Source: Aquibaculum arenosum
GTDB taxonomy: Bacteria > Pseudomonadota > Alphaproteobacteria > Kiloniellales > DSM-21159
NCBI RefSeq assembly: GCF_029222965.1
Contig: NZ_JARHUD010000009.1
Span: 1-64,000, forward strand
Reading direction: 5' to 3'
DNA: 64,000 nucleotides
In this document: piece by piece, positions 1 to 64,000 of the stretch
How positions within the stretch are numbered: the stretch's first letter is position 1
Layout of the letters: each line of letters opens with the position of its first letter
Position numbers and translations under genes: made by a program
The notes under the pieces: generated by a model
What the model was told of the DNA's origin: nothing
The model's database searches: none
Seen by the model: only the letters and a program-made list of their open reading frames with translations

Positions 1-171
1 AAAGGGCGGACGGCCGCCCTTGGCGCCATCGCTATAACCCAGCGCTGCTATCAAGTCTGCCCGAAATATCTCGAAATCCACCACCGCTGCAAAGGCCTCG
101 AGCTGATCGCCAATGTCGCTCAGGCGCTGCAGCCGCTCCTCCACGTCAAACAATCCCGGAGCTTTCGCCAT
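1..171 (-). CDS. IS5-family transposase, N-terminal part (runs off window start)
   Basis: Only the first 57 codons lie in the window, read on the minus strand from an ATG at 169-171. The peptide begins MAKAPGLFDVEERLQRLSDI and continues with DQLEAFAAVVDFEIFRADL and a ...YSDGAKGGRPPF end. This is the N-terminal region (DUF772 type) of IS5-group transposases, in which the DDE catalytic core follows. The catalytic residues are outside the window, so activity cannot be judged. The family assignment is from recognition of this conserved N-terminus. Confidence 0.75.
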   Translation of the reverse strand, partial: MAKAPGLFDVEERLQRLSDIGDQLEAFAAVVDFEIFRADLIAALGYSDGAKGGRPPF

Positions 172-283
172 ACCTTGCCTCCCCGCGCGTCCACCAGCCC
201 AGTGAATCATAAACAGGCCAGCGCCGCGAGGTTAATAGAGGTGCCCAGATCGCTCTCCGGCGATTTCTTCAGCAGCCTGCTAG
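1..283 (-). mobile_element. End of an IS5-type insertion sequence (outer boundary uncertain)
   Basis: The transposase start codon at 171 is followed outward by about 180 non-coding bases. The IS end should lie within them. Two stretches could be terminal sequence: GAGGTTAATAGAGGTGCCC at 228-246 and ATTTCTTCAGCAGCCTGC at 263-280. With only one end visible, neither inverted repeats nor a target duplication can be confirmed, so the outer limit given here is a guess. Confidence 0.35.
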
Positions 284-352
284 CACGTGCAAGAGATCGG
301 CAGTCTCGCGTTACCGCGCTACTTAAGTCTACCGCTGGAACCACGCACTTAT

Positions 353-562
353 TCAGGCATGCACGCCGGCGTCGACCGCCTCAATGTACGCTATCACGGC
401 TGCTACCTTTCCCGCCTGGACGAGTTGCTTGGCGGTCTGTCCGTTGAAGCCGGGCAGCGGTTCGGAGCGGTACCAGTCATAGGCGCGTGACCGGGAGCCG
501 AAGCGCGGCTCTACCCGGTCCAGGATTTCATTCAACTCGCGCATGCCGTCTTGCGTCCTCAT
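353..562 (-). CDS. Orphan Xre/MbcA/ParS-type antitoxin toxin-binding domain protein (69 aa)
   Basis: The peptide contains ...SRAYDWYRSEPLPGFNGQTA and ends AVIAYIEAVDAGVHA. This matches the C-terminal toxin-binding domain (DUF2384) of Xre/MbcA/ParS antitoxins, with its conserved W, the L/F-N-G-x-T/P-x-x-L core and the 'I..ID.GV.A' tail. Full antitoxins usually carry an N-terminal helix-turn-helix and are about 130-150 residues; here that half is absent. The start lies 25 bases after the stop of the aminopeptidase P gene on the same strand. No good ribosome site is seen; an alternative ATG at 544 follows a GAGGA. No RES or other toxin gene follows, and the next element is the IS end. It is either a stand-alone short form or a remnant. 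Confidence 0.55.
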   Translation of the reverse strand: MRTQDGMRELNEILDRVEPRFGSRSRAYDWYRSEPLPGFNGQTAKQLVQAGKVAAVIAYIEAVDAGVHA

Positions 563-587
563 GCTGGTTCGGCGGTCGCAGCCCACC

Positions 588-2438
588 TCACCCCACCAAC
601 GGCGCCGTCGCCCCTTCCAGCCACCCGGCCGTCTCCGCATCCAGCAGCGGCGTGAGGCTCTCACGCACGCGGGCGTGGTAGGCATCGATCCAGGCGCGCT
701 CTGCTTCCGTCAGCAGGGCCGGGTCGATGAGGTGGCGGTCGAAGGGGGCGAGGGTGAGGGTTTCGAAGGCGTGCATCGGCCGCTCGCCGCCAGGCAGCGG
801 GTTGGCCTCGGTGACGGCCACCAGGTTCTCGATGCGGATGCCGTAGGCGTCGGTCTTGTAGTAGCCGGGCTCGTTGGAAAGGATCATGCCCGGGCGCAAC
901 GCTACGTTGTTCGGCATCTTGGAGATGCGCTGCGGCCCCTCATGGACCGAGAGGTAGCTGCCGACGCCGTGGCCGGTGCCGTGGTCGAAGTCCAGCCCCA
1001 CCTCCCAGAGCGGGCGGCGCGCCAGGATGTCGAGCTGGCTGCCGCTGGTGCCCACGGGAAAGCGGGCGCGGGCGAGGGCTACATGGCCTTTCAGGACGAG
1101 GGTGTAGCGCTCGCGCATCTCAGCCGAGGGTGTGCCGATGGCGATGGTGCGGGTCACGTCCGTGGTGCCGTCGAGGTACTGCCCGCCGCTGTCTACGAGA
1201 TAGAGCTCGCCCTGGCCCAGGGTGCGGTCGCTCTCTTCCGTGACGCGGTAATGAACGATGGCGCCGTTGGGGCCGGAGCCGGAAATGGTGTCGAAGGAGA
1301 GGTCGCGGAAGTGCTCCTGCTCGGCGCGCAGAGCGGCCAGCCGCTCCGTCGCCTGCATCTCGGTGACGGCGCCGCGTGCGGTCTCCGCCTCCAGCCAAGC
1401 CAGGAAGCGGGTGACGGCCAGGCCGTCGCGGCGGTGGGCGGCCCGGGTGCCCTCGAGCTCCACGGGGTTCTTGCAGGCCTTGGGCAGGGCGCAGGGGTCG
1501 GCGCCCTCGACAATCTGAGCCTCGCCGCCGCGCAGCCGGTCAAAGACCCAGGCGGCGGCGCTGTCGGGATCCACCAGGATGCGCCGCGCGCCCAGGCCGC
1601 CCAGGGCCTCGCCCAGTTCGCTGTGCCAGCGCAGCACCACCCGCGGGTCGAGTTCCGCCTGCAACACCTCGGGAAGCTTGCGCTGTTCGAGGAACCACTC
1701 GATGCGGCCTTCCGCGTTACCGGCAGGGGCCGGGGTGCCTTCCTCCTGCGGTGCCGCCTCGGGAGTGTAGACGATGGCGAAGGAGAGCGGCAGGGGCGTA
1801 CGGGGCACGTCGCTGCCACGCACGTTCAGCAGCCAAGCCAGGGAGTCGGGCTGGGTCAGCACGGCCGCCTCGGCGCCGGCCTCGCGCAGGTTGGCGACGA
1901 CATCGGCGTACTTCTCCGCCGTGCTGCGACCGGCAAAAGCCGGCGGGTGCAGCGTTATCTCTCCGATCGGCGGCTCCGGGCGGTCGGTCCAGACCGCATC
2001 CAGCGGGTTGTCGGGACAGGCGACCAGCAAGCCGCCGGCGCGCTCACAGGCCGTGGTCAGGCGGCGGACCTGGGTCTCGGTGTGCAGCCAGGGGTCGTAG
2101 CCAAGCTGCCGGCCCTCCAGATGCGCGCGCAGCCAGGCGGCGAGCGGTTGCTCCGAGACGTGGCGCATCTCGTAGAGTTCGGGATTGCACTGCTGCGCCG
2201 CCTGCAGCGTGTAGCGCCCGTCGACGAAGAGCGCGGCCCGATCCATCAGCACGGCGGCAAAGCCGGCCGAGCCTGTGAAGCCGGTGAGCCAGGAGAGGCG
2301 TTCGGCCGATGGCGGCACGTACTCCCCCTGAAACTCGTCCGCCCGCGGAACGAGAAAACCATCAAGGCCGCGGTTGCGCAGCTCGCCGCGCAGGGCCGTC
2401 AGTCGGATCGCCTGTGTCGTGTGATCTGTCATGGGCAA
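588..2438 (-). CDS. Xaa-Pro aminopeptidase (aminopeptidase P family, M24B)
   Basis: This 616-residue cytosolic metalloprotease is predicted to release N-terminal residues preceding proline. The first ~300 residues form two creatinase-N-type domains (LNVRGSDVPRTPLP resembles the substrate-side segment). The C-terminal pita-bread domain carries the dinuclear metal site. Its ligands are the two Asp in YLVDSGGQYLDGTTDVTRT, the His in GTGHGVGSYLSVHEGP, the Glu in LSNEPGYYK and the Glu in RIENLVAV. A C-terminal extension of ~60 residues is typical of the long (~600 aa) form found in alphaproteobacteria and eukaryotes. It is followed on the same strand by the antitoxin-like ORF and is divergent from the DUF1127 gene. 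No truncation is seen. Confidence 0.93.
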   Translation of the reverse strand: MPMTDHTTQAIRLTALRGELRNRGLDGFLVPRADEFQGEYVPPSAERLSWLTGFTGSAGFAAVLMDRAALFVDGRYTLQAAQQCNPELYEMRHVSEQPLAAWLRAHLEGRQLGYDPWLHTETQVRRLTTACERAGGLLVACPDNPLDAVWTDRPEPPIGEITLHPPAFAGRSTAEKYADVVANLREAGAEAAVLTQPDSLAWLLNVRGSDVPRTPLPLSFAIVYTPEAAPQEEGTPAPAGNAEGRIEWFLEQRKLPEVLQAELDPRVVLRWHSELGEALGGLGARRILVDPDSAAAWVFDRLRGGEAQIVEGADPCALPKACKNPVELEGTRAAHRRDGLAVTRFLAWLEAETARGAVTEMQATERLAALRAEQEHFRDLSFDTISGSGPNGAIVHYRVTEESDRTLGQGELYLVDSGGQYLDGTTDVTRTIAIGTPSAEMRERYTLVLKGHVALARARFPVGTSGSQLDILARRPLWEVGLDFDHGTGHGVGSYLSVHEGPQRISKMPNNVALRPGMILSNEPGYYKTDAYGIRIENLVAVTEANPLPGGERPMHAFETLTLAPFDRHLIDPALLTEAERAWIDAYHARVRESLTPLLDAETAGWLEGATAPLVG

Positions 2439-2659
2439 AAGCTAGTGCAGATGGCGGTGCGATGGAAGCATCGCCGGGGCCTGTCAGGCAGGAAAATCGC
2501 GTGTACGCATGCCATGCTGCGCCCGCAATGCTGCGGTGCAATAAAGCCGCTCGAATGCAGGGCTGAAGAGGCCTAGATCATGGGCGAACCCCAGGGGCGA
2601 GGAAACATACCGCCCATAACCGGCCCCTCCGCCGGATGCTTGACGAAAGGCACGAGACG

Positions 2660-3313
2660 ATGACCCGGATGACCGAAAAGGAATTGGCGGCGTTGGAAAC
2701 CGCCAAACAGACTCCCTACCAATTCTCCAACCTGACCACGCGGCAGCTCGAAGGCGTGATGCGCGAGGCCGAAGTCCTGCGCGCGAAGGCTGTCTCCGCC
2801 ATGATCACCAGCGCAGCGAGCTGGGTCGGGCGGCAGCTCGGTCTTGCCGGACGCTCCGAGGCGGCCAAGAAGCAGAAGCTCTATCGCGAGACGGTGAAGG
2901 AGCTCTCCAAGCTGGACATCCGCGAACTGGCTGATATCGGCATCGGTGTCGGCGAAGTTCAGGCTGCAGCGCGCAAGGCCGTGGGCCTGCCGGAATCGGC
3001 CGAGCCCGGCCCCATGACCCGTCTGCGCCAGCGACTGTCTGAGTTGGGTGTGCGCCGCCGCACCGCACGCGAACTGGCGACCCTCGACCGGCGCATGCTG
3101 GCCGACATTGGCATCGAGCCGGGCGATATCGAGGCCTACCTGCGCGGTGAAATGTCCGCCGAGGTCACGAAGCGCCAGCCGCAGCCGCTGAACGCCCCGG
3201 CGGTTGCTGCCGACATCATGTTCCAGCCGCGCGCCGCCAACCGCAACCAGATGACCTGGACCGGCACCCCGGAAGCGGCGAACACAGTCGAAGAACCCGC
3301 CCGCGCCGCCTGA
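2660..3313 (+). CDS. Protein with two DUF1127-like (YjiS-type) segments
   Basis: This is a 217-residue soluble protein with two copies of a DUF1127-like helical motif: TVKELSKLDIRELADIGIG in the middle and TARELATLDRRMLADIGIEP about 55 residues later. Each has the hallmark L-x-x-L-D-x-R-x-L-x-D-I-G-I. The N-terminal third (FSNLTTRQLEGVMREAEVLRAKAV) is charged and amphipathic. The C-terminus is Ala/Pro-rich and looks disordered. The start ATG is chosen because AAAGG lies 10 bases upstream; an earlier ATG at 2636 has no comparable site. Small single-domain DUF1127 proteins act in RNA turnover and phosphate or stress responses in some alphaproteobacteria; the function of this duplicated form is unknown. 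A GC-rich hairpin follows the stop. Confidence 0.8.
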   Translation: MTRMTEKELAALETAKQTPYQFSNLTTRQLEGVMREAEVLRAKAVSAMITSAASWVGRQLGLAGRSEAAKKQKLYRETVKELSKLDIRELADIGIGVGEVQAAARKAVGLPESAEPGPMTRLRQRLSELGVRRRTARELATLDRRMLADIGIEPGDIEAYLRGEMSAEVTKRQPQPLNAPAVAADIMFQPRAANRNQMTWTGTPEAANTVEEPARAA

Positions 3314-3327
3314 GGCAGTTAGTGAAG

Positions 3328-3353
3328 CGGCCCGCCTTAGTGCCGGCGGGCCG
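3328..3353 (+). terminator. GC-rich stem-loop after the DUF1127 gene
   Basis: CGGCCCGCC pairs perfectly with GGCGGGCCG across an 8-base loop, 14 bases after the stop codon. No T-run follows, so it may stabilise the 3' end or act as a weak terminator. Confidence 0.45.
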
Positions 3354-3506
3354 ATCCGCTGCTCCCTGCCTAAGCTGCCTGATTGACCGCCCTGCCGACC
3401 CGCATGCCGCATGGCTGGCATGTCGGCCGGCAGGGTGAGCTTTGCTGCATCGCACGCTAAAGTCGCGCCGCGGCAGAAGTGTTAAGCAGGGGACAAGAGG
3501 CGGCGG

Positions 3507-4403
3507 GTGACGGCAGCGGAAATAGAACGGCAAAGAACGATCGGGGTCGGCTTCGGGCTGGCCACGTTCATTTTCTGGGGCCTGGCACCGATCTATTTCC
3601 GCCAGGTCGCCTGGGTCGACCCTTATGAGCTGCTGGCCCACCGCGTGGTCTGGTCAGCGCTGGTGCTGGCGCCGCTGGTTATCCTGGCCAATGAAATGGG
3701 CAAGGTGCGCCAGGCCCTGCGCGACGGGCGCACGCTGCTGGCCCTTGCCGGCTCAACTCTGCTCATCTCCCTCAACTGGTTGATCTTCATCATCGCGATC
3801 GTCAGCGATCGGTTGCTGGAAGTCAGCCTGGGCTATTATCTCAACCCCCTGATCAACGTGCTGCTGGGGCTGGTCTTCCTGCGCGAGCGGATGGGCCGCC
3901 TGCGCTGGCTGGGCGTGGCCCTGGGGGCAATCGGCGTGGCCAATCTCGCGCTCAGGCACGAGGGCTTTCCCTGGATCTCGATCAGCCTGGCGCTCTGCTT
4001 CGGCTTCTACGGCCTGATCCGCAAACAGACGGCGCTGGGCGCGCGCGACGGCCTCTTCCTGGAAACCATCCTGCTGTTGCCGCTGGCGCTGGCCTTCCTG
4101 CTCTGGATGAACGCTCAGGGAACGGGGGCCTTTCTGTCTGCGGCGGCTCCGGGCAGCGATCTCATGCTCATGGCGTCAGGGGTGGTGACCGCCGTGCCGC
4201 TGCTCTGGTTCGCGGCGGCGGCGCGTCGTCTGGAACTGGCGACCATCGGTGTGATGCAGTATATCGCGCCGACACTGCAGTTCTTTCTGGCCGTCCTGGT
4301 CTATGGCGAGGCTTTCACCTCTGTGCATGCCGTCACTTTCGTTTTCATCTGGGTCGGGGTCGTCTGCTTCATCGTCGGTTCGCTGATGGAGCGGAGGGCG
4401 TGA
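3507..4403 (+). CDS. rarD: RarD-like EamA-family permease, copy 1
   Basis: This 298-residue inner-membrane protein has about ten hydrophobic segments of the drug/metabolite (EamA) superfamily. RarD landmarks are FIFWGLAPIYF near the N-terminus, ELLAHRVVWSA, SLNWLIFIIAI, LGYYLNPLINVLLG and MQYIAPTLQFFLA. Family members export small metabolites, and the E. coli relative was named from chloramphenicol sensitivity; the substrate here is unknown. The start is a GTG preceded by an AGAGG-like site. Its stop overlaps the start of a close paralogue, so the two are almost certainly co-transcribed and translationally coupled. Confidence 0.9.
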   Translation: MTAAEIERQRTIGVGFGLATFIFWGLAPIYFRQVAWVDPYELLAHRVVWSALVLAPLVILANEMGKVRQALRDGRTLLALAGSTLLISLNWLIFIIAIVSDRLLEVSLGYYLNPLINVLLGLVFLRERMGRLRWLGVALGAIGVANLALRHEGFPWISISLALCFGFYGLIRKQTALGARDGLFLETILLLPLALAFLLWMNAQGTGAFLSAAAPGSDLMLMASGVVTAVPLLWFAAAARRLELATIGVMQYIAPTLQFFLAVLVYGEAFTSVHAVTFVFIWVGVVCFIVGSLMERRA

Positions 4404-5323
4404 GCGCCGCAGAACTCTCGGCCCAGCGCAATCGCAGCATCGGCCTCGCCCTCGGGCTGGCCGCCTTCCTCTCCTGGGGTCTCTTTCCGCTCTATTTTCG
4501 CGCTGTGGAGGCGGTGGAAGTCCTGGAATTGCTGGCGCACCGCATCGTCTGGTCTGCCGTGTTCCTGGCGCCACTCGTGATCTACGCCAAGGGCTACGGG
4601 CCGATCCGTGCCGCCTTGCGGCAGCGGCGCACGGTGCTCCTGCTGAGCGGCTCCACGATCCTGATTACGCTCAACTGGCTGATCTTCATCATCGCCATCG
4701 TCACCGAGCGCCTGCTGGAAGCCAGCCTAGGATATTATCTCAACCCGCTGGTCAGCGTGCTGCTCGGCATGGTCTTTCTCGGGGAGCGCCTGGGGCGCCT
4801 GCGCTGGATCGGCATCGCCATCGCGGCGGTGGGCGTGGTGAACCTGGCGGCGCAGAACGACGGCTTTCCCTGGATCTCCTTGGGACTGGCGCTCTGCTTC
4901 GGCTTCTACGGCCTGCTGCGCAAGCAGATGGCCCTGGGCGCGCGCGACGGCCTCTTCCTGGAGACGCTGCTGCTCTTCCTGCCCGCACTGCTTTACCTGA
5001 TCTGGGTGCAGGTCCAGGGCCAGAGCCTCTTTCTCTCAGGATATTCCCTGCGGCTCGACCTGTTGCTGTTGGCAGCGGGCGCGGTGACGGCCTTGCCGCT
5101 CATGTGGTTTGCCGGTGCGGCCCGGCGGCTGGAACTGGGCACGGTCGGCATCATGCAGTACATCACCCCGACCATGCAGTTCCTGCTCGCCGTTTTGGCT
5201 TTCGGCGAGGCCTTCACCCAGGCGCATGCCATCACCTTCGCCTGCATTTGGCTGGGCGTCGGCTTCTTCACCACGGGGTCACTGCTGGAGGGCCGCCGGG
5301 TGGCTCCGGCAAAGGCCGGGTAG
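4400..5323 (+). CDS. rarD: RarD-like EamA-family permease, copy 2
   Basis: This 307-residue paralogue follows the preceding permease with a 4-base GTGA overlap. Shared blocks include LNWLIFIIAIV, LGYYLNPLVSVLLG, FPWISLGLALCFGFYGLLRK and GARDGLFLETLLL, pointing to a local gene duplication. It has ten predicted membrane segments. Both copies keep the full-length ~300-residue RarD architecture, so neither is obviously decaying. They may form a heterodimer or have divergent substrates; this is inference from coupling only. The downstream neighbour pyk is convergent, with only 17 bases between the two stops. Confidence 0.9.
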   Translation: MSAAELSAQRNRSIGLALGLAAFLSWGLFPLYFRAVEAVEVLELLAHRIVWSAVFLAPLVIYAKGYGPIRAALRQRRTVLLLSGSTILITLNWLIFIIAIVTERLLEASLGYYLNPLVSVLLGMVFLGERLGRLRWIGIAIAAVGVVNLAAQNDGFPWISLGLALCFGFYGLLRKQMALGARDGLFLETLLLFLPALLYLIWVQVQGQSLFLSGYSLRLDLLLLAAGAVTALPLMWFAGAARRLELGTVGIMQYITPTMQFLLAVLAFGEAFTQAHAITFACIWLGVGFFTTGSLLEGRRVAPAKAG

Positions 5324-5340
5324 ATCGATTTGCGCTAGCT

Positions 5341-6756
5341 TCACTCCACCCAGGCGATGCGCAGCACGTTGGTGGCGCCGGGGGTGCCGAAGGGCACCCC
5401 GGCGGTGATCACCAGCTTGGAGCCAGCCTCCGCGAAGCCTTCGCGCCGGGCGATGGAGGCCGCCTTTTCCACCATCTCCGGGAAGGAGGAGATGTCGGCA
5501 GTGTGCACCGCATGCGCGCCCCAGAGCAGCACCAAGCGCCGGGCTGTCTTGCGCTGCGCCGTCAACAGCAGGATGGGGGCGGTGGGGCGGCGCCTGGCCG
5601 CGCGCAGGGCAGTGGAGCCGCTGGTGGTGTAGGTGACGATCGCCGCCGCCGAAATGGTCATCGCCACTTGGGCCGCGGCCTCGGAAATGGCGTCGGCGGC
5701 GTTGGGCTCCGGCTCGGGGTGCAGGGCCTCGACGATGGCGCGATAGGAGCGGTCGCGTTCGGTTCGCTCGATGATGCGGCACATCATGGCAACCGCTTCC
5801 ACCGGATAGTCGCCTGCGGCCGACTCGGCGGAGAGCATCACCGCATCGGCCCCGTCGTAGATGGCGGTGGCCACATCGGAGGCTTCGGCGCGGGTCGGTG
5901 CCGGGGCATGGACCATGGAATCCAGCATTTGGGTCGCCACGACCACCGGCTTGCCGGCCAGGCGGCAGGCCCGGATGATGTCCTTCTGGATCCCGGGCAC
6001 CTCTTCGGGGGCCATCTCGACCCCCAGGTCACCGCGCGCGACCATGGCGCCGTCGGCCAGTTCCAGCAGCTGTTCGAGGCAATCCACGGCGGCAGGCTTT
6101 TCCACCTTGATCATGATGGCGGCCCGGCCGGCCACGAGCTTGCGCAGCTCGGCCACGTCCTCGGGGCGCTGCACGAAGGAGAGTGCCACCCAGTCAACGC
6201 CCATCTCCAGCCCAAAGGCGAGGTCGTCGCGGTCCTTAGGCGTCAGTGGCGAGATCGGCAGCACCACCGAGGGGACGTTGACGCCCTTGCGCTCGCCCAG
6301 GATGCCTCCCACGACGACCCGGGTCTTGGCGTGATCCGCTGCGGCCTCGATGACTTCCAGATAGAGGCGGCCATCGTCGAGCAGAATGGTGGCGCCTTCC
6401 TGCAGGGCGGCAAAGATCTCAGGGTGGGGCAGGGGGGCCCGTTCGGCCGTGCCGGGCGTCTCATCCAGATCGAGCCGGAAGTGGCTGTCCTTTTCGAGCG
6501 TGACCTTTCCGCCCTCAAGACGACCGACGCGCAGCTTGGGGCCTTGCAGGTCCTGCAGGATGGAAATCGGCCGCCCGCTGTCGCGCTCGAGCGCGCGCAG
6601 CGTGTTGAAGTTTCGCCGGTGGTCTTCCTGGGTGCCGTGGCTGAAGTTGAGCCGGAAGACATCGGCACCGGCCTCGAAGAGCCGGCGAATTGCTTCGGGA
6701 TCGCTGCTCGCCGGCCCAAGGGTGGCGACGATCTTGGCGTTTCGTGCGCGTCTCAT
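5341..6756 (-). CDS. pyk: Pyruvate kinase
   Basis: This 471-residue glycolytic enzyme converts PEP and ADP to pyruvate and ATP in the cytosol. The N-terminus RNAKIVATLGPAS, the substrate/K+ segment FRLNFSHG, the catalytic signature IMIKVEKPAAVDCLEQLL and MVARGDLGVE are all present, as is the C-terminal regulatory domain (VTYTTSGSTALRAARRRPTAPI). Length is normal. It lies 29 bases downstream of glycerate 2-kinase on the same strand. An MFS carrier, glycerate kinase and pyruvate kinase set resembles the tartrate-utilisation (ttuD-ttuE) arrangement, in which glycerate enters lower glycolysis at 2-phosphoglycerate. A second pyk elsewhere in the genome is likely but not visible here. Confidence 0.95.
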   Translation of the reverse strand: MRRARNAKIVATLGPASSDPEAIRRLFEAGADVFRLNFSHGTQEDHRRNFNTLRALERDSGRPISILQDLQGPKLRVGRLEGGKVTLEKDSHFRLDLDETPGTAERAPLPHPEIFAALQEGATILLDDGRLYLEVIEAAADHAKTRVVVGGILGERKGVNVPSVVLPISPLTPKDRDDLAFGLEMGVDWVALSFVQRPEDVAELRKLVAGRAAIMIKVEKPAAVDCLEQLLELADGAMVARGDLGVEMAPEEVPGIQKDIIRACRLAGKPVVVATQMLDSMVHAPAPTRAEASDVATAIYDGADAVMLSAESAAGDYPVEAVAMMCRIIERTERDRSYRAIVEALHPEPEPNAADAISEAAAQVAMTISAAAIVTYTTSGSTALRAARRRPTAPILLLTAQRKTARRLVLLWGAHAVHTADISSFPEMVEKAASIARREGFAEAGSKLVITAGVPFGTPGATNVLRIAWVE

Positions 6757-6785
6757 GCAGGAGCCCCGGAATGTTGTGTTGTAGG

Positions 6786-8066
6786 CTATAACACTAGAAT
6801 AGCCCTGAAATCATTGACATTGGTGAGTGTCGGTCCAGTGACAAGCAGGTCGTCGAGCGCGGCGAAGAGGCTGTAAGCGTCATTGCCGGCCAGCGCCTGC
6901 TTGGCCGAAAGGCCTTTCGCTTCGGCCCGGGCCAGGCTGTCGGGCGTGATGAAGGCGCCCGCATTATCCTCGCTGCCATCGATCCCGTCGGTGTCGCAGG
7001 CCAGGGCAAAGATCCCCGGCAGGCCCTCGAGCGCCAGGGCCAGGCTGAGCTGGAACTCGCTGTTGCGGCCGCCCCGTCCCTGGCCGCGCCCCTTGCCGCT
7101 GAGGGTCACTGTCGTCTCACCGCCGGACAGCAGCAGGCAGGGCGGTGGCGCGGGCTGGTGGTGCAGGCGAACCTGTCGCGCGATACCGCCGAACACCTTG
7201 GCCACGTCGCGGGCCTCGCCCTCGATGGCGTCGCCGAAGATGAGCGGCGTGATTCCCGCCTCGCGAGCAGCATCCGCTGCGGCCTCCAGCATGTCCTGCG
7301 GCCGGGCGATCAGCCGGAAGTCGCTTTTCGCCAGGCGCGGATCACCCGCTTTCGGCGTCTCCTCCTTGGCGTCGGCGAGATGGCGTGCGACCGAGGCCGG
7401 CGGCTCGATCCCATACTTTTCCAGAACCGCCCGCGCATCGGCAAAGCTGGTGGGGTCGGGCACCGTGGGGCCGGAGGCGATGACCTCCGGTCCGTCGCCC
7501 GGCACGTCCGAGATCGCCAGCGTCACCACCCGCGCCGGTGCGGCTGCCGCAGCCAATCGCCCGCCCTTGATGGCCGAAAGGTGTTTGCGCAGGCAGTTCA
7601 TCTCGCCGATGGCGGCGCCCGAGGCCAGGAGCGCGCGGTTGACCGCCTGCTTGTCCTCCAGTGTCAGGCCCTCGGCCGGCAGCGCCAGCAGCGCGGAGCC
7701 GCCGCCGCTGATGAGGCAGAGCAGAAGATCGTCGGGGCCGAGGCTGCGTGCCAGGTCCAGCATGCGCTGCGCCGCTTCGCGCCCGGCGGCATCCGGAACG
7801 GGGTGGGAGGCTTCCACCACCTCGATCCGCTCGGTGGGAACGGCATGGCCGTAGCGGGTGACCACCAGACCCTCCAGCGGTCCGTCCCAGGCTTGCTCCA
7901 CGGCGCGGGCCATGGAACCGGCCGCCTTGCCGGCGCCCACCACCACACAGCGCCCGCGCGGCCGCTCCGGTAAAGCTGGGCCCACGATCTGTGCCGGGTC
8001 CACGGCCGCCAGACCGGCTTCATAGACCCGGCGCAGGAAGACCGGTGCGTTCTCGGCATCTATCAT
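6786..8066 (-). CDS. ttuD: Glycerate 2-kinase (MOFRL/DUF4147 family)
   Basis: This 426-residue enzyme of the TtuD/GlxK family was long annotated as hydroxypyruvate reductase but phosphorylates D-glycerate to 2-phosphoglycerate. The N-terminal DUF4147 domain shows CVVVGAGKAAGSMARAVEQ, the conserved LLCLISGGGSALL loop and LRKHLSAIKGGRLA. The C-terminal MOFRL domain has LLLSGGETTVTL, GRGGRNSEFQLSLAL and DTDGIDGSEDNAGA, ending in TNVNDFRAILV. The ATG overlaps the stop of the upstream MFS gene (ATGA), so translation is coupled. With pyk downstream it forms a catabolic route from imported glycerate or tartronate-type acids to pyruvate (enolase being elsewhere). Confidence 0.9.
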   Translation of the reverse strand: MIDAENAPVFLRRVYEAGLAAVDPAQIVGPALPERPRGRCVVVGAGKAAGSMARAVEQAWDGPLEGLVVTRYGHAVPTERIEVVEASHPVPDAAGREAAQRMLDLARSLGPDDLLLCLISGGGSALLALPAEGLTLEDKQAVNRALLASGAAIGEMNCLRKHLSAIKGGRLAAAAAPARVVTLAISDVPGDGPEVIASGPTVPDPTSFADARAVLEKYGIEPPASVARHLADAKEETPKAGDPRLAKSDFRLIARPQDMLEAAADAAREAGITPLIFGDAIEGEARDVAKVFGGIARQVRLHHQPAPPPCLLLSGGETTVTLSGKGRGQGRGGRNSEFQLSLALALEGLPGIFALACDTDGIDGSEDNAGAFITPDSLARAEAKGLSAKQALAGNDAYSLFAALDDLLVTGPTLTNVNDFRAILVL

Positions 8067-9346
8067 CGCTTCTCTCGCGTTTCGCTCAGCAGCAGACTTG
8101 CCAACAGGGCCAGCAGCAGGAACACCGCAAGCGACAGGAATGCAAGATCGAAGGCTCGGGCGCTGTAGATCGGAGCCCCCTCGACCATGTGGCCGTCCCA
8201 CTGCAAGTCGAGCAGCAGGCCCAGCAGCGGCTGAAAGAGCGCTCCACCGCCCACTACCGCACCGTTGAGCAGACCGTATGCCGCACCGACCGCATGGGTG
8301 GGCGTGATCTCCCGCGCCACCGCGAAGGTCACGGCCGTGGCGCTCAAACCAATGCCCGCAATCAGGAATAGGGCCAGAAAGATCGGGCTGGGCAGGCCCG
8401 GGACGTAGAGCAGGAGCATCAGGCAGCAGAGGCCGATCAGGGCTCCCGCGCGCAGGATCGGCAGCCGGCGTCCGATGCGGTCGGCCAGCGCCCCGGCCAA
8501 GGGAGAGCCAATGGCCCAGCCGATCAGCAGCAGGGAGGTGTGGCTTGCGGCCTCCGGGCGGGTCATGCCGTGGATCTGCATCAGCCAGGCCACGCCCCAG
8601 AGCCCGGCAAAAGCCAGCATGGGGGCGGTCATCGCCCCGCCCAGGAAGGCAAGCAGCCACTGCTGCGGCATGCGCAGGACCAGGCGCAGGCCGCCGCGCG
8701 GCGCTGCGCCGCCGGTAAAGCGCGGGGCCGGGGCATCGGGCCGGCGGTCGCGCACGATCAGCCAGATGAGGATGGCCAGGATCAGGCCGCCGAGCGCAGC
8801 TGCCGCCAGGGTGCTGCGCCAGCCGAACGATTCGACCGCGGCCGCGAGCGGCACCTGCCCGCCAACCCCGCCCAGCATGCCCGCGGCCATGGTCATGCCG
8901 GTGAGCTGCGCGAAGCGCGAGGCGGGGAACCAGTTGGTCGCCAACTTGAGCGTGCCCACGAAGCTGGCCGCCGCGCCCACGCCCACCAAAAGGCGGCCGA
9001 GATAGGCGATGTTCAGGTCGGGGGCGAGCGCGAAGAGCAGGCTGCCGGCGCCGCAGCACAATGCACCAGCGGTCAGCAGCCGCCGTGGCCCCCAAGCATC
9101 GGCCAGCAGGCCCACCGGTATCTGCAGCCCGGCATAGGCATAGAAGTAGATGGCCGAGAGGTTGCCCAGCACCGCCGCCCCCACGGCGAAATCGCGCATC
9201 AGCGGATCGATGATCACGCTGGGCGCCATGCGCTGGAAGAATCCGTAGCAGAAGAAGAGCGCGCCAAGAGACCAGATCAGCCAGGGCAGCCAGGCCGGTA
9301 CGCTTGGGCGGTGTGCGGGCCTCTGGCCCACCTCTTCGGACGTCAT
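8063..9346 (-). CDS. MFS transporter (likely glycerate/organic-acid uptake)
   Basis: This 427-residue, 12-segment inner-membrane carrier belongs to the major facilitator superfamily. FFCYGFFQRMAPSVI, IYFYAYAGLQIPVGLLADAW and GPRRLLTAGALCC mark the first half and the MFS loop motif, with a charged central loop (VRDRRPDAPAPRF) between halves. It resembles the anion:cation symporter-like subgroup used for small organic acids. Coupling by a 4-base overlap to glycerate 2-kinase and then pyk suggests it imports glycerate, tartrate or a related hydroxy acid; this is inferred from context. It is the first gene of the leftward operon, and about 240 bases separate it from the divergent oxidoreductase gene. 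Confidence 0.85.
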   Translation of the reverse strand: MTSEEVGQRPAHRPSVPAWLPWLIWSLGALFFCYGFFQRMAPSVIIDPLMRDFAVGAAVLGNLSAIYFYAYAGLQIPVGLLADAWGPRRLLTAGALCCGAGSLLFALAPDLNIAYLGRLLVGVGAAASFVGTLKLATNWFPASRFAQLTGMTMAAGMLGGVGGQVPLAAAVESFGWRSTLAAAALGGLILAILIWLIVRDRRPDAPAPRFTGGAAPRGGLRLVLRMPQQWLLAFLGGAMTAPMLAFAGLWGVAWLMQIHGMTRPEAASHTSLLLIGWAIGSPLAGALADRIGRRLPILRAGALIGLCCLMLLLYVPGLPSPIFLALFLIAGIGLSATAVTFAVAREITPTHAVGAAYGLLNGAVVGGGALFQPLLGLLLDLQWDGHMVEGAPIYSARAFDLAFLSLAVFLLLALLASLLLSETREKR

Positions 9347-9589
9347 GCCGCGTCGGGCCGCGCAGGACGGCCGCCGGGAATCGGACTGGAAGCGAGGGGA
9401 GAGGTTGACACGCTGTCACCGGGGCAATGGATAGGCCCTGAGACTGCCGCCCCCGGAGGTACAGGGTCAAGCCACCTCCTCGCGCAATGGTCCCGCGCAA
9501 TGGCTGTATCACAGTGCCGGTCGACGGCGGCAGGCTTGGTCCGCTATGGTTGCGGCGCCGACCTCTTCGTCCAAGGACAGTCCCGCTTC

Positions 9590-10873
9590 ATGTCGACCGC
9601 CGCGCCCTCCTTGCCGCCCGAGCCTCATTGTCTGCTGATCGGCGCCGGTATCGTCGGCGCGGCGACCGCGCTGCAACTGCAGCAGCGGGGCTTTCGCGTC
9701 ACGCTGGTGGATCCGCGTCCGCCGGGCACTGCCACCTCCTTCGGCAACGCCGGCGGCATCGTCACCGGTGCCGCCGTGCCTACTGCGACGCCGGGACTCT
9801 GGCGCAGCGTGCCGCGCATGCTGCTCGATCCCATGAGCCCGCTGAAGATCCGCTGGTCTTATCTGCCGCGCTTTGCCCCCTGGATGCTGCGCTTTCTCGA
9901 GGCCAGTCGGCCCAGCCGCGTGGAGCGGATCGCGCGTGACCTCTCGGCCCTGTCGAACCCAGCCTATCGCGCCCATCGGCCTTTGCTGAAGCTGGCGGGT
10001 GCGGAAGAGCTGGTGCGCCCGGTGGGTTGGCTCAAGCTCTACCGCAGCCAAGCGAGTTTCGACGCAACCGCAGCCGACCAAGCGCTTATGCGGGCGAACG
10101 ACAGTGCCTTCGAAGTCCTGTCACCGGAGGAAGTCCGGCAACTGGAGCCCGGGATCGCGCCCGACTTTGCCGGCGGCATCCTCTCGAGCGAGGCCGCCTC
10201 CTGCCGCGATCCTGGCGGACTGGCCCAGGCCTATGCCGGGGCGGTGCTGCGCAACGGCGGACGCATCCTGCAAGAGCGGGTGGAGTCCATCGAGCGACCC
10301 GACGGCGAGCGGCGCGTGGTGGTCACCGATCAGGGCCGGCATGAGGCCGATCTGGTGGTTCTCGCCGCGGGAGCCTGGTCGGCCCGCCTGGCGCGGCAAT
10401 GGGGGGAGCGCATACCGCTCGACACCGAGCGCGGCTATCACCTCAATCTCGAGCCCGAGAACGATGTCGAGTTGCGCCGGCCCACCTATTTCGTGGACGA
10501 GGGCTTCGTGCTGGCGCCCATGGCCGACGGCATCCGCTTGACCAGCGGTGTTGAGTTTGCCGGCATCGAGGCTGCGCCGGATTATCGGCGCATCCGCCGG
10601 CTGCTGCCGCGAGCGCAGACGCTGCTGCCGGGGCTTGGGGAGCAGGTGACCCGCGAGTGGATGGGCTGGCGGCCCTCGACGCCGGATTCCCTGCCGGTGA
10701 TCGGCCGCTCGGCCCACGATCCCCGCATCATCCATGCCTTCGGGCACGGCCATCTGGGATTGACGCTTTCCGCCATTACCGGTGATCTGGTGGCGCGAAT
10801 TGCCGCCGGCCAGCCGAGCGACATCGACATCACGCCCTACGCCGCGCGCCGCTTTTCCGGTGCGCGCGGCTGA
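9590..10873 (+). CDS. DadA-like FAD-dependent D-amino-acid dehydrogenase/oxidoreductase
   Basis: This 427-residue member of the DAO flavoprotein family has an N-terminal Rossmann motif LLIGAGIVGAATALQLQQRG and the FAD segment GTATSFGNAGGIV. The second FAD block is VLAAGAWSARLARQWG, and the C-terminal closure is GWRPSTPDSLPVIGRS with HAFGHGHLGLTLSAITG. DadA-type enzymes oxidise D-amino acids to 2-oxo acids and pass electrons to the quinone pool at the membrane face. The ATG start is supported by AAGGACAG upstream. Substrate specificity cannot be read from sequence, and an opine- or hydroxyproline-type oxidase is an alternative. It stands alone, 42 bases ahead of pepN on the same strand. Confidence 0.85.
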   Translation: MSTAAPSLPPEPHCLLIGAGIVGAATALQLQQRGFRVTLVDPRPPGTATSFGNAGGIVTGAAVPTATPGLWRSVPRMLLDPMSPLKIRWSYLPRFAPWMLRFLEASRPSRVERIARDLSALSNPAYRAHRPLLKLAGAEELVRPVGWLKLYRSQASFDATAADQALMRANDSAFEVLSPEEVRQLEPGIAPDFAGGILSSEAASCRDPGGLAQAYAGAVLRNGGRILQERVESIERPDGERRVVVTDQGRHEADLVVLAAGAWSARLARQWGERIPLDTERGYHLNLEPENDVELRRPTYFVDEGFVLAPMADGIRLTSGVEFAGIEAAPDYRRIRRLLPRAQTLLPGLGEQVTREWMGWRPSTPDSLPVIGRSAHDPRIIHAFGHGHLGLTLSAITGDLVARIAAGQPSDIDITPYAARRFSGARG

Positions 10874-10915
10874 GACAGTCTTTCCAGGTTTCGGAATTTT
10901 TGGAGCCAAGCCACC

Positions 10916-13561
10916 ATGACGAGCCAGCAGCCGCAGGTCATCCGTCGCGAAGACTATCGCCCGCCCGACTATCGCATCGAACACGTCGACCTGGCGTTCG
11001 AACTCGGCGCCGAAGAGACGACCGTGCGCTCGCGCCTCACGCTGCGCAGCGACCATGAGCGCAGCCAGGGCATCCGGCCGCTTGTGCTCCATGGTGAGGA
11101 GCTGGACCTGCGCGCGATCAGCCTGGACGGCGAGCCTTTGCCCGATGGCGCCTACAGCCTCGACGCCGATAGCCTGACGCTGCATGAGCCGCCCGAAGCC
11201 TTCACCCTGGAGATCGAAACGGCGATCAATCCCAAGGCGAACACCCAGCTCTCCGGGCTGTATGTCTCGAACGATGTCTTCTGCACCCAGTGCGAGGCCG
11301 AGGGCTTTCGGCGCATCACCTATTTCCTCGACCGCCCCGACGTGATGGCGACCTATCGCACCACCCTGCGGGCGGAGCGCGCCGCCTGCCCGGTGTTGCT
11401 GTCCAACGGCAACCTGGTGGAGGAGGGAGACCTGGAGGGCGGCCGCCACTATGCGGTCTGGGAGGACCCCTTCCGCAAGCCCAGCTATCTTTTCGCCCTG
11501 GTGGCGGGCGATCTCGCCTGCAACGAGCGTGTGGTGGAAACCCGCTCCGGCCGTCCGGTGCGTCTGCGCATTTTCGTGGAGCACGGCAAGGAGGGGCGCA
11601 CGGGCTATGCCATGGATGTGCTGGAACGCTCGCTGCGCTGGGACGAGGAGCGCTTCGGGCTGGAATACGACCTGGACCTCTTCAACGTCGTCGCCGTCAG
11701 CGACTTCAACATGGGGGCGATGGAGAACAAGTCGCTCAACGTCTTCAACGACAAGTACATTCTGGCCGATCCCGAAACGGCGACCGATGCCGACTATGCC
11801 GGCATCGAGACCGTGGTGGCGCACGAGTACTTCCACAACTGGACCGGCAACCGCATCACCTGCCGCGACTGGTTCCAGCTCTCCCTGAAGGAGGGGCTGA
11901 CGGTCTTCCGCGACCAGGAATTCTCCTCCGACATGCGCTCGCGGCCGGTCAAGCGAATCCAGGACGTCCGCCGCCTGCGCGCCGCCCAGTTCCCCGAGGA
12001 CGCGGGCCCGCTGGCCCACCCGGTGCGGCCGGATTCCTACATCGAGATCAACAACTTCTACACCGCCACCATCTACGAAAAGGGCGCGGAGGTGATCCGC
12101 ATGCTGCACGGTCTGCTGGGCGAGGCGGGCTTTCAGAAGGGCATGAAGCTCTATGTGGAGCGGCATGATGGCCAGGCTGTCACCTGCGACGACTTCGTGG
12201 CCGCCATGGCGGATGCCAACGGCGTCGATCTGGAGCGCTTCAAGCGCTGGTACGGGCAGGCGGGCACGCCAGAGGTCCAGGTCAACGGGTGCTACGATGC
12301 GCAACGCGGGTCCTACGACCTGACCGTAACCCAGACCACACGCCCGACGCCGGGGCAGGAGACGAAGGAGCCGCTGCACATTCCGCTGGCGATCGGCCTG
12401 CTGGACGGGCAGGGCCGCGACATTCCGCTCACGCTCGGCGAGGGACCGGCGAGCGACACCCTGGTGCTGCCGCTGTGCGAGGAACGCCAGAGCTTCCGGT
12501 TCGAGGGGCTGCCCAAGCCGGCGGCTGTGTCGCTCAACAGAGGTTTCTCAGCGCCGATCACCGTCCGGGCCGAGCAGAGCGGGACGGAACGGGCCTTCCT
12601 GATGGCCCACGACAGCGACCCCTTCGTGCGCTGGGAGGCCGGGCAGGATTTCGCCACCGCGCTGATGCTGGAGGGGAGCGAGGCCTGGCGCGCCGGCGAA
12701 GAACCCTCCGTGGATCCGGCCTTCATCGAGGCCACGCGCGCCATCCTGACGGATTCACGGCTGGAGCAGGCCTTCATCGCTGAGGCGCTGGCGCTGCCCA
12801 GCGAGGACTATGTGGCCGAGCGCATGGAGGTGGTGAACGTGGAGGCGATCCACGCGGCGCGCGGGGCGCTCAAGCGAGCGCTGGCCGAAGCCCTGCGAGC
12901 GGATTTCGCGCAACTCTACGAGCGTCTCCACGACAGCGCGCCCTACAGCCCCGATGCCGAGGCGGCCGGTCGGCGCGCCCTGCGCAATGCGGCGCTGTCC
13001 TACCTCTCGGTCTTTGCCGAGGCCGAGCCGCAGGAGCGCGTGCGTTTGATCGAGCACTATCGCCAGGCCGACAACATGACTGATCGCATGGCGGCCTTGC
13101 GGCTGCTGGTGGATCTCGATCTGCCCGAGCGCCAGGAGGCATTGGACGATTTCGAGAACCGCTTTGGCGACGATGCCCTGGTGATGGACAAGTGGTTTGC
13201 GCTCCAGGCCGTCTCCGACCTGCCTGACACCTTGGAACGGGTGAAGGCACTGATGCAGCACCCGGCTTTCTCCTTGGAGCGGCCGAACAAGGTGCGCGCC
13301 CTGATCGGAAGCTTCATCGCCGCCAATCCGCTGCGCTACCACGCGGCCGACGGCAGCGGCTACGCCTTCCACGCAGCACTGACGCTAAAGCTCGATGCGC
13401 TCAATCCCCAGGTGGCCGCCCGCCTCTTGGCGCCGCTGGGCCGCTGGCGGCGCTTCGATGCGGGGCGCCAGGAGAAGATGAAAGCCGAGCTGCAGCGAAT
13501 CCTGGCCGTGCCAAAGCTCTCCCGTGACGTTTACGAGATTGCGTCGAAGGCGCTGGGGTGA
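10916..13561 (+). CDS. pepN: Aminopeptidase N (M1 metallopeptidase)
   Basis: This 881-residue cytosolic zinc aminopeptidase has the gluzincin signature. The exopeptidase motif GAMENKSLN comes just before the zinc site HEYFHNW, followed about 18 residues on by the third ligand Glu in SLKEGLTVFRDQEFSSD. The downstream Tyr for transition-state binding lies in INNFYTATIYEKGAEVI. The long C-terminal helical half is of the DUF3458 (PepN) type. Length matches E. coli PepN (~870). It degrades peptides released by ATP-dependent proteases. It has its own upstream spacer after the oxidoreductase gene and ends 30 bases before a convergent nitroreductase. Confidence 0.95.
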   Translation: MTSQQPQVIRREDYRPPDYRIEHVDLAFELGAEETTVRSRLTLRSDHERSQGIRPLVLHGEELDLRAISLDGEPLPDGAYSLDADSLTLHEPPEAFTLEIETAINPKANTQLSGLYVSNDVFCTQCEAEGFRRITYFLDRPDVMATYRTTLRAERAACPVLLSNGNLVEEGDLEGGRHYAVWEDPFRKPSYLFALVAGDLACNERVVETRSGRPVRLRIFVEHGKEGRTGYAMDVLERSLRWDEERFGLEYDLDLFNVVAVSDFNMGAMENKSLNVFNDKYILADPETATDADYAGIETVVAHEYFHNWTGNRITCRDWFQLSLKEGLTVFRDQEFSSDMRSRPVKRIQDVRRLRAAQFPEDAGPLAHPVRPDSYIEINNFYTATIYEKGAEVIRMLHGLLGEAGFQKGMKLYVERHDGQAVTCDDFVAAMADANGVDLERFKRWYGQAGTPEVQVNGCYDAQRGSYDLTVTQTTRPTPGQETKEPLHIPLAIGLLDGQGRDIPLTLGEGPASDTLVLPLCEERQSFRFEGLPKPAAVSLNRGFSAPITVRAEQSGTERAFLMAHDSDPFVRWEAGQDFATALMLEGSEAWRAGEEPSVDPAFIEATRAILTDSRLEQAFIAEALALPSEDYVAERMEVVNVEAIHAARGALKRALAEALRADFAQLYERLHDSAPYSPDAEAAGRRALRNAALSYLSVFAEAEPQERVRLIEHYRQADNMTDRMAALRLLVDLDLPERQEALDDFENRFGDDALVMDKWFALQAVSDLPDTLERVKALMQHPAFSLERPNKVRALIGSFIAANPLRYHAADGSGYAFHAALTLKLDALNPQVAARLLAPLGRWRRFDAGRQEKMKAELQRILAVPKLSRDVYEIASKALG

Positions 13562-13591
13562 TTTCGGCGCGCTGAGACGGGCTCGGGGCGG

Positions 13592-14161
13592 TCAGCCCTC
13601 CGGCGGCAGGTGCAGCAGGAAGTCGTCCACCTCCATCGCCCGTCGCGGCGGGGCGACGCCTGCCGGGGCGCCCACGTAGAGATAGCCGATGATCTCGTCG
13701 TCGGCCTCCAGGCCCAGGGCGTCGAGCACCCGGCGGTCGCGCGCCGCCACGCCGGTCTTCCACTGGCAGCCCCACCCCTCGGCATGGATGGCCAGCATGA
13801 TGGAGAAGGTGGCGCTGGCCACGGCCTGGCGCTGTTCCTCGACCGGAATCTTGGGATGGTTGGGCTGCAGGCGGGCCACCGTGGTGATGATCAAGGGCGC
13901 ACGCAGCGGCTTGTTGCGCTCCTTCTCGATCATGCTTTCCGGCGCTTCGGGATCGCGTGCCGCTAGAGCCTGCGCCATGGCATCGCCCAGCCGCTGACGC
14001 TCATCTCCGCGTAGCAGAAGAAAACGCCAGGGTCTAAGCTTGCCGTGATCCGGCGCACAGATCGCTGCCTCGAGCGCCCGGCGCACCATCGCCTCCGGCG
14101 GCTCGTCGGGCATGAGGGCAGGGGGGGAGCGACGGGAGAGCAGAGCTTCAAGCGTGTCCAT
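13592..14161 (-). CDS. Nitroreductase family protein (YdjA-like)
   Basis: This 189-residue FMN-dependent NAD(P)H nitroreductase-fold protein has an N-terminal LEALLSRRSPPAL with the typical R-R-S. FMN-phosphate contacts are in CAPDHGKLRPWRFLLLRG, and there is a dimer helix around QAVASATFSIMLAIHAEGWG. The C-terminus GLEADDEIIGYLYVG is the usual YdjA/minimal nitroreductase end. The ATG at 14161 was chosen because GGAAG sits 5 bases upstream. The physiological substrate is unknown. It is divergent from the alpha/beta hydrolase gene, separated by about 120 bases. Confidence 0.88.
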   Translation of the reverse strand: MDTLEALLSRRSPPALMPDEPPEAMVRRALEAAICAPDHGKLRPWRFLLLRGDERQRLGDAMAQALAARDPEAPESMIEKERNKPLRAPLIITTVARLQPNHPKIPVEEQRQAVASATFSIMLAIHAEGWGCQWKTGVAARDRRVLDALGLEADDEIIGYLYVGAPAGVAPPRRAMEVDDFLLHLPPEG

Positions 14162-14279
14162 GACTTCCATCTGGTGGTTGTGCTGGCGGGAATCCAGTCG
14201 GCGGGCCTGTCGTGTCGGGATCGTTGATCCCCCGGCGCGTCTGGTCAAGGATCGGGCGACGACGAATCCCGAGGTGAGC

Positions 14280-15083
14280 GTGACGGAACTGAATCACATC
14301 ACGATCCGGGGACATGCCCTGGAGTACCGACTGCTGCCGGGCCGGCGCCCCGAGGGGCCGGTCATCGTGCTCTTGCATGAAGGATTGGGCTCGGTCGGGC
14401 TCTGGCGCGATTTCCCCGAGGCGCTGGCTGCGGCCACCGGCTGTTCCCTGCTGGTCTGGTCGCGCTACGGCTTTGGCGGCTCCGACCCGCTGGGCGAACC
14501 ACGCACCGCGCGCTACCTGCACGAGGAGGCACTCGAGGCCTTGCCGGAACTGCTGGACCGCCTGGGGATCGAGCGACCGCTGCTGGTCGGGCATTCCGAT
14601 GGCGCGACCATCGCCCTGCTCCATGCGGCGCTCGCCGAACGCCCCATCGCGGGACTTGTGGCCATGGCGCCGCATGTCTTTGTGGAGGAGATTTCGCTTG
14701 CTGGCATCCGCGCGGCCGGCAAAGCCTTCTTTGAGGGCGATTTGGCTGGGCGCATGGCGCGCTATCACCGCGATGCAGAAGCCACCTTTCGCGGTTGGCA
14801 CGACATCTGGCTGAGCGCCGCGTTTCGCGATTGGAACATCGAAGACTGCCTGCCGAACATCACGGCGCCGGTCCTTTTGATCCAGGGCGACGACGACGAA
14901 TACGGCACCATGGCGCAGATCGATGCGATTGAAGCGGGCGTCTCCGGTCCCTGTCGCCGCCTCGACCTGCCGGGCTGCGGCCACACTCCGCATCGCGAGC
15001 GCGCAGCGGAGGTGCTGGCGGCGGTCACGGCTTTCATCGACGACTGCGCACCCATAGGGAAGGACGACCAGCGTGGAGACTGA
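14280..15083 (+). CDS. Alpha/beta-fold hydrolase
   Basis: This 267-residue cytosolic hydrolase has the oxyanion segment LLHEGLGSVGLW and WSRYGFGGSDPLG. The nucleophile elbow is LLVGHSDGATIALLHA (G-x-S-x-G with Ser), the acid probably lies in LLIQGDDDEYGT and the catalytic His in LPGCGHTPHRE. It resembles MhpC/3-oxoadipate-enol-lactonase-like ring-cleavage hydrolases. The GTG at 14280 is preferred because GAGG ends 5 bases upstream. Its 3' end overlaps the PaaG-like gene by 11 bases, so the pair probably acts in one aromatic or acyl-CoA degradation step. The substrate is unknown. Confidence 0.85.
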   Translation: MTELNHITIRGHALEYRLLPGRRPEGPVIVLLHEGLGSVGLWRDFPEALAAATGCSLLVWSRYGFGGSDPLGEPRTARYLHEEALEALPELLDRLGIERPLLVGHSDGATIALLHAALAERPIAGLVAMAPHVFVEEISLAGIRAAGKAFFEGDLAGRMARYHRDAEATFRGWHDIWLSAAFRDWNIEDCLPNITAPVLLIQGDDDEYGTMAQIDAIEAGVSGPCRRLDLPGCGHTPHRERAAEVLAAVTAFIDDCAPIGKDDQRGD

Positions 15084-15864
15084 ACCCGTCACCTACGAGG
15101 TGACTGACGGCTATGCCGTCATCACCTTGAACCGGCCGGACAAGCTCAATGCCTTCAACGAGGCGATGCACGGGGCCCTGATCCAAGCTTTGGAGCGGGC
15201 AGAACAGGACGCCGCAGTGCGCGCCCTGCTCCTGACTGGCTCGGGACGAGGTTTCTGCGCCGGACAGGATCTCTCGGACCGTAGTTTCCCGACCGATGGC
15301 GAGGCGCCCGACCTGGGGGCGACGCTGGAGCGGCTCTATAATCCGCTCGTGCGGCGCCTGCGCGCCCTGCCCAAGCCCGTGCTCTGCGCGGTGAACGGCG
15401 TGGCCGCGGGCGCAGGCGCCAACGTGGCGCTGGCTTGCGACATCGTCCTGGCGGCACGCTCGGCACGCTTCATCCAGGCCTTCTGCAAGATCGGACTGGT
15501 GCCCGACAGCGGCGGCACCTACAGCCTGCCGCGCTTGGTGGGCGAAGCTCGGGCCAAGGCGCTCGCGCTGCTGGGCACCCCGGTCTCCGCCGAGCAGGCC
15601 GAAGCCTGGGGCATGATCTGGCAGGTCCATGACGATGCAGATTTGATGCCGGAAGCCCAAAAGCTCTGCGCCCACCTCGCGACGCAGCCGACCCGGGCAC
15701 TGGGACTGATCAAGCGGGCAATCCAGGAATCAGCCACAAACGACATGGATGCACAGCTCGATCTGGAGCGCGACCTGCAGCGCGAAGCAGCCCGCAGCCC
15801 AGACTATCGCGAAGGCGTTGCGGCCTTCCTGGAAAAGCGTCCGCCTCGTTTCACCGGCGCATAG
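15073..15864 (+). CDS. paaG: Enoyl-CoA hydratase/isomerase family protein, PaaG-like
   Basis: This 263-residue crotonase-fold enzyme has the acyl-CoA oxyanion hole GRGFCAGQDLSDR, the second oxyanion segment VNGVAAGAGANVALACD and the PaaG-type catalytic Asp in KIGLVPDSGGTYSLPRL. These make 2-(1,2-epoxy-1,2-dihydrophenyl)acetyl-CoA isomerase the best family match. No other paa genes are nearby, so the role in phenylacetate catabolism is not secured by context. The start is a GTG overlapping the upstream hydrolase gene. The C-terminus (YREGVAAFLEKRPPRFTG) is complete. It is convergent with the GluQ-RS gene, 19 bases apart. Confidence 0.85.
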   Translation: METEPVTYEVTDGYAVITLNRPDKLNAFNEAMHGALIQALERAEQDAAVRALLLTGSGRGFCAGQDLSDRSFPTDGEAPDLGATLERLYNPLVRRLRALPKPVLCAVNGVAAGAGANVALACDIVLAARSARFIQAFCKIGLVPDSGGTYSLPRLVGEARAKALALLGTPVSAEQAEAWGMIWQVHDDADLMPEAQKLCAHLATQPTRALGLIKRAIQESATNDMDAQLDLERDLQREAARSPDYREGVAAFLEKRPPRFTGA

Positions 15865-15883
15865 GCCGAGGGCGGCACGACCT

Positions 15884-16717
15884 TCAGTCCATCCCGACCA
15901 TGGCTCGGACCTCCGCCGGGCTGTGGCAGGCTGCGCGCAGGGCCCTCAGTGACAGGGCATTGTGCCGCTTCGCCAGGCGTTCGCCGTCTGCGTCGGTGAT
16001 GAGGCGGTGGTGGTGCCAGCGCGGCACGGGCAGTTCGAGCAGCGCCTGCAGCAGGCGGTGCATATGCGTGGCGTGGAACAGGTCCACTCCCCGCGTCACC
16101 AGCGTGATCTCCTGCGCCGCATCGTCCACCACCACGGCCAGATGGTAACTGGTCGGGACATCCTTGCGGGCCAGCACCACGTCGCCCAGGAGTTCGGGCT
16201 GCGCCACCTGCTCACCGGCCTCCAGGTCCAGCCAGGTCAGCGGCCCGCAGCGCCGCCGTGCCGCTTCCACGTCCAGGCGCCAGGCGTGGCTTTCGCCGGC
16301 GGCGAGACGCTCCCGCCGTTCGCGCTCCGAGATATCACGACAGAGACCGGGGTAGAGCGGCCCGTCGGGACCGTGCGGCGCGCTGTCGGCCCGGGCGATT
16401 TCCTCGGCGATGGCGCGACGGGTGCAGAAGCAGGGATAGACCAGACCCAGCGCGCGCAGGCGCTCCAGGGCATCGCGATAGGCCGTTAAGCGCTCGGACT
16501 GCCGCAGCGGCGGGGCCTCCCAGCGCAGGCCCAGCCAGGCCAGGTCTTCAAGCAGCGCGGTTTCGAACTCGGCACGGCAGCGGCTCCGGTCGATGTCTTC
16601 CAGGCGCAGCAGAAAGCGCCCGCCCTGCGCGGCCCGGGCGGCGAAGAGCGCGGCATAGGCATGACCCAGGTGCAGCTGGCCGCTGGGCGAGGGCGCGAAG
16701 CGGGTGGTCTCGGGCAT
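15884..16717 (-). CDS. gluQ: Glutamyl-Q tRNA(Asp) synthetase
   Basis: This 277-residue truncated paralogue of glutamyl-tRNA synthetase lacks the anticodon-binding domain. GluQ-RS attaches glutamate to queuosine in tRNA(Asp). The HIGH-like motif is APSPSGQLHLGHAYAAL and LLRLEDIDRSRC is the class I GluRS block. A zinc site is visible as CFCTRR... followed by YPGLC. The KMSKS-like loop is ERLAKRHNALSLR. The start ATG at 16717 fits the family N-terminus, although no strong ribosome site is seen. It is convergent with the paaG-like gene and divergent from the DNA glycosylase, about 90 bases away. Confidence 0.92.
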   Translation of the reverse strand: MPETTRFAPSPSGQLHLGHAYAALFAARAAQGGRFLLRLEDIDRSRCRAEFETALLEDLAWLGLRWEAPPLRQSERLTAYRDALERLRALGLVYPCFCTRRAIAEEIARADSAPHGPDGPLYPGLCRDISERERRERLAAGESHAWRLDVEAARRRCGPLTWLDLEAGEQVAQPELLGDVVLARKDVPTSYHLAVVVDDAAQEITLVTRGVDLFHATHMHRLLQALLELPVPRWHHHRLITDADGERLAKRHNALSLRALRAACHSPAEVRAMVGMD

Positions 16718-16807
16718 GGTCTCGACATAGCGAGCGGCGGCTGCAGCGTCCAGCGCCGCGGCAGGTCCGCCGCGACAGGGCCGGGTGGTTTCGGCTAAAC
16801 TGCCTGC

Positions 16808-17467
16808 ATGACACAGATCGAACGCATCACCGAAGACACGCTGTCCGACGCCGTGGCCCAGCTGGTTGCCATGGATCCCGACTTTGCGCGCGCACTGGAA
16901 GAGGCGGGTCCGCCCCCGCTGCGCTATCGGCCGCCGGGTTTCGAGACGCTGTTGCGCATCATCGTGGCACAGCAGGTTTCGCTTGCCTCTGCGGCGGCAA
17001 TCTGGAGTCGCCTCGAGGCGCTGGCGGCACCGTTGGAGCCGGAACGCCTGCTCAGCTTCGATGAGGACAGCCTGCGCGGTGCCGGGCTGTCGCGCCAGAA
17101 GGCGCGCTATGCCCGTTCGCTTGCTGAACTGCTGCAGAGCGGCGAACTCGATCTCGCGGAGCTCGATGCCCTGGATGACGAAACCGCCGTTGACCGTCTG
17201 GTGCAGGTCAAGGGGCTCGGGCGCTGGTCGGCGGAGTGCTATCTGCTCTTCTCGCACGGGCGACCCGATGTCTTCCCCGGTGAAGATGTGGGCCTGATGC
17301 TGGGTCTGCAGAATTTGCGCGGCCTTGCCGAGCGGCCCAACGGAAAGGCATTGCGGGCCAGTGCCGAAGACTGGAAGCCGCTGCGGGCCGTGGCGGCGCG
17401 CATGCTGTGGCACTATCGACGCTTCGCCATGCTGCCGGCCGGGGCGGAAGGCTCCGGGGTGGCTTGA
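16808..17467 (+). CDS. DNA-3-methyladenine glycosylase II (AlkA-type HhH-GPD)
   Basis: This 219-residue base-excision repair glycosylase removes alkylated purines from DNA. The HhH-GPD core is clear: LLRIIVAQQVSLASA for the N-terminal helix, the hairpin LVQVKGLGRWSAECYLLF, and the catalytic Asp in RPDVFPGEDVGLM. It is shorter than E. coli AlkA, lacking the N-terminal beta domain, and is closer to the MAG/AlkA2 core form. There is no iron-sulfur cluster motif, which separates it from Nth/MutY. It precedes the carboxylesterase gene by about 75 bases on the same strand. Confidence 0.88.
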   Translation: MTQIERITEDTLSDAVAQLVAMDPDFARALEEAGPPPLRYRPPGFETLLRIIVAQQVSLASAAAIWSRLEALAAPLEPERLLSFDEDSLRGAGLSRQKARYARSLAELLQSGELDLAELDALDDETAVDRLVQVKGLGRWSAECYLLFSHGRPDVFPGEDVGLMLGLQNLRGLAERPNGKALRASAEDWKPLRAVAARMLWHYRRFAMLPAGAEGSGVA

Positions 17468-17543
17468 CGCTTCCTGTAGGCTTCGCCACACGGGACCGCA
17501 GCAACTCCGCACTCCGACCCGATCCACCTCAGAGAGACGCTAA

Positions 17544-18209
17544 ATGACCCCTTCGATCGAGCTTACCGGCCCCCGTCACGAACCGGCCAGCGGCGGCAAG
17601 GCCGACAGTCTGGTGGTTTTCCTGCACGGCCTCGGGGCCGACGGGAACGATCTCATCGGCCTGGCGCCGGTGCTGGCCCAGCTCTTCCCGGACACGGCCT
17701 TCGTCTCCCCCGATGCGCCGCAGCCCTGTGACATGGCGCCCATGGGTCGGCAGTGGTTCAGCCTGCAGGATCGCTCTCCCGCCGCCATGCTGGCCGGTGC
17801 CGAGACTGCGCGCACGGCGCTCGACGGCTTTCTGAATGCGGAGATGGAGCGCCACGGGTTGGCGGCAAACCGGGTTGCGCTCTTCGGCTTCAGTCAGGGC
17901 TGCATGATGGCCCTGCACACCGCCTTGCGGCGGCCGGAGCCCTTGGCCGGCGTGGTGGGCTGCTCGGGTCATTTGATCGCGCCGGAACGCCTGGCCGACG
18001 ACGTGACCGCGCGCCCGCCGGTGCTGCTGGTCCACGGCGAAGCGGACGAGGTGGTGCCCTTCGCTGCCATGGGCGCGGCGGAGCAAGCCTTGCGCGCTGC
18101 CGAGGTCCCGGTGGAAGCGCACGCCCGTCCAGGCCTGGGGCACGGCATCGATCAGCCGGGGCTGGAATTGGCGGCACGCTTCCTGCTCAAGGTGCTGCGG
18201 GAGGGCTGA
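17544..18209 (+). CDS. Alpha/beta hydrolase, phospholipase/carboxylesterase family (YpfH-like)
   Basis: This is a 221-residue cytosolic esterase. The landmarks are VVFLHGLGADGNDLIGLAP for the oxyanion side, the nucleophile elbow LFGFSQGCMMALHTAL, the acid in LLVHGEADEVVPF and the histidine in RPGLGHGIDQPG. This is the complete Ser-Asp-His set of the carboxylesterase/phospholipase (PF02230) family. GAGAGA lies just upstream of the ATG. Family members hydrolyse short-chain esters or lysophospholipids. The gene is followed by a 129-base spacer holding a CRP-like site. Confidence 0.88.
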   Translation: MTPSIELTGPRHEPASGGKADSLVVFLHGLGADGNDLIGLAPVLAQLFPDTAFVSPDAPQPCDMAPMGRQWFSLQDRSPAAMLAGAETARTALDGFLNAEMERHGLAANRVALFGFSQGCMMALHTALRRPEPLAGVVGCSGHLIAPERLADDVTARPPVLLVHGEADEVVPFAAMGAAEQALRAAEVPVEAHARPGLGHGIDQPGLELAARFLLKVLREG

Positions 18210-18240
18210 CGCTAGGGCTTGGGCGGCTCTATGAAGACTT

Positions 18241-18256
18241 TGTGACCAGCGTCACA
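18241..18256. promoter_or_regulatory. Perfect CRP/CAP-type consensus site
   Basis: TGTGACCAGCGTCACA matches the TGTGA-N6-TCACA consensus exactly. The symmetry extends one more base on each side (TTGTGAC...GTCACAA). It lies 83 bases upstream of the HNH gene start and after the end of the carboxylesterase gene. No CRP-family regulator gene is in the window, so binding is inferred from the motif only. Confidence 0.5.
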
Positions 18257-18338
18257 ACATCTTGTGGATAACCGAGGGGCGGAGTAAGAAAACAGGGTCC
18301 GGTGATCTTCTGGCCGGGCAAAAGCAGGAGGAATCTGC

Positions 18339-18896
18339 GTGGCCACGGCCGAAAGTTTTCCTGCCCTTGTTCTCAATGCGGACTTTCGTCCCTTGAGCTA
18401 CTTCCCCCTGTCGCTTTGGGGCTGGCAGGACGCGATCAAGGCCGTCTTTCTCGAGCGCGTGAACATCGTGTCCGAGTACGATCGGGAGGTGCACTCACCC
18501 AGCTTCGCCATGCGCCTGCCCAGCGTCATTTCCCTCAAGGAATATGTTCATCTGGACCGGCGGCCGGCCTTCACCCGCTTCAATGTCTTCCTGCGCGACC
18601 GTTTCCGCTGCCAATACTGCGGCGATTGCTATCGCTCCGAAGACCTGACTTTCGACCATGTGCTGCCGCGATCACGCGGTGGGCGCACCACGTGGCAGAA
18701 CGTGGTCACCGCCTGTCAGGACTGTAATCTGGAGAAGGGCAGTAAGCTGCTGCGCGAATGCGGCATGACCTTGATGACCGAACCAGAGCCGCCCAGCACC
18801 TTTCGCTTGCAGGAGAACGGCCGCGGTTTCCCGCCGGGCTTCCTGCACGAAAGCTGGTCCGACTTCCTCTACTGGGACTCCGAACTGGAGGCCTGA
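18339..18896 (+). CDS. HNH endonuclease family protein
   Basis: This 185-residue protein has a C-terminal HNH domain. Zinc cysteines are CQYCGDCY and ACQDCN, the first His is in LTFDHVLPRSRGG, and the Asn-His region is TTWQNVVTACQDCN. The N-terminal VLNADFRPLSYFPLSLWGWQ is highly conserved in this widespread stand-alone bacterial group, whose role is unclear. It is not tied to a restriction system here. The GTG start has an excellent AGGAGG 8 bases upstream. A consensus CRP-type palindrome lies in its upstream region. It converges on coq7, with only 9 bases between the stops. Confidence 0.88.
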   Translation: MATAESFPALVLNADFRPLSYFPLSLWGWQDAIKAVFLERVNIVSEYDREVHSPSFAMRLPSVISLKEYVHLDRRPAFTRFNVFLRDRFRCQYCGDCYRSEDLTFDHVLPRSRGGRTTWQNVVTACQDCNLEKGSKLLRECGMTLMTEPEPPSTFRLQENGRGFPPGFLHESWSDFLYWDSELEA

Positions 18897-18905
18897 GCCC
18901 GCGCC

Positions 18906-19496
18906 CTATACCCGTTTGCTCAGCCAGATCGCTGCGCGTGAGCCTGCCTTGATCAGGCCGGAGAGCACCTCGTAGCCCGGGGTCCGCTCGGCTTCGTGCT
19001 CCAGGCCGATGTCGCGGTGCTCCAGTTCCTCGGCGCGGAAGCGCTCGATGGTCTCGCGCAGCTCCGCCTCTTCCGGGGCAGTCTCCAGCTCTTGCGCCTG
19101 CTCGGCATAGTGTTCGTCGATCACCTCCTCGATGGCGACGGTGCAGGCCATGGCAGCCCGTTCGCCCATCATGGCGGTGGCGGCGCCGAGCGCGAAGCCG
19201 GCTATGTGCCAGACCGGCTGCAGCAATGTGGGACGCACGCGGCGTTCGGGCAGCAGGGTTTCGAATGTGCGCAGATGCGCCACTTCCTGCTCGTGCATGT
19301 GGCGCAGCACCGACCCGCTCTTGCCGCTGCCCAGCACTGCAAGCTGACCCTCATAGATGCGCTTGGCCCCGTACTCGCCGGCATGGTCGACGCGCAGCAG
19401 ACGTTCCAGCCGCTCTTGCGGTTCCAGGTCGCCGGGTCGATAGGCGCGTCGCGGCGACTTGCTCTTTGCGGTGTCCGGGGCGTCGGGCTCGCTCAT
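18906..19496 (-). CDS. coq7: COQ7-type demethoxyubiquinone hydroxylase
   Basis: This 196-residue di-iron monooxygenase hydroxylates demethoxyubiquinone in ubiquinone synthesis at the membrane surface. The duplicated iron-binding pattern is visible: Glu in LLRVDHAGEYGAKRIYEGQL, E-x-x-H in MHEQEVAHLRTFE, Glu in VAIEEVIDEHYAEQ, and E-x-x-H in AEELEHRDIGLEHEAE. The N-terminus is charged and the C-terminal helix amphipathic (AGSRAAIWLSKRV). COQ7 rather than UbiF for this step is typical of many alphaproteobacteria. Its ATG overlaps the stop of dsbB (ATGA), completing a yqaA-dsbB-coq7 operon. Confidence 0.93.
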   Translation of the reverse strand: MSEPDAPDTAKSKSPRRAYRPGDLEPQERLERLLRVDHAGEYGAKRIYEGQLAVLGSGKSGSVLRHMHEQEVAHLRTFETLLPERRVRPTLLQPVWHIAGFALGAATAMMGERAAMACTVAIEEVIDEHYAEQAQELETAPEEAELRETIERFRAEELEHRDIGLEHEAERTPGYEVLSGLIKAGSRAAIWLSKRV

Positions 19497-19999
19497 GCCG
19501 TTCTCCAGCGTCGGGCTGCTCCGCCCAAGACCAGCAGGCCGAGGGCGAGGGAGAGCAGGAAGTTGTAGCCTGCCATGGATATTCCTAGGAAGGACCAGGG
19601 CACCTCGTCGCAGCGCACCACCGGGGCGGCTTCCAGGGCGCTTCGCAGTTCATCGATGCTCAGGCCATCGAAGGCCGGGGCCGAACAGCCAGCAGGGCCG
19701 GACCACCAGCCCTGCTCGACGCCCACATGATAGCCGGCGAGCCCAGCCCCTGTCAGCAACGCGAGACCGGCCACCCCCGTCAGCAGCAGTCTCAGCCTTC
19801 CGGCGCTCAGCAATGCCAGCAGCGCGGCCAGCATGGCGCCGACGTGGGCATAGCGTTGGTCATGGCACAGCGCGCAGGGTGCAAGGTCCATGCCGTACTG
19901 GAAGAAGAGTGCGCCAAGGAGGGCGCCGCCGCTGCCCAGCAGGACGAGCGCCGGCAGCAACCGGGTCGGGGTGGCGGTGGGCTTCATATCGGAGAGCAT
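19493..19999 (-). CDS. dsbB: Disulfide bond formation protein B
   Basis: This 168-residue inner-membrane quinone reductase reoxidises periplasmic DsbA. It has four hydrophobic segments. The first periplasmic cysteine pair is CALCHDQRYAHV. The second pair is in the later loop as GCSAP ... VVRCDEV. The family Arg next to the first pair for quinone interaction is present (CHDQR). Two ATGs (19999 and 19987) are possible; neither has a clear ribosome site. It lies 18 bases downstream of the YqaA gene and overlaps coq7. Linking DsbB to ubiquinone synthesis makes functional sense because DsbB donates electrons to ubiquinone. Confidence 0.9.
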   Translation of the reverse strand: MLSDMKPTATPTRLLPALVLLGSGGALLGALFFQYGMDLAPCALCHDQRYAHVGAMLAALLALLSAGRLRLLLTGVAGLALLTGAGLAGYHVGVEQGWWSGPAGCSAPAFDGLSIDELRSALEAAPVVRCDEVPWSFLGISMAGYNFLLSLALGLLVLGGAARRWRTA

Positions 20000-20017
20000 A
20001 GGCGCTGGCGCGGCCGC

Positions 20018-20605
20018 TCAAAAGACATAACGCAGGGCGAGAAAGCCGCCGAACAGGAGAAGGAAGAAAAGCGCCGTCAACTGTGGCAGCCAGGCTTCGA
20101 TGAAGCGGCGGATCGCCGGACCGAACCAGTAGAGCAGCGCTGCGACCAGGAAAAAGCGCCCGGCGCGGGACACGAGGGATGCCAGCGCGAAAACCCAGGG
20201 ATCGAGGTTGGTGGCGCCGCTGGCGATGGTGATGACCTTGTAGGGGAAGGGCGTGAAGCCGGCGCCGGCCACGATCCAGGCGCCCCATTCATTGTAGGCG
20301 GCGGCGAAGTCCGCGAACTTGCCGGCATAGCCATAGAACTCGAGCACCGGTCTGCCCAGGGTCTCGAAGAGGCCCCAGCCGATGCCGTAGCCGAGGAAAC
20401 CGCCGAGCACCGAGCCGGCGGTTGCCACCAGGGCGATCAGCCAAGCCTTCTCGCGTGCTGCCAGGATCATCGGAATGATCAGCACGTCCGGAGGGATCGG
20501 GAAAACCGAAGCCTCGATCGCGGCAATGAGGAAAAGCACGGCCAGCGCATGACGATGCGCCGACATGCGCAGTGTCCAGTCGTACAGGCGGCGAAGCGGG
20601 CTCAA
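20018..20605 (-). CDS. YqaA/DedA-family (VTT domain) membrane protein
   Basis: This 195-residue inner-membrane protein has about five hydrophobic segments. The DedA-like signature runs through IAAIEASVFPIPPDVLIIPM, then LGGFLGYGIGWGLFETLGR, GAWIVAGAGFTPFPYKVITI and the basic SLVSRAGRFFLVA. Both F-P-x-P-x-x re-entrant segments and the conserved Arg are present. Members are proposed lipid scramblases or undecaprenyl-phosphate/phospholipid flippases and affect envelope integrity. It is the first gene of the yqaA-dsbB-coq7 operon. Confidence 0.88.
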   Translation of the reverse strand: MSPLRRLYDWTLRMSAHRHALAVLFLIAAIEASVFPIPPDVLIIPMILAAREKAWLIALVATAGSVLGGFLGYGIGWGLFETLGRPVLEFYGYAGKFADFAAAYNEWGAWIVAGAGFTPFPYKVITIASGATNLDPWVFALASLVSRAGRFFLVAALLYWFGPAIRRFIEAWLPQLTALFFLLLFGGFLALRYVF

Positions 20606-20778
20606 ACTGCGGTGTTCCCGAAGGCAGAGAAGGCTGGGCGTTCAAGTAACAGTCGCGACGAAAGGCGTCCAGCAACCCGATGGGCTGCCCTCCGAAGGAA
20701 GGCATGCCGGCAGTCTGTTGATGACCCTGGGCGCCCGCCGCGCTACGAAAGCAGGCTAGGCAAAAGGGGAGGCCGGTT

Positions 20779-21240
20779 GTGAGCCAGTGGACGCCGCATG
20801 ATGAGGACTTCGAGCAGCGGGTGCGCGATTCGTTTGCGCGTCAGAAGATCATGGCCACGCTGGGCGCGCGCATTGCGCAGGTGGCGCCGGGCGAGGTGGC
20901 CATCGATTTGCCCTTCTCTGAGCAACTGGCCCAGCAGCATGGTTTTTTCCACGGCGGTGTGCTGTCCACCATCGCCGACTCCGCGGGCGGCTATGCGGCC
21001 TACAGCCTCTTTTCGCCGGAGGCCTCCGTGATGACGGTCGAGTTCAAGATCAACTTCCTCTCGCCGGCCGACGGCGAAGCGCTGCGCGCGCTGGGCCGCG
21101 TGATCAAGCCCGGCCGGCGCCTGACCATCTGTGACGTGGAGGTCTATGCCTCCAAAGCGGGGCGCGAGAGCCTCTGTGCCAAGATGCAGCAGACCATGAT
21201 GTGCATCGAAGGCCATCCTGGCATCCATCGCGCCGGTTGA
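20779..21240 (+). CDS. PaaI-family hotdog thioesterase
   Basis: This 153-residue hotdog-fold acyl-CoA thioesterase has the signature [20 protein letters not shown] with the HGG turn and catalytic acid. A beta-sheet segment [16 protein letters not shown] and the end [12 protein letters not shown] complete the domain. The GTG start follows GGGGAGG. It stands at the head of a rightward run of acyl-CoA and branched-chain catabolic genes, 31 bases before the isovaleryl-CoA dehydrogenase gene, and probably relieves CoA trapping. The exact acyl group is unknown. Confidence 0.88.
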
Positions 21241-21271
21241 GAGCAAGGGCGCCAACCCGAAAGGAGCGAGC

Positions 21272-22444
21272 ATGATCCCCAATCGCCTGCCAAGCCTTAA
21301 CTTCGACCTGGGTGAGACTGCCGACATGCTGCGCGAAAGCGTGGCCGGCTTCGCCGCCGAGGAGATTGCGCCGCTTGCCGACGAGATCGACCGGGAAGAC
21401 CGTTTCCCGCGCCACCTCTGGCCGAAGATGGGAGACCTGGGTCTGCACGGCATCACCGTAGAGGAAAACTACGGCGGCTCGGGGCTCGGCTATCTTGAGC
21501 ATGTGGTGGCTGTGGAGGAGGTCAGCCGGGCCAGTGCGTCGGTGGGTCTGTCCTACGGCGCGCATTCCAACCTCTGCGTCAATCAGATCCGCCGCAACGG
21601 CACCGAGGAGCAGAAGCGCCGCTATCTGCCGAAGCTGATATCCGGCGAGCACGTCGGCTCGCTGGCCATGAGCGAACCGGGGGCCGGCTCCGACGTGGTC
21701 TCCATGAAGACCCGCGCCGAAAAGCAGGGCGACCGCTGGATCCTGAACGGCAACAAGATGTGGATCACCAATGCCAGCGAGGCGGAGACCCTCGTGGTCT
21801 ATGCCAAGACCGACCCCGAGGCCGGCCCGCGCGGCATTACCGCTTTTCTGGTGGAGAAGGGCTTCAAGGGCTTCTCTATCGCCCAGAAGCTGGACAAGCT
21901 CGGCATGCGTGGCTCACCCACCTGCGAGCTGCTGTTCCAGGACTGCGAGGTGCCGGAAGAGAACGTGCTGGGTGCCGTGGGCAAGGGCGTGAACGTGCTG
22001 ATGAGCGGACTGGACTATGAACGTGCTGTGCTGGCCGCCGGGCCGATCGGCATCATGCAGGCCTGCATGGATGTGGTCGTGCCCTACATTCATGAACGCA
22101 AGCAGTTCGGGCAGGCCATCGGCGAGTTCCAGTTGGTCCAGGGCAAGCTGGCGGATATGTACACGACGATGAATGCCTGCCGGGCCTATGTCTACGCGGT
22201 GGCCAAGGCCTGCGACCGCGGCGAGACAACGCGCAAGGATGCCGCCGGCACCATCCTCTATGCGGCGGAAAAAGCGACTCAGATGGCGCTCGACGCCATC
22301 CAGATTCTCGGCGGCAATGGCTACATAAATGACTATCCCACCGGCCGATTGCTGCGCGACGCCAAGCTCTACGAAATTGGTGCTGGCACCAGTGAGATCC
22401 GACGCTGGCTCATCGGCCGTGAGCTCTTTGCTGAAAGTGCATAA
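21272..22444 (+). CDS. ivd: Isovaleryl-CoA dehydrogenase
   Basis: This 390-residue FAD acyl-CoA dehydrogenase oxidises isovaleryl-CoA to 3-methylcrotonyl-CoA in leucine breakdown. [16 protein letters not shown] and [17 protein letters not shown] are the FAD/substrate loops. The usual C-terminal catalytic Glu position is replaced in [16 protein letters not shown]. The base is expected instead at the Glu of [15 protein letters not shown], the IVD-specific arrangement, so the relocation is normal for this family. AAAGGAG precedes the ATG. Methylcrotonyl-CoA carboxylase genes are not in the window. The next gene, a beta-hydroxyacid dehydrogenase, follows after 69 bases. Confidence 0.92.
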
Positions 22445-22513
22445 AGCGCGATAGGATGCGCCAAGCATCATTCATCGGACAAAAACACGCACGAGACAGA
22501 GGAGGAAGAAAGC

Positions 22514-23416
22514 ATGGCGGAGAAGATCGAGAAGGCAGTGCTGGTTGGACTGGGCGCAATGGGGCTGGGCATGGCCCGCTGCCTGCGAAAAGCCGGCATT
22601 CCCACCACCGGCGTCGATATCGTGGCTGAACGGCTTGAGGCTTTGGGCGATCCAGTATCGAGCTCGGCTGGTGCCGCATGCGAAGGGGCTGACCTGCTGA
22701 TCCTCGTGGTGGTCAATGCCAACCAGGTGGAAGACCTGCTCTTCGGCGCTGAAAACTGCGCGGCCCGCCTTGCGCCCGGCGCCACGGTCATGGTCTGCAG
22801 CACCGTGCCTCCCTCCTATTCGCAGGATCTGGGCCGGCGGCTGTCGGAGATGGGACTGCTGCATCTCGACTCGCCGATCAGCGGCGGCAATGTCCGCGCG
22901 GACGAGGGGACCATCACCATCATGGCCTCGGGCTCGCAGGCGGCCTTCGACAAGTGCGAGGCGGCCATGGAGGCGATGGCAGGCAACGTCTTCCGCTTCG
23001 GAGAAGAATCGGGCCCGGGCTCCTCGATGAAGTTGGTCAACCAGGTGCTGACCGGCGTCAATCTTTGCGCCGCCGCCGAAGCCATGTCCCTGGCGGCGAA
23101 GCTAGGGCTGGACCTGCAGCAGGTCTATGACGTGATCACCACCTCGGCGGCGAACTCCTTCATGTTTGAAAACCGCATGCCGAATGTGATTGCCGGCGAC
23201 ACCCATCCGCGCAGCGCGGTGGAGATCTTCGTCAAGGACCTGGGAATCGTCACCGATACGGCGCGCGAGCAGCGCTTCCCGGCACCGCTCTCGGCCGCGG
23301 CGCTGCAGCAGTATCTGGCGGCTGCGGGCATCGGACTCGGACGGTGCGACGATTCCACCGTGGCCCGCGTCTACGCCAGCCTTTCGGACGTCAAGCTGCC
23401 CGGCATGGACAATTAG
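22514..23416 (+). CDS. NAD(P)-dependent beta-hydroxyacid dehydrogenase (3-hydroxyisobutyrate/L-threonate type)
   Basis: This is a 300-residue member of the 3-hydroxyisobutyrate dehydrogenase superfamily. The Rossmann motif is VLVGLGAMGLGMARCLRKAG, the substrate loop LDSPISGGNVRADEGT and the catalytic Lys lies in GSSMKLVNQVLTGVN. The C-terminal helical domain contains VEIFVKDLGIVTDTA and DDSTVARVYASL. The N-A-D pattern is closer to LtnD/GarR-type L-threonate or tartronate-semialdehyde dehydrogenases than to valine-pathway MmsB. Context with acyl-CoA dehydrogenases would equally suit 3-hydroxyisobutyrate. A GGAGG sits upstream of the ATG. The substrate is unresolved. Confidence 0.83.
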   Translation: MAEKIEKAVLVGLGAMGLGMARCLRKAGIPTTGVDIVAERLEALGDPVSSSAGAACEGADLLILVVVNANQVEDLLFGAENCAARLAPGATVMVCSTVPPSYSQDLGRRLSEMGLLHLDSPISGGNVRADEGTITIMASGSQAAFDKCEAAMEAMAGNVFRFGEESGPGSSMKLVNQVLTGVNLCAAAEAMSLAAKLGLDLQQVYDVITTSAANSFMFENRMPNVIAGDTHPRSAVEIFVKDLGIVTDTAREQRFPAPLSAAALQQYLAAAGIGLGRCDDSTVARVYASLSDVKLPGMDN

Positions 23417-23492
23417 ACCGGAGCTCCATGACAGGCGGCAGCTAAGGGGATAGGCTCGCCGCCTGTTTCATTGGCAGGCACGAGGAGGTCTC

Positions 23493-24173
23493 TTGCCAAG
23501 CGTTGTCTTAACCGGAGCGAACCGAGGGATCGGCCTTGCTCTCACGCGCGGTTTCCTGGCCGAGGGCTGGCAGGTTCACGCCTGCTGCCGCCATCCCGAA
23601 AAGGCGACCAAGCTGCGTGCGCTGGAGGGTGACCTGTCCCTGCATCGGTTGGAGGTGACCGATGCGCTGCAGGTTTCTGCCCTGGCCCGCAGCCTGGCCG
23701 ATCAGCCTGTCGACCTGCTGATCAACAACGCCGGAGCGCGCGGGGCACGAGGGGGCCTGGGGGCGGTCGACTACGACGACTGGGCCCGCGTCATGGCGGT
23801 GAATGTCATGGGGCCGCTGCGCATGGCCGAGCAGTTCGCCCCCTTGGTTGCGCTGAGCGAGCAGCGCCTCATTGTCAACGTCAGCTCGGTGATGGGCTCC
23901 ATCGCGCGCAACAGCGGCGGCGACGATTACCTCTATCGCAGCAGCAAGGCGGCCCTGAACATGGTGACCCGCAGCCTTGCCGTCGATCTTGCAGCACAGG
24001 AGATCACGGTGGTCTCGGTGCATCCCGGCTGGGTCAGTACGGACATGGGTGGGGCGTCTGCGCCTCTGACCGCCGACAGCTCGGCTGCCGACCTGCGCCG
24101 CCTGTTCGAGCGCCTGCAGCCCGCAGACAGCGGCGGCTTTTTCGACCATGATGGGAGCGTGATCCCCTGGTGA
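23493..24173 (+). CDS. Short-chain dehydrogenase/reductase (C-factor-like)
   Basis: This 226-residue SDR has the coenzyme loop VVLTGANRGIGLALTRGFL, the structural motif LLINNAGARGARG, the catalytic Ser in LIVNVSSVMGSIAR and YLYRSSK as Y-x-x-x-K. The tail HPGWVSTDMGGASAPL matches the CsgA/C-factor-like subgroup. The start is a TTG supported by a strong GAGGAGG 5 bases upstream; no ATG in the vicinity fits. It is 4 bases before a possible early start, and 25 before the chosen start, of the following acyl-CoA dehydrogenase. It is probably co-transcribed with it. Confidence 0.88.
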   Translation: MPSVVLTGANRGIGLALTRGFLAEGWQVHACCRHPEKATKLRALEGDLSLHRLEVTDALQVSALARSLADQPVDLLINNAGARGARGGLGAVDYDDWARVMAVNVMGPLRMAEQFAPLVALSEQRLIVNVSSVMGSIARNSGGDDYLYRSSKAALNMVTRSLAVDLAAQEITVVSVHPGWVSTDMGGASAPLTADSSAADLRRLFERLQPADSGGFFDHDGSVIPW

Positions 24174-24198
24174 GGGGATGCAGGCAGGGAGGGCCGCC

Positions 24199-25335
24199 AT
24201 GTTGCTGAGCGAAGAGCAGGAGATGATCCGGGAAACGGCCCGGACCTTCGCCCACGACCGGCTCGCCCCTTTTGCCGCCGAATGGGACCGGGAAAGCCGC
24301 TTTCCGGCCGAGGCACTGCAGGAGATGGCGGCGCTGGGCTTCATGGGCATGACAGTGCCTGAAGCCTGGGACGGCGCCGGCGCCGACACCCTGTCCTACG
24401 CGGCGGCCCTGATGGAGATCGCCGCCGGTGACGGCTCCTGCTCCACCATCATGAGCGTGCACAACTCCGTCGGCTGCCTGCCGGTGCTGCGCTTCGGCAG
24501 TGAGGAACAGAAGGAACGCTTCCTCAAGCCCATGGCGCGCGGTGAAGCGCTGACCGCCTTCTGCCTGACCGAGCCCCAGGCGGGCTCGGATGCCGCGGCG
24601 ATCAAGACCCGGGCACGGCGGGAGGGCAACAAATGGATCCTGAACGGGACCAAGCAGTTCATCACTTCCGGACGTAACGCCAAGTTGGCCATCGTCTTCG
24701 CGGTGACCGATCCGGAGAAGGGCCGAAAAGGCATCTCCGCCTTCATCGTTCCCACCGACAGCCCCGGCTGGAAAGTGGCCGGCGTTGAAAAGAAGCTGGG
24801 TCAGCGCGCCTCCGACACCTGTCAAATCGTCTTTGAGGATCTGGAACTCACGCCCGACTTGATGCTGGGCGAGGAGGGCGAAGGCTACCGCATCGCACTC
24901 GCCAACCTGGAGGGCGGCCGCATCGGCATTGCCGCGCAATCGGTCGGTATGGCGCGCGCCGCCTATGAGCACGCCTGCAGCTATGCGCGCGAGCGGGAAA
25001 GCTTCGGCAAGCGGATCGTCGAGCATCAGGCGGTGGGTTTCCGCCTCGCCGACATGGCCACCAAGATTCATGCAGCAGAACTGATGACACTACACGCTGC
25101 CGCACTGAAAGATGCGGGCAAGCCCTGTCTGCGCGAAGCCGCCATGGCCAAACTCCATGCCTCCGAGATTGCCGAGGAGGTCTGCTCTGCGGCCATCCAG
25201 GTCTTCGGTGGCTATGGCTATCTGGAGGACTTCCCTGTGGAGCGCATCTACCGCGATGTGCGAGTCTGCCAGATCTACGAGGGCACAAGCGATATTCAGC
25301 GCCTGATCATCGCCCGGCAGATTGCGGCGGAGTAG
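24199..25335 (+). CDS. Acyl-CoA dehydrogenase
   Basis: This 378-residue FAD enzyme introduces the alpha-beta double bond into acyl-CoA and passes electrons to ETF. FAD and substrate loops are AFCLTEPQAGSDAAAIKTRA and KQFITSGRNAKLAIVFAV. The catalytic base is at the normal short/medium-chain position in QIYEGTSDIQRLIIAR, unlike the nearby isovaleryl-CoA dehydrogenase. The ATG at 24199 is preferred to one at 24178 because GGGAGG is placed 6 bases ahead. It is the last gene of the catabolic run. Short- or branched-chain acyl-CoA is the likely substrate class. Confidence 0.92.
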   Translation: MLLSEEQEMIRETARTFAHDRLAPFAAEWDRESRFPAEALQEMAALGFMGMTVPEAWDGAGADTLSYAAALMEIAAGDGSCSTIMSVHNSVGCLPVLRFGSEEQKERFLKPMARGEALTAFCLTEPQAGSDAAAIKTRARREGNKWILNGTKQFITSGRNAKLAIVFAVTDPEKGRKGISAFIVPTDSPGWKVAGVEKKLGQRASDTCQIVFEDLELTPDLMLGEEGEGYRIALANLEGGRIGIAAQSVGMARAAYEHACSYARERESFGKRIVEHQAVGFRLADMATKIHAAELMTLHAAALKDAGKPCLREAAMAKLHASEIAEEVCSAAIQVFGGYGYLEDFPVERIYRDVRVCQIYEGTSDIQRLIIARQIAAE

Positions 25336-25550
25336 CCCGGCTTTTGGCGGCTTTTCCGCAAGCCCGCCGCAGGAGCCAAAAGAATTCCCTTGCGGTGGAC
25401 GCTGTAGCGCCTATCTTAGCCTAGTCATTCTGCTTCTGATCTGCCGACCCGTTCTACCCTCTGGGTTCTCGATCGCGCTTTTCCCAGAGACAGTCTGATG
25501 CGCCGCTAACGGTGTTACGGCGCAGTTTAACTCGATGAACGGAGGACGGC

Positions 25551-25760
25551 ATGCCTGTTGGTACCGTCAAGTGGTTTAACAGCACCAAGGGTTATGGTTT
25601 CATTCAGCCGGACGCCGGCGGACCGGACGTTTTCGTCCACATTTCCGCGGTTGAGCGCGCTGGCATGAGCAGCCTGGCCGAAGGTCAGAAGGTTTCCTAC
25701 GAAGAGCAGGTTGATCCGCGTCGTGGTAAGTCTTCGGCGGAGAACCTCAAGGCAGCCTGA
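25551..25760 (+). CDS. cspA: Cold-shock protein (CspA family)
   Basis: This 69-residue single CSD-fold nucleic-acid chaperone carries both RNP motifs: KGYGFIQPD (RNP1) and VFVHISAV (RNP2). The N-terminus is [12 protein letters not shown]. The gene has a spacer of over 200 bases ahead of it, in keeping with the long 5' UTRs of csp genes. GGAGGA lies 7 bases before the ATG. A clear stem-loop terminator follows the stop. It is a stand-alone transcription unit between the acyl-CoA dehydrogenase and the convergent SMP-30 gene. Confidence 0.95.
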
Positions 25761-25783
25761 ACCGGCTGACTTGGCGTAACAAG

Positions 25784-25812
25784 GAAAGGGCGTCCGTTTC
25801 GGGCGCCCTTTC
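25784..25812 (+). terminator. Terminator-like hairpin after the cold-shock gene
   Basis: GAAAGGGCG pairs perfectly with CGCCCTTTC 24 bases after the csp stop. The loop itself contains CCG/CGG that could extend the stem. The T content sits at the end of the stem rather than in a separate run. Confidence 0.7.
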
Positions 25813-25841
25813 TGATTCCGGGCCCTCAAGAAGGAATGCGA

Positions 25842-26756
25842 TCAGGGCACCTGGGCGCCTGTCGCGGCCACGAAGACGGAATAGAGCGACTCCGTGGCGG
25901 TGATGAAGAGACGGTTGCGCCGCGGACCTCCGAAGGTGAGGTTCGCCACCAACTGGGGCACCAGAATCTTGCCCAGCAGTGTGCCGTCCGGCGCGAAGCA
26001 GTGGATACCGTCCCGGGCGCTGGACCAGAGATTGCCCTGGGTATCCAGGCGAAAGCCGTCGGGTATGCCGGCATCGATTTCCGCAAAAACCCGCCCATTG
26101 CTCAGCGTCCCGGCCTCGTCGACATCGAAGGCTCGGATATGCCGAGGCGCCCGTTCATCGTGACTGGCGGCTGAATCGGCCACGTAGAGAATGCGCTCAT
26201 CGGGCGAGAAGGCGAGGCCGTTGGGCTGCCCGAAGTCGTCGCACACGACGCGGCAGGCACCGCTGGCGGGATCGATGCGGTAGACGTTGTTGCTCGCCTG
26301 CTCCGGCTCCGCCTTGTAGCCCTCATAGTCGGAGAGAATGCCGTAGGTCGGGTCGGTGAACCAGATTGAGCCGTCGGAACGCACCACCACGTCGTTTGGC
26401 GAATTGAGCCGTTTGCCGTCATAGGAATTGGCCAGCACCGTTACGCTGCCGTCGATCTCGGTGCGGGTGACCCGCCGGGTGCCGTGCTCGCAGGATACCA
26501 GCCGCCCTTGCCGGTCGCGCGTGTTGCCGTTGGTGAAGTTGGAGGGCTGGCGGAAAACCGAAACTCCCCCCTCTGGCTCCCAGCGCAGCAGTCGCTGATT
26601 GGGAATGTCGCTGAACAGCAGCTGGTTGGCATCGTTGAACCAGACCGGCCCCTCCGCCCAGCGGCAGCCACGATAGAGCTCCTCCAGGCGCGCGTTGGGC
26701 AGGACGAGGTAGCGGAAGCGCGGGTCGTGGACCTCGTATTCAGGGAAGTCGGCCAT
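25842..26756 (-). CDS. SMP-30/gluconolactonase family hydrolase
   Basis: This 304-residue six-bladed beta-propeller lactonase opens aldonolactones. Divalent-metal ligands of the family are visible: Glu in CRWAEGPVWF, Asn in LNSPNDVVVRSDG and Asp in LAFSPDERILYVADS; FTDPTYGI is also typical. It is the last gene of the leftward sugar-ABC operon, 27 bases after the second permease gene. This placement implies the imported sugar is oxidised to a lactone and then hydrolysed, as in non-phosphorylative pentose or hexose routes. No signal peptide is seen, so the reaction would be cytosolic. Confidence 0.9.
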   Translation of the reverse strand: MADFPEYEVHDPRFRYLVLPNARLEELYRGCRWAEGPVWFNDANQLLFSDIPNQRLLRWEPEGGVSVFRQPSNFTNGNTRDRQGRLVSCEHGTRRVTRTEIDGSVTVLANSYDGKRLNSPNDVVVRSDGSIWFTDPTYGILSDYEGYKAEPEQASNNVYRIDPASGACRVVCDDFGQPNGLAFSPDERILYVADSAASHDERAPRHIRAFDVDEAGTLSNGRVFAEIDAGIPDGFRLDTQGNLWSSARDGIHCFAPDGTLLGKILVPQLVANLTFGGPRRNRLFITATESLYSVFVAATGAQVP

Positions 26757-26783
26757 GGCTGAAAGCGTCCGTTGCGAGAGGGA

Positions 26784-27734
26784 TCAGGGAGAGGAAGTCT
26801 GGCGTCGGCTGGCGAGCAGAATGACGGCGATGATGATCACGCCGGTCATGATCATCCGGAAGCCCGCGCCCAAGCCGTAGGTGTTGAGCATGGACACCAC
26901 CAAGAACATGAAGAGCGACGCGCCCCAGATGCCCGGAACGTTCGAGTAGCCACCGGCCACCGAGGTGCCGCCAATCACCACCACGGCGATTGACATCAAG
27001 AGGTACTCGGCTCCCATGTTGAGGGCAGCGCCGCCGGAGAAACTGGCGAGGAGATAGCCGGCGACCGACGCCAGCACGGCGCAGATCACGTAGGTCAGCG
27101 CGCGCGCCCCGTCGACGGGGATGCCGGCCATGCGCGCCGCCGCCATGCTCTGGCCGATCGCAGTGATCCAGCGGCCGTAGAGGCTGCGTTCCAGCAGCAC
27201 CCAGGCGCCGAGGGTGATGAGCAGCGCCACCAATGCAACGTTGGGAATGCCAAGCGGGCTGGAGGTGGCGAACTCCGCCAATGCCGGCGGCGGCTTCACG
27301 CGCAGGCCGCGATTGGTCCAGATTGCGGTCGACTGCACCAGAAAACTCATGCAGAGCGTGGCGATGATCGGCGGGATGCGCAGCAGCTTGATCAGCGCGT
27401 AGTTTGCGCTGCCCACCGCGATTCCGATGCCAATGGCGATCAGCAGGCCGGGCAGGATCATGGTGTTGTCGACCGCCATGACCTTTAGGGCAACGGTCCC
27501 GGCGAGAGTCATGGTGGCGGGCACGGAGAGATCGATGTTGCCTGGCCCAAGCGTGATCACCAACATCTGACCGGTGCCCACGATCACCGCAAAGGAGGCG
27601 AAGGTGAAGGCCGCATGGGTGAGGCCAATGGCGCTGGAGCCTCCGGTGACGGAAACGGTGAGGATCCAGACCAGAATCGCGGCCAGGTAGGCCCAAATCC
27701 AAGGCTTCTGCAGCAGCTTTGCGGCGTGCGTCAT
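26784..27734 (-). CDS. Sugar ABC transporter permease 2 (RbsC-like)
   Basis: This 316-residue inner-membrane permease of the ribose/xylose-type (BPD_transp_2) family has about nine to ten hydrophobic segments. The conserved core is GTGQMLVITLGPGNIDLSVP and the family signature near the end is VVVIGGTSVAGGYSNVPG. Its ATG overlaps the stop of the upstream permease gene by 4 bases. Two different permease subunits rather than one homodimer is a variant arrangement seen in a subset of carbohydrate ABC importers. Substrate is unknown but the operon ends in a lactonase, suggesting an aldose. Confidence 0.92.
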   Translation of the reverse strand: MTHAAKLLQKPWIWAYLAAILVWILTVSVTGGSSAIGLTHAAFTFASFAVIVGTGQMLVITLGPGNIDLSVPATMTLAGTVALKVMAVDNTMILPGLLIAIGIGIAVGSANYALIKLLRIPPIIATLCMSFLVQSTAIWTNRGLRVKPPPALAEFATSSPLGIPNVALVALLITLGAWVLLERSLYGRWITAIGQSMAAARMAGIPVDGARALTYVICAVLASVAGYLLASFSGGAALNMGAEYLLMSIAVVVIGGTSVAGGYSNVPGIWGASLFMFLVVSMLNTYGLGAGFRMIMTGVIIIAVILLASRRQTSSP

Positions 27735-28678
27735 GCCCGACCCTCCTGGCGTTCCAATCGGTTAAGGAACAGCCTGAGCGCCAGCACGATGATGAGGATG
27801 GCTCCCTGGGCGCCGATCTGCCAGTCGGGCGAGATCCGCATGAAGGAGAGGAAGGAGGCGGCAAGCGTGAGCGTCAGGGCGCCGATCACTGCCCCGACCG
27901 GGGAAACGCGTCCGCCCACGAACTCGCCGCCGCCCAGAATGACCCCGGCGATGGAGAGCAGCGTGTAGCGGAGCGCGATGTTGGCGTCGGCGGAAGTGGT
28001 GAGGCCCACCAGGGCTATTCCTGCCGCAACTGCAAAGGTTCCTGCCAGAGCATAGGCGGCCGTCTTGGCCCAGAGCACTGACCAGCCGGCCCGCTCCACC
28101 GAACGCTCATTGCCGCCGACACCGCGGATCAGCACGCCCAGCGAGGAGCGGGTGACGATCAGGTGCGCGATCAGCGCGATGATCACGCTGGCCACAATGG
28201 CCATGGGGACCAGGGGCGGCTTGGTGGTCATCAGTGAGCGTGCCCAGTCCGGTGGCGATCCCCCCGGGGCCGGCAGCAGCAGCACGGCCAGGCCTGTCCA
28301 CACGAAGCTCATGCCCAAAGTCACGACAATGGAGGGCAGGTTGCGAAGGTGGATCACCGCACCAATGGCCGCATAGGCCGCAATGGCGGCGAGCAGGATG
28401 AGCACCCCGATCAGGGGCGTGCTTTGCAGGAAGGTGGCGCTGACGCAGGCAGCGAAGCTGACGAAGGCGCCGATCGATAGGTCGAGATTGTTCACCGCCA
28501 GGATGAACATCTGGGCCAGGGTCGCCAGCGCGATGGGCACGGCGAGATTGAACAGCAGGTTCAGGCCCATGTAGCTCATGGCCCTCGGCTGCAGCCAGAA
28601 CACAGCGGCCAGCAGGGCGGTCAGCGCCAACGTGGGCACCACAAGGCGCATTGCGTCGACGGAGGGTCTCAGGCTCAT
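27731..28678 (-). CDS. Sugar ABC transporter permease 1 (RbsC-like)
   Basis: This 315-residue inner-membrane permease belongs to the same BPD_transp_2 family. The signature blocks are AQMFILAVNNLDLSIGAFVS, IVVTLGMSFVWTG and AGVILGGGEFVGGRVSPVGA. It overlaps the ATPase gene upstream and the second permease gene downstream by 4 bases each, so the whole transporter is translationally coupled. It most likely pairs with the second permease as a heterodimer, which is inferred from the presence of both in one operon. Confidence 0.92.
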   Translation of the reverse strand: MSLRPSVDAMRLVVPTLALTALLAAVFWLQPRAMSYMGLNLLFNLAVPIALATLAQMFILAVNNLDLSIGAFVSFAACVSATFLQSTPLIGVLILLAAIAAYAAIGAVIHLRNLPSIVVTLGMSFVWTGLAVLLLPAPGGSPPDWARSLMTTKPPLVPMAIVASVIIALIAHLIVTRSSLGVLIRGVGGNERSVERAGWSVLWAKTAAYALAGTFAVAAGIALVGLTTSADANIALRYTLLSIAGVILGGGEFVGGRVSPVGAVIGALTLTLAASFLSFMRISPDWQIGAQGAILIIVLALRLFLNRLERQEGRA

Positions 28679-30138
28679 GCCGCCTCTCCCTGGAATGAGG
28701 CGGCAAGAATGTTGGCCTCGTTGATCTCCTCGCCCACCAGTTCGGCGACAATTTCGCCCTCACGGAAGACGTAGACCCGGTCGCAGAGGCAGACCTCTTC
28801 GGTTTCCGTGGAGTACCAGACAAAGGTGCGCTCGCCGGCGGCCTCCTCGCGCAGGATCTGATAGACCTCGCGCTTGGTGCCCACGTCCACGCCGCGCATG
28901 GGATCGTCCATCAGGACAACCGGCGCTCGCGTGGCAAGGGCACGGGCAAAAAGCACCTTCTGCTGATTGCCGCCGGAGAGCGAGAGGATGGGGTTGTTCA
29001 TGTCCTGGGTGCGGATCTCGATGCGCCGCTTCCAGCCGTCTCCCTTGTCGGCCACTGCGGAGTCGTTCACCAGGCCGCGGCGCGTCAGATCGCCCAGCGA
29101 GGCGACGGCGAAATTTTCCAGGATGCTCCAGAGGTGGAAGATGCCGTTGACCCGCCGGTCGCCGGCAACGAAGGCAACGGCCGGGTCGCGCAGTGGCAGC
29201 CAGTCACCGCTGCGCTGGCGGTAAAGCTCCAACAGCATTTCGGTCTGACCATGGCCGCTGAGCCCTGTCAGCCCGACCAATTCACCGCGATGGGCGCGAA
29301 ACGGGAGGCCGCGCCCGCGCTGCTCCAGCAGCACCGGCGCTGAGGAGAGGTCTCGCCTGGCTTGGGCTGCGTTCTCGGGCTTTGCGACACTGCCCATGGC
29401 TTCGAACAGGCTGTCGGCGGTGAAGCCCCCGGCCGGTCGCTCGGCAACAACGTTGCCGTCCTTCATCACCACCACGCGGTCGGAGGTGGAGAGAATCTCG
29501 TGCAGGATATGGGATATGAAAATGACCGAGCCGCCGGCATCCACGAAGCGGCGCACCTGCGCCAGCAACTGCCCGGCCAGGGTGGCATCGAGGGATGAGG
29601 TGGGCTCGTCCAGGATGACCAGCCGCGGCGGCGCGCCGGCGTCGGAAAATGCCATGGCGATCTCCGCCATCTGACGCTGGGCGATCGACAGGCTGCCCAC
29701 CGTGGCGCGGCTGTCGATGCCGTGGCCCGGAAATATCTCATCGAGGCTTCGCTCGATGATGCGCCGCGCCGTGCTGCGCCAACCAAGCCCGCGACCGCTC
29801 CCGAGCTCGCGGTGGACGATCCGCGTGTTCTCGATGACCGTGAGATTGGGGCAGAGCGAGAGCTCCTGAAAGACGCAGCGCACGCCGAGCGCGTGGGCGG
29901 CCTTGATGCCGTAGCGCTCCACCGGCGCGCCTTCGGCCCGCAGCGTGCCCTCATCGGGTGTGAGCGCACCGTTGATCACGTTGACGATGGTGGACTTGCC
30001 GGCGCCGTTGTGCCCGACAAGCCCCACGCATTCGCCGGGACGGATGTGCAGGGTGGCGCCGTCCAGCGCTTTCACGGCGCCGAAGCGCAGGCGAGCCTGC
30101 TCCACTTCGATCAGGGGCGGGGCTGTGTCCGGGGTCAT
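28675..30138 (-). CDS. Sugar ABC transporter ATP-binding protein (double ATPase, RbsA-like)
   Basis: This 487-residue cytosolic subunit has two ABC domains. The first has the Walker A motif GHNGAGKST, a degenerate signature LSIAQRQMAEIAMAF and the Walker B segment LVILDEPTSSLD. The second has a degenerate Walker A (LSGHGQTEMLLEL), the intact signature LSGGNQQKVLFARAL and VLMDDPMRGVDVGT. This asymmetry is normal for RbsA/XylG/MglA-type subunits. The ATG at 30138 has AAGG 9 bases upstream; an in-frame start further upstream is unsupported. A strong stem-loop separates it from the binding-protein gene. Confidence 0.92.
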   Translation of the reverse strand: MTPDTAPPLIEVEQARLRFGAVKALDGATLHIRPGECVGLVGHNGAGKSTIVNVINGALTPDEGTLRAEGAPVERYGIKAAHALGVRCVFQELSLCPNLTVIENTRIVHRELGSGRGLGWRSTARRIIERSLDEIFPGHGIDSRATVGSLSIAQRQMAEIAMAFSDAGAPPRLVILDEPTSSLDATLAGQLLAQVRRFVDAGGSVIFISHILHEILSTSDRVVVMKDGNVVAERPAGGFTADSLFEAMGSVAKPENAAQARRDLSSAPVLLEQRGRGLPFRAHRGELVGLTGLSGHGQTEMLLELYRQRSGDWLPLRDPAVAFVAGDRRVNGIFHLWSILENFAVASLGDLTRRGLVNDSAVADKGDGWKRRIEIRTQDMNNPILSLSGGNQQKVLFARALATRAPVVLMDDPMRGVDVGTKREVYQILREEAAGERTFVWYSTETEEVCLCDRVYVFREGEIVAELVGEEINEANILAASFQGEAA

Positions 30139-30160
30139 GCGCTGCCTTGTCGTGCGAAAG

Positions 30161-30191
30161 GCCCGCACGGCCCGTGGCAGGCCGTGCGGGC
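30161..30191 (-). other. Intercistronic stem-loop between binding protein and ATPase genes
   Basis: GCCCGCACGGCC pairs perfectly with GGCCGTGCGGGC over a 7-base loop, 20 bases after the binding-protein stop. Such hairpins commonly protect the highly expressed binding-protein mRNA and reduce read-through to membrane subunits. That role is inferred. Confidence 0.65.
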
Positions 30192-30211
30192 GCAAGCAAT
30201 GTACCGATGCG

Positions 30212-31228
30212 TTACTGGGCTTCGGCGATCACGTCCTGAGCGTCTTCGAGGGTATACTCGACGTTTGCCACGCCGCCTTCCTGGGTGTTGGCCAGGTTTT
30301 CCTCGAGGTTGTCCTGATCGATGCGCAGGAAGGGCACGGTCAGGTCCTTCGGCACCTCGGCGCCGTCGAGCACCTGCTGAGCCACCCAGAAGGCCAGTGT
30401 GGAGACGCCCGGAGCAATGGAGACCGACATGGTCTCGTAGCCGTTGGCGTCCTTCTGCTCTTTCCACCAGGTCAACTCGTCGTGGCGGTTGCCCATGACA
30501 ATAATCGGCATCTCACGGTCGGTGGCGGCGAAGGCCTGTGCGGCGCCGTAACCGTCACCGCCCTGGGTCACCACGCCGACGATCTCGGGCAGGCTCGGCA
30601 GAATGCCGGCGACCGCGCGCTGAGAGACGTCCTGGGCCCAGTCGCCATGCACAGAGCCGGCGATCTCGAACTGCGGGTGTTCCTCCACACCGGCATGGAT
30701 GCCGGCGGAGATCTCGTCATCGACGAACACTCCGGCCAGGCCGCGGATTTCCAGCAGGTTGCCACCATCGGGCAGCCGTTCCGCCAGATAGGCGATCTGA
30801 TCGGATCCCATCTGGTGGAAATCGACCGCGATCCGCCAGGCGCAGGGCTCGGTGACGACGCCGTCGAAGGACACGACAACGATGCCGGCATCGCAGGCTT
30901 CCCGTACCGCGCCGTTGAGGCCGGTGGGCGAGGCGGCATTGATCACGATGGCATCGTAGCCCTGCAGGATCAGGTTCTGAATCTGTGCCGCCTGCTCGGT
31001 CACCTGGTTCTCAGCCGTGGTGAAAGCATCGGCAGCGGCGACGATGCCGTTCTCGACAGCCGGCCCGGTCACCGTTTCCCAGCTGGTCAGCATGGCCTGG
31101 CGCCAGGAGTTGCCGGCGTAGTTGTTCGACAGCGCGATGCTCTTGTCCGATGTATCCGCCTGCGCGGACAGGGGCATGGCCAAGCACAAACCGGCTGCGC
31201 CGGCCAGCAGCAAACTTTGTCTCTTCAT
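30212..31228 (-). CDS. Periplasmic sugar-binding protein of ABC transporter (RbsB-like)
   Basis: This 338-residue secreted receptor has the signal peptide MKRQSLLLAGAAGLCLAMPL ending in SAQA. The mature part is a type I periplasmic-binding fold (Peripla_BP_4): SIALSNNYAGNSWRQAML, YDAIVINAASPTGLNGAV, VVVSFDGVVTEPCAW, VGVVTQGGDGYGAAQAF. Aromatic residues such as the WW in TWWKEQKD may stack on sugar. The ATG follows GGAGGAAAA. It is the first gene of the five-gene leftward operon and divergent from the two-component genes, so the histidine kinase/regulator pair probably controls it. Confidence 0.92.
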   Translation of the reverse strand: MKRQSLLLAGAAGLCLAMPLSAQADTSDKSIALSNNYAGNSWRQAMLTSWETVTGPAVENGIVAAADAFTTAENQVTEQAAQIQNLILQGYDAIVINAASPTGLNGAVREACDAGIVVVSFDGVVTEPCAWRIAVDFHQMGSDQIAYLAERLPDGGNLLEIRGLAGVFVDDEISAGIHAGVEEHPQFEIAGSVHGDWAQDVSQRAVAGILPSLPEIVGVVTQGGDGYGAAQAFAATDREMPIIVMGNRHDELTWWKEQKDANGYETMSVSIAPGVSTLAFWVAQQVLDGAEVPKDLTVPFLRIDQDNLEENLANTQEGGVANVEYTLEDAQDVIAEAQ

Positions 31229-31370
31229 CTCTCGCTTTTCCTCCCTGGGTGGCCCGCCTGACGCGTGCGCGAGACTCGTCGTCGCGGCGCCAAGGGGGTA
31301 GGCGAGGGCGCCGGCACCTGCGATTGCAGCCCGTCCCCTCATTGGCAGGCAGGATGGAATAGGCTATCGG

Positions 31371-31436
31371 GCCTGTACAGGCGCATAACGGCAAAGACGC
31401 TGCGCCTTTTGGCGCAAACCTTGCGGGATCTCGCAA
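31371..31436. promoter_or_regulatory. Cluster of three palindromes in divergent promoter region
   Basis: Within 66 bases lie three perfect inverted repeats: GCCTGTACAGGC at 31371-31382, TGCGCC-TTTT-GGCGCA at 31401-31416 and TTGCG-N6-CGCAA at 31421-31436. They sit between the sugar-ABC operon (leftward) and the two-component genes (rightward). They are good candidates for operator sites of the response regulator encoded next door. No -10/-35 pair was assigned with confidence. Confidence 0.5.
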
Positions 31437-31501
31437 GACGGACCGGCGGGCAACAGCGCTTACTGTCGGTCTCAAGCATCCGTGGGAGAGGAACCTTTGC
31501 A

Positions 31502-32797
31502 ATGAAGGCGCTTGCCGGCCGGGCGGCCGGGGCGGGACAGAAGCAGGACAGCAGGGTGCACCGCAGATCGCGTGTGGCGCCTGCAGTCCTGATCGATCAC
31601 TATCTCGAAATCTCCCGCCTGTTGGCCGGGCAGTTGGATTTCGGCGCCGCGATCCATGCCGTCTCCGCCGAGGTGGCGCACATACTGCCGCACGACCACC
31701 TGGATGTCTGCCTGATGACACCGGAAGGCGCGTGCCACACCGCCTATGAATCGGGCATCCGCACCCTCTGGAGCGAGATGCAGGCCGAGCCCGTCACAAA
31801 CAGTCCCATCCGCATGCTCTTGTGGGGCGAAGTCGACCACCTGCTAACCGACGACGCCTGCGTCGACCCGCGCTTCCATTTTCCCGGCGCCCTGACGCGA
31901 CCGATCCTAGAGAACGCGCTGCGCAGCCGGGTTCATGTGCCGATGAAGGTTCAGGGCGAGATCATCGGCGCCTTGTCCTGCTCGTCGCGGGAAGCGGGCC
32001 TCTACGGCATGGAGGAGGTGGCCTACGCCCGTGCCGTGGCCGATATGCTGTCGCCCTATTTCTTTGCGTTGCAGGCCGCCGAGCGGGCTCAGCGCTCCGC
32101 CATCGTCGAGGCAGAGGTGCGCGCGCGTGAAGAGGGCCTGCGCCTAGGGGCGCTGAAGTTAACAGAAGCTCTGGAGCAGGAGCGCCAGCGCATCGGCATG
32201 GACCTGCACGATCAGACCCTGGCCGATCTGACGCGCCTCACTCGGCGGGTCGAAAGCCTCTCGCGCACGGGCGACATCACCGCCGAAGCGTTGGAGCCGC
32301 TCAGCCGCAGTTTGCAGGACTGCATGCAGGACCTGCGCAACATCATCGAACAGGCGCGGCCGTCGGTGCTGCAGCTTTTCGGTCTGGGGCAGGCGGTGGA
32401 GAACCACCTGGAGCGCTCGGTGCGCGACAGCGGCCTCGCCGTCACCTGGGAGGTGTCGGACGAGACCGACGGCGCCTGCGACACGCTGGATCCGTCGGTC
32501 AGCATCGCGCTCTTTCGCATCGCGCAGGAGGCGATCAACAACGCTGTGCGGCATGCCGCACCGGCGCATATTCATGTGCGGCTCTTGCTGCGCCCAGATG
32601 GCCTGACACTGGACATCCTGGACAACGGCGAGGGTGCCGGGGCGCAGCAGCGCCGTCAGGGCGGCGGCATCGACAACATGATGACGCGCGCTCGGCTGAT
32701 TTCCGCGCGCTTTTCCCTCTCGTCCGGGTCGGGCGGCAAGGGCACCCAGGTGCGCGTGGTCCTGCCGCCAGCTGCCGTGCGGGGAGGGGCGTCGTGA
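31502..32797 (+). CDS. GAF-domain sensor histidine kinase (HisKA_3/NarL-partner class)
   Basis: This is a 431-residue cytosolic sensor with no membrane segment. Residues ~35-190 look like a GAF domain (IHAVSAEVAHILPHDHLDVC ... VHVPMKVQGEIIGALSCSS). The HisKA_3 dimerisation helix ERQRIGMDLHDQTLADLTRL carries the phospho-acceptor His at residue 236. The HATPase domain has the N-box FRIAQEAINNAVRHA, the G1 motif LDILDNGEGAG and the G2-like GGGIDNMMTRA. The ATG is supported by GGGAGAGG. It overlaps the response-regulator gene by 4 bases. Adjacent divergent sugar-ABC genes are its probable targets, with a small cytoplasmic ligand sensed by GAF as inference. Confidence 0.88.
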   Translation: MKALAGRAAGAGQKQDSRVHRRSRVAPAVLIDHYLEISRLLAGQLDFGAAIHAVSAEVAHILPHDHLDVCLMTPEGACHTAYESGIRTLWSEMQAEPVTNSPIRMLLWGEVDHLLTDDACVDPRFHFPGALTRPILENALRSRVHVPMKVQGEIIGALSCSSREAGLYGMEEVAYARAVADMLSPYFFALQAAERAQRSAIVEAEVRAREEGLRLGALKLTEALEQERQRIGMDLHDQTLADLTRLTRRVESLSRTGDITAEALEPLSRSLQDCMQDLRNIIEQARPSVLQLFGLGQAVENHLERSVRDSGLAVTWEVSDETDGACDTLDPSVSIALFRIAQEAINNAVRHAAPAHIHVRLLLRPDGLTLDILDNGEGAGAQQRRQGGGIDNMMTRARLISARFSLSSGSGGKGTQVRVVLPPAAVRGGAS

Positions 32798-33510
32798 AGA
32801 TACTCATCGTCGAGGACGATCCTCTGCACCGTGCTTACCTGCACGAGGCCGTTCGGGCGGCGCTGCCGGAATGCGACAGCGTGACCGAAGCCGAGCATGG
32901 CACGCAGGGCGAAGAACTGGCGCGCCAGTACGGCTTCGAGAACATCGTGCTCGACCTGCAAATGGCGGTGCGCAACGGCATCGAGGCGGCGCGCACCATC
33001 TGGAAAGAGCGGCCCGAGACCCGCATCCTCTTCTGGTCCAACTATTCGGACGAGGCCTATGTCCGCGGTGTTTCGCGCATCGTGCCGGACGGCGCCGCCT
33101 ATGGCTATGTGCTGAAGTCCGCTTCCGACGAGCGGCTCAAGCTGGCGCTGCGCTCGATCTTCATTGAGAGCCAATGCGTGATCGACCGTGAGGTGCGCGG
33201 TTTGCAGCAGAGGAGTCTGGGGCAGGCGCGCGGCTTCACCGATGCCGAGTATGAGATTCTGGTGGACATCGCACTGGGCCTGACCGACCGGGCGATCGCG
33301 CGCCGCCGCCACCTCTCCCTGCGCAGCGTACAGAACCGCCTGCAGCAGCTCTACGACAAGCTGGAGGTCTATCACCTCCCCGGCCAGGAAGAGGGCCGCT
33401 TCAACCTCCGCAGCCGCGCCGTCACGGTGGCCATGCTGCGCAAGCTGCTGAACTACAGCGCACTGGAGAAGGCCGAGAGCGAGCTGCAGGAGTGGCTCGG
33501 GCGGGGGTAG
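32794..33510 (+). CDS. Response regulator, receiver plus LuxR-type HTH
   Basis: This 238-residue DNA-binding regulator has a receiver domain with acidic pocket ILIVEDDP, a phospho-acceptor Asp in NIVLDLQM (Asp54) and the conserved Lys in YGYVLKSAS. The output domain has an HTH of LuxR/NarL character: FTDAEYEILVDIALGLTDRA then RRHLSLRSVQNRLQQLYDKL. About 40 extra residues follow the HTH (NLRSRAVTVAMLRKLLNY...), longer than usual NarL proteins. The GTG start overlaps the kinase stop. It probably binds the palindromes upstream of the kinase gene. Confidence 0.87.
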   Translation: MKILIVEDDPLHRAYLHEAVRAALPECDSVTEAEHGTQGEELARQYGFENIVLDLQMAVRNGIEAARTIWKERPETRILFWSNYSDEAYVRGVSRIVPDGAAYGYVLKSASDERLKLALRSIFIESQCVIDREVRGLQQRSLGQARGFTDAEYEILVDIALGLTDRAIARRRHLSLRSVQNRLQQLYDKLEVYHLPGQEEGRFNLRSRAVTVAMLRKLLNYSALEKAESELQEWLGRG

Positions 33511-33653
33511 GCCCAACCGATATCAGCAGGCGAGTGTCACCAGCGGACGTTGTGTAGCCTATGAGTTGCCAAGCTAGAACAGCCATACGTAAGATTCGAT
33601 TCGCCTGAGCGCGTATCGTAGTTTGCGCCAGTTTGTCTATCGGGGGGTGACTG

Positions 33654-36323
33654 ATGGGATCGGGAAAGTGCGCGCTGTTCCTTACGGCGGCCGTGGCGTT
33701 GTGCCTGTCTGGCACGGCGGAAGGTCTGCTTGGAGAGCAAGCACAGGCGCAAGACGCAATCTATGGTCCGGGGCAGCAATACGCCAACAACGGCTATCTC
33801 ATCGACGAGGCCTACACGCTGGTCGACGATGACTTCCTGGCCTTGATGGAACAGGAGATGCGCCAGACGCCGGAGGCGGTTGCGGGCATCGCGGCGCGCG
33901 CGAAGGAACTGCGCCCCTATCTCGAAATGACCATCGATCAGATCGCCGTGGACGTGGCGGGGCCGGGCGCTCTGGCAGGCGGGGGTGCGGCAGTGTCGAA
34001 CACGGCACTCGTCGCCGGCGGTCTGGCTGTGGCTGCGGGAGCAGGCGCCATTGCCATCGCTGGCGGAGGCGGCGGTTCGAGCGGCGGTTCCGGTGGAGAC
34101 GATGATGACGGGGACGAGCCAGAGGAGCCACCGGAACCTATTCCCGATCCGCCTGCCTATTATGAAACGCCCGAGTACAACGCTGCCGACGGCGGCTATG
34201 GGGGGCATGCGCTCGTGCGCGCGTCTTCCGCCTACGCCCGTGGTTTCACGGGCGAGGGTGTGGTCGTTGCGGTGGTGGATACAGGGCTGGACCTGAACCA
34301 TCCGGAGTTCGCAGCAAAAATCATCGCCCCGCACAACGCTTTCCCGGATGTCGACGAGGTGGAAGACCTGAACGGGCACGGAACCCATGTTTCGGGCATC
34401 ATAGGTGCGCGCCGGGATGAGCGGGGCATGCACGGTCTGGCATACGATGCGCGGATAATGCCTATCGTTGCCTTCGACGCAGATGGCAGCGGAGCAGACC
34501 TTGGTCCAACCGCTTGGCGTTATGCATTGGAGCAGGGCGCACATATCGTTAATAACAGTTGGGGGTATCCGCAAGAATTTATAAATGTATTGAATGCGCG
34601 ATCAGAATGGGAATCGATGATCCCGGATGAAATTGAGGTTGCACATCAGTTAGTGGAAGCAGGTATTATTTCTGTGTCTGCAACGGGCAATGAAAGTCTT
34701 TCCGAACCGAGCATCCCTGCGGCACTGCCACTGCATTTCCCAGAGTTGAAAGGTTATTGGGTGGCGGTTGGTTCGGCCGAGCAAGTGGGCGAAGACATCG
34801 TGCTTGCAAGCTACTCGAACGCCTGCGGCCAGGCTGCGGAATGGTGCCTCGTGGCGCCGGGCAGCAATATTTACTCCACAATCCCGAGCGATGTGCCGGG
34901 CGAAGCAACCTACGGCAACATGAGCGGCACCTCCATGGCCACGCCTTACGTCTCCGGCGCCGTGGCCATTCTCAAGCAGGCTTTTCCCTACCTCGAGGCG
35001 CCGGACATACTCGAGATACTCTTTGAGTCCGCCACGGACCTCGGCGATCCTGCGCTCTACGGTCATGGCCTGCTGAATCTGGAAAGGGCGACCCAACCCC
35101 TGGGTGAGGTTGCCGTGCCGACTTCGAACAGCATCAATGGCGGCAGCATCAGCCTCGATGCCACGGCGCTGCATGCCTCGCCGGCTTTTGGCGATGGCAT
35201 TGCCGTGGCGCTGCAGGATGAGGCCGTGCTGGGGCTCGATGCCTACAACCGCGGCTTTGAGTTCGACATGGACCAGCTGACCACGGGCAAGCCGAAGGAG
35301 ACGGCCCGTGATGCCCTGCATCGCCTGAAGCTCTTCGGCGGCGTGGAGGAGCGTTCGGTTCGCACGATCGAGCAGGGACCCTTCTCCATTACCTCGGCCA
35401 CGCGCTTGAATGCATCGGACCCGGGCTTAGGTTCGAGCCCCTATTCGCGCATGTCCTTTGGCTTCTCCAGTGGCAGCAGCGAGATCGAATTCTCGCTCAA
35501 TCCCCACGTCGGGCGCAGCTTCGGCCTGCGCGAAGAGGGCTTCGCTGGCGTGCCCATGGTGGAAGGCGAGGCCTTCGATCAGCCTCATCTGGGTCTGATG
35601 CAGTCGGGTTACGGTTCCACCGTCGGCTTTGCAGTTGGCCAGAACTCCGCTTTCCGCCTGGGCGTCTTCACCGGCGAGATCGATAATGATCGGGTTTCGG
35701 TCTATGAATCACCGCCGAGCGTTACCGGCGCAATCGGTGAGTTCAAAACCAGCTTCACCGACAGCGGGTCCGTGTCGATTGCCTTGGGCGCGCTATCGGA
35801 GAAGGGCTCCCTACTGGGCACGGTCTCGAAGGGCGCCTTCGGTGAGCAGACTCGCTCGGACACCCTCTTCGCCAATCTTGGCGCCAGCTTCGATATCACA
35901 CGCACGGCCAAGTTGACCTTCAGCGGCTCTTTGGGTCAGACCTCCTTCACCCAGGATGGCATGGTCGAAGGCGGCAGCGGGATCATCACCAGTTCCTTCG
36001 GTGTCGGACTGTCGCAGCGGGAACTCTTCGCCGATGACGATGCCTTCAGCATCGCCGTGTCCCAGCCGCTGCGCGTGGAAAGCGGACGGGTGGATCTCAA
36101 TGTGCCGAGCAGCCGCAACATGGACGGGAGCATTGGCTATCGCCGCTTGCGGCTGAACCCCCAGCCGAGCGGGCGGGAGATCAACTTGCAGGCGGCCTAC
36201 GGCTTCACGCCCTTCGAAGGGGCTCGGGCATCGGTCGGTGCGATGCACCGTCTGCAGCCGGGCCACGTGGCCGGCCGTTCTGCGGACACAATCGGCTTGG
36301 CGACCCTGTCCTTTTCCTTCTGA
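33654..36323 (+). CDS. Autotransporter subtilisin-like serine protease (S8)
   Basis: This 889-residue type Va secreted protease starts with a signal peptide ending near AQAQDA. A ~110-residue N-terminal region follows, then a Gly/Ala segment and an acidic Pro linker (DDDDGDEPEEPPEPIPDPP). The S8 domain has a complete triad: Asp209 in VVDTGLDLNHPE, His242 in NGHGTHVSGI and Ser427 in GTSMATPYVSG; SATGNE is the oxyanion Asn. From ~residue 600 it is beta-strand-rich (autotransporter barrel) and ends in the terminal aromatic LSFSF. GGGGGG precedes the ATG. A stretch within the protease domain (34561-34680) is only ~42% G+C, unlike its flanks. It is a stand-alone gene after the two-component pair. 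Confidence 0.9.
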   Translation: MGSGKCALFLTAAVALCLSGTAEGLLGEQAQAQDAIYGPGQQYANNGYLIDEAYTLVDDDFLALMEQEMRQTPEAVAGIAARAKELRPYLEMTIDQIAVDVAGPGALAGGGAAVSNTALVAGGLAVAAGAGAIAIAGGGGGSSGGSGGDDDDGDEPEEPPEPIPDPPAYYETPEYNAADGGYGGHALVRASSAYARGFTGEGVVVAVVDTGLDLNHPEFAAKIIAPHNAFPDVDEVEDLNGHGTHVSGIIGARRDERGMHGLAYDARIMPIVAFDADGSGADLGPTAWRYALEQGAHIVNNSWGYPQEFINVLNARSEWESMIPDEIEVAHQLVEAGIISVSATGNESLSEPSIPAALPLHFPELKGYWVAVGSAEQVGEDIVLASYSNACGQAAEWCLVAPGSNIYSTIPSDVPGEATYGNMSGTSMATPYVSGAVAILKQAFPYLEAPDILEILFESATDLGDPALYGHGLLNLERATQPLGEVAVPTSNSINGGSISLDATALHASPAFGDGIAVALQDEAVLGLDAYNRGFEFDMDQLTTGKPKETARDALHRLKLFGGVEERSVRTIEQGPFSITSATRLNASDPGLGSSPYSRMSFGFSSGSSEIEFSLNPHVGRSFGLREEGFAGVPMVEGEAFDQPHLGLMQSGYGSTVGFAVGQNSAFRLGVFTGEIDNDRVSVYESPPSVTGAIGEFKTSFTDSGSVSIALGALSEKGSLLGTVSKGAFGEQTRSDTLFANLGASFDITRTAKLTFSGSLGQTSFTQDGMVEGGSGIITSSFGVGLSQRELFADDDAFSIAVSQPLRVESGRVDLNVPSSRNMDGSIGYRRLRLNPQPSGREINLQAAYGFTPFEGARASVGAMHRLQPGHVAGRSADTIGLATLSFSF

Positions 36324-36380
36324 GGTCGGGTCGTGGGTGACTTCAGGCGACGGCTGTTTTCGAGTAGCCTGTAGCCCAAG

Positions 36381-36438
36381 CACGGTAAGAGGGCGGTAGG
36401 TGCAAGCAGGTCTTGTACCTGCCGCCCTGCTTGCCGTG
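36381..36438 (+). terminator. Large stem-loop downstream of autotransporter gene
   Basis: CACGGTAAG-AG-GGGCGGTAGGT can pair with ACCTGCCGCCC-TG-CTTGCCGTG, including two G-T type wobbles, around a 15-base loop. It begins 58 bases after the protease stop and ends 27 before the aldolase ATG. No T-run follows, so it could terminate weakly or act in the leader of the aldolase mRNA. Confidence 0.5.
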
Positions 36439-36464
36439 GCCTGCCACTGCCTGGAAGAGCAACA

Positions 36465-37109
36465 ATGGAAGAGCGCGACCAGCGTCAGGCCCTGATCGAG
36501 ACCTGCCTCGCGATGAACGCCAGCGGCCTCAACCAGGGGACCTCCGGCAACCTCTCCCTGCGCTGGGGCGAGGGTCTGCTGATCACGCCCAGCGGCCTGC
36601 CTTACGAGCGCCTGCAGCCGGAAGACATCGTGTTCCTGCGGTTTGACGGCAGCCACGAGGGCCGCCACCGCCCCTCGAGCGAGTGGCGCTTTCATCGCGA
36701 TATCCTGCGCGCACGCCCCGAGATCAACGCGGTGGTTCACACCCACTCGCCCTATGCCACCATGCTGGCGATCCAAGGCCGCGAGATCCCTGCCATTCAC
36801 TACATGATCGCCGCGGCCGGCGGCCCGACCATCCGTTGCGCACCCTATGCGACCTTCGGCACCGAAACCCTGTCGCAGCACGCCCTCGCGGCCCTCGACG
36901 GACGCCTGGCTTGTCTGCTCGCCAACCACGGCATGATCGCGCTCGGCCCGAGCCTGGAGCGGGCGCTCTGGCTCGCCGGTGAGGTGGAACTGCTGGCACG
37001 GCAGTATGTCGGTACCCTGCAGATCGGCGGCCCGACGATCCTTCCCGACGCGGAGATCGAGAGGGTGATGGAGCGCTTCAAGTCCTACGGCCCGCGAGAG
37101 TCGTCCTGA
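36465..37109 (+). CDS. Class II aldolase/adducin-family protein (FucA-like)
   Basis: This 214-residue zinc-dependent aldolase-fold enzyme has NASGLNQGTSGNLSLRWGEG and LLITPSGLPYERLQPEDIV, the phosphate-binding N-terminal blocks of L-fuculose-phosphate aldolase relatives. The catalytic Glu is in PSSEWRFH, and the zinc histidines are VVHTHSPYATML and LLANHGMIALG. All four functional positions are retained. The substrate may be a sugar phosphate such as L-fuculose-1-P, L-ribulose-5-P or a 3-oxo-tetronate phosphate. No matching kinase is nearby. It is convergent with hutH. Confidence 0.87.
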   Translation: MEERDQRQALIETCLAMNASGLNQGTSGNLSLRWGEGLLITPSGLPYERLQPEDIVFLRFDGSHEGRHRPSSEWRFHRDILRARPEINAVVHTHSPYATMLAIQGREIPAIHYMIAAAGGPTIRCAPYATFGTETLSQHALAALDGRLACLLANHGMIALGPSLERALWLAGEVELLARQYVGTLQIGGPTILPDAEIERVMERFKSYGPRESS

Positions 37110-37148
37110 CTCAGATGAACTGCGCTCTTCGCTGAGTGTGCAGTTCGG

Positions 37149-38696
37149 TCAGCGCGCGACAAAAGGATCAGCCGTTTCGCTCTGCCACAACAGTTCGAAG
37201 AAGCGGCCCCCTTCGACCAGGGCCCACACCGCTTCGATGTCCGGCGTGAGGGGGCGGTCTTCGCGGAGCATGGGGACCTGCTTGCGGATCAGTGCGTGGG
37301 CCTCATCCAGGCGTGGGGATGTGGTCAGGGGCGCGCGCAGGTCGAGGCCCTGGGCGGCGGAGAGTAGTTCCACGGCAAGCACGCGCCCGGCGTCCTGAGA
37401 CAGTGGGCCGAGGCGGCGTGCGCCGTGGGTGGCCATGGAGACGTGGTCTTCCTGATTGGCCGAGGTGGGCAGGCTGTCGATGCTCGCAGGGTGCGCACGC
37501 AGCTTCACCTCGCTGGCCAGCGCAGCGGCGGTCACCTGCGCGATCATGAAGCCGGAGTTGAGGCCGGGTTCCGCCACCAAGAAGGGCGGCAGGTTGCTGA
37601 AACTGGCGTCGGTCAGCAGGGCAATGCGCCGTTCCGCGAGTGACACTGTTTCCGCCAGCGCGATGGCGATGATATCGGCGGCCATGGCCACTGGCTCGGC
37701 GTGGAAGTTGCCGCCGGAGAGAATCTCGCCGCTATCGGGAAAGACCAGCGGGTTGTCCGATACGGCATTGGCCTCGCGGGACAGCATGGCGGCCGCCTGG
37801 CCCAGGAGGTCCCAGGCCGCGCCCATGACCTGCGGCTGGCAGCGCAGGGAGTAGGGATCCTGCACTCGGTCGCACTCCAGGTGCGAGCCGCGGATGGCGC
37901 TGCCGGCGAGCAATTCGCGCAGCCAGCCCGCCACGGCGATCTGTCCGGGCTGCCCGCGAATGGCATGGATGCGCGCATCGAAGGGGGTGTCGCTGCCAAG
38001 GGCGGCATCGGTGCTCATGGCGCCGCCGACGATGGCCGCGGCAAAGACGTCGAGCCCGCGGAAGAGGCCATCCAGCGCGAGCGCGCAGGAGACCTGGCTG
38101 CCGTTGAGCAGGGCCAGTCCTTCCTTTGCCGCAAGCTCAAGCGGCTCCAAGCCAAGCTCTGCCAGGGCCTCAAACGCTGGCAAACGCCGGCCGCGCAGCA
38201 GCAGTTCGCCTTCGCCCATCAAGGGTGCCGCCAGAGCCGCCAGGGGAGCGAGGTCACCGGAGGCGCCGACCGAACCCTGAGCCGGGATCACCGGCAGGGC
38301 GTCGGCGTTCAGCAGCGCGAGCAGTCGGTCCACGGTCTCCAGTCGCACGCCGGAATGACCGCGGGCCAGGGAGCCCAGCTTCAGGAGCAGAATGAGGCGC
38401 ACGACGCGCTCCGGCAGCGGGTCGCCGACGCCGGCCTGATGCGAGCGCACGAGGCGGCGCTGCAGCTCTGCCACCTGTTCGCGCGGAATGGACTCACGGG
38501 CGAGACTGCCGAAGCCTGTGGAGATGCCGTAGACGCGGCGGCCTTCGGCGACGATTTGTGCCACCGTGTCCGCCGCAGCTGAGATGCCCGGGTGTGCCGC
38601 CGGGTCCAGCTCAACCGGACGTGCGCGGCGCCAGAAGGCATGGAGGTCGGCTAAGGAGAGTGTACCGGGACGTAGCAGAAATGTCTCTTCGATCAC
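37149..38696 (-). CDS. hutH: Histidine ammonia-lyase
   Basis: This 515-residue enzyme deaminates L-histidine to trans-urocanate, the first step of histidine use. The MIO cofactor forms from Ala-Ser-Gly in QGSVGASGDLAPLAA. Active-site segments include VYGISTGFGSLA, NGSQVSCALAL, RVQDPYSLRCQPQVMG and TSANQEDHVSMATHGARRL. The GTG at 38696 is chosen because a perfect AAGGAGG lies 8 bases upstream and gives the family length. Other hut genes are absent from the window, so hutH is solitary here. A HutC-type palindrome sits just upstream, pointing to urocanate-responsive repression. Confidence 0.93.
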   Translation of the reverse strand: MIEETFLLRPGTLSLADLHAFWRRARPVELDPAAHPGISAAADTVAQIVAEGRRVYGISTGFGSLARESIPREQVAELQRRLVRSHQAGVGDPLPERVVRLILLLKLGSLARGHSGVRLETVDRLLALLNADALPVIPAQGSVGASGDLAPLAALAAPLMGEGELLLRGRRLPAFEALAELGLEPLELAAKEGLALLNGSQVSCALALDGLFRGLDVFAAAIVGGAMSTDAALGSDTPFDARIHAIRGQPGQIAVAGWLRELLAGSAIRGSHLECDRVQDPYSLRCQPQVMGAAWDLLGQAAAMLSREANAVSDNPLVFPDSGEILSGGNFHAEPVAMAADIIAIALAETVSLAERRIALLTDASFSNLPPFLVAEPGLNSGFMIAQVTAAALASEVKLRAHPASIDSLPTSANQEDHVSMATHGARRLGPLSQDAGRVLAVELLSAAQGLDLRAPLTTSPRLDEAHALIRKQVPMLREDRPLTPDIEAVWALVEGGRFFELLWQSETADPFVAR

Positions 38697-38716
38697 GGCG
38701 CGGGCCTCCTTGGCAA

Positions 38717-38730
38717 CTTGTCTATACAAG
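38717..38730 (-). promoter_or_regulatory. HutC-type operator upstream of hutH
   Basis: CTTGTCTATACAAG is an interrupted palindrome (CTTGT-N4-ACAAG) close to the CTTGTATATACAAG-like boxes bound by the GntR-family repressor HutC. It lies 20 bases upstream of the hutH start and on the minus strand contains TATAGA, a possible -10, so binding would block transcription. Confidence 0.65.
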
Positions 38731-38859
38731 CTGTAACACCCCTGCTCGCAGGGTGGAAGAGCCATGCATCAGCTGCGGTTCCGGTTGCGCGACCGCCTAT
38801 TGTGCCGAGCGGCTGCTTGCGGCAGCTTCTCGGCAGTGAGCGGATTGTGAGAGGCGGCG

Positions 38860-39573
38860 ATGAGCGAGAAGGTTCTGTTAGTCCGGCACATGCCAAACGA
38901 GCGCGAGGATCGCGTGACCCAGGAATTGCGCGAACGCGGCTTTGCCCTGGACACCTGCTATGTCGCCGAGGGACAGCCGCTCCCTGATCCGTCGCGCTAC
39001 GCGGCGACGGTGATCTACGGTGGTGTGCAGATGGTTGAGCAGGCAGAACACCTCTCGTATCTGCGAGACGAACTGGCCTGGATCGAGGGCTGGCTGCAGC
39101 AGGACAAGCCATTTCTCGGCATCTGCCTCGGCAGCCAGCTTCTGGCGCACACGCTGGGCGCCTCGGTGGGGCCGCATCCGGATGGCCTAAGTGAGATCGG
39201 TTTCTATCCCATTGCCCCGACAGCGGCCGGTCGTGACCTAATCCCGCCGGATCTGATGGTCTATCATTGGCACCTGCAGGGTTTTGCCGCACCGGACACG
39301 GCCGAGTTGCTTGCCACCGGCCAGCACTTCGAAAACCAGGCCTTCCGCTATGGCCGGGCTTTCGGATTGCAGTTCCACCCTGAGATCACCGAGGAGATCC
39401 AGGCCGGGTGGCTGCGCGAGGCGGCGCATATGCTGGACAATCCCGGGGCCCATGCCCGTGAGCGGCAGCTTGCGGATCGCGACGTGCATCTGGAGCCGCT
39501 GGGTGACTGGCTTTCCGCGTTTCTCGACCGCTGGCTGGCAGATGCACCGGCGTTGACCGAACCGGTGGCGTGA
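38860..39573 (+). CDS. Class I glutamine amidotransferase-like protein
   Basis: This 237-residue stand-alone GATase1 domain resembles the amidotransferase half of GMP synthase. The nucleophile elbow is PFLGICLGSQLLAHTLGA with Cys. The His/Glu of the triad are in FGLQFHPEITEEI. VYHWHLQGFAAP is the usual companion histidine segment. No synthetase domain follows. Proteins of this group may act as gamma-glutamyl hydrolases or unassigned amidotransferases. It ends 3 bases before the GTG of the DUF2272 lipoprotein gene, so the two are likely co-transcribed. Confidence 0.86.
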   Translation: MSEKVLLVRHMPNEREDRVTQELRERGFALDTCYVAEGQPLPDPSRYAATVIYGGVQMVEQAEHLSYLRDELAWIEGWLQQDKPFLGICLGSQLLAHTLGASVGPHPDGLSEIGFYPIAPTAAGRDLIPPDLMVYHWHLQGFAAPDTAELLATGQHFENQAFRYGRAFGLQFHPEITEEIQAGWLREAAHMLDNPGAHARERQLADRDVHLEPLGDWLSAFLDRWLADAPALTEPVA

Positions 39574-39576
39574 TCG

Positions 39577-40440
39577 GTGATCTTTCCCGGAGGCCTGCGC
39601 TGGCTCACATTCGGCTTCTGCGCGCTGCTGCTCGCGGCTTGTGAAACGGCCAGACCGCCGTTGGACGCGCCGCCGGTGCCCTACCCGGAAAGCCTGCGCG
39701 AGCGGCTGGTGGATCTGGCCGAGCGTGAGTGGCAGGCCTTCGGCGGCGGGATCACCGACCTGCGCGGGCCGGAGCGGGTGGAACTGCGCCCGGCGCTATC
39801 CGAGGACGACCCCCGCGTCTTCCATCTGGTGCAGGGCTACTGGAATGCCGTGCGCGAGGAGCGGGACACCTGGCCCGAGTACGTCGAAAACCAGCGCGCG
39901 CGCTATCGCGAGGCGGACGCGGAAGTCTGGCGGCCGCTGCCCTGGTCGGCAGCCTTCATCTCCTATCTCATGCGCAGCGCCGGGGTCGACCGAGGCGACT
40001 TCCGCTGGAGTGCCGCCCACAGCTTCTATCTCGACCACGCCATTCACATGGAGCAGCGTTGGGGCGAGCGGGCGCTCTACACCCCACTAGATCTGGAAGC
40101 CCACCGGCCCGCGCCGGGCGACCTGCTCTGCGCCGACCGCTCAAGGCCTGCTGACGAGAGGCTGCAGCGGGTGGCCCAACGGGCCGAGGAACTGGGCGAA
40201 TTCCGTGGCATGCATTGTGACCTCGTTGTCGGCCGATACAGTGGTCGCCTGGCGCTGATCGGCGGCAATCTGGGCAATGCGGTGCGGATGGTCTACCTGC
40301 CGCTCGACGCCGAAGGGCGGGTGCCGCGGGGACTGGGGGACTCTTCCGGCCGGGCGGCGCCCTTCCTGGTTCTGCGGCTCAACCTCGTCGATCAGGATGC
40401 GCCGGCCTCGCCGGCGCTGACGCTGTCTTTGGCGAAGTAA
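39577..40440 (+). CDS. DUF2272 domain lipoprotein
   Basis: This is a 287-residue predicted lipoprotein: a short hydrophobic N-terminus ends in the lipobox LLAAC, so Cys21 would be acylated. The body has blocks typical of DUF2272: AEREWQAFGGGITD, VQGYWNAVRE, PWSAAFISYLMRSAGV, AAHSFYLDHAI, APGDLLCADRS and MHCDLVVG. The Cys/His arrangement suggests an NlpC/P60-like or amidase-type fold acting in the envelope, but function is unknown. The GTG start directly follows the amidotransferase gene. Its last ~49 bases overlap the convergent araC-type gene. Confidence 0.8.
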   Translation: MIFPGGLRWLTFGFCALLLAACETARPPLDAPPVPYPESLRERLVDLAEREWQAFGGGITDLRGPERVELRPALSEDDPRVFHLVQGYWNAVREERDTWPEYVENQRARYREADAEVWRPLPWSAAFISYLMRSAGVDRGDFRWSAAHSFYLDHAIHMEQRWGERALYTPLDLEAHRPAPGDLLCADRSRPADERLQRVAQRAEELGEFRGMHCDLVVGRYSGRLALIGGNLGNAVRMVYLPLDAEGRVPRGLGDSSGRAAPFLVLRLNLVDQDAPASPALTLSLAK

Positions 40441-41231
40441 CGCCCCGGGGTCACCCCGAAGCTCCGGCGGAAGGCGGCGATGAAGGCGCTCGGTCCGTCG
40501 TAACCCACATCGAGCGCGACGGAGGTCACCGCCTGGCCCTGCGCCAGCAGCGGCAACGCTGCCAGCAGGCGAGCCTGCTGGCGCCAGGCTGCGAAGCCCA
40601 TGCCGGTTTCCGCCTGAAAGCGCCGGGCCAGCGTACGAGGGGAGGCGCCGACCAGCCGGCCCCAATCCGCGAGCTCCCGGCGATCCGCCGGCTGCTCCCG
40701 CAAGGCGGAGCAGATCCGACACAAGCTCGGATGTTGCGGCTCGGGCAGGTGCATCGGAGCCTCCGCACCGCGACGCAATTCATCCAAGAGCACCGCAACC
40801 AGCCGTGCGCCAGGGCCTTCCCGGGTGGCCTCTGCCGGCAGGTCCATCAGGCGCAGCACCAGCGCGCGCAACAGGGGGGTCACGCTCAGCACCTGGGGGC
40901 GCCGGGGGCGATCGGCTGCAATGCTTTCATCGAGATAGAGTGTGCGCAGCTGCACGGGCCGGTGCATCTTCAGCGCATGACCTTCACCGGCAGGCACCCA
41001 GACCGCGCGCTGGGGCGGGACGACCCAGAGGCCGGAGCGCGTGCTGACCGTCATCACACCGCTGGTGGCGAAGACCAGTTGGGCGCGGCGATGGCTGTGC
41101 AGACCCGTGTCCCAGCCGGCAGGATAGTCGCGGGCATAGGGCTGCACCGGTCCGGGACTGTCGGAGATCAGGCGTTGCAGTGCAGCGCGGGTCTGCGGGT
41201 AGTCTGGTGCAATCTGTCCGTTCATCGACAT
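40392..41231 (-). CDS. AraC-family transcriptional regulator
   Basis: This 279-residue regulator has an N-terminal cupin-type sensing half (GLHSHRRAQLVFATSGVMTV, PPQRAVWVPAGEGHAL). The C-terminal AraC double HTH includes ADWGRLVGASPRTLARRFQ, GMGFAAWRQQARLLAALPLL and VALDVGYDGPSAFIAAFRRS, then GVTPGRYF. Two Met starts (41231 and 41225) are possible with no clear ribosome site. It is divergent from the MFS carrier gene ~110 bases away, the classic arrangement for a regulator controlling an efflux pump. This group (YdeC/NimR-like) often controls adjacent exporters. Confidence 0.87.
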   Translation of the reverse strand: MSMNGQIAPDYPQTRAALQRLISDSPGPVQPYARDYPAGWDTGLHSHRRAQLVFATSGVMTVSTRSGLWVVPPQRAVWVPAGEGHALKMHRPVQLRTLYLDESIAADRPRRPQVLSVTPLLRALVLRLMDLPAEATREGPGARLVAVLLDELRRGAEAPMHLPEPQHPSLCRICSALREQPADRRELADWGRLVGASPRTLARRFQAETGMGFAAWRQQARLLAALPLLAQGQAVTSVALDVGYDGPSAFIAAFRRSFGVTPGRYFAKDSVSAGEAGAS

Positions 41232-41338
41232 AGTGTGGCAGAGTAGCGCGAGACTGCCGAAGGTTCGATGCCTATCCTGCACGGATTACCAGTCTATCGC
41301 CTGCCGGCCCGTTTGGCCGGTCGCCAGTGGAGTGCTCA

Positions 41339-42541
41339 ATGTCTGCCCCGCGTCTTCGTTTTCTCTTCCTCAATGTCGGCCACGCCTATGACCACTTCTT
41401 CATGCTGATCTACCCCACGGTGGCGGTGGCACTGGAACTGAGCGGGGAGGGCTTCTACGGCGACCTGCTGATGCCTGCCACGGCGGGGTTCATTGCCTTC
41501 GCGGCGTTCACCTTGCCGGCCGGCTGGCTCGGCGATGTCTGGAGCCGGCGCAACATGATGGCGCTGATGTTCCTGGGCCTGGGTGCTTCGTCCGTCTTCA
41601 CGGCGACGGCCAGCAGCACCTGGCACCTAGCCGCGGGCCTATTCTGTATGGGTGCCTTTGCCGCCATCTATCACCCCGTGGGCATCGCCATGGTGGCAGA
41701 AAGCCAGGAGAAGGTAGGGCGCCTGCTCGGCATCAATGGGGTCTGGGGCAACATGGGTGTGGCCGCGGCACCAATCCTGACCGGCGCGCTCACCGTCTGG
41801 CTGGGGTGGCAGGCTGCGTTCATTGTGCCGGGTGCCCTGGCGATCATCACGGGACTGGCTTTCCTCCTCTTGGTTCCCGATGAGGTGGCGGTGGTGAAGC
41901 GCCGTCGCCCGGCAGTGACCGAGGGCGCTGCACCGGGGCGCGAGCTGCTGATCCGCGTTTTCAGCTATCTGGCCATTTCCTCGCTGCTGGGCGGGGTGAT
42001 CTTTGCCGTCCTGACCATCGTCATGCCGAAGATCGTGGAGGCCAACTTCGCGGCACCGGACCTGGGCGGTCTGATTGGTGCGGCGGGCCTTGCCTCGCTG
42101 ATCTTCGCCGGTGCTTCCATGACACAGCTCGTGACCGGACCTGCGGCCGATCGCTATTCGCCGCGTGTGTTGATGCTCTTGCTAGGCGGCGTGCAGGTGC
42201 CCCTGCTGCTATTGCTGCTGATCAGTGATGCCTGGGCAGCCATGGCGGTGGCGCTGGTCCTCATGATCGCGACCTTCGGCGTCATCCCGATCCAGGACGC
42301 AATCGTCGCCCGCTACGCAGCGGCCCACTGGCGTGCGCGCGTCTACAGCGTCAAGTACGTGCTCTCCTTGGGTGTCAGCGCCACGGCCGTGCCTCTGGCG
42401 GCCTGGGGATACAGTCCTGACGCCGGCTTTGATCGGCTCTATGTCGTTTTGACGTTCTGTGCGCTGGGCGTCGTGGCCGCCGCCCTGCTGCTGCCGCGCC
42501 CGCAGAGACTGCGCGAAGAGGCCGTGCAGGCTGCCGAGTAG
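41339..42541 (+). CDS. MFS transporter (Fsr-like)
   Basis: This 400-residue inner-membrane carrier has about 12 segments. The N-terminus LFLNVGHAYDHFFMLIYPTV is close to the HxxxD opening typical of fosmidomycin-resistance (Fsr)-type exporters. The loop motif is GWLGDVWSRRNMM and later MGAFAAIYHPVGIAMVAE. It lies opposite the AraC-type gene and is therefore probably its regulated target. Drug or metabolite efflux is likely but the substrate is unknown. About 135 bases separate it from fhs. Confidence 0.86.
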   Translation: MSAPRLRFLFLNVGHAYDHFFMLIYPTVAVALELSGEGFYGDLLMPATAGFIAFAAFTLPAGWLGDVWSRRNMMALMFLGLGASSVFTATASSTWHLAAGLFCMGAFAAIYHPVGIAMVAESQEKVGRLLGINGVWGNMGVAAAPILTGALTVWLGWQAAFIVPGALAIITGLAFLLLVPDEVAVVKRRRPAVTEGAAPGRELLIRVFSYLAISSLLGGVIFAVLTIVMPKIVEANFAAPDLGGLIGAAGLASLIFAGASMTQLVTGPAADRYSPRVLMLLLGGVQVPLLLLLLISDAWAAMAVALVLMIATFGVIPIQDAIVARYAAAHWRARVYSVKYVLSLGVSATAVPLAAWGYSPDAGFDRLYVVLTFCALGVVAAALLLPRPQRLREEAVQAAE

Positions 42542-42676
42542 TCGAGTTCCGTCATGGCGCTTTTCGCGTCCTGCCCGTCGGTCCTTGGACTGTGCAGGTT
42601 GCAGGGGGCGGTTAGCGTCCGGGTTCACCGTCGGGATTCTGCCGCGGTGGCCGGGAAAACAAGGGATTAAGGTCTG

Positions 42677-44350
42677 ATGCCCAAGAGCGATATCGAGATA
42701 GCCCGCGAAGCGACGCTGCAGCCCATCGCCGAGATCGGCGCCAAGCTCGACATTCCGCAGGACGCGATCCTGCAGTACGGCCCCTACAAGGGGAAGGTCT
42801 CCTTCGACTTCATCAAGGGCCTCGCCGACCGGCCCAACGGCAAGCTGGTGCTGGTGACGGCGATCACGCCGACGCCGGCAGGCGAAGGCAAGACCACCAC
42901 CAGCGTGGGCCTGGGCGACGGCCTCAACCGCATCGGCAAGCGCGCGGCCGTCTGCCTGCGCGAACCCTCCCTTGGCCCCTGCTTTGGCATGAAGGGTGGC
43001 GCGGCCGGTGGCGGTTACGCCCAGGTCGTGCCCATGGAGGACATCAACCTCCACTTCACCGGTGATTTCCACGCCATCGGCATCGCCCACAATCTGCTCG
43101 CGGCGCTGATCGACAATCACATCTACTGGGGCAATGAGCTCGGCTTCGACAGCCGACGCGTCTCTTGGCGCCGGGTGATGGACATGAACGACCGGGCCCT
43201 GCGCTCCATCGTGACCTCGCTCGGCGGCACCCCCAACGGTTTCCCACGCGAAGATGGCTTCGACATCGTCGTGGCCTCGGAGATCATGGCGATTTTCTGC
43301 CTGGCCACCGATCTGGAGGATCTAACCGAGCGCCTGGGCAAGATCGTGGTCGGTTACACCCGGGATCGCAAGCCGATCCTGGCCCGCGATCTGAAGGCAC
43401 CGGGATCGATGGCAGTGCTGCTCAAGGATGCCATTTCCCCGAACCTGGTGCAGACGCTGGAAGGCAACCCGGCCTTCATTCACGGCGGCCCCTTTGCCAA
43501 CATCGCCCACGGCTGTAACTCCGTGATTGCCACGCAGACGGCCCTGAAGCTTGCCGACTATGTGGTGACCGAAGCCGGCTTCGGCGCCGACTTGGGTGCG
43601 GAGAAGTTCTTCGATATCAAGTGCCGCAAGGCAGGCCTGAAGCCAAACGCGGCGGTGGTCGTTGCCACCATCCGCGCGCTCAAGATGCACGGTGGCGTGG
43701 CCAAGGAAGACCTGGGCAAGGAGAACGTCGAGGCCGTCAAGAAGGGCTGCAGCAACCTGGCGCGGCACCTGCGCAATGTGAAGTCCTTCGGCGTTCCGGC
43801 GGTGGTGGCGATCAACCGTTTCATCACTGATACGGACGCGGAGATGGAAGTGGTGCGCCAGGTGGTCAAGGAACTCGGGTCCGAGGCGGTGGTCTGCTCC
43901 CATTGGGCCGAGGGCTCCAAGGGCACCGAGGAACTGGCGCAGAAGGTCGTAGCCCTGGTGGAAAGCGGCACCGACCAGTTCGCCCCGCTCTACGACGACG
44001 ACATGCCGCTGTGGGACAAGATCGAAACCATCGCCACGAACCTCTATGGGGCTTCGGAAGTGCAGGCGGACAAGAGCGTGCGCAACCGCATCCGCGAACT
44101 GCAGGAGACGGGCTACGGTCATCTGCCAATCTGCATGGCCAAGACCCAGTACTCCTTCTCCACCGACCCCAACCTCAAGGGGGCCCCAGCGCATCACTCG
44201 CTGACGGTGCGTGAGGTGCGGCTCTCGGCCGGTGCGGAGTTCGTGGTCGCCATCTGCGGTGACATCATGACCATGCCGGGTCTGCCGCGGGTTCCGGCAG
44301 CAAACTCCATTCATCTGGATTCAGAGGGCCGGATCGAAGGGCTGTTCTAA
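42677..44350 (+). CDS. fhs: Formate-tetrahydrofolate ligase
   Basis: This 557-residue cytosolic enzyme makes 10-formyl-THF from formate, ATP and THF in one-carbon metabolism. The P-loop is [20 protein letters not shown]. Other family blocks are [54 protein letters not shown] and [15 protein letters not shown]. Length is normal. It is a stand-alone gene with AAGG upstream and a perfect 12-bp hairpin downstream. No folD or purU is adjacent. Confidence 0.96.
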
Positions 44351-44405
44351 GCCTGATGGTGCCTGGACCAGCCCGGTCCGGGACCTAGCCTTCAAGCAGA
44401 TGCAG

Positions 44406-44443
44406 GCGCCCGAGAGATCCGTTTGAGCGGTTCTCTCGGGCGC
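44406..44443 (+). terminator. Terminator-like hairpin after fhs
   Basis: GCGCCCGAGAGA pairs perfectly with TCTCTCGGGCGC across a 14-base loop, 55 bases after the fhs stop. It is followed by AATTCGTT rather than a clean T-run. Confidence 0.65.
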
Positions 44444-44554
44444 AATTCGTTCGATCCGGTGCTTGCGGCGGCCTGCCGCGGAATGTCGATAAGCCATTGC
44501 GCCGGATTCGCAGGCATTGTACCTAGGATGCACTGCTAAAAAGGGGGCTCGGGT

Positions 44555-45175
44555 ATGCTTCGATCGAGGTCGCTCGCCGGCGCTGCTGTCGGCGCGGTCA
44601 TTGCGCTGACGACGATGACGGCGGAAGCTAGCGGTGACACACAGACCGCGGCGCGCACGGACGATGCGTTTCTTGTGCGCGCCATCATCAATGAAGGGGC
44701 AGCCGAAATTCCGGAGAATGTCTCCTTCACCCTTCACACCTTGGGCGGCGGCGGTGAGGCGGACCTTGCTGCGGAAAGCTCGGGCGGCATCGCTGAATTC
44801 AGCGTGCCCAGCGGGGACTATCTGCTGACCACGGCTTACGGCGCGATGCTAAAGCAGGAGGTCGTGCAGGTGCGCGGGCGCGGCGAAATCGCGCACACGG
44901 TCAACCTGAATGCCGGTGAGATCACCTTGAGCGTGATTCCGGGCATCGGGCGCCCCGCGCTCAAGGATGCCATCGACTGGAAGATCCACACCTATGGCCG
45001 TGATACCGAGGGCAAGCGTCACGTGCTCCATCAGGTCAGCGGCGCCAACCCCTATCTGGTTCTGCCGGCGGGTTGGTACTTCGTTACGGCCGACTATGGT
45101 GGTCGCCAGTTGACTCACACCATCGAAGTCGGCGCCGGCAACCGTTTCGATTATACCCTGGTGCAGCAGAACTGA
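44555..45175 (+). CDS. Secreted protein with two carboxypeptidase-regulatory-like repeats
   Basis: This is a 206-residue hypothetical protein. A signal peptide (RSLAGAAVGAVIALTTM ending AEA) predicts export. The mature part holds two similar ~75-residue beta-sandwich units. The first has SFTLHTLGGGGE ... VPSGDYLLTTAYGAML ... VNLNAGE. The second has DWKIHTYGRDTE ... LPAGWYFVTADYGGRQ ... VGAGNRFDYTL. The shared W/F-x-[IL]-H-T-[YL]-G and [PS]-[SA]-G-x-Y-x-[LV]-T-x-x-Y-G pattern resembles regulatory-like (Ig/transthyretin) domains often appended to von Willebrand or envelope proteins. No enzymatic residues are evident. A strong terminator follows, so it is a single-gene unit. Function is unknown. 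Confidence 0.7.
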   Translation: MLRSRSLAGAAVGAVIALTTMTAEASGDTQTAARTDDAFLVRAIINEGAAEIPENVSFTLHTLGGGGEADLAAESSGGIAEFSVPSGDYLLTTAYGAMLKQEVVQVRGRGEIAHTVNLNAGEITLSVIPGIGRPALKDAIDWKIHTYGRDTEGKRHVLHQVSGANPYLVLPAGWYFVTADYGGRQLTHTIEVGAGNRFDYTLVQQN

Positions 45176-45229
45176 TCGTCACCGGGGGCGGGTGGAGCCG
45201 ATCTGCGCTCCCTCATATCGCTCAAGCGA

Positions 45230-45265
45230 AAGGCCACAGCGACCGTTGGACGCTGTGGCCTTTTT
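45230..45265 (+). terminator. Rho-independent terminator
   Basis: AGGCCACAGCG pairs with CGCTGTGGCCT followed by TTTTT, a textbook intrinsic terminator 55 bases after the secreted-protein gene. It is also placed to act on the convergent GST gene. Confidence 0.9.
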
Positions 45266-45270
45266 CGTTG

Positions 45271-45346
45271 ATCGACTGAGTGGACGTCAGGACTTGCGGT
45301 ACTTGTCCATCGACTGAGCGGACGTCAGGACTTGCGGTACTTGTCC
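45271..45346. repeat. 38-base tandem duplication at the 3' end of the GST gene
   Basis: The segment 45271-45308 is repeated head-to-tail at 45309-45346 with one mismatch (T at 45281, C at 45319). The inner copy contains the last codons (DKYRKS) and stop of the GST gene. The outer copy duplicates that coding end beyond the stop. It looks like a recent slippage or recombination duplication. Confidence 0.9.
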
Positions 45347-45954
45347 AGCGAGGTTGCCTGCATCGGCGGCAGTTCGGACATCCGAGCAGTCAAGGCCGCC
45401 AGCTTGGGGAAAGACTTCTCCTCGACCAGGGCCGGCACCATGAAACCGATAAAGTCGTAGACGATGGCGGTGGTCACATCTGCCTGGGTCATGCGGCCGC
45501 CGACCAGATGGTCGCCATTCTCCAGCATCGCTTCCAGCGCTGCCAAGCCGCCGCGGACCTGACCCGACAGACGCTCGATCCATTTCTCGCTGATGTGCGC
45601 CTCATCGCGCATCGCCGGATTGCGCTCATAGGCGATCAGAATGGTTTTCTCCGCGGCTCCCATGGCATGGAAGACGGCACGGAGCACGACACGACGCTCG
45701 GCGCCGCTGGCCGGCGTCAGGCGCTTATCCCCCGCCTGCTCATCCAGATGGTCCAGTATCGCGGTGCTGTCGATCAAGGTTTCGCCGTCGTCCAGCGCCA
45801 GGGCCGGGACGCGCGCCAGGCGATTGTGCTGGCGGATCGCTTCGAGATCCGTGGCCGTGGACAGCTCTGCCCGCTCATAGGGCATGCCGTAGAGGTCAAG
45901 GGTCACGGCACAGCGGCGCACGAAGGGGGAAAGATCGCGTCCGATCAACAGCAT
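45325..45954 (-). CDS. Glutathione S-transferase family protein
   Basis: This 209-residue cytosolic enzyme has an N-terminal thioredoxin-like domain: MLLIGRDLSPFVRRCAVTL with a Ser/Cys active region, NRLARVPALALDDGETLIDS with cis-Pro and the Glu-Ser for glutathione gamma-glutamyl binding. The C-terminal helical domain carries MTQADVTTAIVYDFIGF with the capping Asp. Family members conjugate or reduce electrophiles with glutathione; substrate unknown. Its stop lies inside a tandem 38-base duplication. The Fe-alcohol dehydrogenase gene lies 44 bases upstream on the same strand. Confidence 0.9.
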   Translation of the reverse strand: MLLIGRDLSPFVRRCAVTLDLYGMPYERAELSTATDLEAIRQHNRLARVPALALDDGETLIDSTAILDHLDEQAGDKRLTPASGAERRVVLRAVFHAMGAAEKTILIAYERNPAMRDEAHISEKWIERLSGQVRGGLAALEAMLENGDHLVGGRMTQADVTTAIVYDFIGFMVPALVEEKSFPKLAALTARMSELPPMQATSLDKYRKS

Positions 45955-45998
45955 TAAGCGCGTCTCCTATTTGGGTTTAGAATCTGGAAGTGTCGGGC

Positions 45999-47132
45999 TC
46001 AGCCGTAGACTTCGGCAAAGAGCGCCTCGTAGTCTTCGCGGGTCGCCTGGCGCGGGTTGCTGGCGTTGCTGTGGTCGGCAAGTGCGCCCTCGACCATCTT
46101 CGGCAGCACGTGCTTGGGCACGCCCATTTCCTTCAGATTGGCCGGCAGGCCCAGTTCGCGATTGAGGTCTTCGATGGCCGCGGCAAGGTTGCTGCCAGGG
46201 GGCAGGCCCATGGTCTCGGCAAGGACGTCGTACTTGTTGCCGACGTGCCCTGCGTTGAAGCGCAGCACGGCCGGCAGGATGACGGCATTCAGCGTGCCGT
46301 GATGCAGGCGCGGGTCCTGGATGCCGCCCAGGGGATGGGACATGGCGTGGACCGCGCCCAGACCCTTCTGGAAGGTCAGGCCACCCATGACTGCCGACCA
46401 GAGCATTTCGCGGCGGGCTTCGCGATCCTGGCCGTCGGCCACCGCGCGGCGGATGTGGCGGATGCCGCGACGCAGACCGTCCAGGGCGATGGCCTCGGCC
46501 ACCGGGTTGTCCTTCGGGCTGAGGTAGGTCTCGATGCAGTGGGTGATCGCATCCATGCCCGTGGCGGCCGTGAGGCCTGGCGGCAGGCCGAGCGTGAGCT
46601 CGGGATCGCAGATCGCCACCCGTGGAATGATATGGGGCGAAAGGAAGCCTAGCTTGCGGCCGTCGTTGAGGGTCAGGATCGCCCCGCGGCCCACCTCGCT
46701 GCCCGTGCCGGCGGTGGTCGGAACGGCAATCAGTGGCGCTACGGCTTTGGTGATGAGTTCGGCACCGCCCAGGATGGCGGCATAGCGCTCCATGGGCGGC
46801 AGGTGGTTGGCCATCAGGGCAACGCCCTTGCCGAGGTCGATGGAAGAGCCTCCGCCGAAAGCCACCACGGAATCGCAGCCTGCATCGGCATAGACCTCAA
46901 GGGCAGCGTTCACTGCCTGCTCGGTGGGGTTCTCCGGGGTCTGGTCGAAGATCGTCGCCGTCATCTCCGGGGGCAGGGCGTCCAGAGCCTTCTGGGCCAA
47001 TCCGAGCTTTACCAGCCCAGGGTCTGTGACCAGGAGCGGACGGTTGACCCCAAGGGCCTTCAACTCGTCGCCCAGGAGCTGCAAGGCCCCGAAATCGAAC
47101 TGGATCTTCGTCAGGTACTGGACCAGAGCCAC
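45999..47132 (-). CDS. Iron-containing alcohol dehydrogenase
   Basis: This 377-residue group III dehydrogenase has the NAD-binding segment DSVVAFGGGSSIDLGKGVAL and PTTAGTGSEVGRGAIL. Metal ligands are Asp and His in GMDAITHCIETYL, and the two His in GAVHAMSHPLGG and DPRLHHGTLNAVIL. It resembles 4-hydroxybutyrate or 1,3-propanediol dehydrogenases; specificity cannot be read directly. The upstream region holds a perfect 11-bp hairpin between it and the hydrolase gene. It may be read together with the GST gene downstream. Confidence 0.92.
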   Translation of the reverse strand: MALVQYLTKIQFDFGALQLLGDELKALGVNRPLLVTDPGLVKLGLAQKALDALPPEMTATIFDQTPENPTEQAVNAALEVYADAGCDSVVAFGGGSSIDLGKGVALMANHLPPMERYAAILGGAELITKAVAPLIAVPTTAGTGSEVGRGAILTLNDGRKLGFLSPHIIPRVAICDPELTLGLPPGLTAATGMDAITHCIETYLSPKDNPVAEAIALDGLRRGIRHIRRAVADGQDREARREMLWSAVMGGLTFQKGLGAVHAMSHPLGGIQDPRLHHGTLNAVILPAVLRFNAGHVGNKYDVLAETMGLPPGSNLAAAIEDLNRELGLPANLKEMGVPKHVLPKMVEGALADHSNASNPRQATREDYEALFAEVYG

Positions 47133-47163
47133 CGGCGCTCTCCCTCATGCACATCGTTGCGAT

Positions 47164-47192
47164 GCCGGCATGGCTCTTCAGGCCATGCCGGC
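47164..47192 (-). terminator. Stem-loop between hydrolase and Fe-ADH genes
   Basis: GCCGGCATGGC pairs perfectly with GCCATGCCGGC across 7 bases. It lies ~104 bases after the dienelactone hydrolase stop and 31 bases before the ADH start in the leftward direction. No T-run follows; it could be a terminator or leader structure. Confidence 0.5.
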
Positions 47193-47295
47193 GATTGGGG
47201 GCCAGTCTAATGCCTGAGCGCCGGCTGTCGAGACGCTACGGATCAATGCGCTTGAGGTGAAGTCGTGCCCTGCAGCTGTGGTGCGCGAGTCGGGA

Positions 47296-48183
47296 TTATG
47301 CGGCGGCGATATGCTGGTCGAACCACGCCAGCAGGCGCTCCCACCCGTCCTGGGCGGGCGCTTCGCGATAGCTCGGGCGGTAGTCGGCATGGAAGGCGTG
47401 CGGAGCGTCGGGATAGACAACGATCTCAAAGCTTTGCTCCGCCTCTTCCAGCGCGCTGCGCATCTCCTCGACTGTGTCCACGGGAATGCCACTGTCGGCA
47501 CCGCCATAGAGGCCGAGTACAGGGGCATTCAGGTCGGCTGCGACGTCGATTGGATGCTGCGGGGTGGTGTCGCTGGTCTCTCCCACCAGGCGTCCATACC
47601 AGGCAACGCCCGCCGAGAGATCGGGATTGTGCGCGGCATAGAGCCAGGTCACGCGCCCGCCCCAGCAGAAGCCGGTGATGCCAAGGCGCTCCGTATCGCC
47701 ACCCTCTGCGGCTGCCCAGGCCACGCAGTCGTCGAGATCGGACATCACCTGTTCGTCTGGCACCTGCGAGACCACCTCGCTCAGCAGGGTCTGGATGTCG
47801 TCATAGCCGCTGGGGTCTCCCTGCCGGTTGTAAAGCTCCGGCGCCACAGCGAAGTAGCCCGCCTTGCCCAGGCGGCGACAGACATCCTTGATGTGCTCGT
47901 GCACGCCAAAGATCTCCTGGATCACCAGGATGACCGGTGCCGAATCATCGTCGACCGGCCGCGCGAAATAGACCGGCACTTCGGTGCCGTCCGTTGCGGT
48001 GAAGGCGCTGTCGCCGGCCTCCAGTCCGTCCGTATCGGTCTTGATCACCGTCTCAGCAGACACCGGGCCTGCTGCGGCGGCGAAGCCGACTGCAGCGCTT
48101 GCGGTCATAACGAAGCCGCGGCGGGATAAGGGCGGGAGCGCGGCGGTGAGACTGTGGAAATCAGCCCGAAGGTCATGTGCCAT
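47296..48183 (-). CDS. Dienelactone hydrolase family protein, Tat-exported
   Basis: This 295-residue alpha/beta hydrolase starts with a twin-arginine signal, SRRGFVMTASAAVGFAAAAG, ending near VSAET, so the folded enzyme is probably exported. The catalytic Cys is in ITGFCWGGRVTWL, the Asp in LYGGADSGIPVD and the His in APHAFHADYRPSY. ILVIQEIFGVHEHIKDVC is the typical DLH substrate segment. Cytosolic homologues open dienelactones in chlorocatechol breakdown; the exported form probably has another ester or lactone substrate. It is a stand-alone leftward gene. Confidence 0.9.
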   Translation of the reverse strand: MAHDLRADFHSLTAALPPLSRRGFVMTASAAVGFAAAAGPVSAETVIKTDTDGLEAGDSAFTATDGTEVPVYFARPVDDDSAPVILVIQEIFGVHEHIKDVCRRLGKAGYFAVAPELYNRQGDPSGYDDIQTLLSEVVSQVPDEQVMSDLDDCVAWAAAEGGDTERLGITGFCWGGRVTWLYAAHNPDLSAGVAWYGRLVGETSDTTPQHPIDVAADLNAPVLGLYGGADSGIPVDTVEEMRSALEEAEQSFEIVVYPDAPHAFHADYRPSYREAPAQDGWERLLAWFDQHIAAA

Positions 48184-48385
48184 GGCTCAGACTCCTTCAG
48201 TTTGCTGGGCCAGTATAACCGCCAAGCGCATGTTATGGAAATCGCTCCGAGGCGAGTCGTTTTGCTATCTTCCGGGCCAGCGTTGGGATAGAATGATCCC
48301 AGTTGTTACCTCTCGGCCCGCGGCCAGAACCAGCTATCGCAGCCCGATGGCTCGGGGCGGCGGCTCCGTTCCAGGGCCGGGATCG

Positions 48386-48420
48386 GGGGGCGGGGCAACG
48401 AGGTCCCCTGTCCCGCCCCC
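48386..48420 (-). terminator. GC-rich hairpin downstream of recQ
   Basis: GGGGGCGGG pairs with CCCGCCCCC around a 17-base loop, 29 bases past the recQ stop in the leftward direction. There is no T-run, so termination efficiency is uncertain. Confidence 0.5.
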
Positions 48421-48448
48421 TACTTGCTTCCGTGTTCCGGCTTTTTGC

Positions 48449-50287
48449 TCAGCCTTGATCCGCGTGTGCGATGACTTCGAGGAAGGCCGCGCCATAGCGC
48501 TCGAGCTTGCTTTCCCCCACACCTGGTAACTGGCCGAGGGCCGCTCGGCTGCCTGGACGGCTCTGAGCCATGGCCACCAGGGTCGAATCGTGAAAGATCA
48601 TGTAGGGCGGCAGGTTCACCTCGCGCGCCAATTCCAGCCGCCTGGCACGCAATGCCGTGAAGAGCGAGCGCTCGGCTTCGCTTTCCAGCGTTGCCGCCGC
48701 TGCACCGCTGCTGCCGCCGGAGGCGGTTGCTTTACGGCGGGCGCCCACTTCGCGGCGCAATGACACCTGCTCTTCGCCGCGCAGCACCGGTCGGCTCTTT
48801 TCCGTCAGGCGCAGCGCGCCATAGCCTTCCAAATCGATGTGCAGCAGCCCAAGGCTGGCCAGTTGGCGCAGGATAGAGCGCCAGGCTTTGGCATCGAAAT
48901 CGGTGCCGATGCCAAAGGTGGAGAGCTGGTCATGACCGGCCGCGCGGATCTTGTCGCTGGTTTTGCCCAGCAGCACGTCGATGACATGGGCGCTGCCGTA
49001 ACGCTGCCCGGTGCGATAGATGGTCGACAGCGCCTTCTGCGCCGCGACGGTGCCGTCGAAGGTTTGTGGCGGCGAGAGACAGGTGTCGCAATTGCCGCAG
49101 GCCTCACAGCTGTCGCCGAAGTAGTCCAGCAGGACCTGGCGCCGGCAGCGGGTGGTTTCGGCATAGCCCAGCAGCGCATCCAATTTGCGGTGCTCAAGGC
49201 GCTTGCGTGCGTCGGGGGCGTTGCTCTCCTCAATCATACGGCGTTGCTGGGCGATGTCCTGCATCCCGAACAGCAGCAGTGTCTCAGCGGGCAGGCCGTC
49301 GCGCCCGGCGCGACCGGTTTCCTGATAGTAGGCCTCCAGGCTGCGCGGCGGATCGAGGTGGGCGACAAAGCGAACGTCCGGCTTGTCGATGCCCATGCCG
49401 AAGGCAATGGTGGCCGCAATGGTCAGGCCGGGTTCCTTCAGAAATCGTTCCTGGTGGCGAGCGCGCACCTCGGGGGCCAGGCCGGCGTGGTAGGGCAGGG
49501 CAGAGATGCCCTGATCCGTCAGCCAGCTCGCCACCTCCTCCGTGCGGGCACGCGACAGGCAATAGACGATGCCGGCTTCTCCGCCCTGGGCCTTGACGAA
49601 GTCCAAGAGCTGGCGCCGGGCGGTGGTCTTGGGCTGCACCCCGTAACGAATGTTCGGGCGGTCGAAGCCGCCCAGGAAATCGCGCCCGTCATGGAGCGCC
49701 AGTCGGTCGATGATGTCCCTGCGCGTCGGCGCATCGGCCGTGGCGGTCAAGGCAACCCGAGGAATGGCGGGAAAGCGCTCGGCCAGCAGGCCCAGGCGAT
49801 GGTACTCGGGACGGAAATCGTGCCCCCACTCGCTGATGCAGTGGGCCTCGTCGATGGCGAACAGACTGAGGCGGCAGTTGTCCAGGAGCTCCAGGAAGCT
49901 GTCCATCAGCAGCCGCTCCGGGGCCACGTAGAGCAGGTCCAGCTCCTCCTGCTGCATGGCCCTTATCGCCTGGCGGCTCAGCTCGGCATCCTGGGCAGAA
50001 TTCAAGGTCGCTGCGCGCACGCCCAGCTCCCGCAGCGCCGCCACCTGGTCCTGCATCAGGGCAATCAGTGGCGACACCACGATGGCGGTGCCCGGACGGG
50101 CGATGGCCGGAATCTGATAGCAGAGCGATTTGCCGCTGCCCGTGGGCATCACCACCAGGGCATGCCCGCCGGCGCAGACCTGCTCCACCACGGCCTCCTG
50201 CAATCCCCGAAAGGAGGAAAAGCCGAACACCCGACGCAGGATCTTCTGCGGATCGTCCGCCGCCTCGTGAATCTCTAGACTGGCCAT
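48449..50287 (-). CDS. recQ: ATP-dependent DNA helicase RecQ
   Basis: This 612-residue 3'-5' helicase acts in recombination and replication-fork repair. Helicase motifs are [15 protein letters not shown] (I), [18 protein letters not shown] (II and aromatic loop), [15 protein letters not shown] (III), [20 protein letters not shown] (V) and [12 protein letters not shown] (VI). The zinc-binding RecQ-Ct cysteines are [13 protein letters not shown] with [13 protein letters not shown] and C-terminal HRDC domains ([33 protein letters not shown]) are present. The ATG at 50287 is preferred because GGGGGG lies upstream; one 12 bases earlier is possible. The FemAB-like gene lies 52 bases upstream on the same strand. 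Confidence 0.96.
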
Positions 50288-50339
50288 GGCCCCCCGCATA
50301 CCTGCCCAAGGGAGGCTTGGCCAGTGCCCGCCTCCCGGT

Positions 50340-51506
50340 CTACTCCGAGAGGCCGCGATAGGGGCTGTGGTGGCGGTTGATCAGCTCGATCTCCTGGCGC
50401 ACCTGGCGGGTCTCGCGGCGCAGGTAATCGGCCACGGCGCGCTCAAGGGCCGGATCGCGGATCAGGTGCGCGCTCCGGGTTTCCGTGGCGAGGTAGCCGC
50501 GCTGTACTTTGTGCTCACCCTGGGCTCCGGCTTCGACGCGGCGCAGGCCCCGGGCGATGGCGTAGTCGATGGTCTGGTAGTAGCAGGTTTCGAAGTGCAG
50601 GAAACGGTGCGCCTCGTTGCAGCCCCAGTTACGGCCGTAGAGTACGCCGTCCCCCACCAGATTGAGTGCGCCGGCCAGAAGCTCGTCGCCGCGCTCCGCC
50701 ACGATCAGCACCACGCGCTCCGCCAAGCGTTCCCCCAGGCTCTGGAAGAAGGGGAGGGTGAGATAGGGCTGACCCCACTTGCGGTCGGCGGTGTCCAGAT
50801 AGAAGCGGTGGAAGGCCTCCCAGTGCCGCTCCTGGATGTCAGGGCCGGTCAAGGCGCGGAAGCTCAGGCCTAGTTCCGCGACCTTGGCGCGCTCCTTGCG
50901 GATCGCCTTACGCTTGCGGGAGACCAGCGCAGACAGGAAGTCGTCGAATCCGCCGTAGTTGTCGTTGTGCCAGTGGAACTGCCGGCCAATGCGCTGCAGG
51001 AAGCCGCCTTCCCCCAGGGCATGCCACTCCTCTTCCTCTGGAAAGGTGACGTGCAGGCTGATCACACTGTGACGCCGCGCCACCTCCTCCAGCCCGGCGA
51101 TCAGCAGACTGCGCACCTGCGACTGGTCCGCCTCCGGGTGAACCAGCAGGCGTGGTCCGGTGACCGGCGTGAAAGGCACGCAGGCTTGGAGCTTGGGGTA
51201 GTAGCGTCCGCCGGCGCGTTCGTAGGCATCGGCCCACCCCCAGTCGAAGACATACTCGCCGAAGGAATGGCTCTTGAGGTAGAGCGGCACCGCTCCGACG
51301 AGGCGGCCCGTGGAGTCGCGCGCCAGCAAATGCTGTGGCAGCCATCCAGTCTCGGCTGTGGCGCAGCCCGTCTCCTCCAGTGCGGAGAGAAAGGCATGGG
51401 AGACGAAGGGGCAGCGCGCACCGGCGCAGGCATCCCACTCGGAAGCTGACACCTGGGAAAGGCGCTCGATGACCTGGAGGGGGTGCTGGTCGGCACCGTC
51501 GGGCAT
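50340..51506 (-). CDS. FemAB-like/GNAT-type acyltransferase (DUF482)
   Basis: This 388-residue protein belongs to the COG3146 'peptidogalycan biosynthesis/recognition' group, with a GNAT-type FemAB-like fold. Blocks seen are [86 protein letters not shown] and [28 protein letters not shown]. The conserved W, Y and H residues of the family are intact. The substrate is unknown. The ATG at 51506 is supported by AAAGGAG 9 bases ahead. It is likely co-transcribed with recQ downstream and is divergent from the rhomboid gene. Confidence 0.85.
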
Positions 51507-51597
51507 GACGGCTTCTCCTTTCCTGGCCGACGCCGGCCGAGTCATGAGAGGATGACACCAGTGTGGAGCAGCGGGCCGGCAAAGCGAAAGGGGTCAT

Positions 51598-52530
51598 GTG
51601 AGCGATTTCGGCGGCAATCCCGGTGGCGGGGCCTGGGGCGGTGGTCTGTGGGGCGATCCTTGGGTTGTGGTGCGCCGCTCCCGTCGGCGCAGCGAGGCCG
51701 AGCGCTATGCCCTGGTGCTGGCCGCCATGGGCATCACCAGCCGGCTGCATCGCGACGGTGAATGGATCACACTTTCGGTCGCGCCACACCACGCCGCATC
51801 CGCTGAGCGCGAGATTGGGGCCTATGTGAAGGAGAACAGCCACCAGACCCCGGCTGCGCCCACCATCCGTCCCGGTCGCGAGGCCTTGCTGGGAGTGCTG
51901 GCCTACGCCTGCGTGCTCTTCTTCCTGCACGGCGCGGCCTTGCGCGATGCCTTTGGCCTGGACTGGCTGTCTGCGGGCGCGGCGCAGGCGGGCTTGATCC
52001 TGGATGGGCAGCTTTGGCGCACGGCGACGGCCCTGGGGCTTCACGGAGATGGCACGCACCTCCTGGGCAATCTGGCGCTGGGCGGCTTCTTCGGCTTCCT
52101 GCTCGCACAGCTGTTGGGCGGGGGGCTGGCCTGGCTGGCGATATTGGTGAGCGGTGCTGTGGGCAATCTGCTGGCGGCGGTTTTGCGGTCCAATGAGCAG
52201 ACCTCCATCGGCGCCTCCACCGCAGTCTTTGCCGCGCTGGGTCTGCTTTGTGCCCTGTCCTGGCGGCACCAGGCACCGGCGCGCTTCCGCGGCCTGCGCC
52301 GCTGGCTGCCCTTTGCCGCGGGCGCCATGCTGCTGGCCTACCTGGGTGTCGGTGGGGAGCGCACCGATGTGCTGGCGCACGTCACCGGCTTCGCCGCGGG
52401 TGCCGGCGGAGGCTTCCTTCTGGCCCAGATCGGCCCGCGCGTTCCCTTGGGCAGCGCAGCACAACTCGCCTATGCCCTGGCGGCCGTGCTGCTCTTTACA
52501 CTGGCTTGGCTGATCGCCCTGGCTGTCTGA
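51598..52530 (+). CDS. Rhomboid-family intramembrane serine protease
   Basis: This 310-residue membrane protease has a cytosolic N-terminal ~90 residues containing a short alpha-beta region (SEAERYALVLAAMGITSRLH). Six to seven hydrophobic segments follow. Rhomboid landmarks are DGTHLLGNLALGGFFG (H-x-x-x-N), the nucleophile in TSIGASTAVFAALG (G-x-S) and the catalytic His in TDVLAHVTGFAAG. The dyad is therefore intact. The GTG start has AAAGGGG upstream. Natural substrates are unknown. It is a stand-alone rightward gene. Confidence 0.9.
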   Translation: MSDFGGNPGGGAWGGGLWGDPWVVVRRSRRRSEAERYALVLAAMGITSRLHRDGEWITLSVAPHHAASAEREIGAYVKENSHQTPAAPTIRPGREALLGVLAYACVLFFLHGAALRDAFGLDWLSAGAAQAGLILDGQLWRTATALGLHGDGTHLLGNLALGGFFGFLLAQLLGGGLAWLAILVSGAVGNLLAAVLRSNEQTSIGASTAVFAALGLLCALSWRHQAPARFRGLRRWLPFAAGAMLLAYLGVGGERTDVLAHVTGFAAGAGGGFLLAQIGPRVPLGSAAQLAYALAAVLLFTLAWLIALAV

Positions 52531-52536
52531 CCGGAA

Positions 52537-52926
52537 TCAGGAGGCTGCTTCGACCACGGCGCAGGCGATGCGGTCGCCGGCTCCGCCAATGTTGGGCAGA
52601 TCACCGTGATCGGGGCCGTCGGGATTGAGCAGCCCGTGCGGGCGCTCCTCGGGGTTGATGTGGCTCCCGGAAGCCTGGAAGCCCTCGTCGTGATCCTCGC
52701 AGGTGCCATTGGCATGCAGGTGCAGGCCGTGCGGCCCCGCCGGCAGGCCTTCGATTTGCAGCTGGATCAGCACACCCCTGGGCCCTTCCGTCAGCCGGGC
52801 CTCGCCGATCTCTTCTCTCTCACGGTCGATGAAACGGGCACTGGCCTCCTCGGCGGCCACGGCGGCAGCAGAAGGCAGCGTCAGAGCGGGAACCGCCCCG
52901 CAGGCGGCAAAAACGGTCGTTCGCAT
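52537..52926 (-). CDS. sodC: Periplasmic Cu/Zn superoxide dismutase-like protein with internal deletion
   Basis: This is a 129-residue protein with a signal peptide (N-terminal TTVFAACGAVPALTLP, cleavage near AVAAEE). The first part matches SodC: HGLHLHANGTCEDHD (two Cu His), SGSHINPEERPHGLLNP (bridging His, Zn His) and DHGDLPNI (Zn His and Asp). Family proteins then have ~45-50 residues containing the final beta-strands, the loop and the fourth Cu ligand (V-I/V-H-A/E). Here GDLPNI passes straight to GGAGDRIACAVVEAAS, which supplies the active-site Arg and second disulfide Cys. One copper ligand is therefore missing in frame. GGGAGAA supports the chosen ATG. Dismutase activity is doubtful. 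Confidence 0.82.
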   Translation of the reverse strand: MRTTVFAACGAVPALTLPSAAAVAAEEASARFIDREREEIGEARLTEGPRGVLIQLQIEGLPAGPHGLHLHANGTCEDHDEGFQASGSHINPEERPHGLLNPDGPDHGDLPNIGGAGDRIACAVVEAAS

Positions 52927-53043
52927 AGTCGGTTCTCCCTGTCTTCTCATGCGGCATACAGGCCGCGTCGGTCAGGAGTTACCGGGCAAACGACACGGAA
53001 GGGAAGTGGGTTCCGAACTTGGAACCGGTAGTGCGGTGGAGGT

Positions 53044-53076
53044 GGCCTCCAGCAGCTTGATCGACTGCCGGAGGCC
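53044..53076 (-). terminator. Hairpin downstream of ridA
   Basis: GGCCTCC-A-GCAG pairs with CTGC-C-GGAGGCC around a 9-base loop, 20 bases past the RidA stop on the minus strand. It may separate ridA from the sodC-like gene. Confidence 0.5.
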
Positions 53077-53096
53077 GTTTCCGACTCCGGTCGCGA

Positions 53097-53447
53097 TTAC
53101 TTCGCCGCAATCACCATGATCTCGACGGTGAACTTGGGCGCTGCCAGGCGCGACTCGACGCAGGCGCGGGCCGGGGCGTTGCCTTCGGCGACCCAGGCGT
53201 CCCAGACCTCGTTCATCTCGTTGAAGCTGCTGATCTCGGAGAGCCAGATCTGCGCCGACAGCAAGCGGGTCTTGTCGGTCCCCGCCTCTGCCAGCAGTCG
53301 ATCGATGTTTTCCAGGATCTCCTGAGTCTGCTCGGCTACGGACTTGCCGGCGTTCTGATGCGCGACCTGGCCGGCGAGATAGACGGTGTTGTCGTGTACG
53401 ACGGCCTGGCTCATGCGCTTGCCGACCTCGATGCGTTCGATGCTCAT
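53097..53447 (-). CDS. RidA/YjgF-family protein
   Basis: This 116-residue trimeric protein belongs to the Rid superfamily, related to enamine/imine deaminases. The N-terminus RMSQAVVHDNTVYLAGQVA and end NAPARACVESRLAAPKFTVE contain the conserved Arg that binds substrate carboxylate in RidA; the Glu follows in FTVEIMVIAA. Family members hydrolyse 2-aminoacrylate-type intermediates, but this sequence is closer to the Rid4-7 subgroups of less certain role. GGAGGAA precedes the ATG. It lies 35 bases downstream of an SDR gene on the same strand. Confidence 0.88.
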   Translation of the reverse strand: MSIERIEVGKRMSQAVVHDNTVYLAGQVAHQNAGKSVAEQTQEILENIDRLLAEAGTDKTRLLSAQIWLSEISSFNEMNEVWDAWVAEGNAPARACVESRLAAPKFTVEIMVIAAK

Positions 53448-53482
53448 ATTCAGTTCCTCCGAGTTTGCTTTAAGAATAGTGG

Positions 53483-54247
53483 TTAAGTAGCGGATACAGG
53501 TATGATTTTGCCGTTGTCCTGGGCATCCGGGAGCAGATGCGGCAGGCAAGCCCGGGCCATCGCCTCAGGCGTCGGCAGGCTTTCGGCCGGCTCGCCGGGG
53601 AAGGCCTGGGTGCGCAGGCCGCTGCGAAACGGCCCGGGCATCAGAAGATTGGCGCGCACGCCGAACTTGCGATTCTCGGCGGCATAGCTGCGCACCAATT
53701 CTTCCAGGGCGGCCTTGCCGGCATTGTAGAGGCCCCAGAAGGCCTCCCCCTCGGCGGGGCGCGGGCAGGTGATGAAGGTGGCCTGACCGCCGCCGCCCTG
53801 ACGCAGCAGCGGATCGAGACTGCGCAGCAGGCGCCAATTGGCGGTCAAGTTGACCTTCAGGGTGTCGTCCCAGATCGAGGGTTTGAAGTGGCCGACCGGC
53901 GAGAGTGTGCCCAGGCTGGCGGCTGCGCCGATGAGCAGGTCAACCGTGCCGTAGCGTTCGTTCAGCGCTCCGCCCAGGGCGTCGATCGCTTCGCCCTGGC
54001 GCAAGTCGAATGGCACCAGCAGGGGCTTGCGCCCGCCGGCGGCACAGATTTCGTCGTCCAGTTCCTCGAGCGCACCCACTGTGCGGCCGATCAGCACGCA
54101 CTGCGCGCCTTCCGCAGCAAGGCAGGCCGCGAGCGCGTGCCCCAATCCGCGCGAGGCCCCGGTCACAACCGCGACCCGTCCTTCAAGGCGCCGATTCGCG
54201 TGTTCTGCTGCGCCGCTGTGTGTGGGCTGGGCCGTCTCTTCCGCCAT
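53483..54247 (-). CDS. Short-chain dehydrogenase/reductase with atypical Ser position
   Basis: This 254-residue SDR has the coenzyme loop VAVVTGASRGLGHALAACLA. The second structural motif, normally NNAG, is replaced by LLIGAAASLGTLSP as in the YciK group. The catalytic Tyr-Lys is in WGLYNAGKAALEELV. The residue 13 positions before Tyr, normally Ser, is in ATFITCPRP, giving Cys or Thr. The tail ends GKIIPVSAT. Whether it is a working oxidoreductase is uncertain. It heads a leftward set followed by ridA and is divergent from hppA. Confidence 0.85.
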   Translation of the reverse strand: MAEETAQPTHSGAAEHANRRLEGRVAVVTGASRGLGHALAACLAAEGAQCVLIGRTVGALEELDDEICAAGGRKPLLVPFDLRQGEAIDALGGALNERYGTVDLLIGAAASLGTLSPVGHFKPSIWDDTLKVNLTANWRLLRSLDPLLRQGGGGQATFITCPRPAEGEAFWGLYNAGKAALEELVRSYAAENRKFGVRANLLMPGPFRSGLRTQAFPGEPAESLPTPEAMARACLPHLLPDAQDNGKIIPVSAT

Positions 54248-54508
54248 CGTCGATCCCTAGCAATGGCCGTCTGCGTGACGGCCTGCGGAGCCTAGTCTGG
54301 CAGGGCCCGGCGTCAAGCCTGGACGCTCGTGCGGCGGCAAGTGCCCGGAAAGATACCATAATCGATGTTGCGGCCCGTGAAGGCTTCTGCCATCGTTTCC
54401 CTGTCCCGGGGCTCCGGAGACACAAAGCTCTCGCAGTTGTTCCTGCCGGTTGGACCCAGATCCAGAAGTCGCAAGCCGGCGCAATAAGCATGAAACTAGG
54501 GAGGGGGC

Positions 54509-56602
54509 ATGGTTCTCACGTTTGTCATCCTGTGTGGCCTCATCGGTGTGGCCTACGGGGTTTGGGCGTCTCGTTCCGTTCTGTCGGCCAGCGCCGGCAC
54601 CCAACGCATGCAGGAGATCGCCGCAGCCATCCAGGAAGGCGCCCGCGCTTACCTGAACCGCCAATATCGCACCATCGCAATCGTCGGCGCGGTGCTCTTT
54701 GTGGTGATCGCACTTCTGCTGTCCATCGAGGTCGCGCTCGGCTTCGTGATCGGCGCGGTGCTCTCCGGCGCAGCCGGCTACATCGGCATGTACGTCTCGG
54801 TGCGCGCCAATGTGCGTACCACCGAGGCGGCCCGTCAGGGACTGGCACAGGGGCTGGCCATTTCCTTCCGCTCGGGCGCGGTGACCGGCCTGCTGGTGGC
54901 GGGTCTCGCGCTGCTGTCCGTGGCTGGCTACTACGTCCTGCTGCTGGCCCTGGGCGCCGAGGGGCGCGCCATCATCGACGGTCTTGTCGCGCTCGGCTTC
55001 GGTGCCTCGCTCATCTCCATCTTTGCCCGACTCGGCGGCGGCATCTTCACCAAGGGTGCAGATGTAGGCGCCGATCTCGTGGGCAAGGTTGAGGCCGGCA
55101 TCCCCGAGGATGACCCCCGTAACCCGGCCGTGATTGCCGACAACGTGGGCGACAACGTCGGCGACTGCGCCGGCATGGCCGCCGATCTCTTCGAGACCTA
55201 CGCGGTGACCGTGGTCGCGACCATGGTGCTGGCTTCGATCTACTTCGGTGCCGAAACCGGCATCTTCCTCTATCCGCTGATGATTGGTGCGGTCTGCATT
55301 CTGGCGTCCATCGCCGGGACCTTCTTCGTCAAGCTGGGCTCCAGCAACAACATCATGGGCGCGCTCTACAAGGGCTTCATCGCAACTGCGGTGATCTCAC
55401 TCGTGCTGCTGCTTCCGGCCACGGCATTGTTGGTCGGGCTGGGCACCAGCTACGAAGTGGCCGGGCGCAGTTTCACCGGTTGGAGTCTCTATTTCTGCGG
55501 CATTGCCGGGCTGGTGGTAACCGGTCTCATCATTGTGGTGACCGAATACTACACCAGCACCGAGTACCGGCCCGTGCGCTCTGTGGCCAAGTCGTCAGAG
55601 ACCGGGCACGCCACCAACGTGATCCAGGGGCTTGCGGTCTCGCTGGAGGCGACGGCTCTGCCGGCGCTGATCATCGTCGCCGGCATCATCGTGACCTACC
55701 TCCTTGCCGGCCTCTTCGGCATCGCCATTGCCGTGACCACCATGCTGGCGTTGGCGGGCATGGTCGTGGCGCTCGATGCCTATGGACCGGTGACGGACAA
55801 TGCCGGCGGGATTGCCGAAATGGCCGACCTGGAAGCGTCGGTTCGAGAAACCACCGATGCGCTCGATGCTGTGGGCAATACCACCAAGGCCGTGACCAAG
55901 GGCTACGCCATCGGCTCCGCCGGTCTCGGGGCGCTGGTGCTCTTCACGGCCTACACCGAGGATCTGGCCTTCTTCAGCCAGAATGCAGCCGACTATCCCT
56001 TCTTCCAGGGGGTCGAGGTGAACTTCAGCCTCTCCAATCCCTGGGTGGTGGTGGGTCTGTTCATCGGCGGTCTGCTGCCCTTCCTCTTCGGGTCCATGGG
56101 CATGCAGGCGGTCGGCCGGGCCGGCGGTGCGGTGGTCGAGGAGGTGCGTCGTCAGTTCCGGGAAATCCCGGGCATCATGGAAGGCACGGCCAAGCCGGAG
56201 TACGGCCGCTGTGTCGACATGCTGACCAAGGCGGCGATCAAGGAGATGGTGATTCCCTCCATGCTCCCGGTGCTCTCGCCCATCGTGCTCTTCCTGATCA
56301 TGTGGGCGATTGCCGGCACGTCAGCCGCACTGTCATCGGTGGGCGCCATGCTCCTGGGCGTGATCGTCACCGGACTCTTCGTGGCGATTTCCATGACCGC
56401 CGGTGGCGGGGCCTGGGATAACGCCAAGAAGTACATCGAGGACGGTCATCACGGCGGCAAGGGCTCCGAAGCCCACAAGGCCGCGGTGACCGGCGATACG
56501 GTGGGTGATCCCTACAAGGACACCGCAGGCCCTGCGGTCAATCCGATGATCAAGATCACCAACGTGGTCGCCCTGCTGTTGCTGGCCGTGCTCGCGCACT
56601 GA
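54509..56602 (+). CDS. hppA: K+-independent H+-translocating inorganic pyrophosphatase
   Basis: This 697-residue inner-membrane pump has about 16 hydrophobic segments and couples PPi hydrolysis to proton export. Pyrophosphate/Mg sites are [55 protein letters not shown] and the C-terminal [18 protein letters not shown]. The segment [11 protein letters not shown] carries Lys at the position that distinguishes K+-independent from K+-dependent enzymes (Ala in the latter). GGGAGGGGG lies upstream of the ATG and a strong terminator follows. It is a stand-alone unit. Confidence 0.96.
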
Positions 56603-56624
56603 GTCTGGCGACAGCTACGAATAA

Positions 56625-56657
56625 GCCTCCGGGGGCTGCGGTTCCCGGAGGCTTTTT
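56625..56657 (+). terminator. Rho-independent terminator after hppA
   Basis: GCCTCCGGG pairs with CCCGGAGGC over a 10-base loop and is followed by TTTTT, 22 bases past the hppA stop. The reverse strand gives a similar hairpin followed by TTATTCG, so it may serve the convergent CoA-transferase genes too. Confidence 0.9.
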
Positions 56658-56683
56658 CGTTCGATGGCGTGCTTCGGCGCCGG

Positions 56684-57376
56684 TCAGAGTTCCGGCGCGT
56701 CGATCTGCGGCAGACTGTCGGGCACCTCGAGCGGTGCTCCGGTCAGGGCGCGGAGTTCTTCCACGGAAATGCCGGGTGCGATCTCCAGCAGGCGGAAGCC
56801 AGTCTCGCTGACCTCGATCAGTCCCAGGTTGCTGTAGATGCGGCGCACCACGCCCTGGCCCGTCAGCGGATAGCTGCACTGCTCCACCAGCTTGGGCGCC
56901 CCGTCGCGGGTGGTATGCTCGCTCAGCACCCAGATGGCGCGCGCGCCGGCCACCAGGTCCATCGCCCCGCCCACTGCCGGCACGGCATCGGCAGCCCCGG
57001 TGGACCAGTTGGCTATGTCGCCGTTGGCAGCCACCTGCATGGCCCCCAGGATGCAAACGTCGATGTGCCCGCCACGGATCATGGCAAAGCTGTCGGCATG
57101 GTGGAAGAAAGAGGCACCGGGCAGCAGAGTGACCGGCTTCTTGCCGGCATTGATCAGCTCTGGGTCTTCCTGGCCGGCCGGGGGCGGGGGGCCGAAGCCC
57201 AGCAGGCCGTTTTCGCTGTGGTAGAGCAGTTCACGCCCGTCGGGCACGTAGCTGGCGACCAGTTCCGGCATGCCAATGCCCAGGTTCACCACCGCGCCGT
57301 CCTGCAGATCCTGCGCCGCGCGCCAGGCCATCTGCTTGCGGCTCAGTCCCAGGCGCTTTGCTTGCGTTTCGCTCAT
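56684..57376 (-). CDS. 3-oxoacid CoA-transferase subunit B
   Basis: This 230-residue beta subunit transfers CoA between succinyl-CoA and a 3-oxo acid such as acetoacetate or 3-oxoadipate. The catalytic Glu is in LLYHSENGLLGFGP (the SENG signature). N-terminal MAWRAAQDLQDGAVVNLGIG and VAANGDIANW are typical. It overlaps the subunit A gene by 4 bases, forming a two-gene operon. Whether it is ScoB (ketone bodies) or PcaJ (protocatechuate) is not decided because no pathway genes are adjacent. Confidence 0.93.
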   Translation of the reverse strand: MSETQAKRLGLSRKQMAWRAAQDLQDGAVVNLGIGMPELVASYVPDGRELLYHSENGLLGFGPPPPAGQEDPELINAGKKPVTLLPGASFFHHADSFAMIRGGHIDVCILGAMQVAANGDIANWSTGAADAVPAVGGAMDLVAGARAIWVLSEHTTRDGAPKLVEQCSYPLTGQGVVRRIYSNLGLIEVSETGFRLLEIAPGISVEELRALTGAPLEVPDSLPQIDAPEL

Positions 57377-58083
57377 GGATAGCTTGCTCCCTGCGCCACC
57401 AGTTCAGACTCCACCAGAGGCTCGGGCACTTCGACCAGGCGCTTCACGAAGACGCCCGGCGTGACCACCTGCTCCGGATCGATCTCGCCCGGTTCCACCA
57501 GGCGGCGCACCTGCACGATGGCGGTTTCGGCGGCCATGCACATGATCGGCCCGAAGTTCCGCGCCACCTTGTTGTAGGCGAGGTTGCCAAAGCGATCCGC
57601 ACGCTCGGCCTTCACCAGCGCGAAGTCGGCGCGCAGGCCGCGTTCGAGCACATAGCGCCGGCCGTCGAATTCGCGCTCCTCCTTGCCCTCGGCCAGCGGC
57701 GTGCCGACCGAGGTGGGGGTGTAGAAGGCCGGGATGCCGGCGCCGCCGGCGCGGATGCGCTCGGCCAGCGTGCCTTGCGGAACCAGTTCCAGCTCGATCT
57801 TCCCGGCGCGGTAGAGCTCGGTGAAGACCCGGGAGTGGGAGGAGCGCGGGTAACTGCAAATCACCTTGCGCACGCGCCCGGCGGCAATCAGTGCCGCGAG
57901 CCCCACCTGACCGTTGCCGGCATTGTTGTTGACCACAGTGAGCTCGCGCGCGCCCTGGTCAATCACGGCGTGGATGAGCTCGATCGGGCTGCCGGCCTCG
58001 CCGAAGCCGCCGATGAGCAGCGTCGCGCCGTCCTTGATGTCTTCGACCGCCTCGGGGATCGAGCGGCGGATCTTGTTGATCAT
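57373..58083 (-). CDS. 3-oxoacid CoA-transferase subunit A
   Basis: This 236-residue alpha subunit carries the family block LLIGGFGEAGSPIELIHAV (GGFG-x-x-GxP) and TVVNNNAGNGQVGLAALI for CoA binding. FGPIMCMAAETAIVQVRRLV and EQVVTPGVFVKRLV are conserved C-terminal segments. It is followed by subunit B with an ATGA overlap. The oxidoreductase gene ends 12 bases upstream on the same strand, so all three may share a transcript. Confidence 0.93.
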   Translation of the reverse strand: MINKIRRSIPEAVEDIKDGATLLIGGFGEAGSPIELIHAVIDQGARELTVVNNNAGNGQVGLAALIAAGRVRKVICSYPRSSHSRVFTELYRAGKIELELVPQGTLAERIRAGGAGIPAFYTPTSVGTPLAEGKEEREFDGRRYVLERGLRADFALVKAERADRFGNLAYNKVARNFGPIMCMAAETAIVQVRRLVEPGEIDPEQVVTPGVFVKRLVEVPEPLVESELVAQGASYP

Positions 58084-58095
58084 GCAGAGCTTCCG

Positions 58096-59391
58096 TCAGA
58101 AACCGAGGGAATCGCGAGTGCGGTGGTACCAGACCGCGACAGGCAGGAACCATGGGCGGCCGTGATAGAGGGGCCGCGTGGGGAAGTCCAGTCCGTCCAG
58201 GGCCGTGGCGCCGTCGCTTTCTCTCAGCACCTGCCGGCCCAGCTTCATGCCCAGATAGCCGGAAAGTCCCACGCCGGAGCCGCAATAGCCCATGGCATAG
58301 TGCAGGCCTTCGTGCCGGCCGATGTGCGGCAGTTCGTCGAAGCTGTAGGCGACGAAGCCGGACCAGGAGTGAGTGATGCGCGTCTTGCGCAGCTCCGGAA
58401 AGAGCGCCGTCATAGACTGGTGCAGCCGCCGCCCGCTGGTGTGCGCATCAGTTTCCCCGTGGGAGACGCGCCCGCCGAAGAGGATGCGTCGGCCATCGGG
58501 GCTGCTGCGATAGTAGTAGACCACCTTGCGGCTGTCCGTGACCGTGCGCTGCCGAGGCATCAGGCGCTGCATGACTTCGGGGGCCAGCGGCTCGGTGGCG
58601 ATGATGTAGCTGCCAATGGGAATGACCCGCCGGCGCAGCCAGGGCTGGGCCGGGCCGCTGTAGCCGTTGGTCGCCATCACGACCTCCTCGGCCTGCAGGC
58701 TGCCGGTGCTGGTCTGCAGCCGCCAGCCGCCGGCTTCGCGCTTCAATTCCTCCAGGCGGCAGGGCGCGACCACCGAGGCACCGGCCGCCTGTGCCTTGGC
58801 GAGCAGTCCGCGCAGATAGCGCGCCGGGTCCAGGCTGGCGTGGCGGGTGAAGACCAGGCCACCGTGATAAGCGTCGGTACCGATCTCCTCGCGCTGCTCT
58901 TCGCGCGGCACGATTCGGATCTCGCCGCGATCCAGCTCCGGCCCCTCGCCGTAGCGCCGCAGCAGGCGCTGGAAGGCGGCTCGCGAGTGGGCGCCGTGGA
59001 ACTTGCCGCAGACCCGATAGGCGCAGTCGATCCCCTCCTCAGCGATGAAGCGCCCGGTCCAGGCCAGGGACTCGCGGCCCAGCTCGAGGATCGCCGCCGC
59101 CCGCTCCGCGCCGTAGCGTTGGGTCAGGCGGGCGCGATCGGGCTTGAGGCCGGAAGAGACCTGCCCGCCATTGCGGCTGCTGCAGCCCCAGCCCGGCGCC
59201 TCGGCATCGATCACCAGCACTCGCCGCCCGCCGCGCGCGATCTGCAGCGCCGCATTCAGCCCGGTATAGCCGGCCCCGACCACCACCACCTCCGCCCGAT
59301 CGGGCAGCGGCCGCCCTTTATCCGGCAGCAGCTCCAGCCCCTCCCACCAATAGGGCGTCAGGCGCATGGCATCGTCTGCGAACTCGGACAT
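58096..59391 (-). CDS. FAD-dependent oxidoreductase (PuuB/gamma-glutamylputrescine oxidase-like)
   Basis: This 431-residue DAO-family flavoprotein has the dinucleotide motif VVVVGAGYTGLNAALQIARG and GWGCSSRNGGQVSSGLKP, which are close to PuuB/OrdL proteins. Substrate-domain and second FAD segments include EVVMATNGYSGPAQPWLRRR, FGGRVSHGE and HSWSGFVAYSFDELPHIG, ending GYCGSGVGLSGYLGMKLG. The N-terminal MTPYW-like start (RLTPYWWEGLELL) is typical of the group. GGAG lies upstream of the chosen ATG. Putrescine-pathway neighbours are absent, so the amine or amino-acid substrate is open. Confidence 0.86.
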   Translation of the reverse strand: MSEFADDAMRLTPYWWEGLELLPDKGRPLPDRAEVVVVGAGYTGLNAALQIARGGRRVLVIDAEAPGWGCSSRNGGQVSSGLKPDRARLTQRYGAERAAAILELGRESLAWTGRFIAEEGIDCAYRVCGKFHGAHSRAAFQRLLRRYGEGPELDRGEIRIVPREEQREEIGTDAYHGGLVFTRHASLDPARYLRGLLAKAQAAGASVVAPCRLEELKREAGGWRLQTSTGSLQAEEVVMATNGYSGPAQPWLRRRVIPIGSYIIATEPLAPEVMQRLMPRQRTVTDSRKVVYYYRSSPDGRRILFGGRVSHGETDAHTSGRRLHQSMTALFPELRKTRITHSWSGFVAYSFDELPHIGRHEGLHYAMGYCGSGVGLSGYLGMKLGRQVLRESDGATALDGLDFPTRPLYHGRPWFLPVAVWYHRTRDSLGF

Positions 59392-59528
59392 GGGCGCTCC
59401 GGGAAGGAATGGAGAAGTTCGGCGGATGATGAACCAGGCGCTCGGGAGCGGCCAGGGGTGTTGTTGCGCCACTTCGCTATCCTGCGTCATGGTCTACGAT
59501 TTAAAGTTGGCCATAACTGCAGCAGGAG

Positions 59529-59756
59529 GTGTCTGGGCGCCGAAGACCGAGCAACCAGGGGGCAACGGAGAGAACGGCAAAACAGTACAGCACGGAGGCC
59601 CTCGCTGCCGTTCACGAAACGGCGCAGGGACTTCATGAAGCGGGAGTGATGACAATGCGCACCCTCAGGGAGTTTGACGCACTCTGCCTTACACCTGTTG
59701 AGGATCTGACGCCGGAGCAGAGCTGGGAGATTCGCAGGCGACTGCACCAAGTTTGA
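59529..59756 (+). pseudogene. Truncated HigA/NadS-like antitoxin fragment
   Basis: The 75-codon frame contains YSTEALAAVHETAQGLHEAG and MRTLREFDALCLTPVEDL, close to the N-terminal half of HigA/NadS-type antitoxins. In intact proteins the run is followed by TPEEIRALRE... and an Xre-type HTH. Here it goes LTPEQSWEIRRRLHQV and stops, losing the whole DNA-binding domain. Other frames downstream do not restore it. The proposed GTG start is weak. No RelE/HigB toxin is present upstream. It looks like the remnant of a decayed toxin-antitoxin locus; a short regulatory peptide is less likely. Confidence 0.6.
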
Positions 59757-59771
59757 AGCAGGTTCCGGCCT

Positions 59772-60611
59772 TCACTCCAACGCCCAAGCTCCCACGCATT
59801 TCCGCACGATTTCCCCAACACCCCGCATCGTCTCCATTACACCGTCCAGGCAATCCTCCTCCGGGTGCCAGTTCGCGATCGCGCAGTAGGCCAGGGTGCG
59901 CTGTCCGGTGATCAGGCCGGCGTCGGCGCGCACGCCGCTGTCGCTGCCGGTCTTGTTATAGAGGCGCAAGTGCGCGGCGCCTACCTCGTGCGCCAGGGGA
60001 TCGAGGTGGAAGGCGGCGGCGAGCAGGGAGAGGTCGACATTGCAGGCGAGCCACTGCGCGACCTGACTGTCGACGGCCGGTGAGACGAGCTGGCGGCGGT
60101 GCAGCCGGGCGAAGAGGTCGGCCCAGTCTGCGGCGCGGCCCAGGCTGATCGTCGGCGGGTCGTCCGGCCTGCGGTCGTCGCGCACGCAGTCTTCCAGGCG
60201 GCTTTCCGGATACCCCAGGGCGCGCCCGCGTGCCTGCACGGCCGCGAGCGTCACCCGCTGCAGCAGGGCGTTGGTGGCCCAGTTGTCGCTGACCGTGGCC
60301 ACCAGCAGCGCGGCATCGGCGAGCGGCAGTCTGTCGCTGCGCAGGTGCTGCCAGAGGCCGGAATCCGCGACTCGGGGCACACGGCGGCGATCGAGCGGCT
60401 CGTCCGCGTGCAGCGATCCCGCTTCCAGGCGGGCGGCCACCTCCAGCAGCAGGAAGACCTTGGCCAGGCTGGCGGTCTTCAAGTTCTGCTCCGGCGCCGC
60501 GGAGGCGATCACCGCGCCGCCGGTGACATCGACAACCTTGATGGACCAGTCGACCTTGGGCGTACGGGCCAGCAGTTCCGCCAGGGCTTTGCTCTCATCC
60601 TGTTCGTGCAT
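59772..60611 (-). CDS. Cytoplasmic class A beta-lactamase-related serine hydrolase
   Basis: This 279-residue protein has penicillin-interacting motifs: S-x-x-K in KTASLAKVFLLLEV, S-D-N in VATVSDNWATNALLQ and K-T-G in RLYNKTGSDSGVRAD. The region where class A enzymes have the omega-loop Glu (E166) reads RLEDCVRDDRRPDDPPTI and has no clear ExxLN pattern. There is no signal peptide (MHEQDESKALAELLA), so it would remain in the cytosol, unlike resistance enzymes. It belongs to the broad serine-hydrolase (Beta-lactamase2) family; substrate unknown and it should not be called a resistance gene. Confidence 0.82.
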   Translation of the reverse strand: MHEQDESKALAELLARTPKVDWSIKVVDVTGGAVIASAAPEQNLKTASLAKVFLLLEVAARLEAGSLHADEPLDRRRVPRVADSGLWQHLRSDRLPLADAALLVATVSDNWATNALLQRVTLAAVQARGRALGYPESRLEDCVRDDRRPDDPPTISLGRAADWADLFARLHRRQLVSPAVDSQVAQWLACNVDLSLLAAAFHLDPLAHEVGAAHLRLYNKTGSDSGVRADAGLITGQRTLAYCAIANWHPEEDCLDGVMETMRGVGEIVRKCVGAWALE

Positions 60612-60681
60612 CGCGTCTTCCCCACATCACTCCATATGGCAAAACGCTGGTACGCGGCATGCTTGTCAATGAGAGGCCGGG

Positions 60682-61680
60682 TCAATGCGACGCCGGGGCA
60701 ACGTGCCTCTTCCGCTCCTGACCCTGGACAGTCCCGCTTGCGCTGGGTGTGCGCCGCGCCAGAGCGGCGACCTGCTCGCACGACATCTCGGCGGGGCGTA
60801 GGGCCGGCGGCACCTGGGCCTCGCGCAGCGCGGCGTCGATATGACCCAGCACCGAGTCCCGGCAGTCGATCTCTTCCGCAAAGCTGGGCACCCAGTAGCG
60901 CACGGTGTAGCGGATGCCGGAGCGTTCATAGGCCACCGCACGGGCATCGGGCTTGGGGTCTTTCAGCGCCAGTTCTGAGCGCGCCGCCGCACCCGCGAGC
61001 AGGTTTCGCGCCTCGGGAATCGGCAGTTCGTGCGACAGCAGAATCTGGAGCTGTGCCCGATAGTTGCGGCGCGGAGCGCTGTAGTTGGTCAGACGCTGGC
61101 GCGCGATCTGACTGTTGGGCAGGATCATGTAGGTGGAATCGCGCGTCTGCAGCCGCGTGGTTCGCCAGCCGATCTCGATGATGCGGCCCTTCGAAGCGCC
61201 GTCGATGTCGACCCAATCACCGATGCGGTAGGGTGCGTCGAGTCCGAGCGCGATGCCGGAGAAGGCGTCGGCCACCACGTTTCGGATGGCGAAGCCGATC
61301 ACCGCCAGCACCAGGCCGGAACTGGCGAGCGCGCCGCTCATCGACTGTCCGAGGAACAGCATGATCGTGGCCACGAGCGCCGCGATGAAGAAGGCCGCGG
61401 CGACGAGTTCCTTCAGCAGCCGGGGCACGCGCCGACCCGTCGTGGTCGAACGCTCCAGCGCCAGTCCCACCAGCCGCCCTGCGAGCCAGGCCCAGGCGAA
61501 ATAGGACACGCTGCCGGCGGCCCGGCGCAGAGTTTCCTGCTCCAGCCCGATCTCGCGCGCAACGGCTTCGTAGGTGAAGAACATGACGATGCTGGCCAGG
61601 GTTGCCACCGCTGGCCACGCAAGGTGCCGGAGCACGGGCCACCCGCGCCCCGAAGACTGCGATCTTTTGTTGCTGGTCAT
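60682..61680 (-). CDS. Small-conductance mechanosensitive channel (MscS family)
   Basis: This 332-residue inner-membrane channel has about four hydrophobic segments. The pore helix is rich in Gly/Ala (SMSGALASSGLVLAVIGFAI) followed by the family hallmark RNVVADAFSGIALGLDAPYRIG. The beta domain has DWVDIDGASKGRIIEIGWRT and ILPNSQIARQRLTNYS. MscS proteins open under hypo-osmotic membrane tension. The ATG has AAAGGAG ~7 bases upstream and overlaps by 4 bases the stop of a tiny zinc-ribbon ORF. That coupling suggests both are made together. Confidence 0.92.
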   Translation of the reverse strand: MTSNKRSQSSGRGWPVLRHLAWPAVATLASIVMFFTYEAVAREIGLEQETLRRAAGSVSYFAWAWLAGRLVGLALERSTTTGRRVPRLLKELVAAAFFIAALVATIMLFLGQSMSGALASSGLVLAVIGFAIRNVVADAFSGIALGLDAPYRIGDWVDIDGASKGRIIEIGWRTTRLQTRDSTYMILPNSQIARQRLTNYSAPRRNYRAQLQILLSHELPIPEARNLLAGAAARSELALKDPKPDARAVAYERSGIRYTVRYWVPSFAEEIDCRDSVLGHIDAALREAQVPPALRPAEMSCEQVAALARRTPSASGTVQGQERKRHVAPASH

Positions 61681-61829
61681 GCGGACTCCTTTCCCCGGGG
61701 TGGCAAAACGGCCGCACCGGAAGATGAAGGCTGTCGCGGCGCGTGGCACCAGGGGCAGCGATGCGCTGCGGCGGGCAGCCTCGCTTCGCAGTTCCGACAA
61801 ATGAGACCCATCGCGCCGCGCCGTGCCAC
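61677..61829 (-). CDS. Small zinc-ribbon protein (50 aa) coupled to MscS gene
   Basis: A 50-codon frame starts with GTG and contains CRNCEARLPAAAHRCPWCHA, two C-x-x-C pairs 11 residues apart as in small zinc-ribbon (DZANK-type) domains. The rest is Pro/Ser-rich. Support: GGAGGTGGAGG immediately upstream of the GTG and a TGA that overlaps the MscS ATG (ATGA). An in-frame ATG 6 codons later is an alternative start. Function is unknown; regulation or assembly of the channel is possible. It is too short for ordinary gene finders to call reliably. Confidence 0.6.
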   Translation of the reverse strand: MARRGAMGLICRNCEARLPAAAHRCPWCHAPRQPSSSGAAVLPPRGKESA

Positions 61830-62158
61830 GCCTCCACCTCCCACAACAATAGGGCCGGCTGCTTCGAAAAGCAGCCGGCCCGGCGCTCCGCCCTGGGCAG
61901 GGTGCGCAACCAAAAGGCTGCGCTCACTGCCAGCCGGCGAGCGCCTGTTCAGACGATGTACGAAGAAACCCCGGGCAACTGCCCCGTACTCGGGATCACA
62001 ATCATAGATATAGGCGTGATTTTAGAAGTTTCAAGCGGTTAAAGGCAGTTCTTCACGGCCGGCTCTTTTCTCCGGCGAATGCGAAGCCCGGTTCAGATCG
62101 GATGCGTGATCTTCCTGGGATGTCTTGAAAAACCCATCAGATGGATTGTGGTGCGTCA
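61830..62158. other. 329-base non-coding gap
   Basis: The gap lies between the zinc-ribbon ORF and the DUF4160 gene, which diverge from it. It holds the strong hairpin at 61852-61881. The part from ~61990 is more AT-rich (for example ATCATAGATATAGGCGTGATTTTAG at 62001-62025 in part) and could carry promoters for both directions. No further coding region, tRNA or repeat was recognised. Confidence 0.5.
61852..61881 (-). terminator. 13-bp perfect hairpin upstream of the zinc-ribbon/MscS unit
   Basis: GGGCCGGCTGCTT pairs perfectly with AAGCAGCCGGCCC across a CGAA tetraloop (TTCG on the minus strand). Reading leftward it is followed by TATTGTTG. It lies 22 bases ahead of the small ORF start, so it could end upstream transcription or sit in the 5' leader. 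Confidence 0.55.
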
Positions 62159-62407
62159 ATGGTCGTCGTTCACCGCGCGCACGGATTCAGGTTCGTGATT
62201 TACACCGCTGACCTCACCCCGGCGCATATACATATCACCGGAGCGGGACAGGCAAAGGTGAATCTGTTCGGGCCGGACGGTCGACCAGAGTTGGTCTCTG
62301 TCGTGGGCATCAAGGCGGCGGAAATTCGGCGATTGATGTCAGAGGTTGTCGAACGCCGCGATGAGTTTATGAACGAATGGGAGCGTATCCATGGCACAGG
62401 TGACTGA
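62159..62407 (+). CDS. DUF4160 domain protein
   Basis: This 82-residue small protein has VVHRAHGFRFVIYTADLTPA then HIHITGAGQAKVNLFG, matching DUF4160, in which an early His-rich P-x-H-I-H segment is conserved. The C-terminal helix AAEIRRLMSEVVERRDEFMN is also typical. The ATG at 62159 gives the usual family length; one 18 bases earlier is possible. It overlaps the DUF2442 gene by 17 bases. The two families frequently occur as neighbours and are suspected of forming a toxin-antitoxin-like pair, but the function is not established to my knowledge. Confidence 0.78.
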   Translation: MVVVHRAHGFRFVIYTADLTPAHIHITGAGQAKVNLFGPDGRPELVSVVGIKAAEIRRLMSEVVERRDEFMNEWERIHGTGD

Positions 62408-62804
62408 CGCGGAGTTCGCGGCTGCGGAAGCCCGTGGCCAAGCGATGCTGGAAACGGAGCCTCGGGCCCGGTCCGCTCAGTACGACCGGAAAACCGGGCG
62501 GGTGACGGTCGAATTGGTGAACGGCTGCAGCTACCTCTTCCCGACCGATCTCGTTCAAGACCTGAGCGATGCCAGCCCCGAAGATCTCGCGGATGTCCAG
62601 GTCGATGGCATGGGTTTCAATCTGCACTGGCCCAAGCTTGACGTCGATCTCTACGTTCCGGCGCTCGTGGCAGGCGTGTTCGGCACGCGCGACTGGATGA
62701 GAAAGGCGCTCGCACGCCATGCGGGTAGTTCGACCTCTGCGGCGAAGGCGGCGGCGGCGCGCGAGAATGGTCGCAAGGGCGGACGGCCGCGCAAGCGGGC
62801 ATGA
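62391..62804 (+). CDS. DUF2442 domain protein with basic C-terminal tail
   Basis: This 137-residue protein has a central DUF2442 segment: SAQYDRKTGRVTVELVNGCS, LFPTDLVQDLSDASPEDLAD and VDGMGFNLHWPKLDVDLYVP. The tail AARENGRKGGRPRKRA is basic with a GRP core like an AT-hook, suggesting nucleic-acid contact. Such tails are common in DUF2442 proteins. It overlaps the DUF4160 gene, and its stop lies 28 bases from the 3' end of tRNA-Val. A toxin-antitoxin or regulatory role is conjecture. Confidence 0.8.
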   Translation: MAQVTDAEFAAAEARGQAMLETEPRARSAQYDRKTGRVTVELVNGCSYLFPTDLVQDLSDASPEDLADVQVDGMGFNLHWPKLDVDLYVPALVAGVFGTRDWMRKALARHAGSSTSAAKAAAARENGRKGGRPRKRA

Positions 62805-62832
62805 CCTGATCGGATTGGATAATGCCGGGGAA

Positions 62833-62907
62833 TGGTGGGCGCGGCTGGGATTGAACCAGCGACCCCTGCCGTGTGAAGGCAGTGCTCTCCCGCTGAGCTA
62901 CGCGCCC
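62833..62907 (-). tRNA. tRNA-Val (anticodon CAC), CCA encoded
   Basis: On the minus strand the gene begins GGGCGCG and the 3' strand is CGCGCCC-A-CCA, a 7-bp acceptor. D-stem GCTC/GAGC, anticodon stem CTGCC/GGCAG with loop TTCACAC (anticodon CAC), and T-arm GCTGG-TTCAATC-CCAGC are all well formed. The total is 75 nucleotides with CCA. Confidence 0.97.
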
Positions 62908-63045
62908 GCATGTCTGCGGCGGGCGTTTGTCTAAGCGGCGGCGGAGGGGCTGTCAAGGCGCGCGAGGCGGCGCGCTTGCGGGCAAGTGGCTTTTCCGGCG
63001 CCGGCGCCTGCGGCAGCATGGGCGCAGCAGCCTTCTGGAGGGATG

Positions 63046-63858
63046 ATGACAGCGATTCTGATCACCGGCGCGGCCGGCTTTCTCGGCCAGCACCTGGCGC
63101 AGCACTTCGCCGACAAGGCCGAGCGCCTGGTGCTGAGCGACATAAAGCCGCTGCCCGAAGAGCCGGCGGGGGCCGAGCGGGTGCAGGCGGACCTGGGCGA
63201 CAAGCAAGCGGTGCTGGAGATGGCGCGCGAGGTCGATGCGATCCTGCACTTCGGTGGGCTGCCGGTGGAGTATCCCTTCGAGGAAATTCTGCACGCCAAC
63301 CTGCGCGGCTCCTACCACGTCTTCGAGGCGGCGCGGGCCAGCGGGGCACGGGTGATCTTCGCCAGTTCGAACCACGCCATTGGCTACTACGAGCGCAGCC
63401 AGCGCCTGGACGTGGCCGATCCGCCGATGCCCGACGGCTTCTACGGCCTCTCCAAGGCCTATGTGGAACTGCTGGCGCGCACCTACTGGATGAAGCACGG
63501 CGTGGAGAGCGCCAGCCTGCGCATCGGCAGTGCCCTGCCGGAGCCGCGCGATGCGCGCAACCTCAGCACCTGGTTCGCCCTGCCGGACATGATGGCGATG
63601 ATCGAGGCCTGCCTGGCCGCACAGCCGCTGGGCTGCCGCCTGCTCTGGGGCGCCAGCGCCAACAGCCGCGGCTGGTGGGGCCGAGATGACCGGGACGGTC
63701 TCGACCTGCCGCCCTTTGATGACGCGGAGCGCTTTGCCGCGGCGCTGGAGGCGAAGGTGACCGACGATCCGGTGAACGAGCGCTACCAGGGCGGCAGCTT
63801 CGCCAGCGACGGCTATGACCGCGCCGAACCCGCGCCGCCGCCACCGCTGAGAAGGTGA
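63046..63858 (+). CDS. udh: Uronate dehydrogenase-like NAD(P)-dependent oxidoreductase
   Basis: This 270-residue extended-SDR has the N-terminal loop ILITGAAGFLGQHLAQHF, ILHFGGLPVEYPFEEILHAN, FASSNHAIGYYERSQ and DGFYGLSKAYVELLA with Tyr-x-x-x-Lys. RIGSALPEPRDARNLSTW and LWGASANSRGWWG closely follow bacterial uronate dehydrogenase, which oxidises D-glucuronate or D-galacturonate to aldarolactone. The ATG at 63046 has GGAGG 4 bases upstream. The C-terminus is Pro-rich (EPAPPPPLRR). A link to aldarate or glycerate catabolism elsewhere in the window is plausible but unproven. Confidence 0.85.
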   Translation: MTAILITGAAGFLGQHLAQHFADKAERLVLSDIKPLPEEPAGAERVQADLGDKQAVLEMAREVDAILHFGGLPVEYPFEEILHANLRGSYHVFEAARASGARVIFASSNHAIGYYERSQRLDVADPPMPDGFYGLSKAYVELLARTYWMKHGVESASLRIGSALPEPRDARNLSTWFALPDMMAMIEACLAAQPLGCRLLWGASANSRGWWGRDDRDGLDLPPFDDAERFAAALEAKVTDDPVNERYQGGSFASDGYDRAEPAPPPPLRR

Positions 63859-63884
63859 GCTTCGAGCGCGTTAACATTTTGATG

Positions 63885-63947
63885 TAGAGCGGATTCACGC
63901 ATTTGATCCGAACACCGGATAGTTCGGATCAAATGCGATCCGGTCTA
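63885..63947. repeat. Intergenic palindromic repeat
   Basis: GCATTTGATCCGAAC (63899-63913) pairs perfectly with GTTCGGATCAAATGC (63922-63936). The flanks TAGAGCGGAT and ATCCGGTCTA extend the symmetry with a 4-base TCAC insertion on one side. Such TAGAGCGGATTC-type palindromes are common dispersed elements in alphaproteobacterial intergenic DNA. It could also serve as a terminator for udh. Confidence 0.75.
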
Positions 63948-64000
63948 CTCCACTTCGCAGGCCCAGTCGGCCAGACGGCGCAGGAAGGCGGTGCAGGCCT
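63945..64000 (-). CDS. C-terminal end of an unidentified leftward gene (partial)
   Basis: Read on the minus strand the last bases encode ...CTAFLRRLADWACEVE followed by TAG. Codon use is GC3-rich like the rest of the window and the stop falls right at the end of the palindromic repeat. Such an end would fit several families, including LysR-type regulators. Too little is visible to assign it. Confidence 0.35.
   Translation of the reverse strand, partial: ACTAFLRRLADWACEVE

Follow-up and report, generated by a model that had tools for sequence, protein, structure and literature searches.

A sodC-like gene of Aquibaculum arenosum with an in-frame internal deletion, probably an inactivated accessory copy

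The window analysed here, a stretch of 64,000 nucleotides from Aquibaculum arenosum (contig NZ_JARHUD010000009.1, positions 1 to 64,000), contains a gene of the Cu/Zn superoxide dismutase (SodC) family that lacks about 150 bases of its interior. The gene is probably an accessory periplasmic sodC that was recently inactivated, its function lost through this one in-frame deletion. The original prediction had left three options for the gene: a decayed enzyme, a metal-binding (Zn/Cu) chaperone-like derivative or a minimal superoxide dismutase (SOD). The reading of the gene as a SodC with a deletion stands, and the decayed enzyme is the best-fitting of the three; a minimal SOD is not supported, as four predicted strands and a copper ligand have gone. 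We are probably dealing with a spare copy that has recently broken down, rather than with a novel type of enzyme. As it stands, a spare enzyme gene broken once, in one genome, is of little importance. The more interesting observation is a change in the third zinc ligand that is shared by the clade to which the gene belongs.

The gene and its deletion

The features of the locus are as follows.

52537..52926, minus strand: sodC-like open reading frame with an internal deletion, 129 aa, with a Pfam Sod_Cu match
52933..52940, minus strand: ribosome-binding site AGGGAGAA, 6 bases 5' of the ATG, identified from the sequence
52849..52926, minus strand: signal-peptide-like N-terminus, approximately residues 1–26, read by eye
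52577..52605, minus strand: deletion junction GDLPNI^GGAG, from the alignment of about 65 homologues, a codon-level comparison and a junction-pattern scan

The reading frame is uninterrupted from 52926 to 52537. The clean frame and good ribosome site that had been proposed for this gene were both borne out, and the N-terminus does resemble a signal peptide. A scan for σ70 promoters found nothing. The protein, labelled P0001, matches Pfam Sod_Cu (PF00080) with an E-value of 1.7e-16 and a score of 61.3 bits against a cut-off of 28.9. This homology extends over residues 41–113 of the protein and over positions 3–75 only of the 133 in the profile.

Beyond GDLPNI the protein jumps straight to GGAGDRIACAVV. 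What follows PNI113, GGAGDRIACAVVEAAS, is the last SodC strand, carrying the active-site Arg and the second Cys. Comparison with about 65 aligned homologues, also at the codon level, shows that full-length relatives have 49–50 residues between PNI113 and GGAG, in agreement with the omission of some 45–50 residues first noticed here. The fourth copper His lies within this gap, as had been predicted. The loss had also been thought to include the final strands; strands are indeed lost, but from the middle of the barrel, and the last of them (GDRIACAVV) is retained. The missing segment was sought elsewhere in the genome and in the window and was not found, which rules out its relocation. The deletion is genuine in the assembly. 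As for its origin, inspection of the junction showed no obvious long direct repeat. The edges of the gap in the relatives appear at the codon level to have only about 3 bases (ATY) in common, a weak indication, and there is no close intact copy from which to fix the exact break.

Three of the four copper-binding His residues are kept (H69, H71 and the bridging H89), as are the active-site Arg119 and the disulfide Cys residues C76 and C122, all as originally described. The zinc site is another matter. In PaSOD-1 of Paenibacillus lautus (PDB 8IMD) the zinc ligands are H185, H193, H202 and D205 (PMC10432803). Alignment to this protein places H89, H97, Asp106 and D109 at the corresponding positions, so the site is not one of three His and one Asp. 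The statement that all zinc ligands are kept is therefore wrong, since the equivalent of H202 is Asp106 and the neighbouring H107 is offset by one position in the alignment. No His that could compensate for the lost copper ligand appears in the protein. H107 was considered for this role and rejected: full-length relatives in the clade carry its equivalent too (GPDHGD), and it is thus no response to the deletion.

Distribution of the deletion and predicted folds

Orthologues with the same deletion, which would have made a family of the short form, were looked for in the genus (2 genomes), the family (12), the order (63), a class sample (385), a phylum sample (399), one scan of genome contigs, and plasmids. 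No relative has it in any of these, and the approximately 65 homologues that were aligned are full length. A degenerate pattern of the junction, run against the 385 class genomes, matched in the genome of the window alone. The nearest relatives, which include sequences from Halomonas, Billgrantia and gammaproteobacterial metagenome-assembled genomes (MAGs), are 46–54% identical to the window protein.

Compared with these full-length bacterial Cu/Zn SodC proteins (PF00080), the window protein shares what appear from its sequence to be secretion, the HxH motif, the bridging His, both Cys and the active-site Arg. It differs in being without the 49–50 internal residues, one copper His and four predicted strands. 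The latter were counted on an AlphaFold2 model of the full-length relative L026, which has nine strands and the SOD fold (pLDDT 70.7, pTM 0.68). Mapped on this model, the gap covers the strands at 113–115, 121–127, 138–140 and 147–152, that is, 4 of 9, and on these predictions the deletion takes away roughly half of the folded barrel. The model of P0001 itself has three strands, far from a complete eight-stranded Greek-key barrel, with pLDDT 54.5, pTM 0.40 and pLDDT below 50 from residue 73 onward; the alignments behind the two models were near-equal and shallow (7 and 8 rows), so this low confidence is suggestive, and supports rather than proves the loss of fold. Foldseek against the PDB gave 249 matches at E≤0.001 for L026, the best being the SOD-like 1xtm, and no match at E≤0.001 for P0001.

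Inactivated gene or retained protein

The favoured reading supposes that one internal deletion of about 150 bases struck an accessory periplasmic SodC gene without disturbing its frame. The product, if made, would be exported. The shortened chain would be unable to close its β-barrel, would have no useful SOD activity and would be degraded. Against intact relatives, a loss of 49–50 residues through the fold is a disabling lesion of the kind expected in a pseudogene.

Loss of the gene would be tolerated if, as we infer, the other SODs of the genome remain in service. A second and intact sodC, which the original prediction had proposed to look for, is indeed present: it encodes 168 aa, lies at G000:C28:86510 (G000 being the genome of the window, a draft of 29 contigs, and C28 the contig) and falls in a different clade from the window gene. 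The genome also has one Fe/Mn SOD. The window gene is flanked by rhomboid and RidA genes. The one further genome of the genus that was compared, G001, has only some 55 bases between these two genes and no sodC there (window 52530–53097 against L071), which makes the gene variable within the genus.

Over a region of about 1 kb that includes the intact sodC, the two genomes share 95.9% identity (L001 1188–2200, L014 2049–1035), compared with only about 70% in the surroundings of the window gene. The high identity around the intact copy hints at recent transfer or strong conservation.

What speaks against inactivation is the good condition of everything that is left. The frame and ribosome site are intact, the gene keeps the expected residue at each of the 22 alignment columns whose conservation in the clade is 90% or more, and the branch leading to the gene is of ordinary length (0.26 against a median of 0.25). 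An old pseudogene would look different. There is no sign of relaxed constraint on the remaining gene, and inactivation fits as a recent event only. This lack of decay would mean that the deletion is recent, that the product is still under selection or that the assembly is in error. Because about one random deletion in three keeps the frame, the clean frame by itself is weak evidence for function. We infer a recent deletion, because nothing else in the gene has decayed.

Could the gene of the organism be full length, with about 150 bases dropped in the draft? The undecayed remainder would suit such an assembly or sequencing loss, and the deletion is known from a single assembly. However, the deletion leaves the frame exactly intact, the locus is well within a contig and the junction has no long repeat, only the shared ATY, and we consider the explanation unlikely. 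Similarly improbable is a retained derivative, in which the protein would be a short secreted binder of Zn or Cu, through H69, H71, H89 and H97, serving as a metal buffer or chaperone. A signal-peptide-like start, a ribosome site, three copper His and both Cys are all present, and the conserved positions are without substitutions, which speaks for this reading. Yet the deletion occurs in no relative, the bridging His and the loop residues fall where pLDDT is below 50, and the third zinc His is an Asp. Nothing, neither a relative with the deletion nor a compensating His, supports the chaperone-like derivative suggested at the outset. There is only a slim chance that the short protein has been selected as a small secreted metal binder built from half a SodC barrel, with one copper ligand and the catalytic loop gone. 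If the protein were stable and metal-loaded, this would suggest that half a SodC barrel is reusable, for which no precedent was found. A minimal yet active superoxide dismutase is very improbable. It would have Arg119, three of the four copper His and both Cys at its disposal, but it lacks the fourth copper His and the electrostatic loop along with four predicted strands, and no SOD fold is predicted for P0001.

A clade with a mostly acidic third zinc position

In a tree of 66 SodC rows, the window gene included, this gene falls in a supported clade of 40 rows (99/96). The third zinc position in the clade is Asp in 25 rows, Glu in 10, His in 4 and Tyr in 1 (L005), and is thus acidic in 35 of 40. 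All 20 scorable rows outside the clade have His there, six distant rows having misfitted the pattern used. The change of ligand is ancestral to the 40-sequence clade, and the deletion is not its cause. Members of the clade include the window gene (52537–52926), L004, L024, L026–L032 and L035–L046.

Two known systems resemble these proteins in part. Fungal-type Cu-only SODs have, as E110/D113, an acidic residue where the third zinc His would be and an Asp three residues further on; D106/D109 of the window protein has the same arrangement, which most of the clade shares, in a comparison based on residue spacing and a review. Unlike the fungal type, the intact relatives in the bacterial clade still have their second zinc His and their electrostatic loop. 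A further difference of the window gene is the loss of part of the barrel, and through its deletion it has neither the full barrel nor the intact copper site of a Cu-only SOD. Bacillus subtilis YojM (PDB 1S4I) is SOD-like with two copper ligands missing, according to the citation of Banci 2005 in PMC10432803. It too is a prokaryotic SodC relative with an incomplete copper site, and is the best structural match of L026. YojM, however, keeps the whole barrel and has lost its ligands by substitution, whereas the window gene lost its ligand by deletion.

An intact bacterial SodC clade with mostly Asp or Glu as third zinc ligand is worth more than the deletion: its members are candidate Cu-only or altered-Zn bacterial SODs, open to direct assay. 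One further member of the family, the full-length paralogue L005 (G011:C58:2679–3011), has Gln at the fourth copper His (ALVVQE) and at the second zinc His (GQG), in addition to the Tyr at the third zinc position. Judged by these residues, it is likely a non-catalytic SOD-like protein, reminiscent of YojM.
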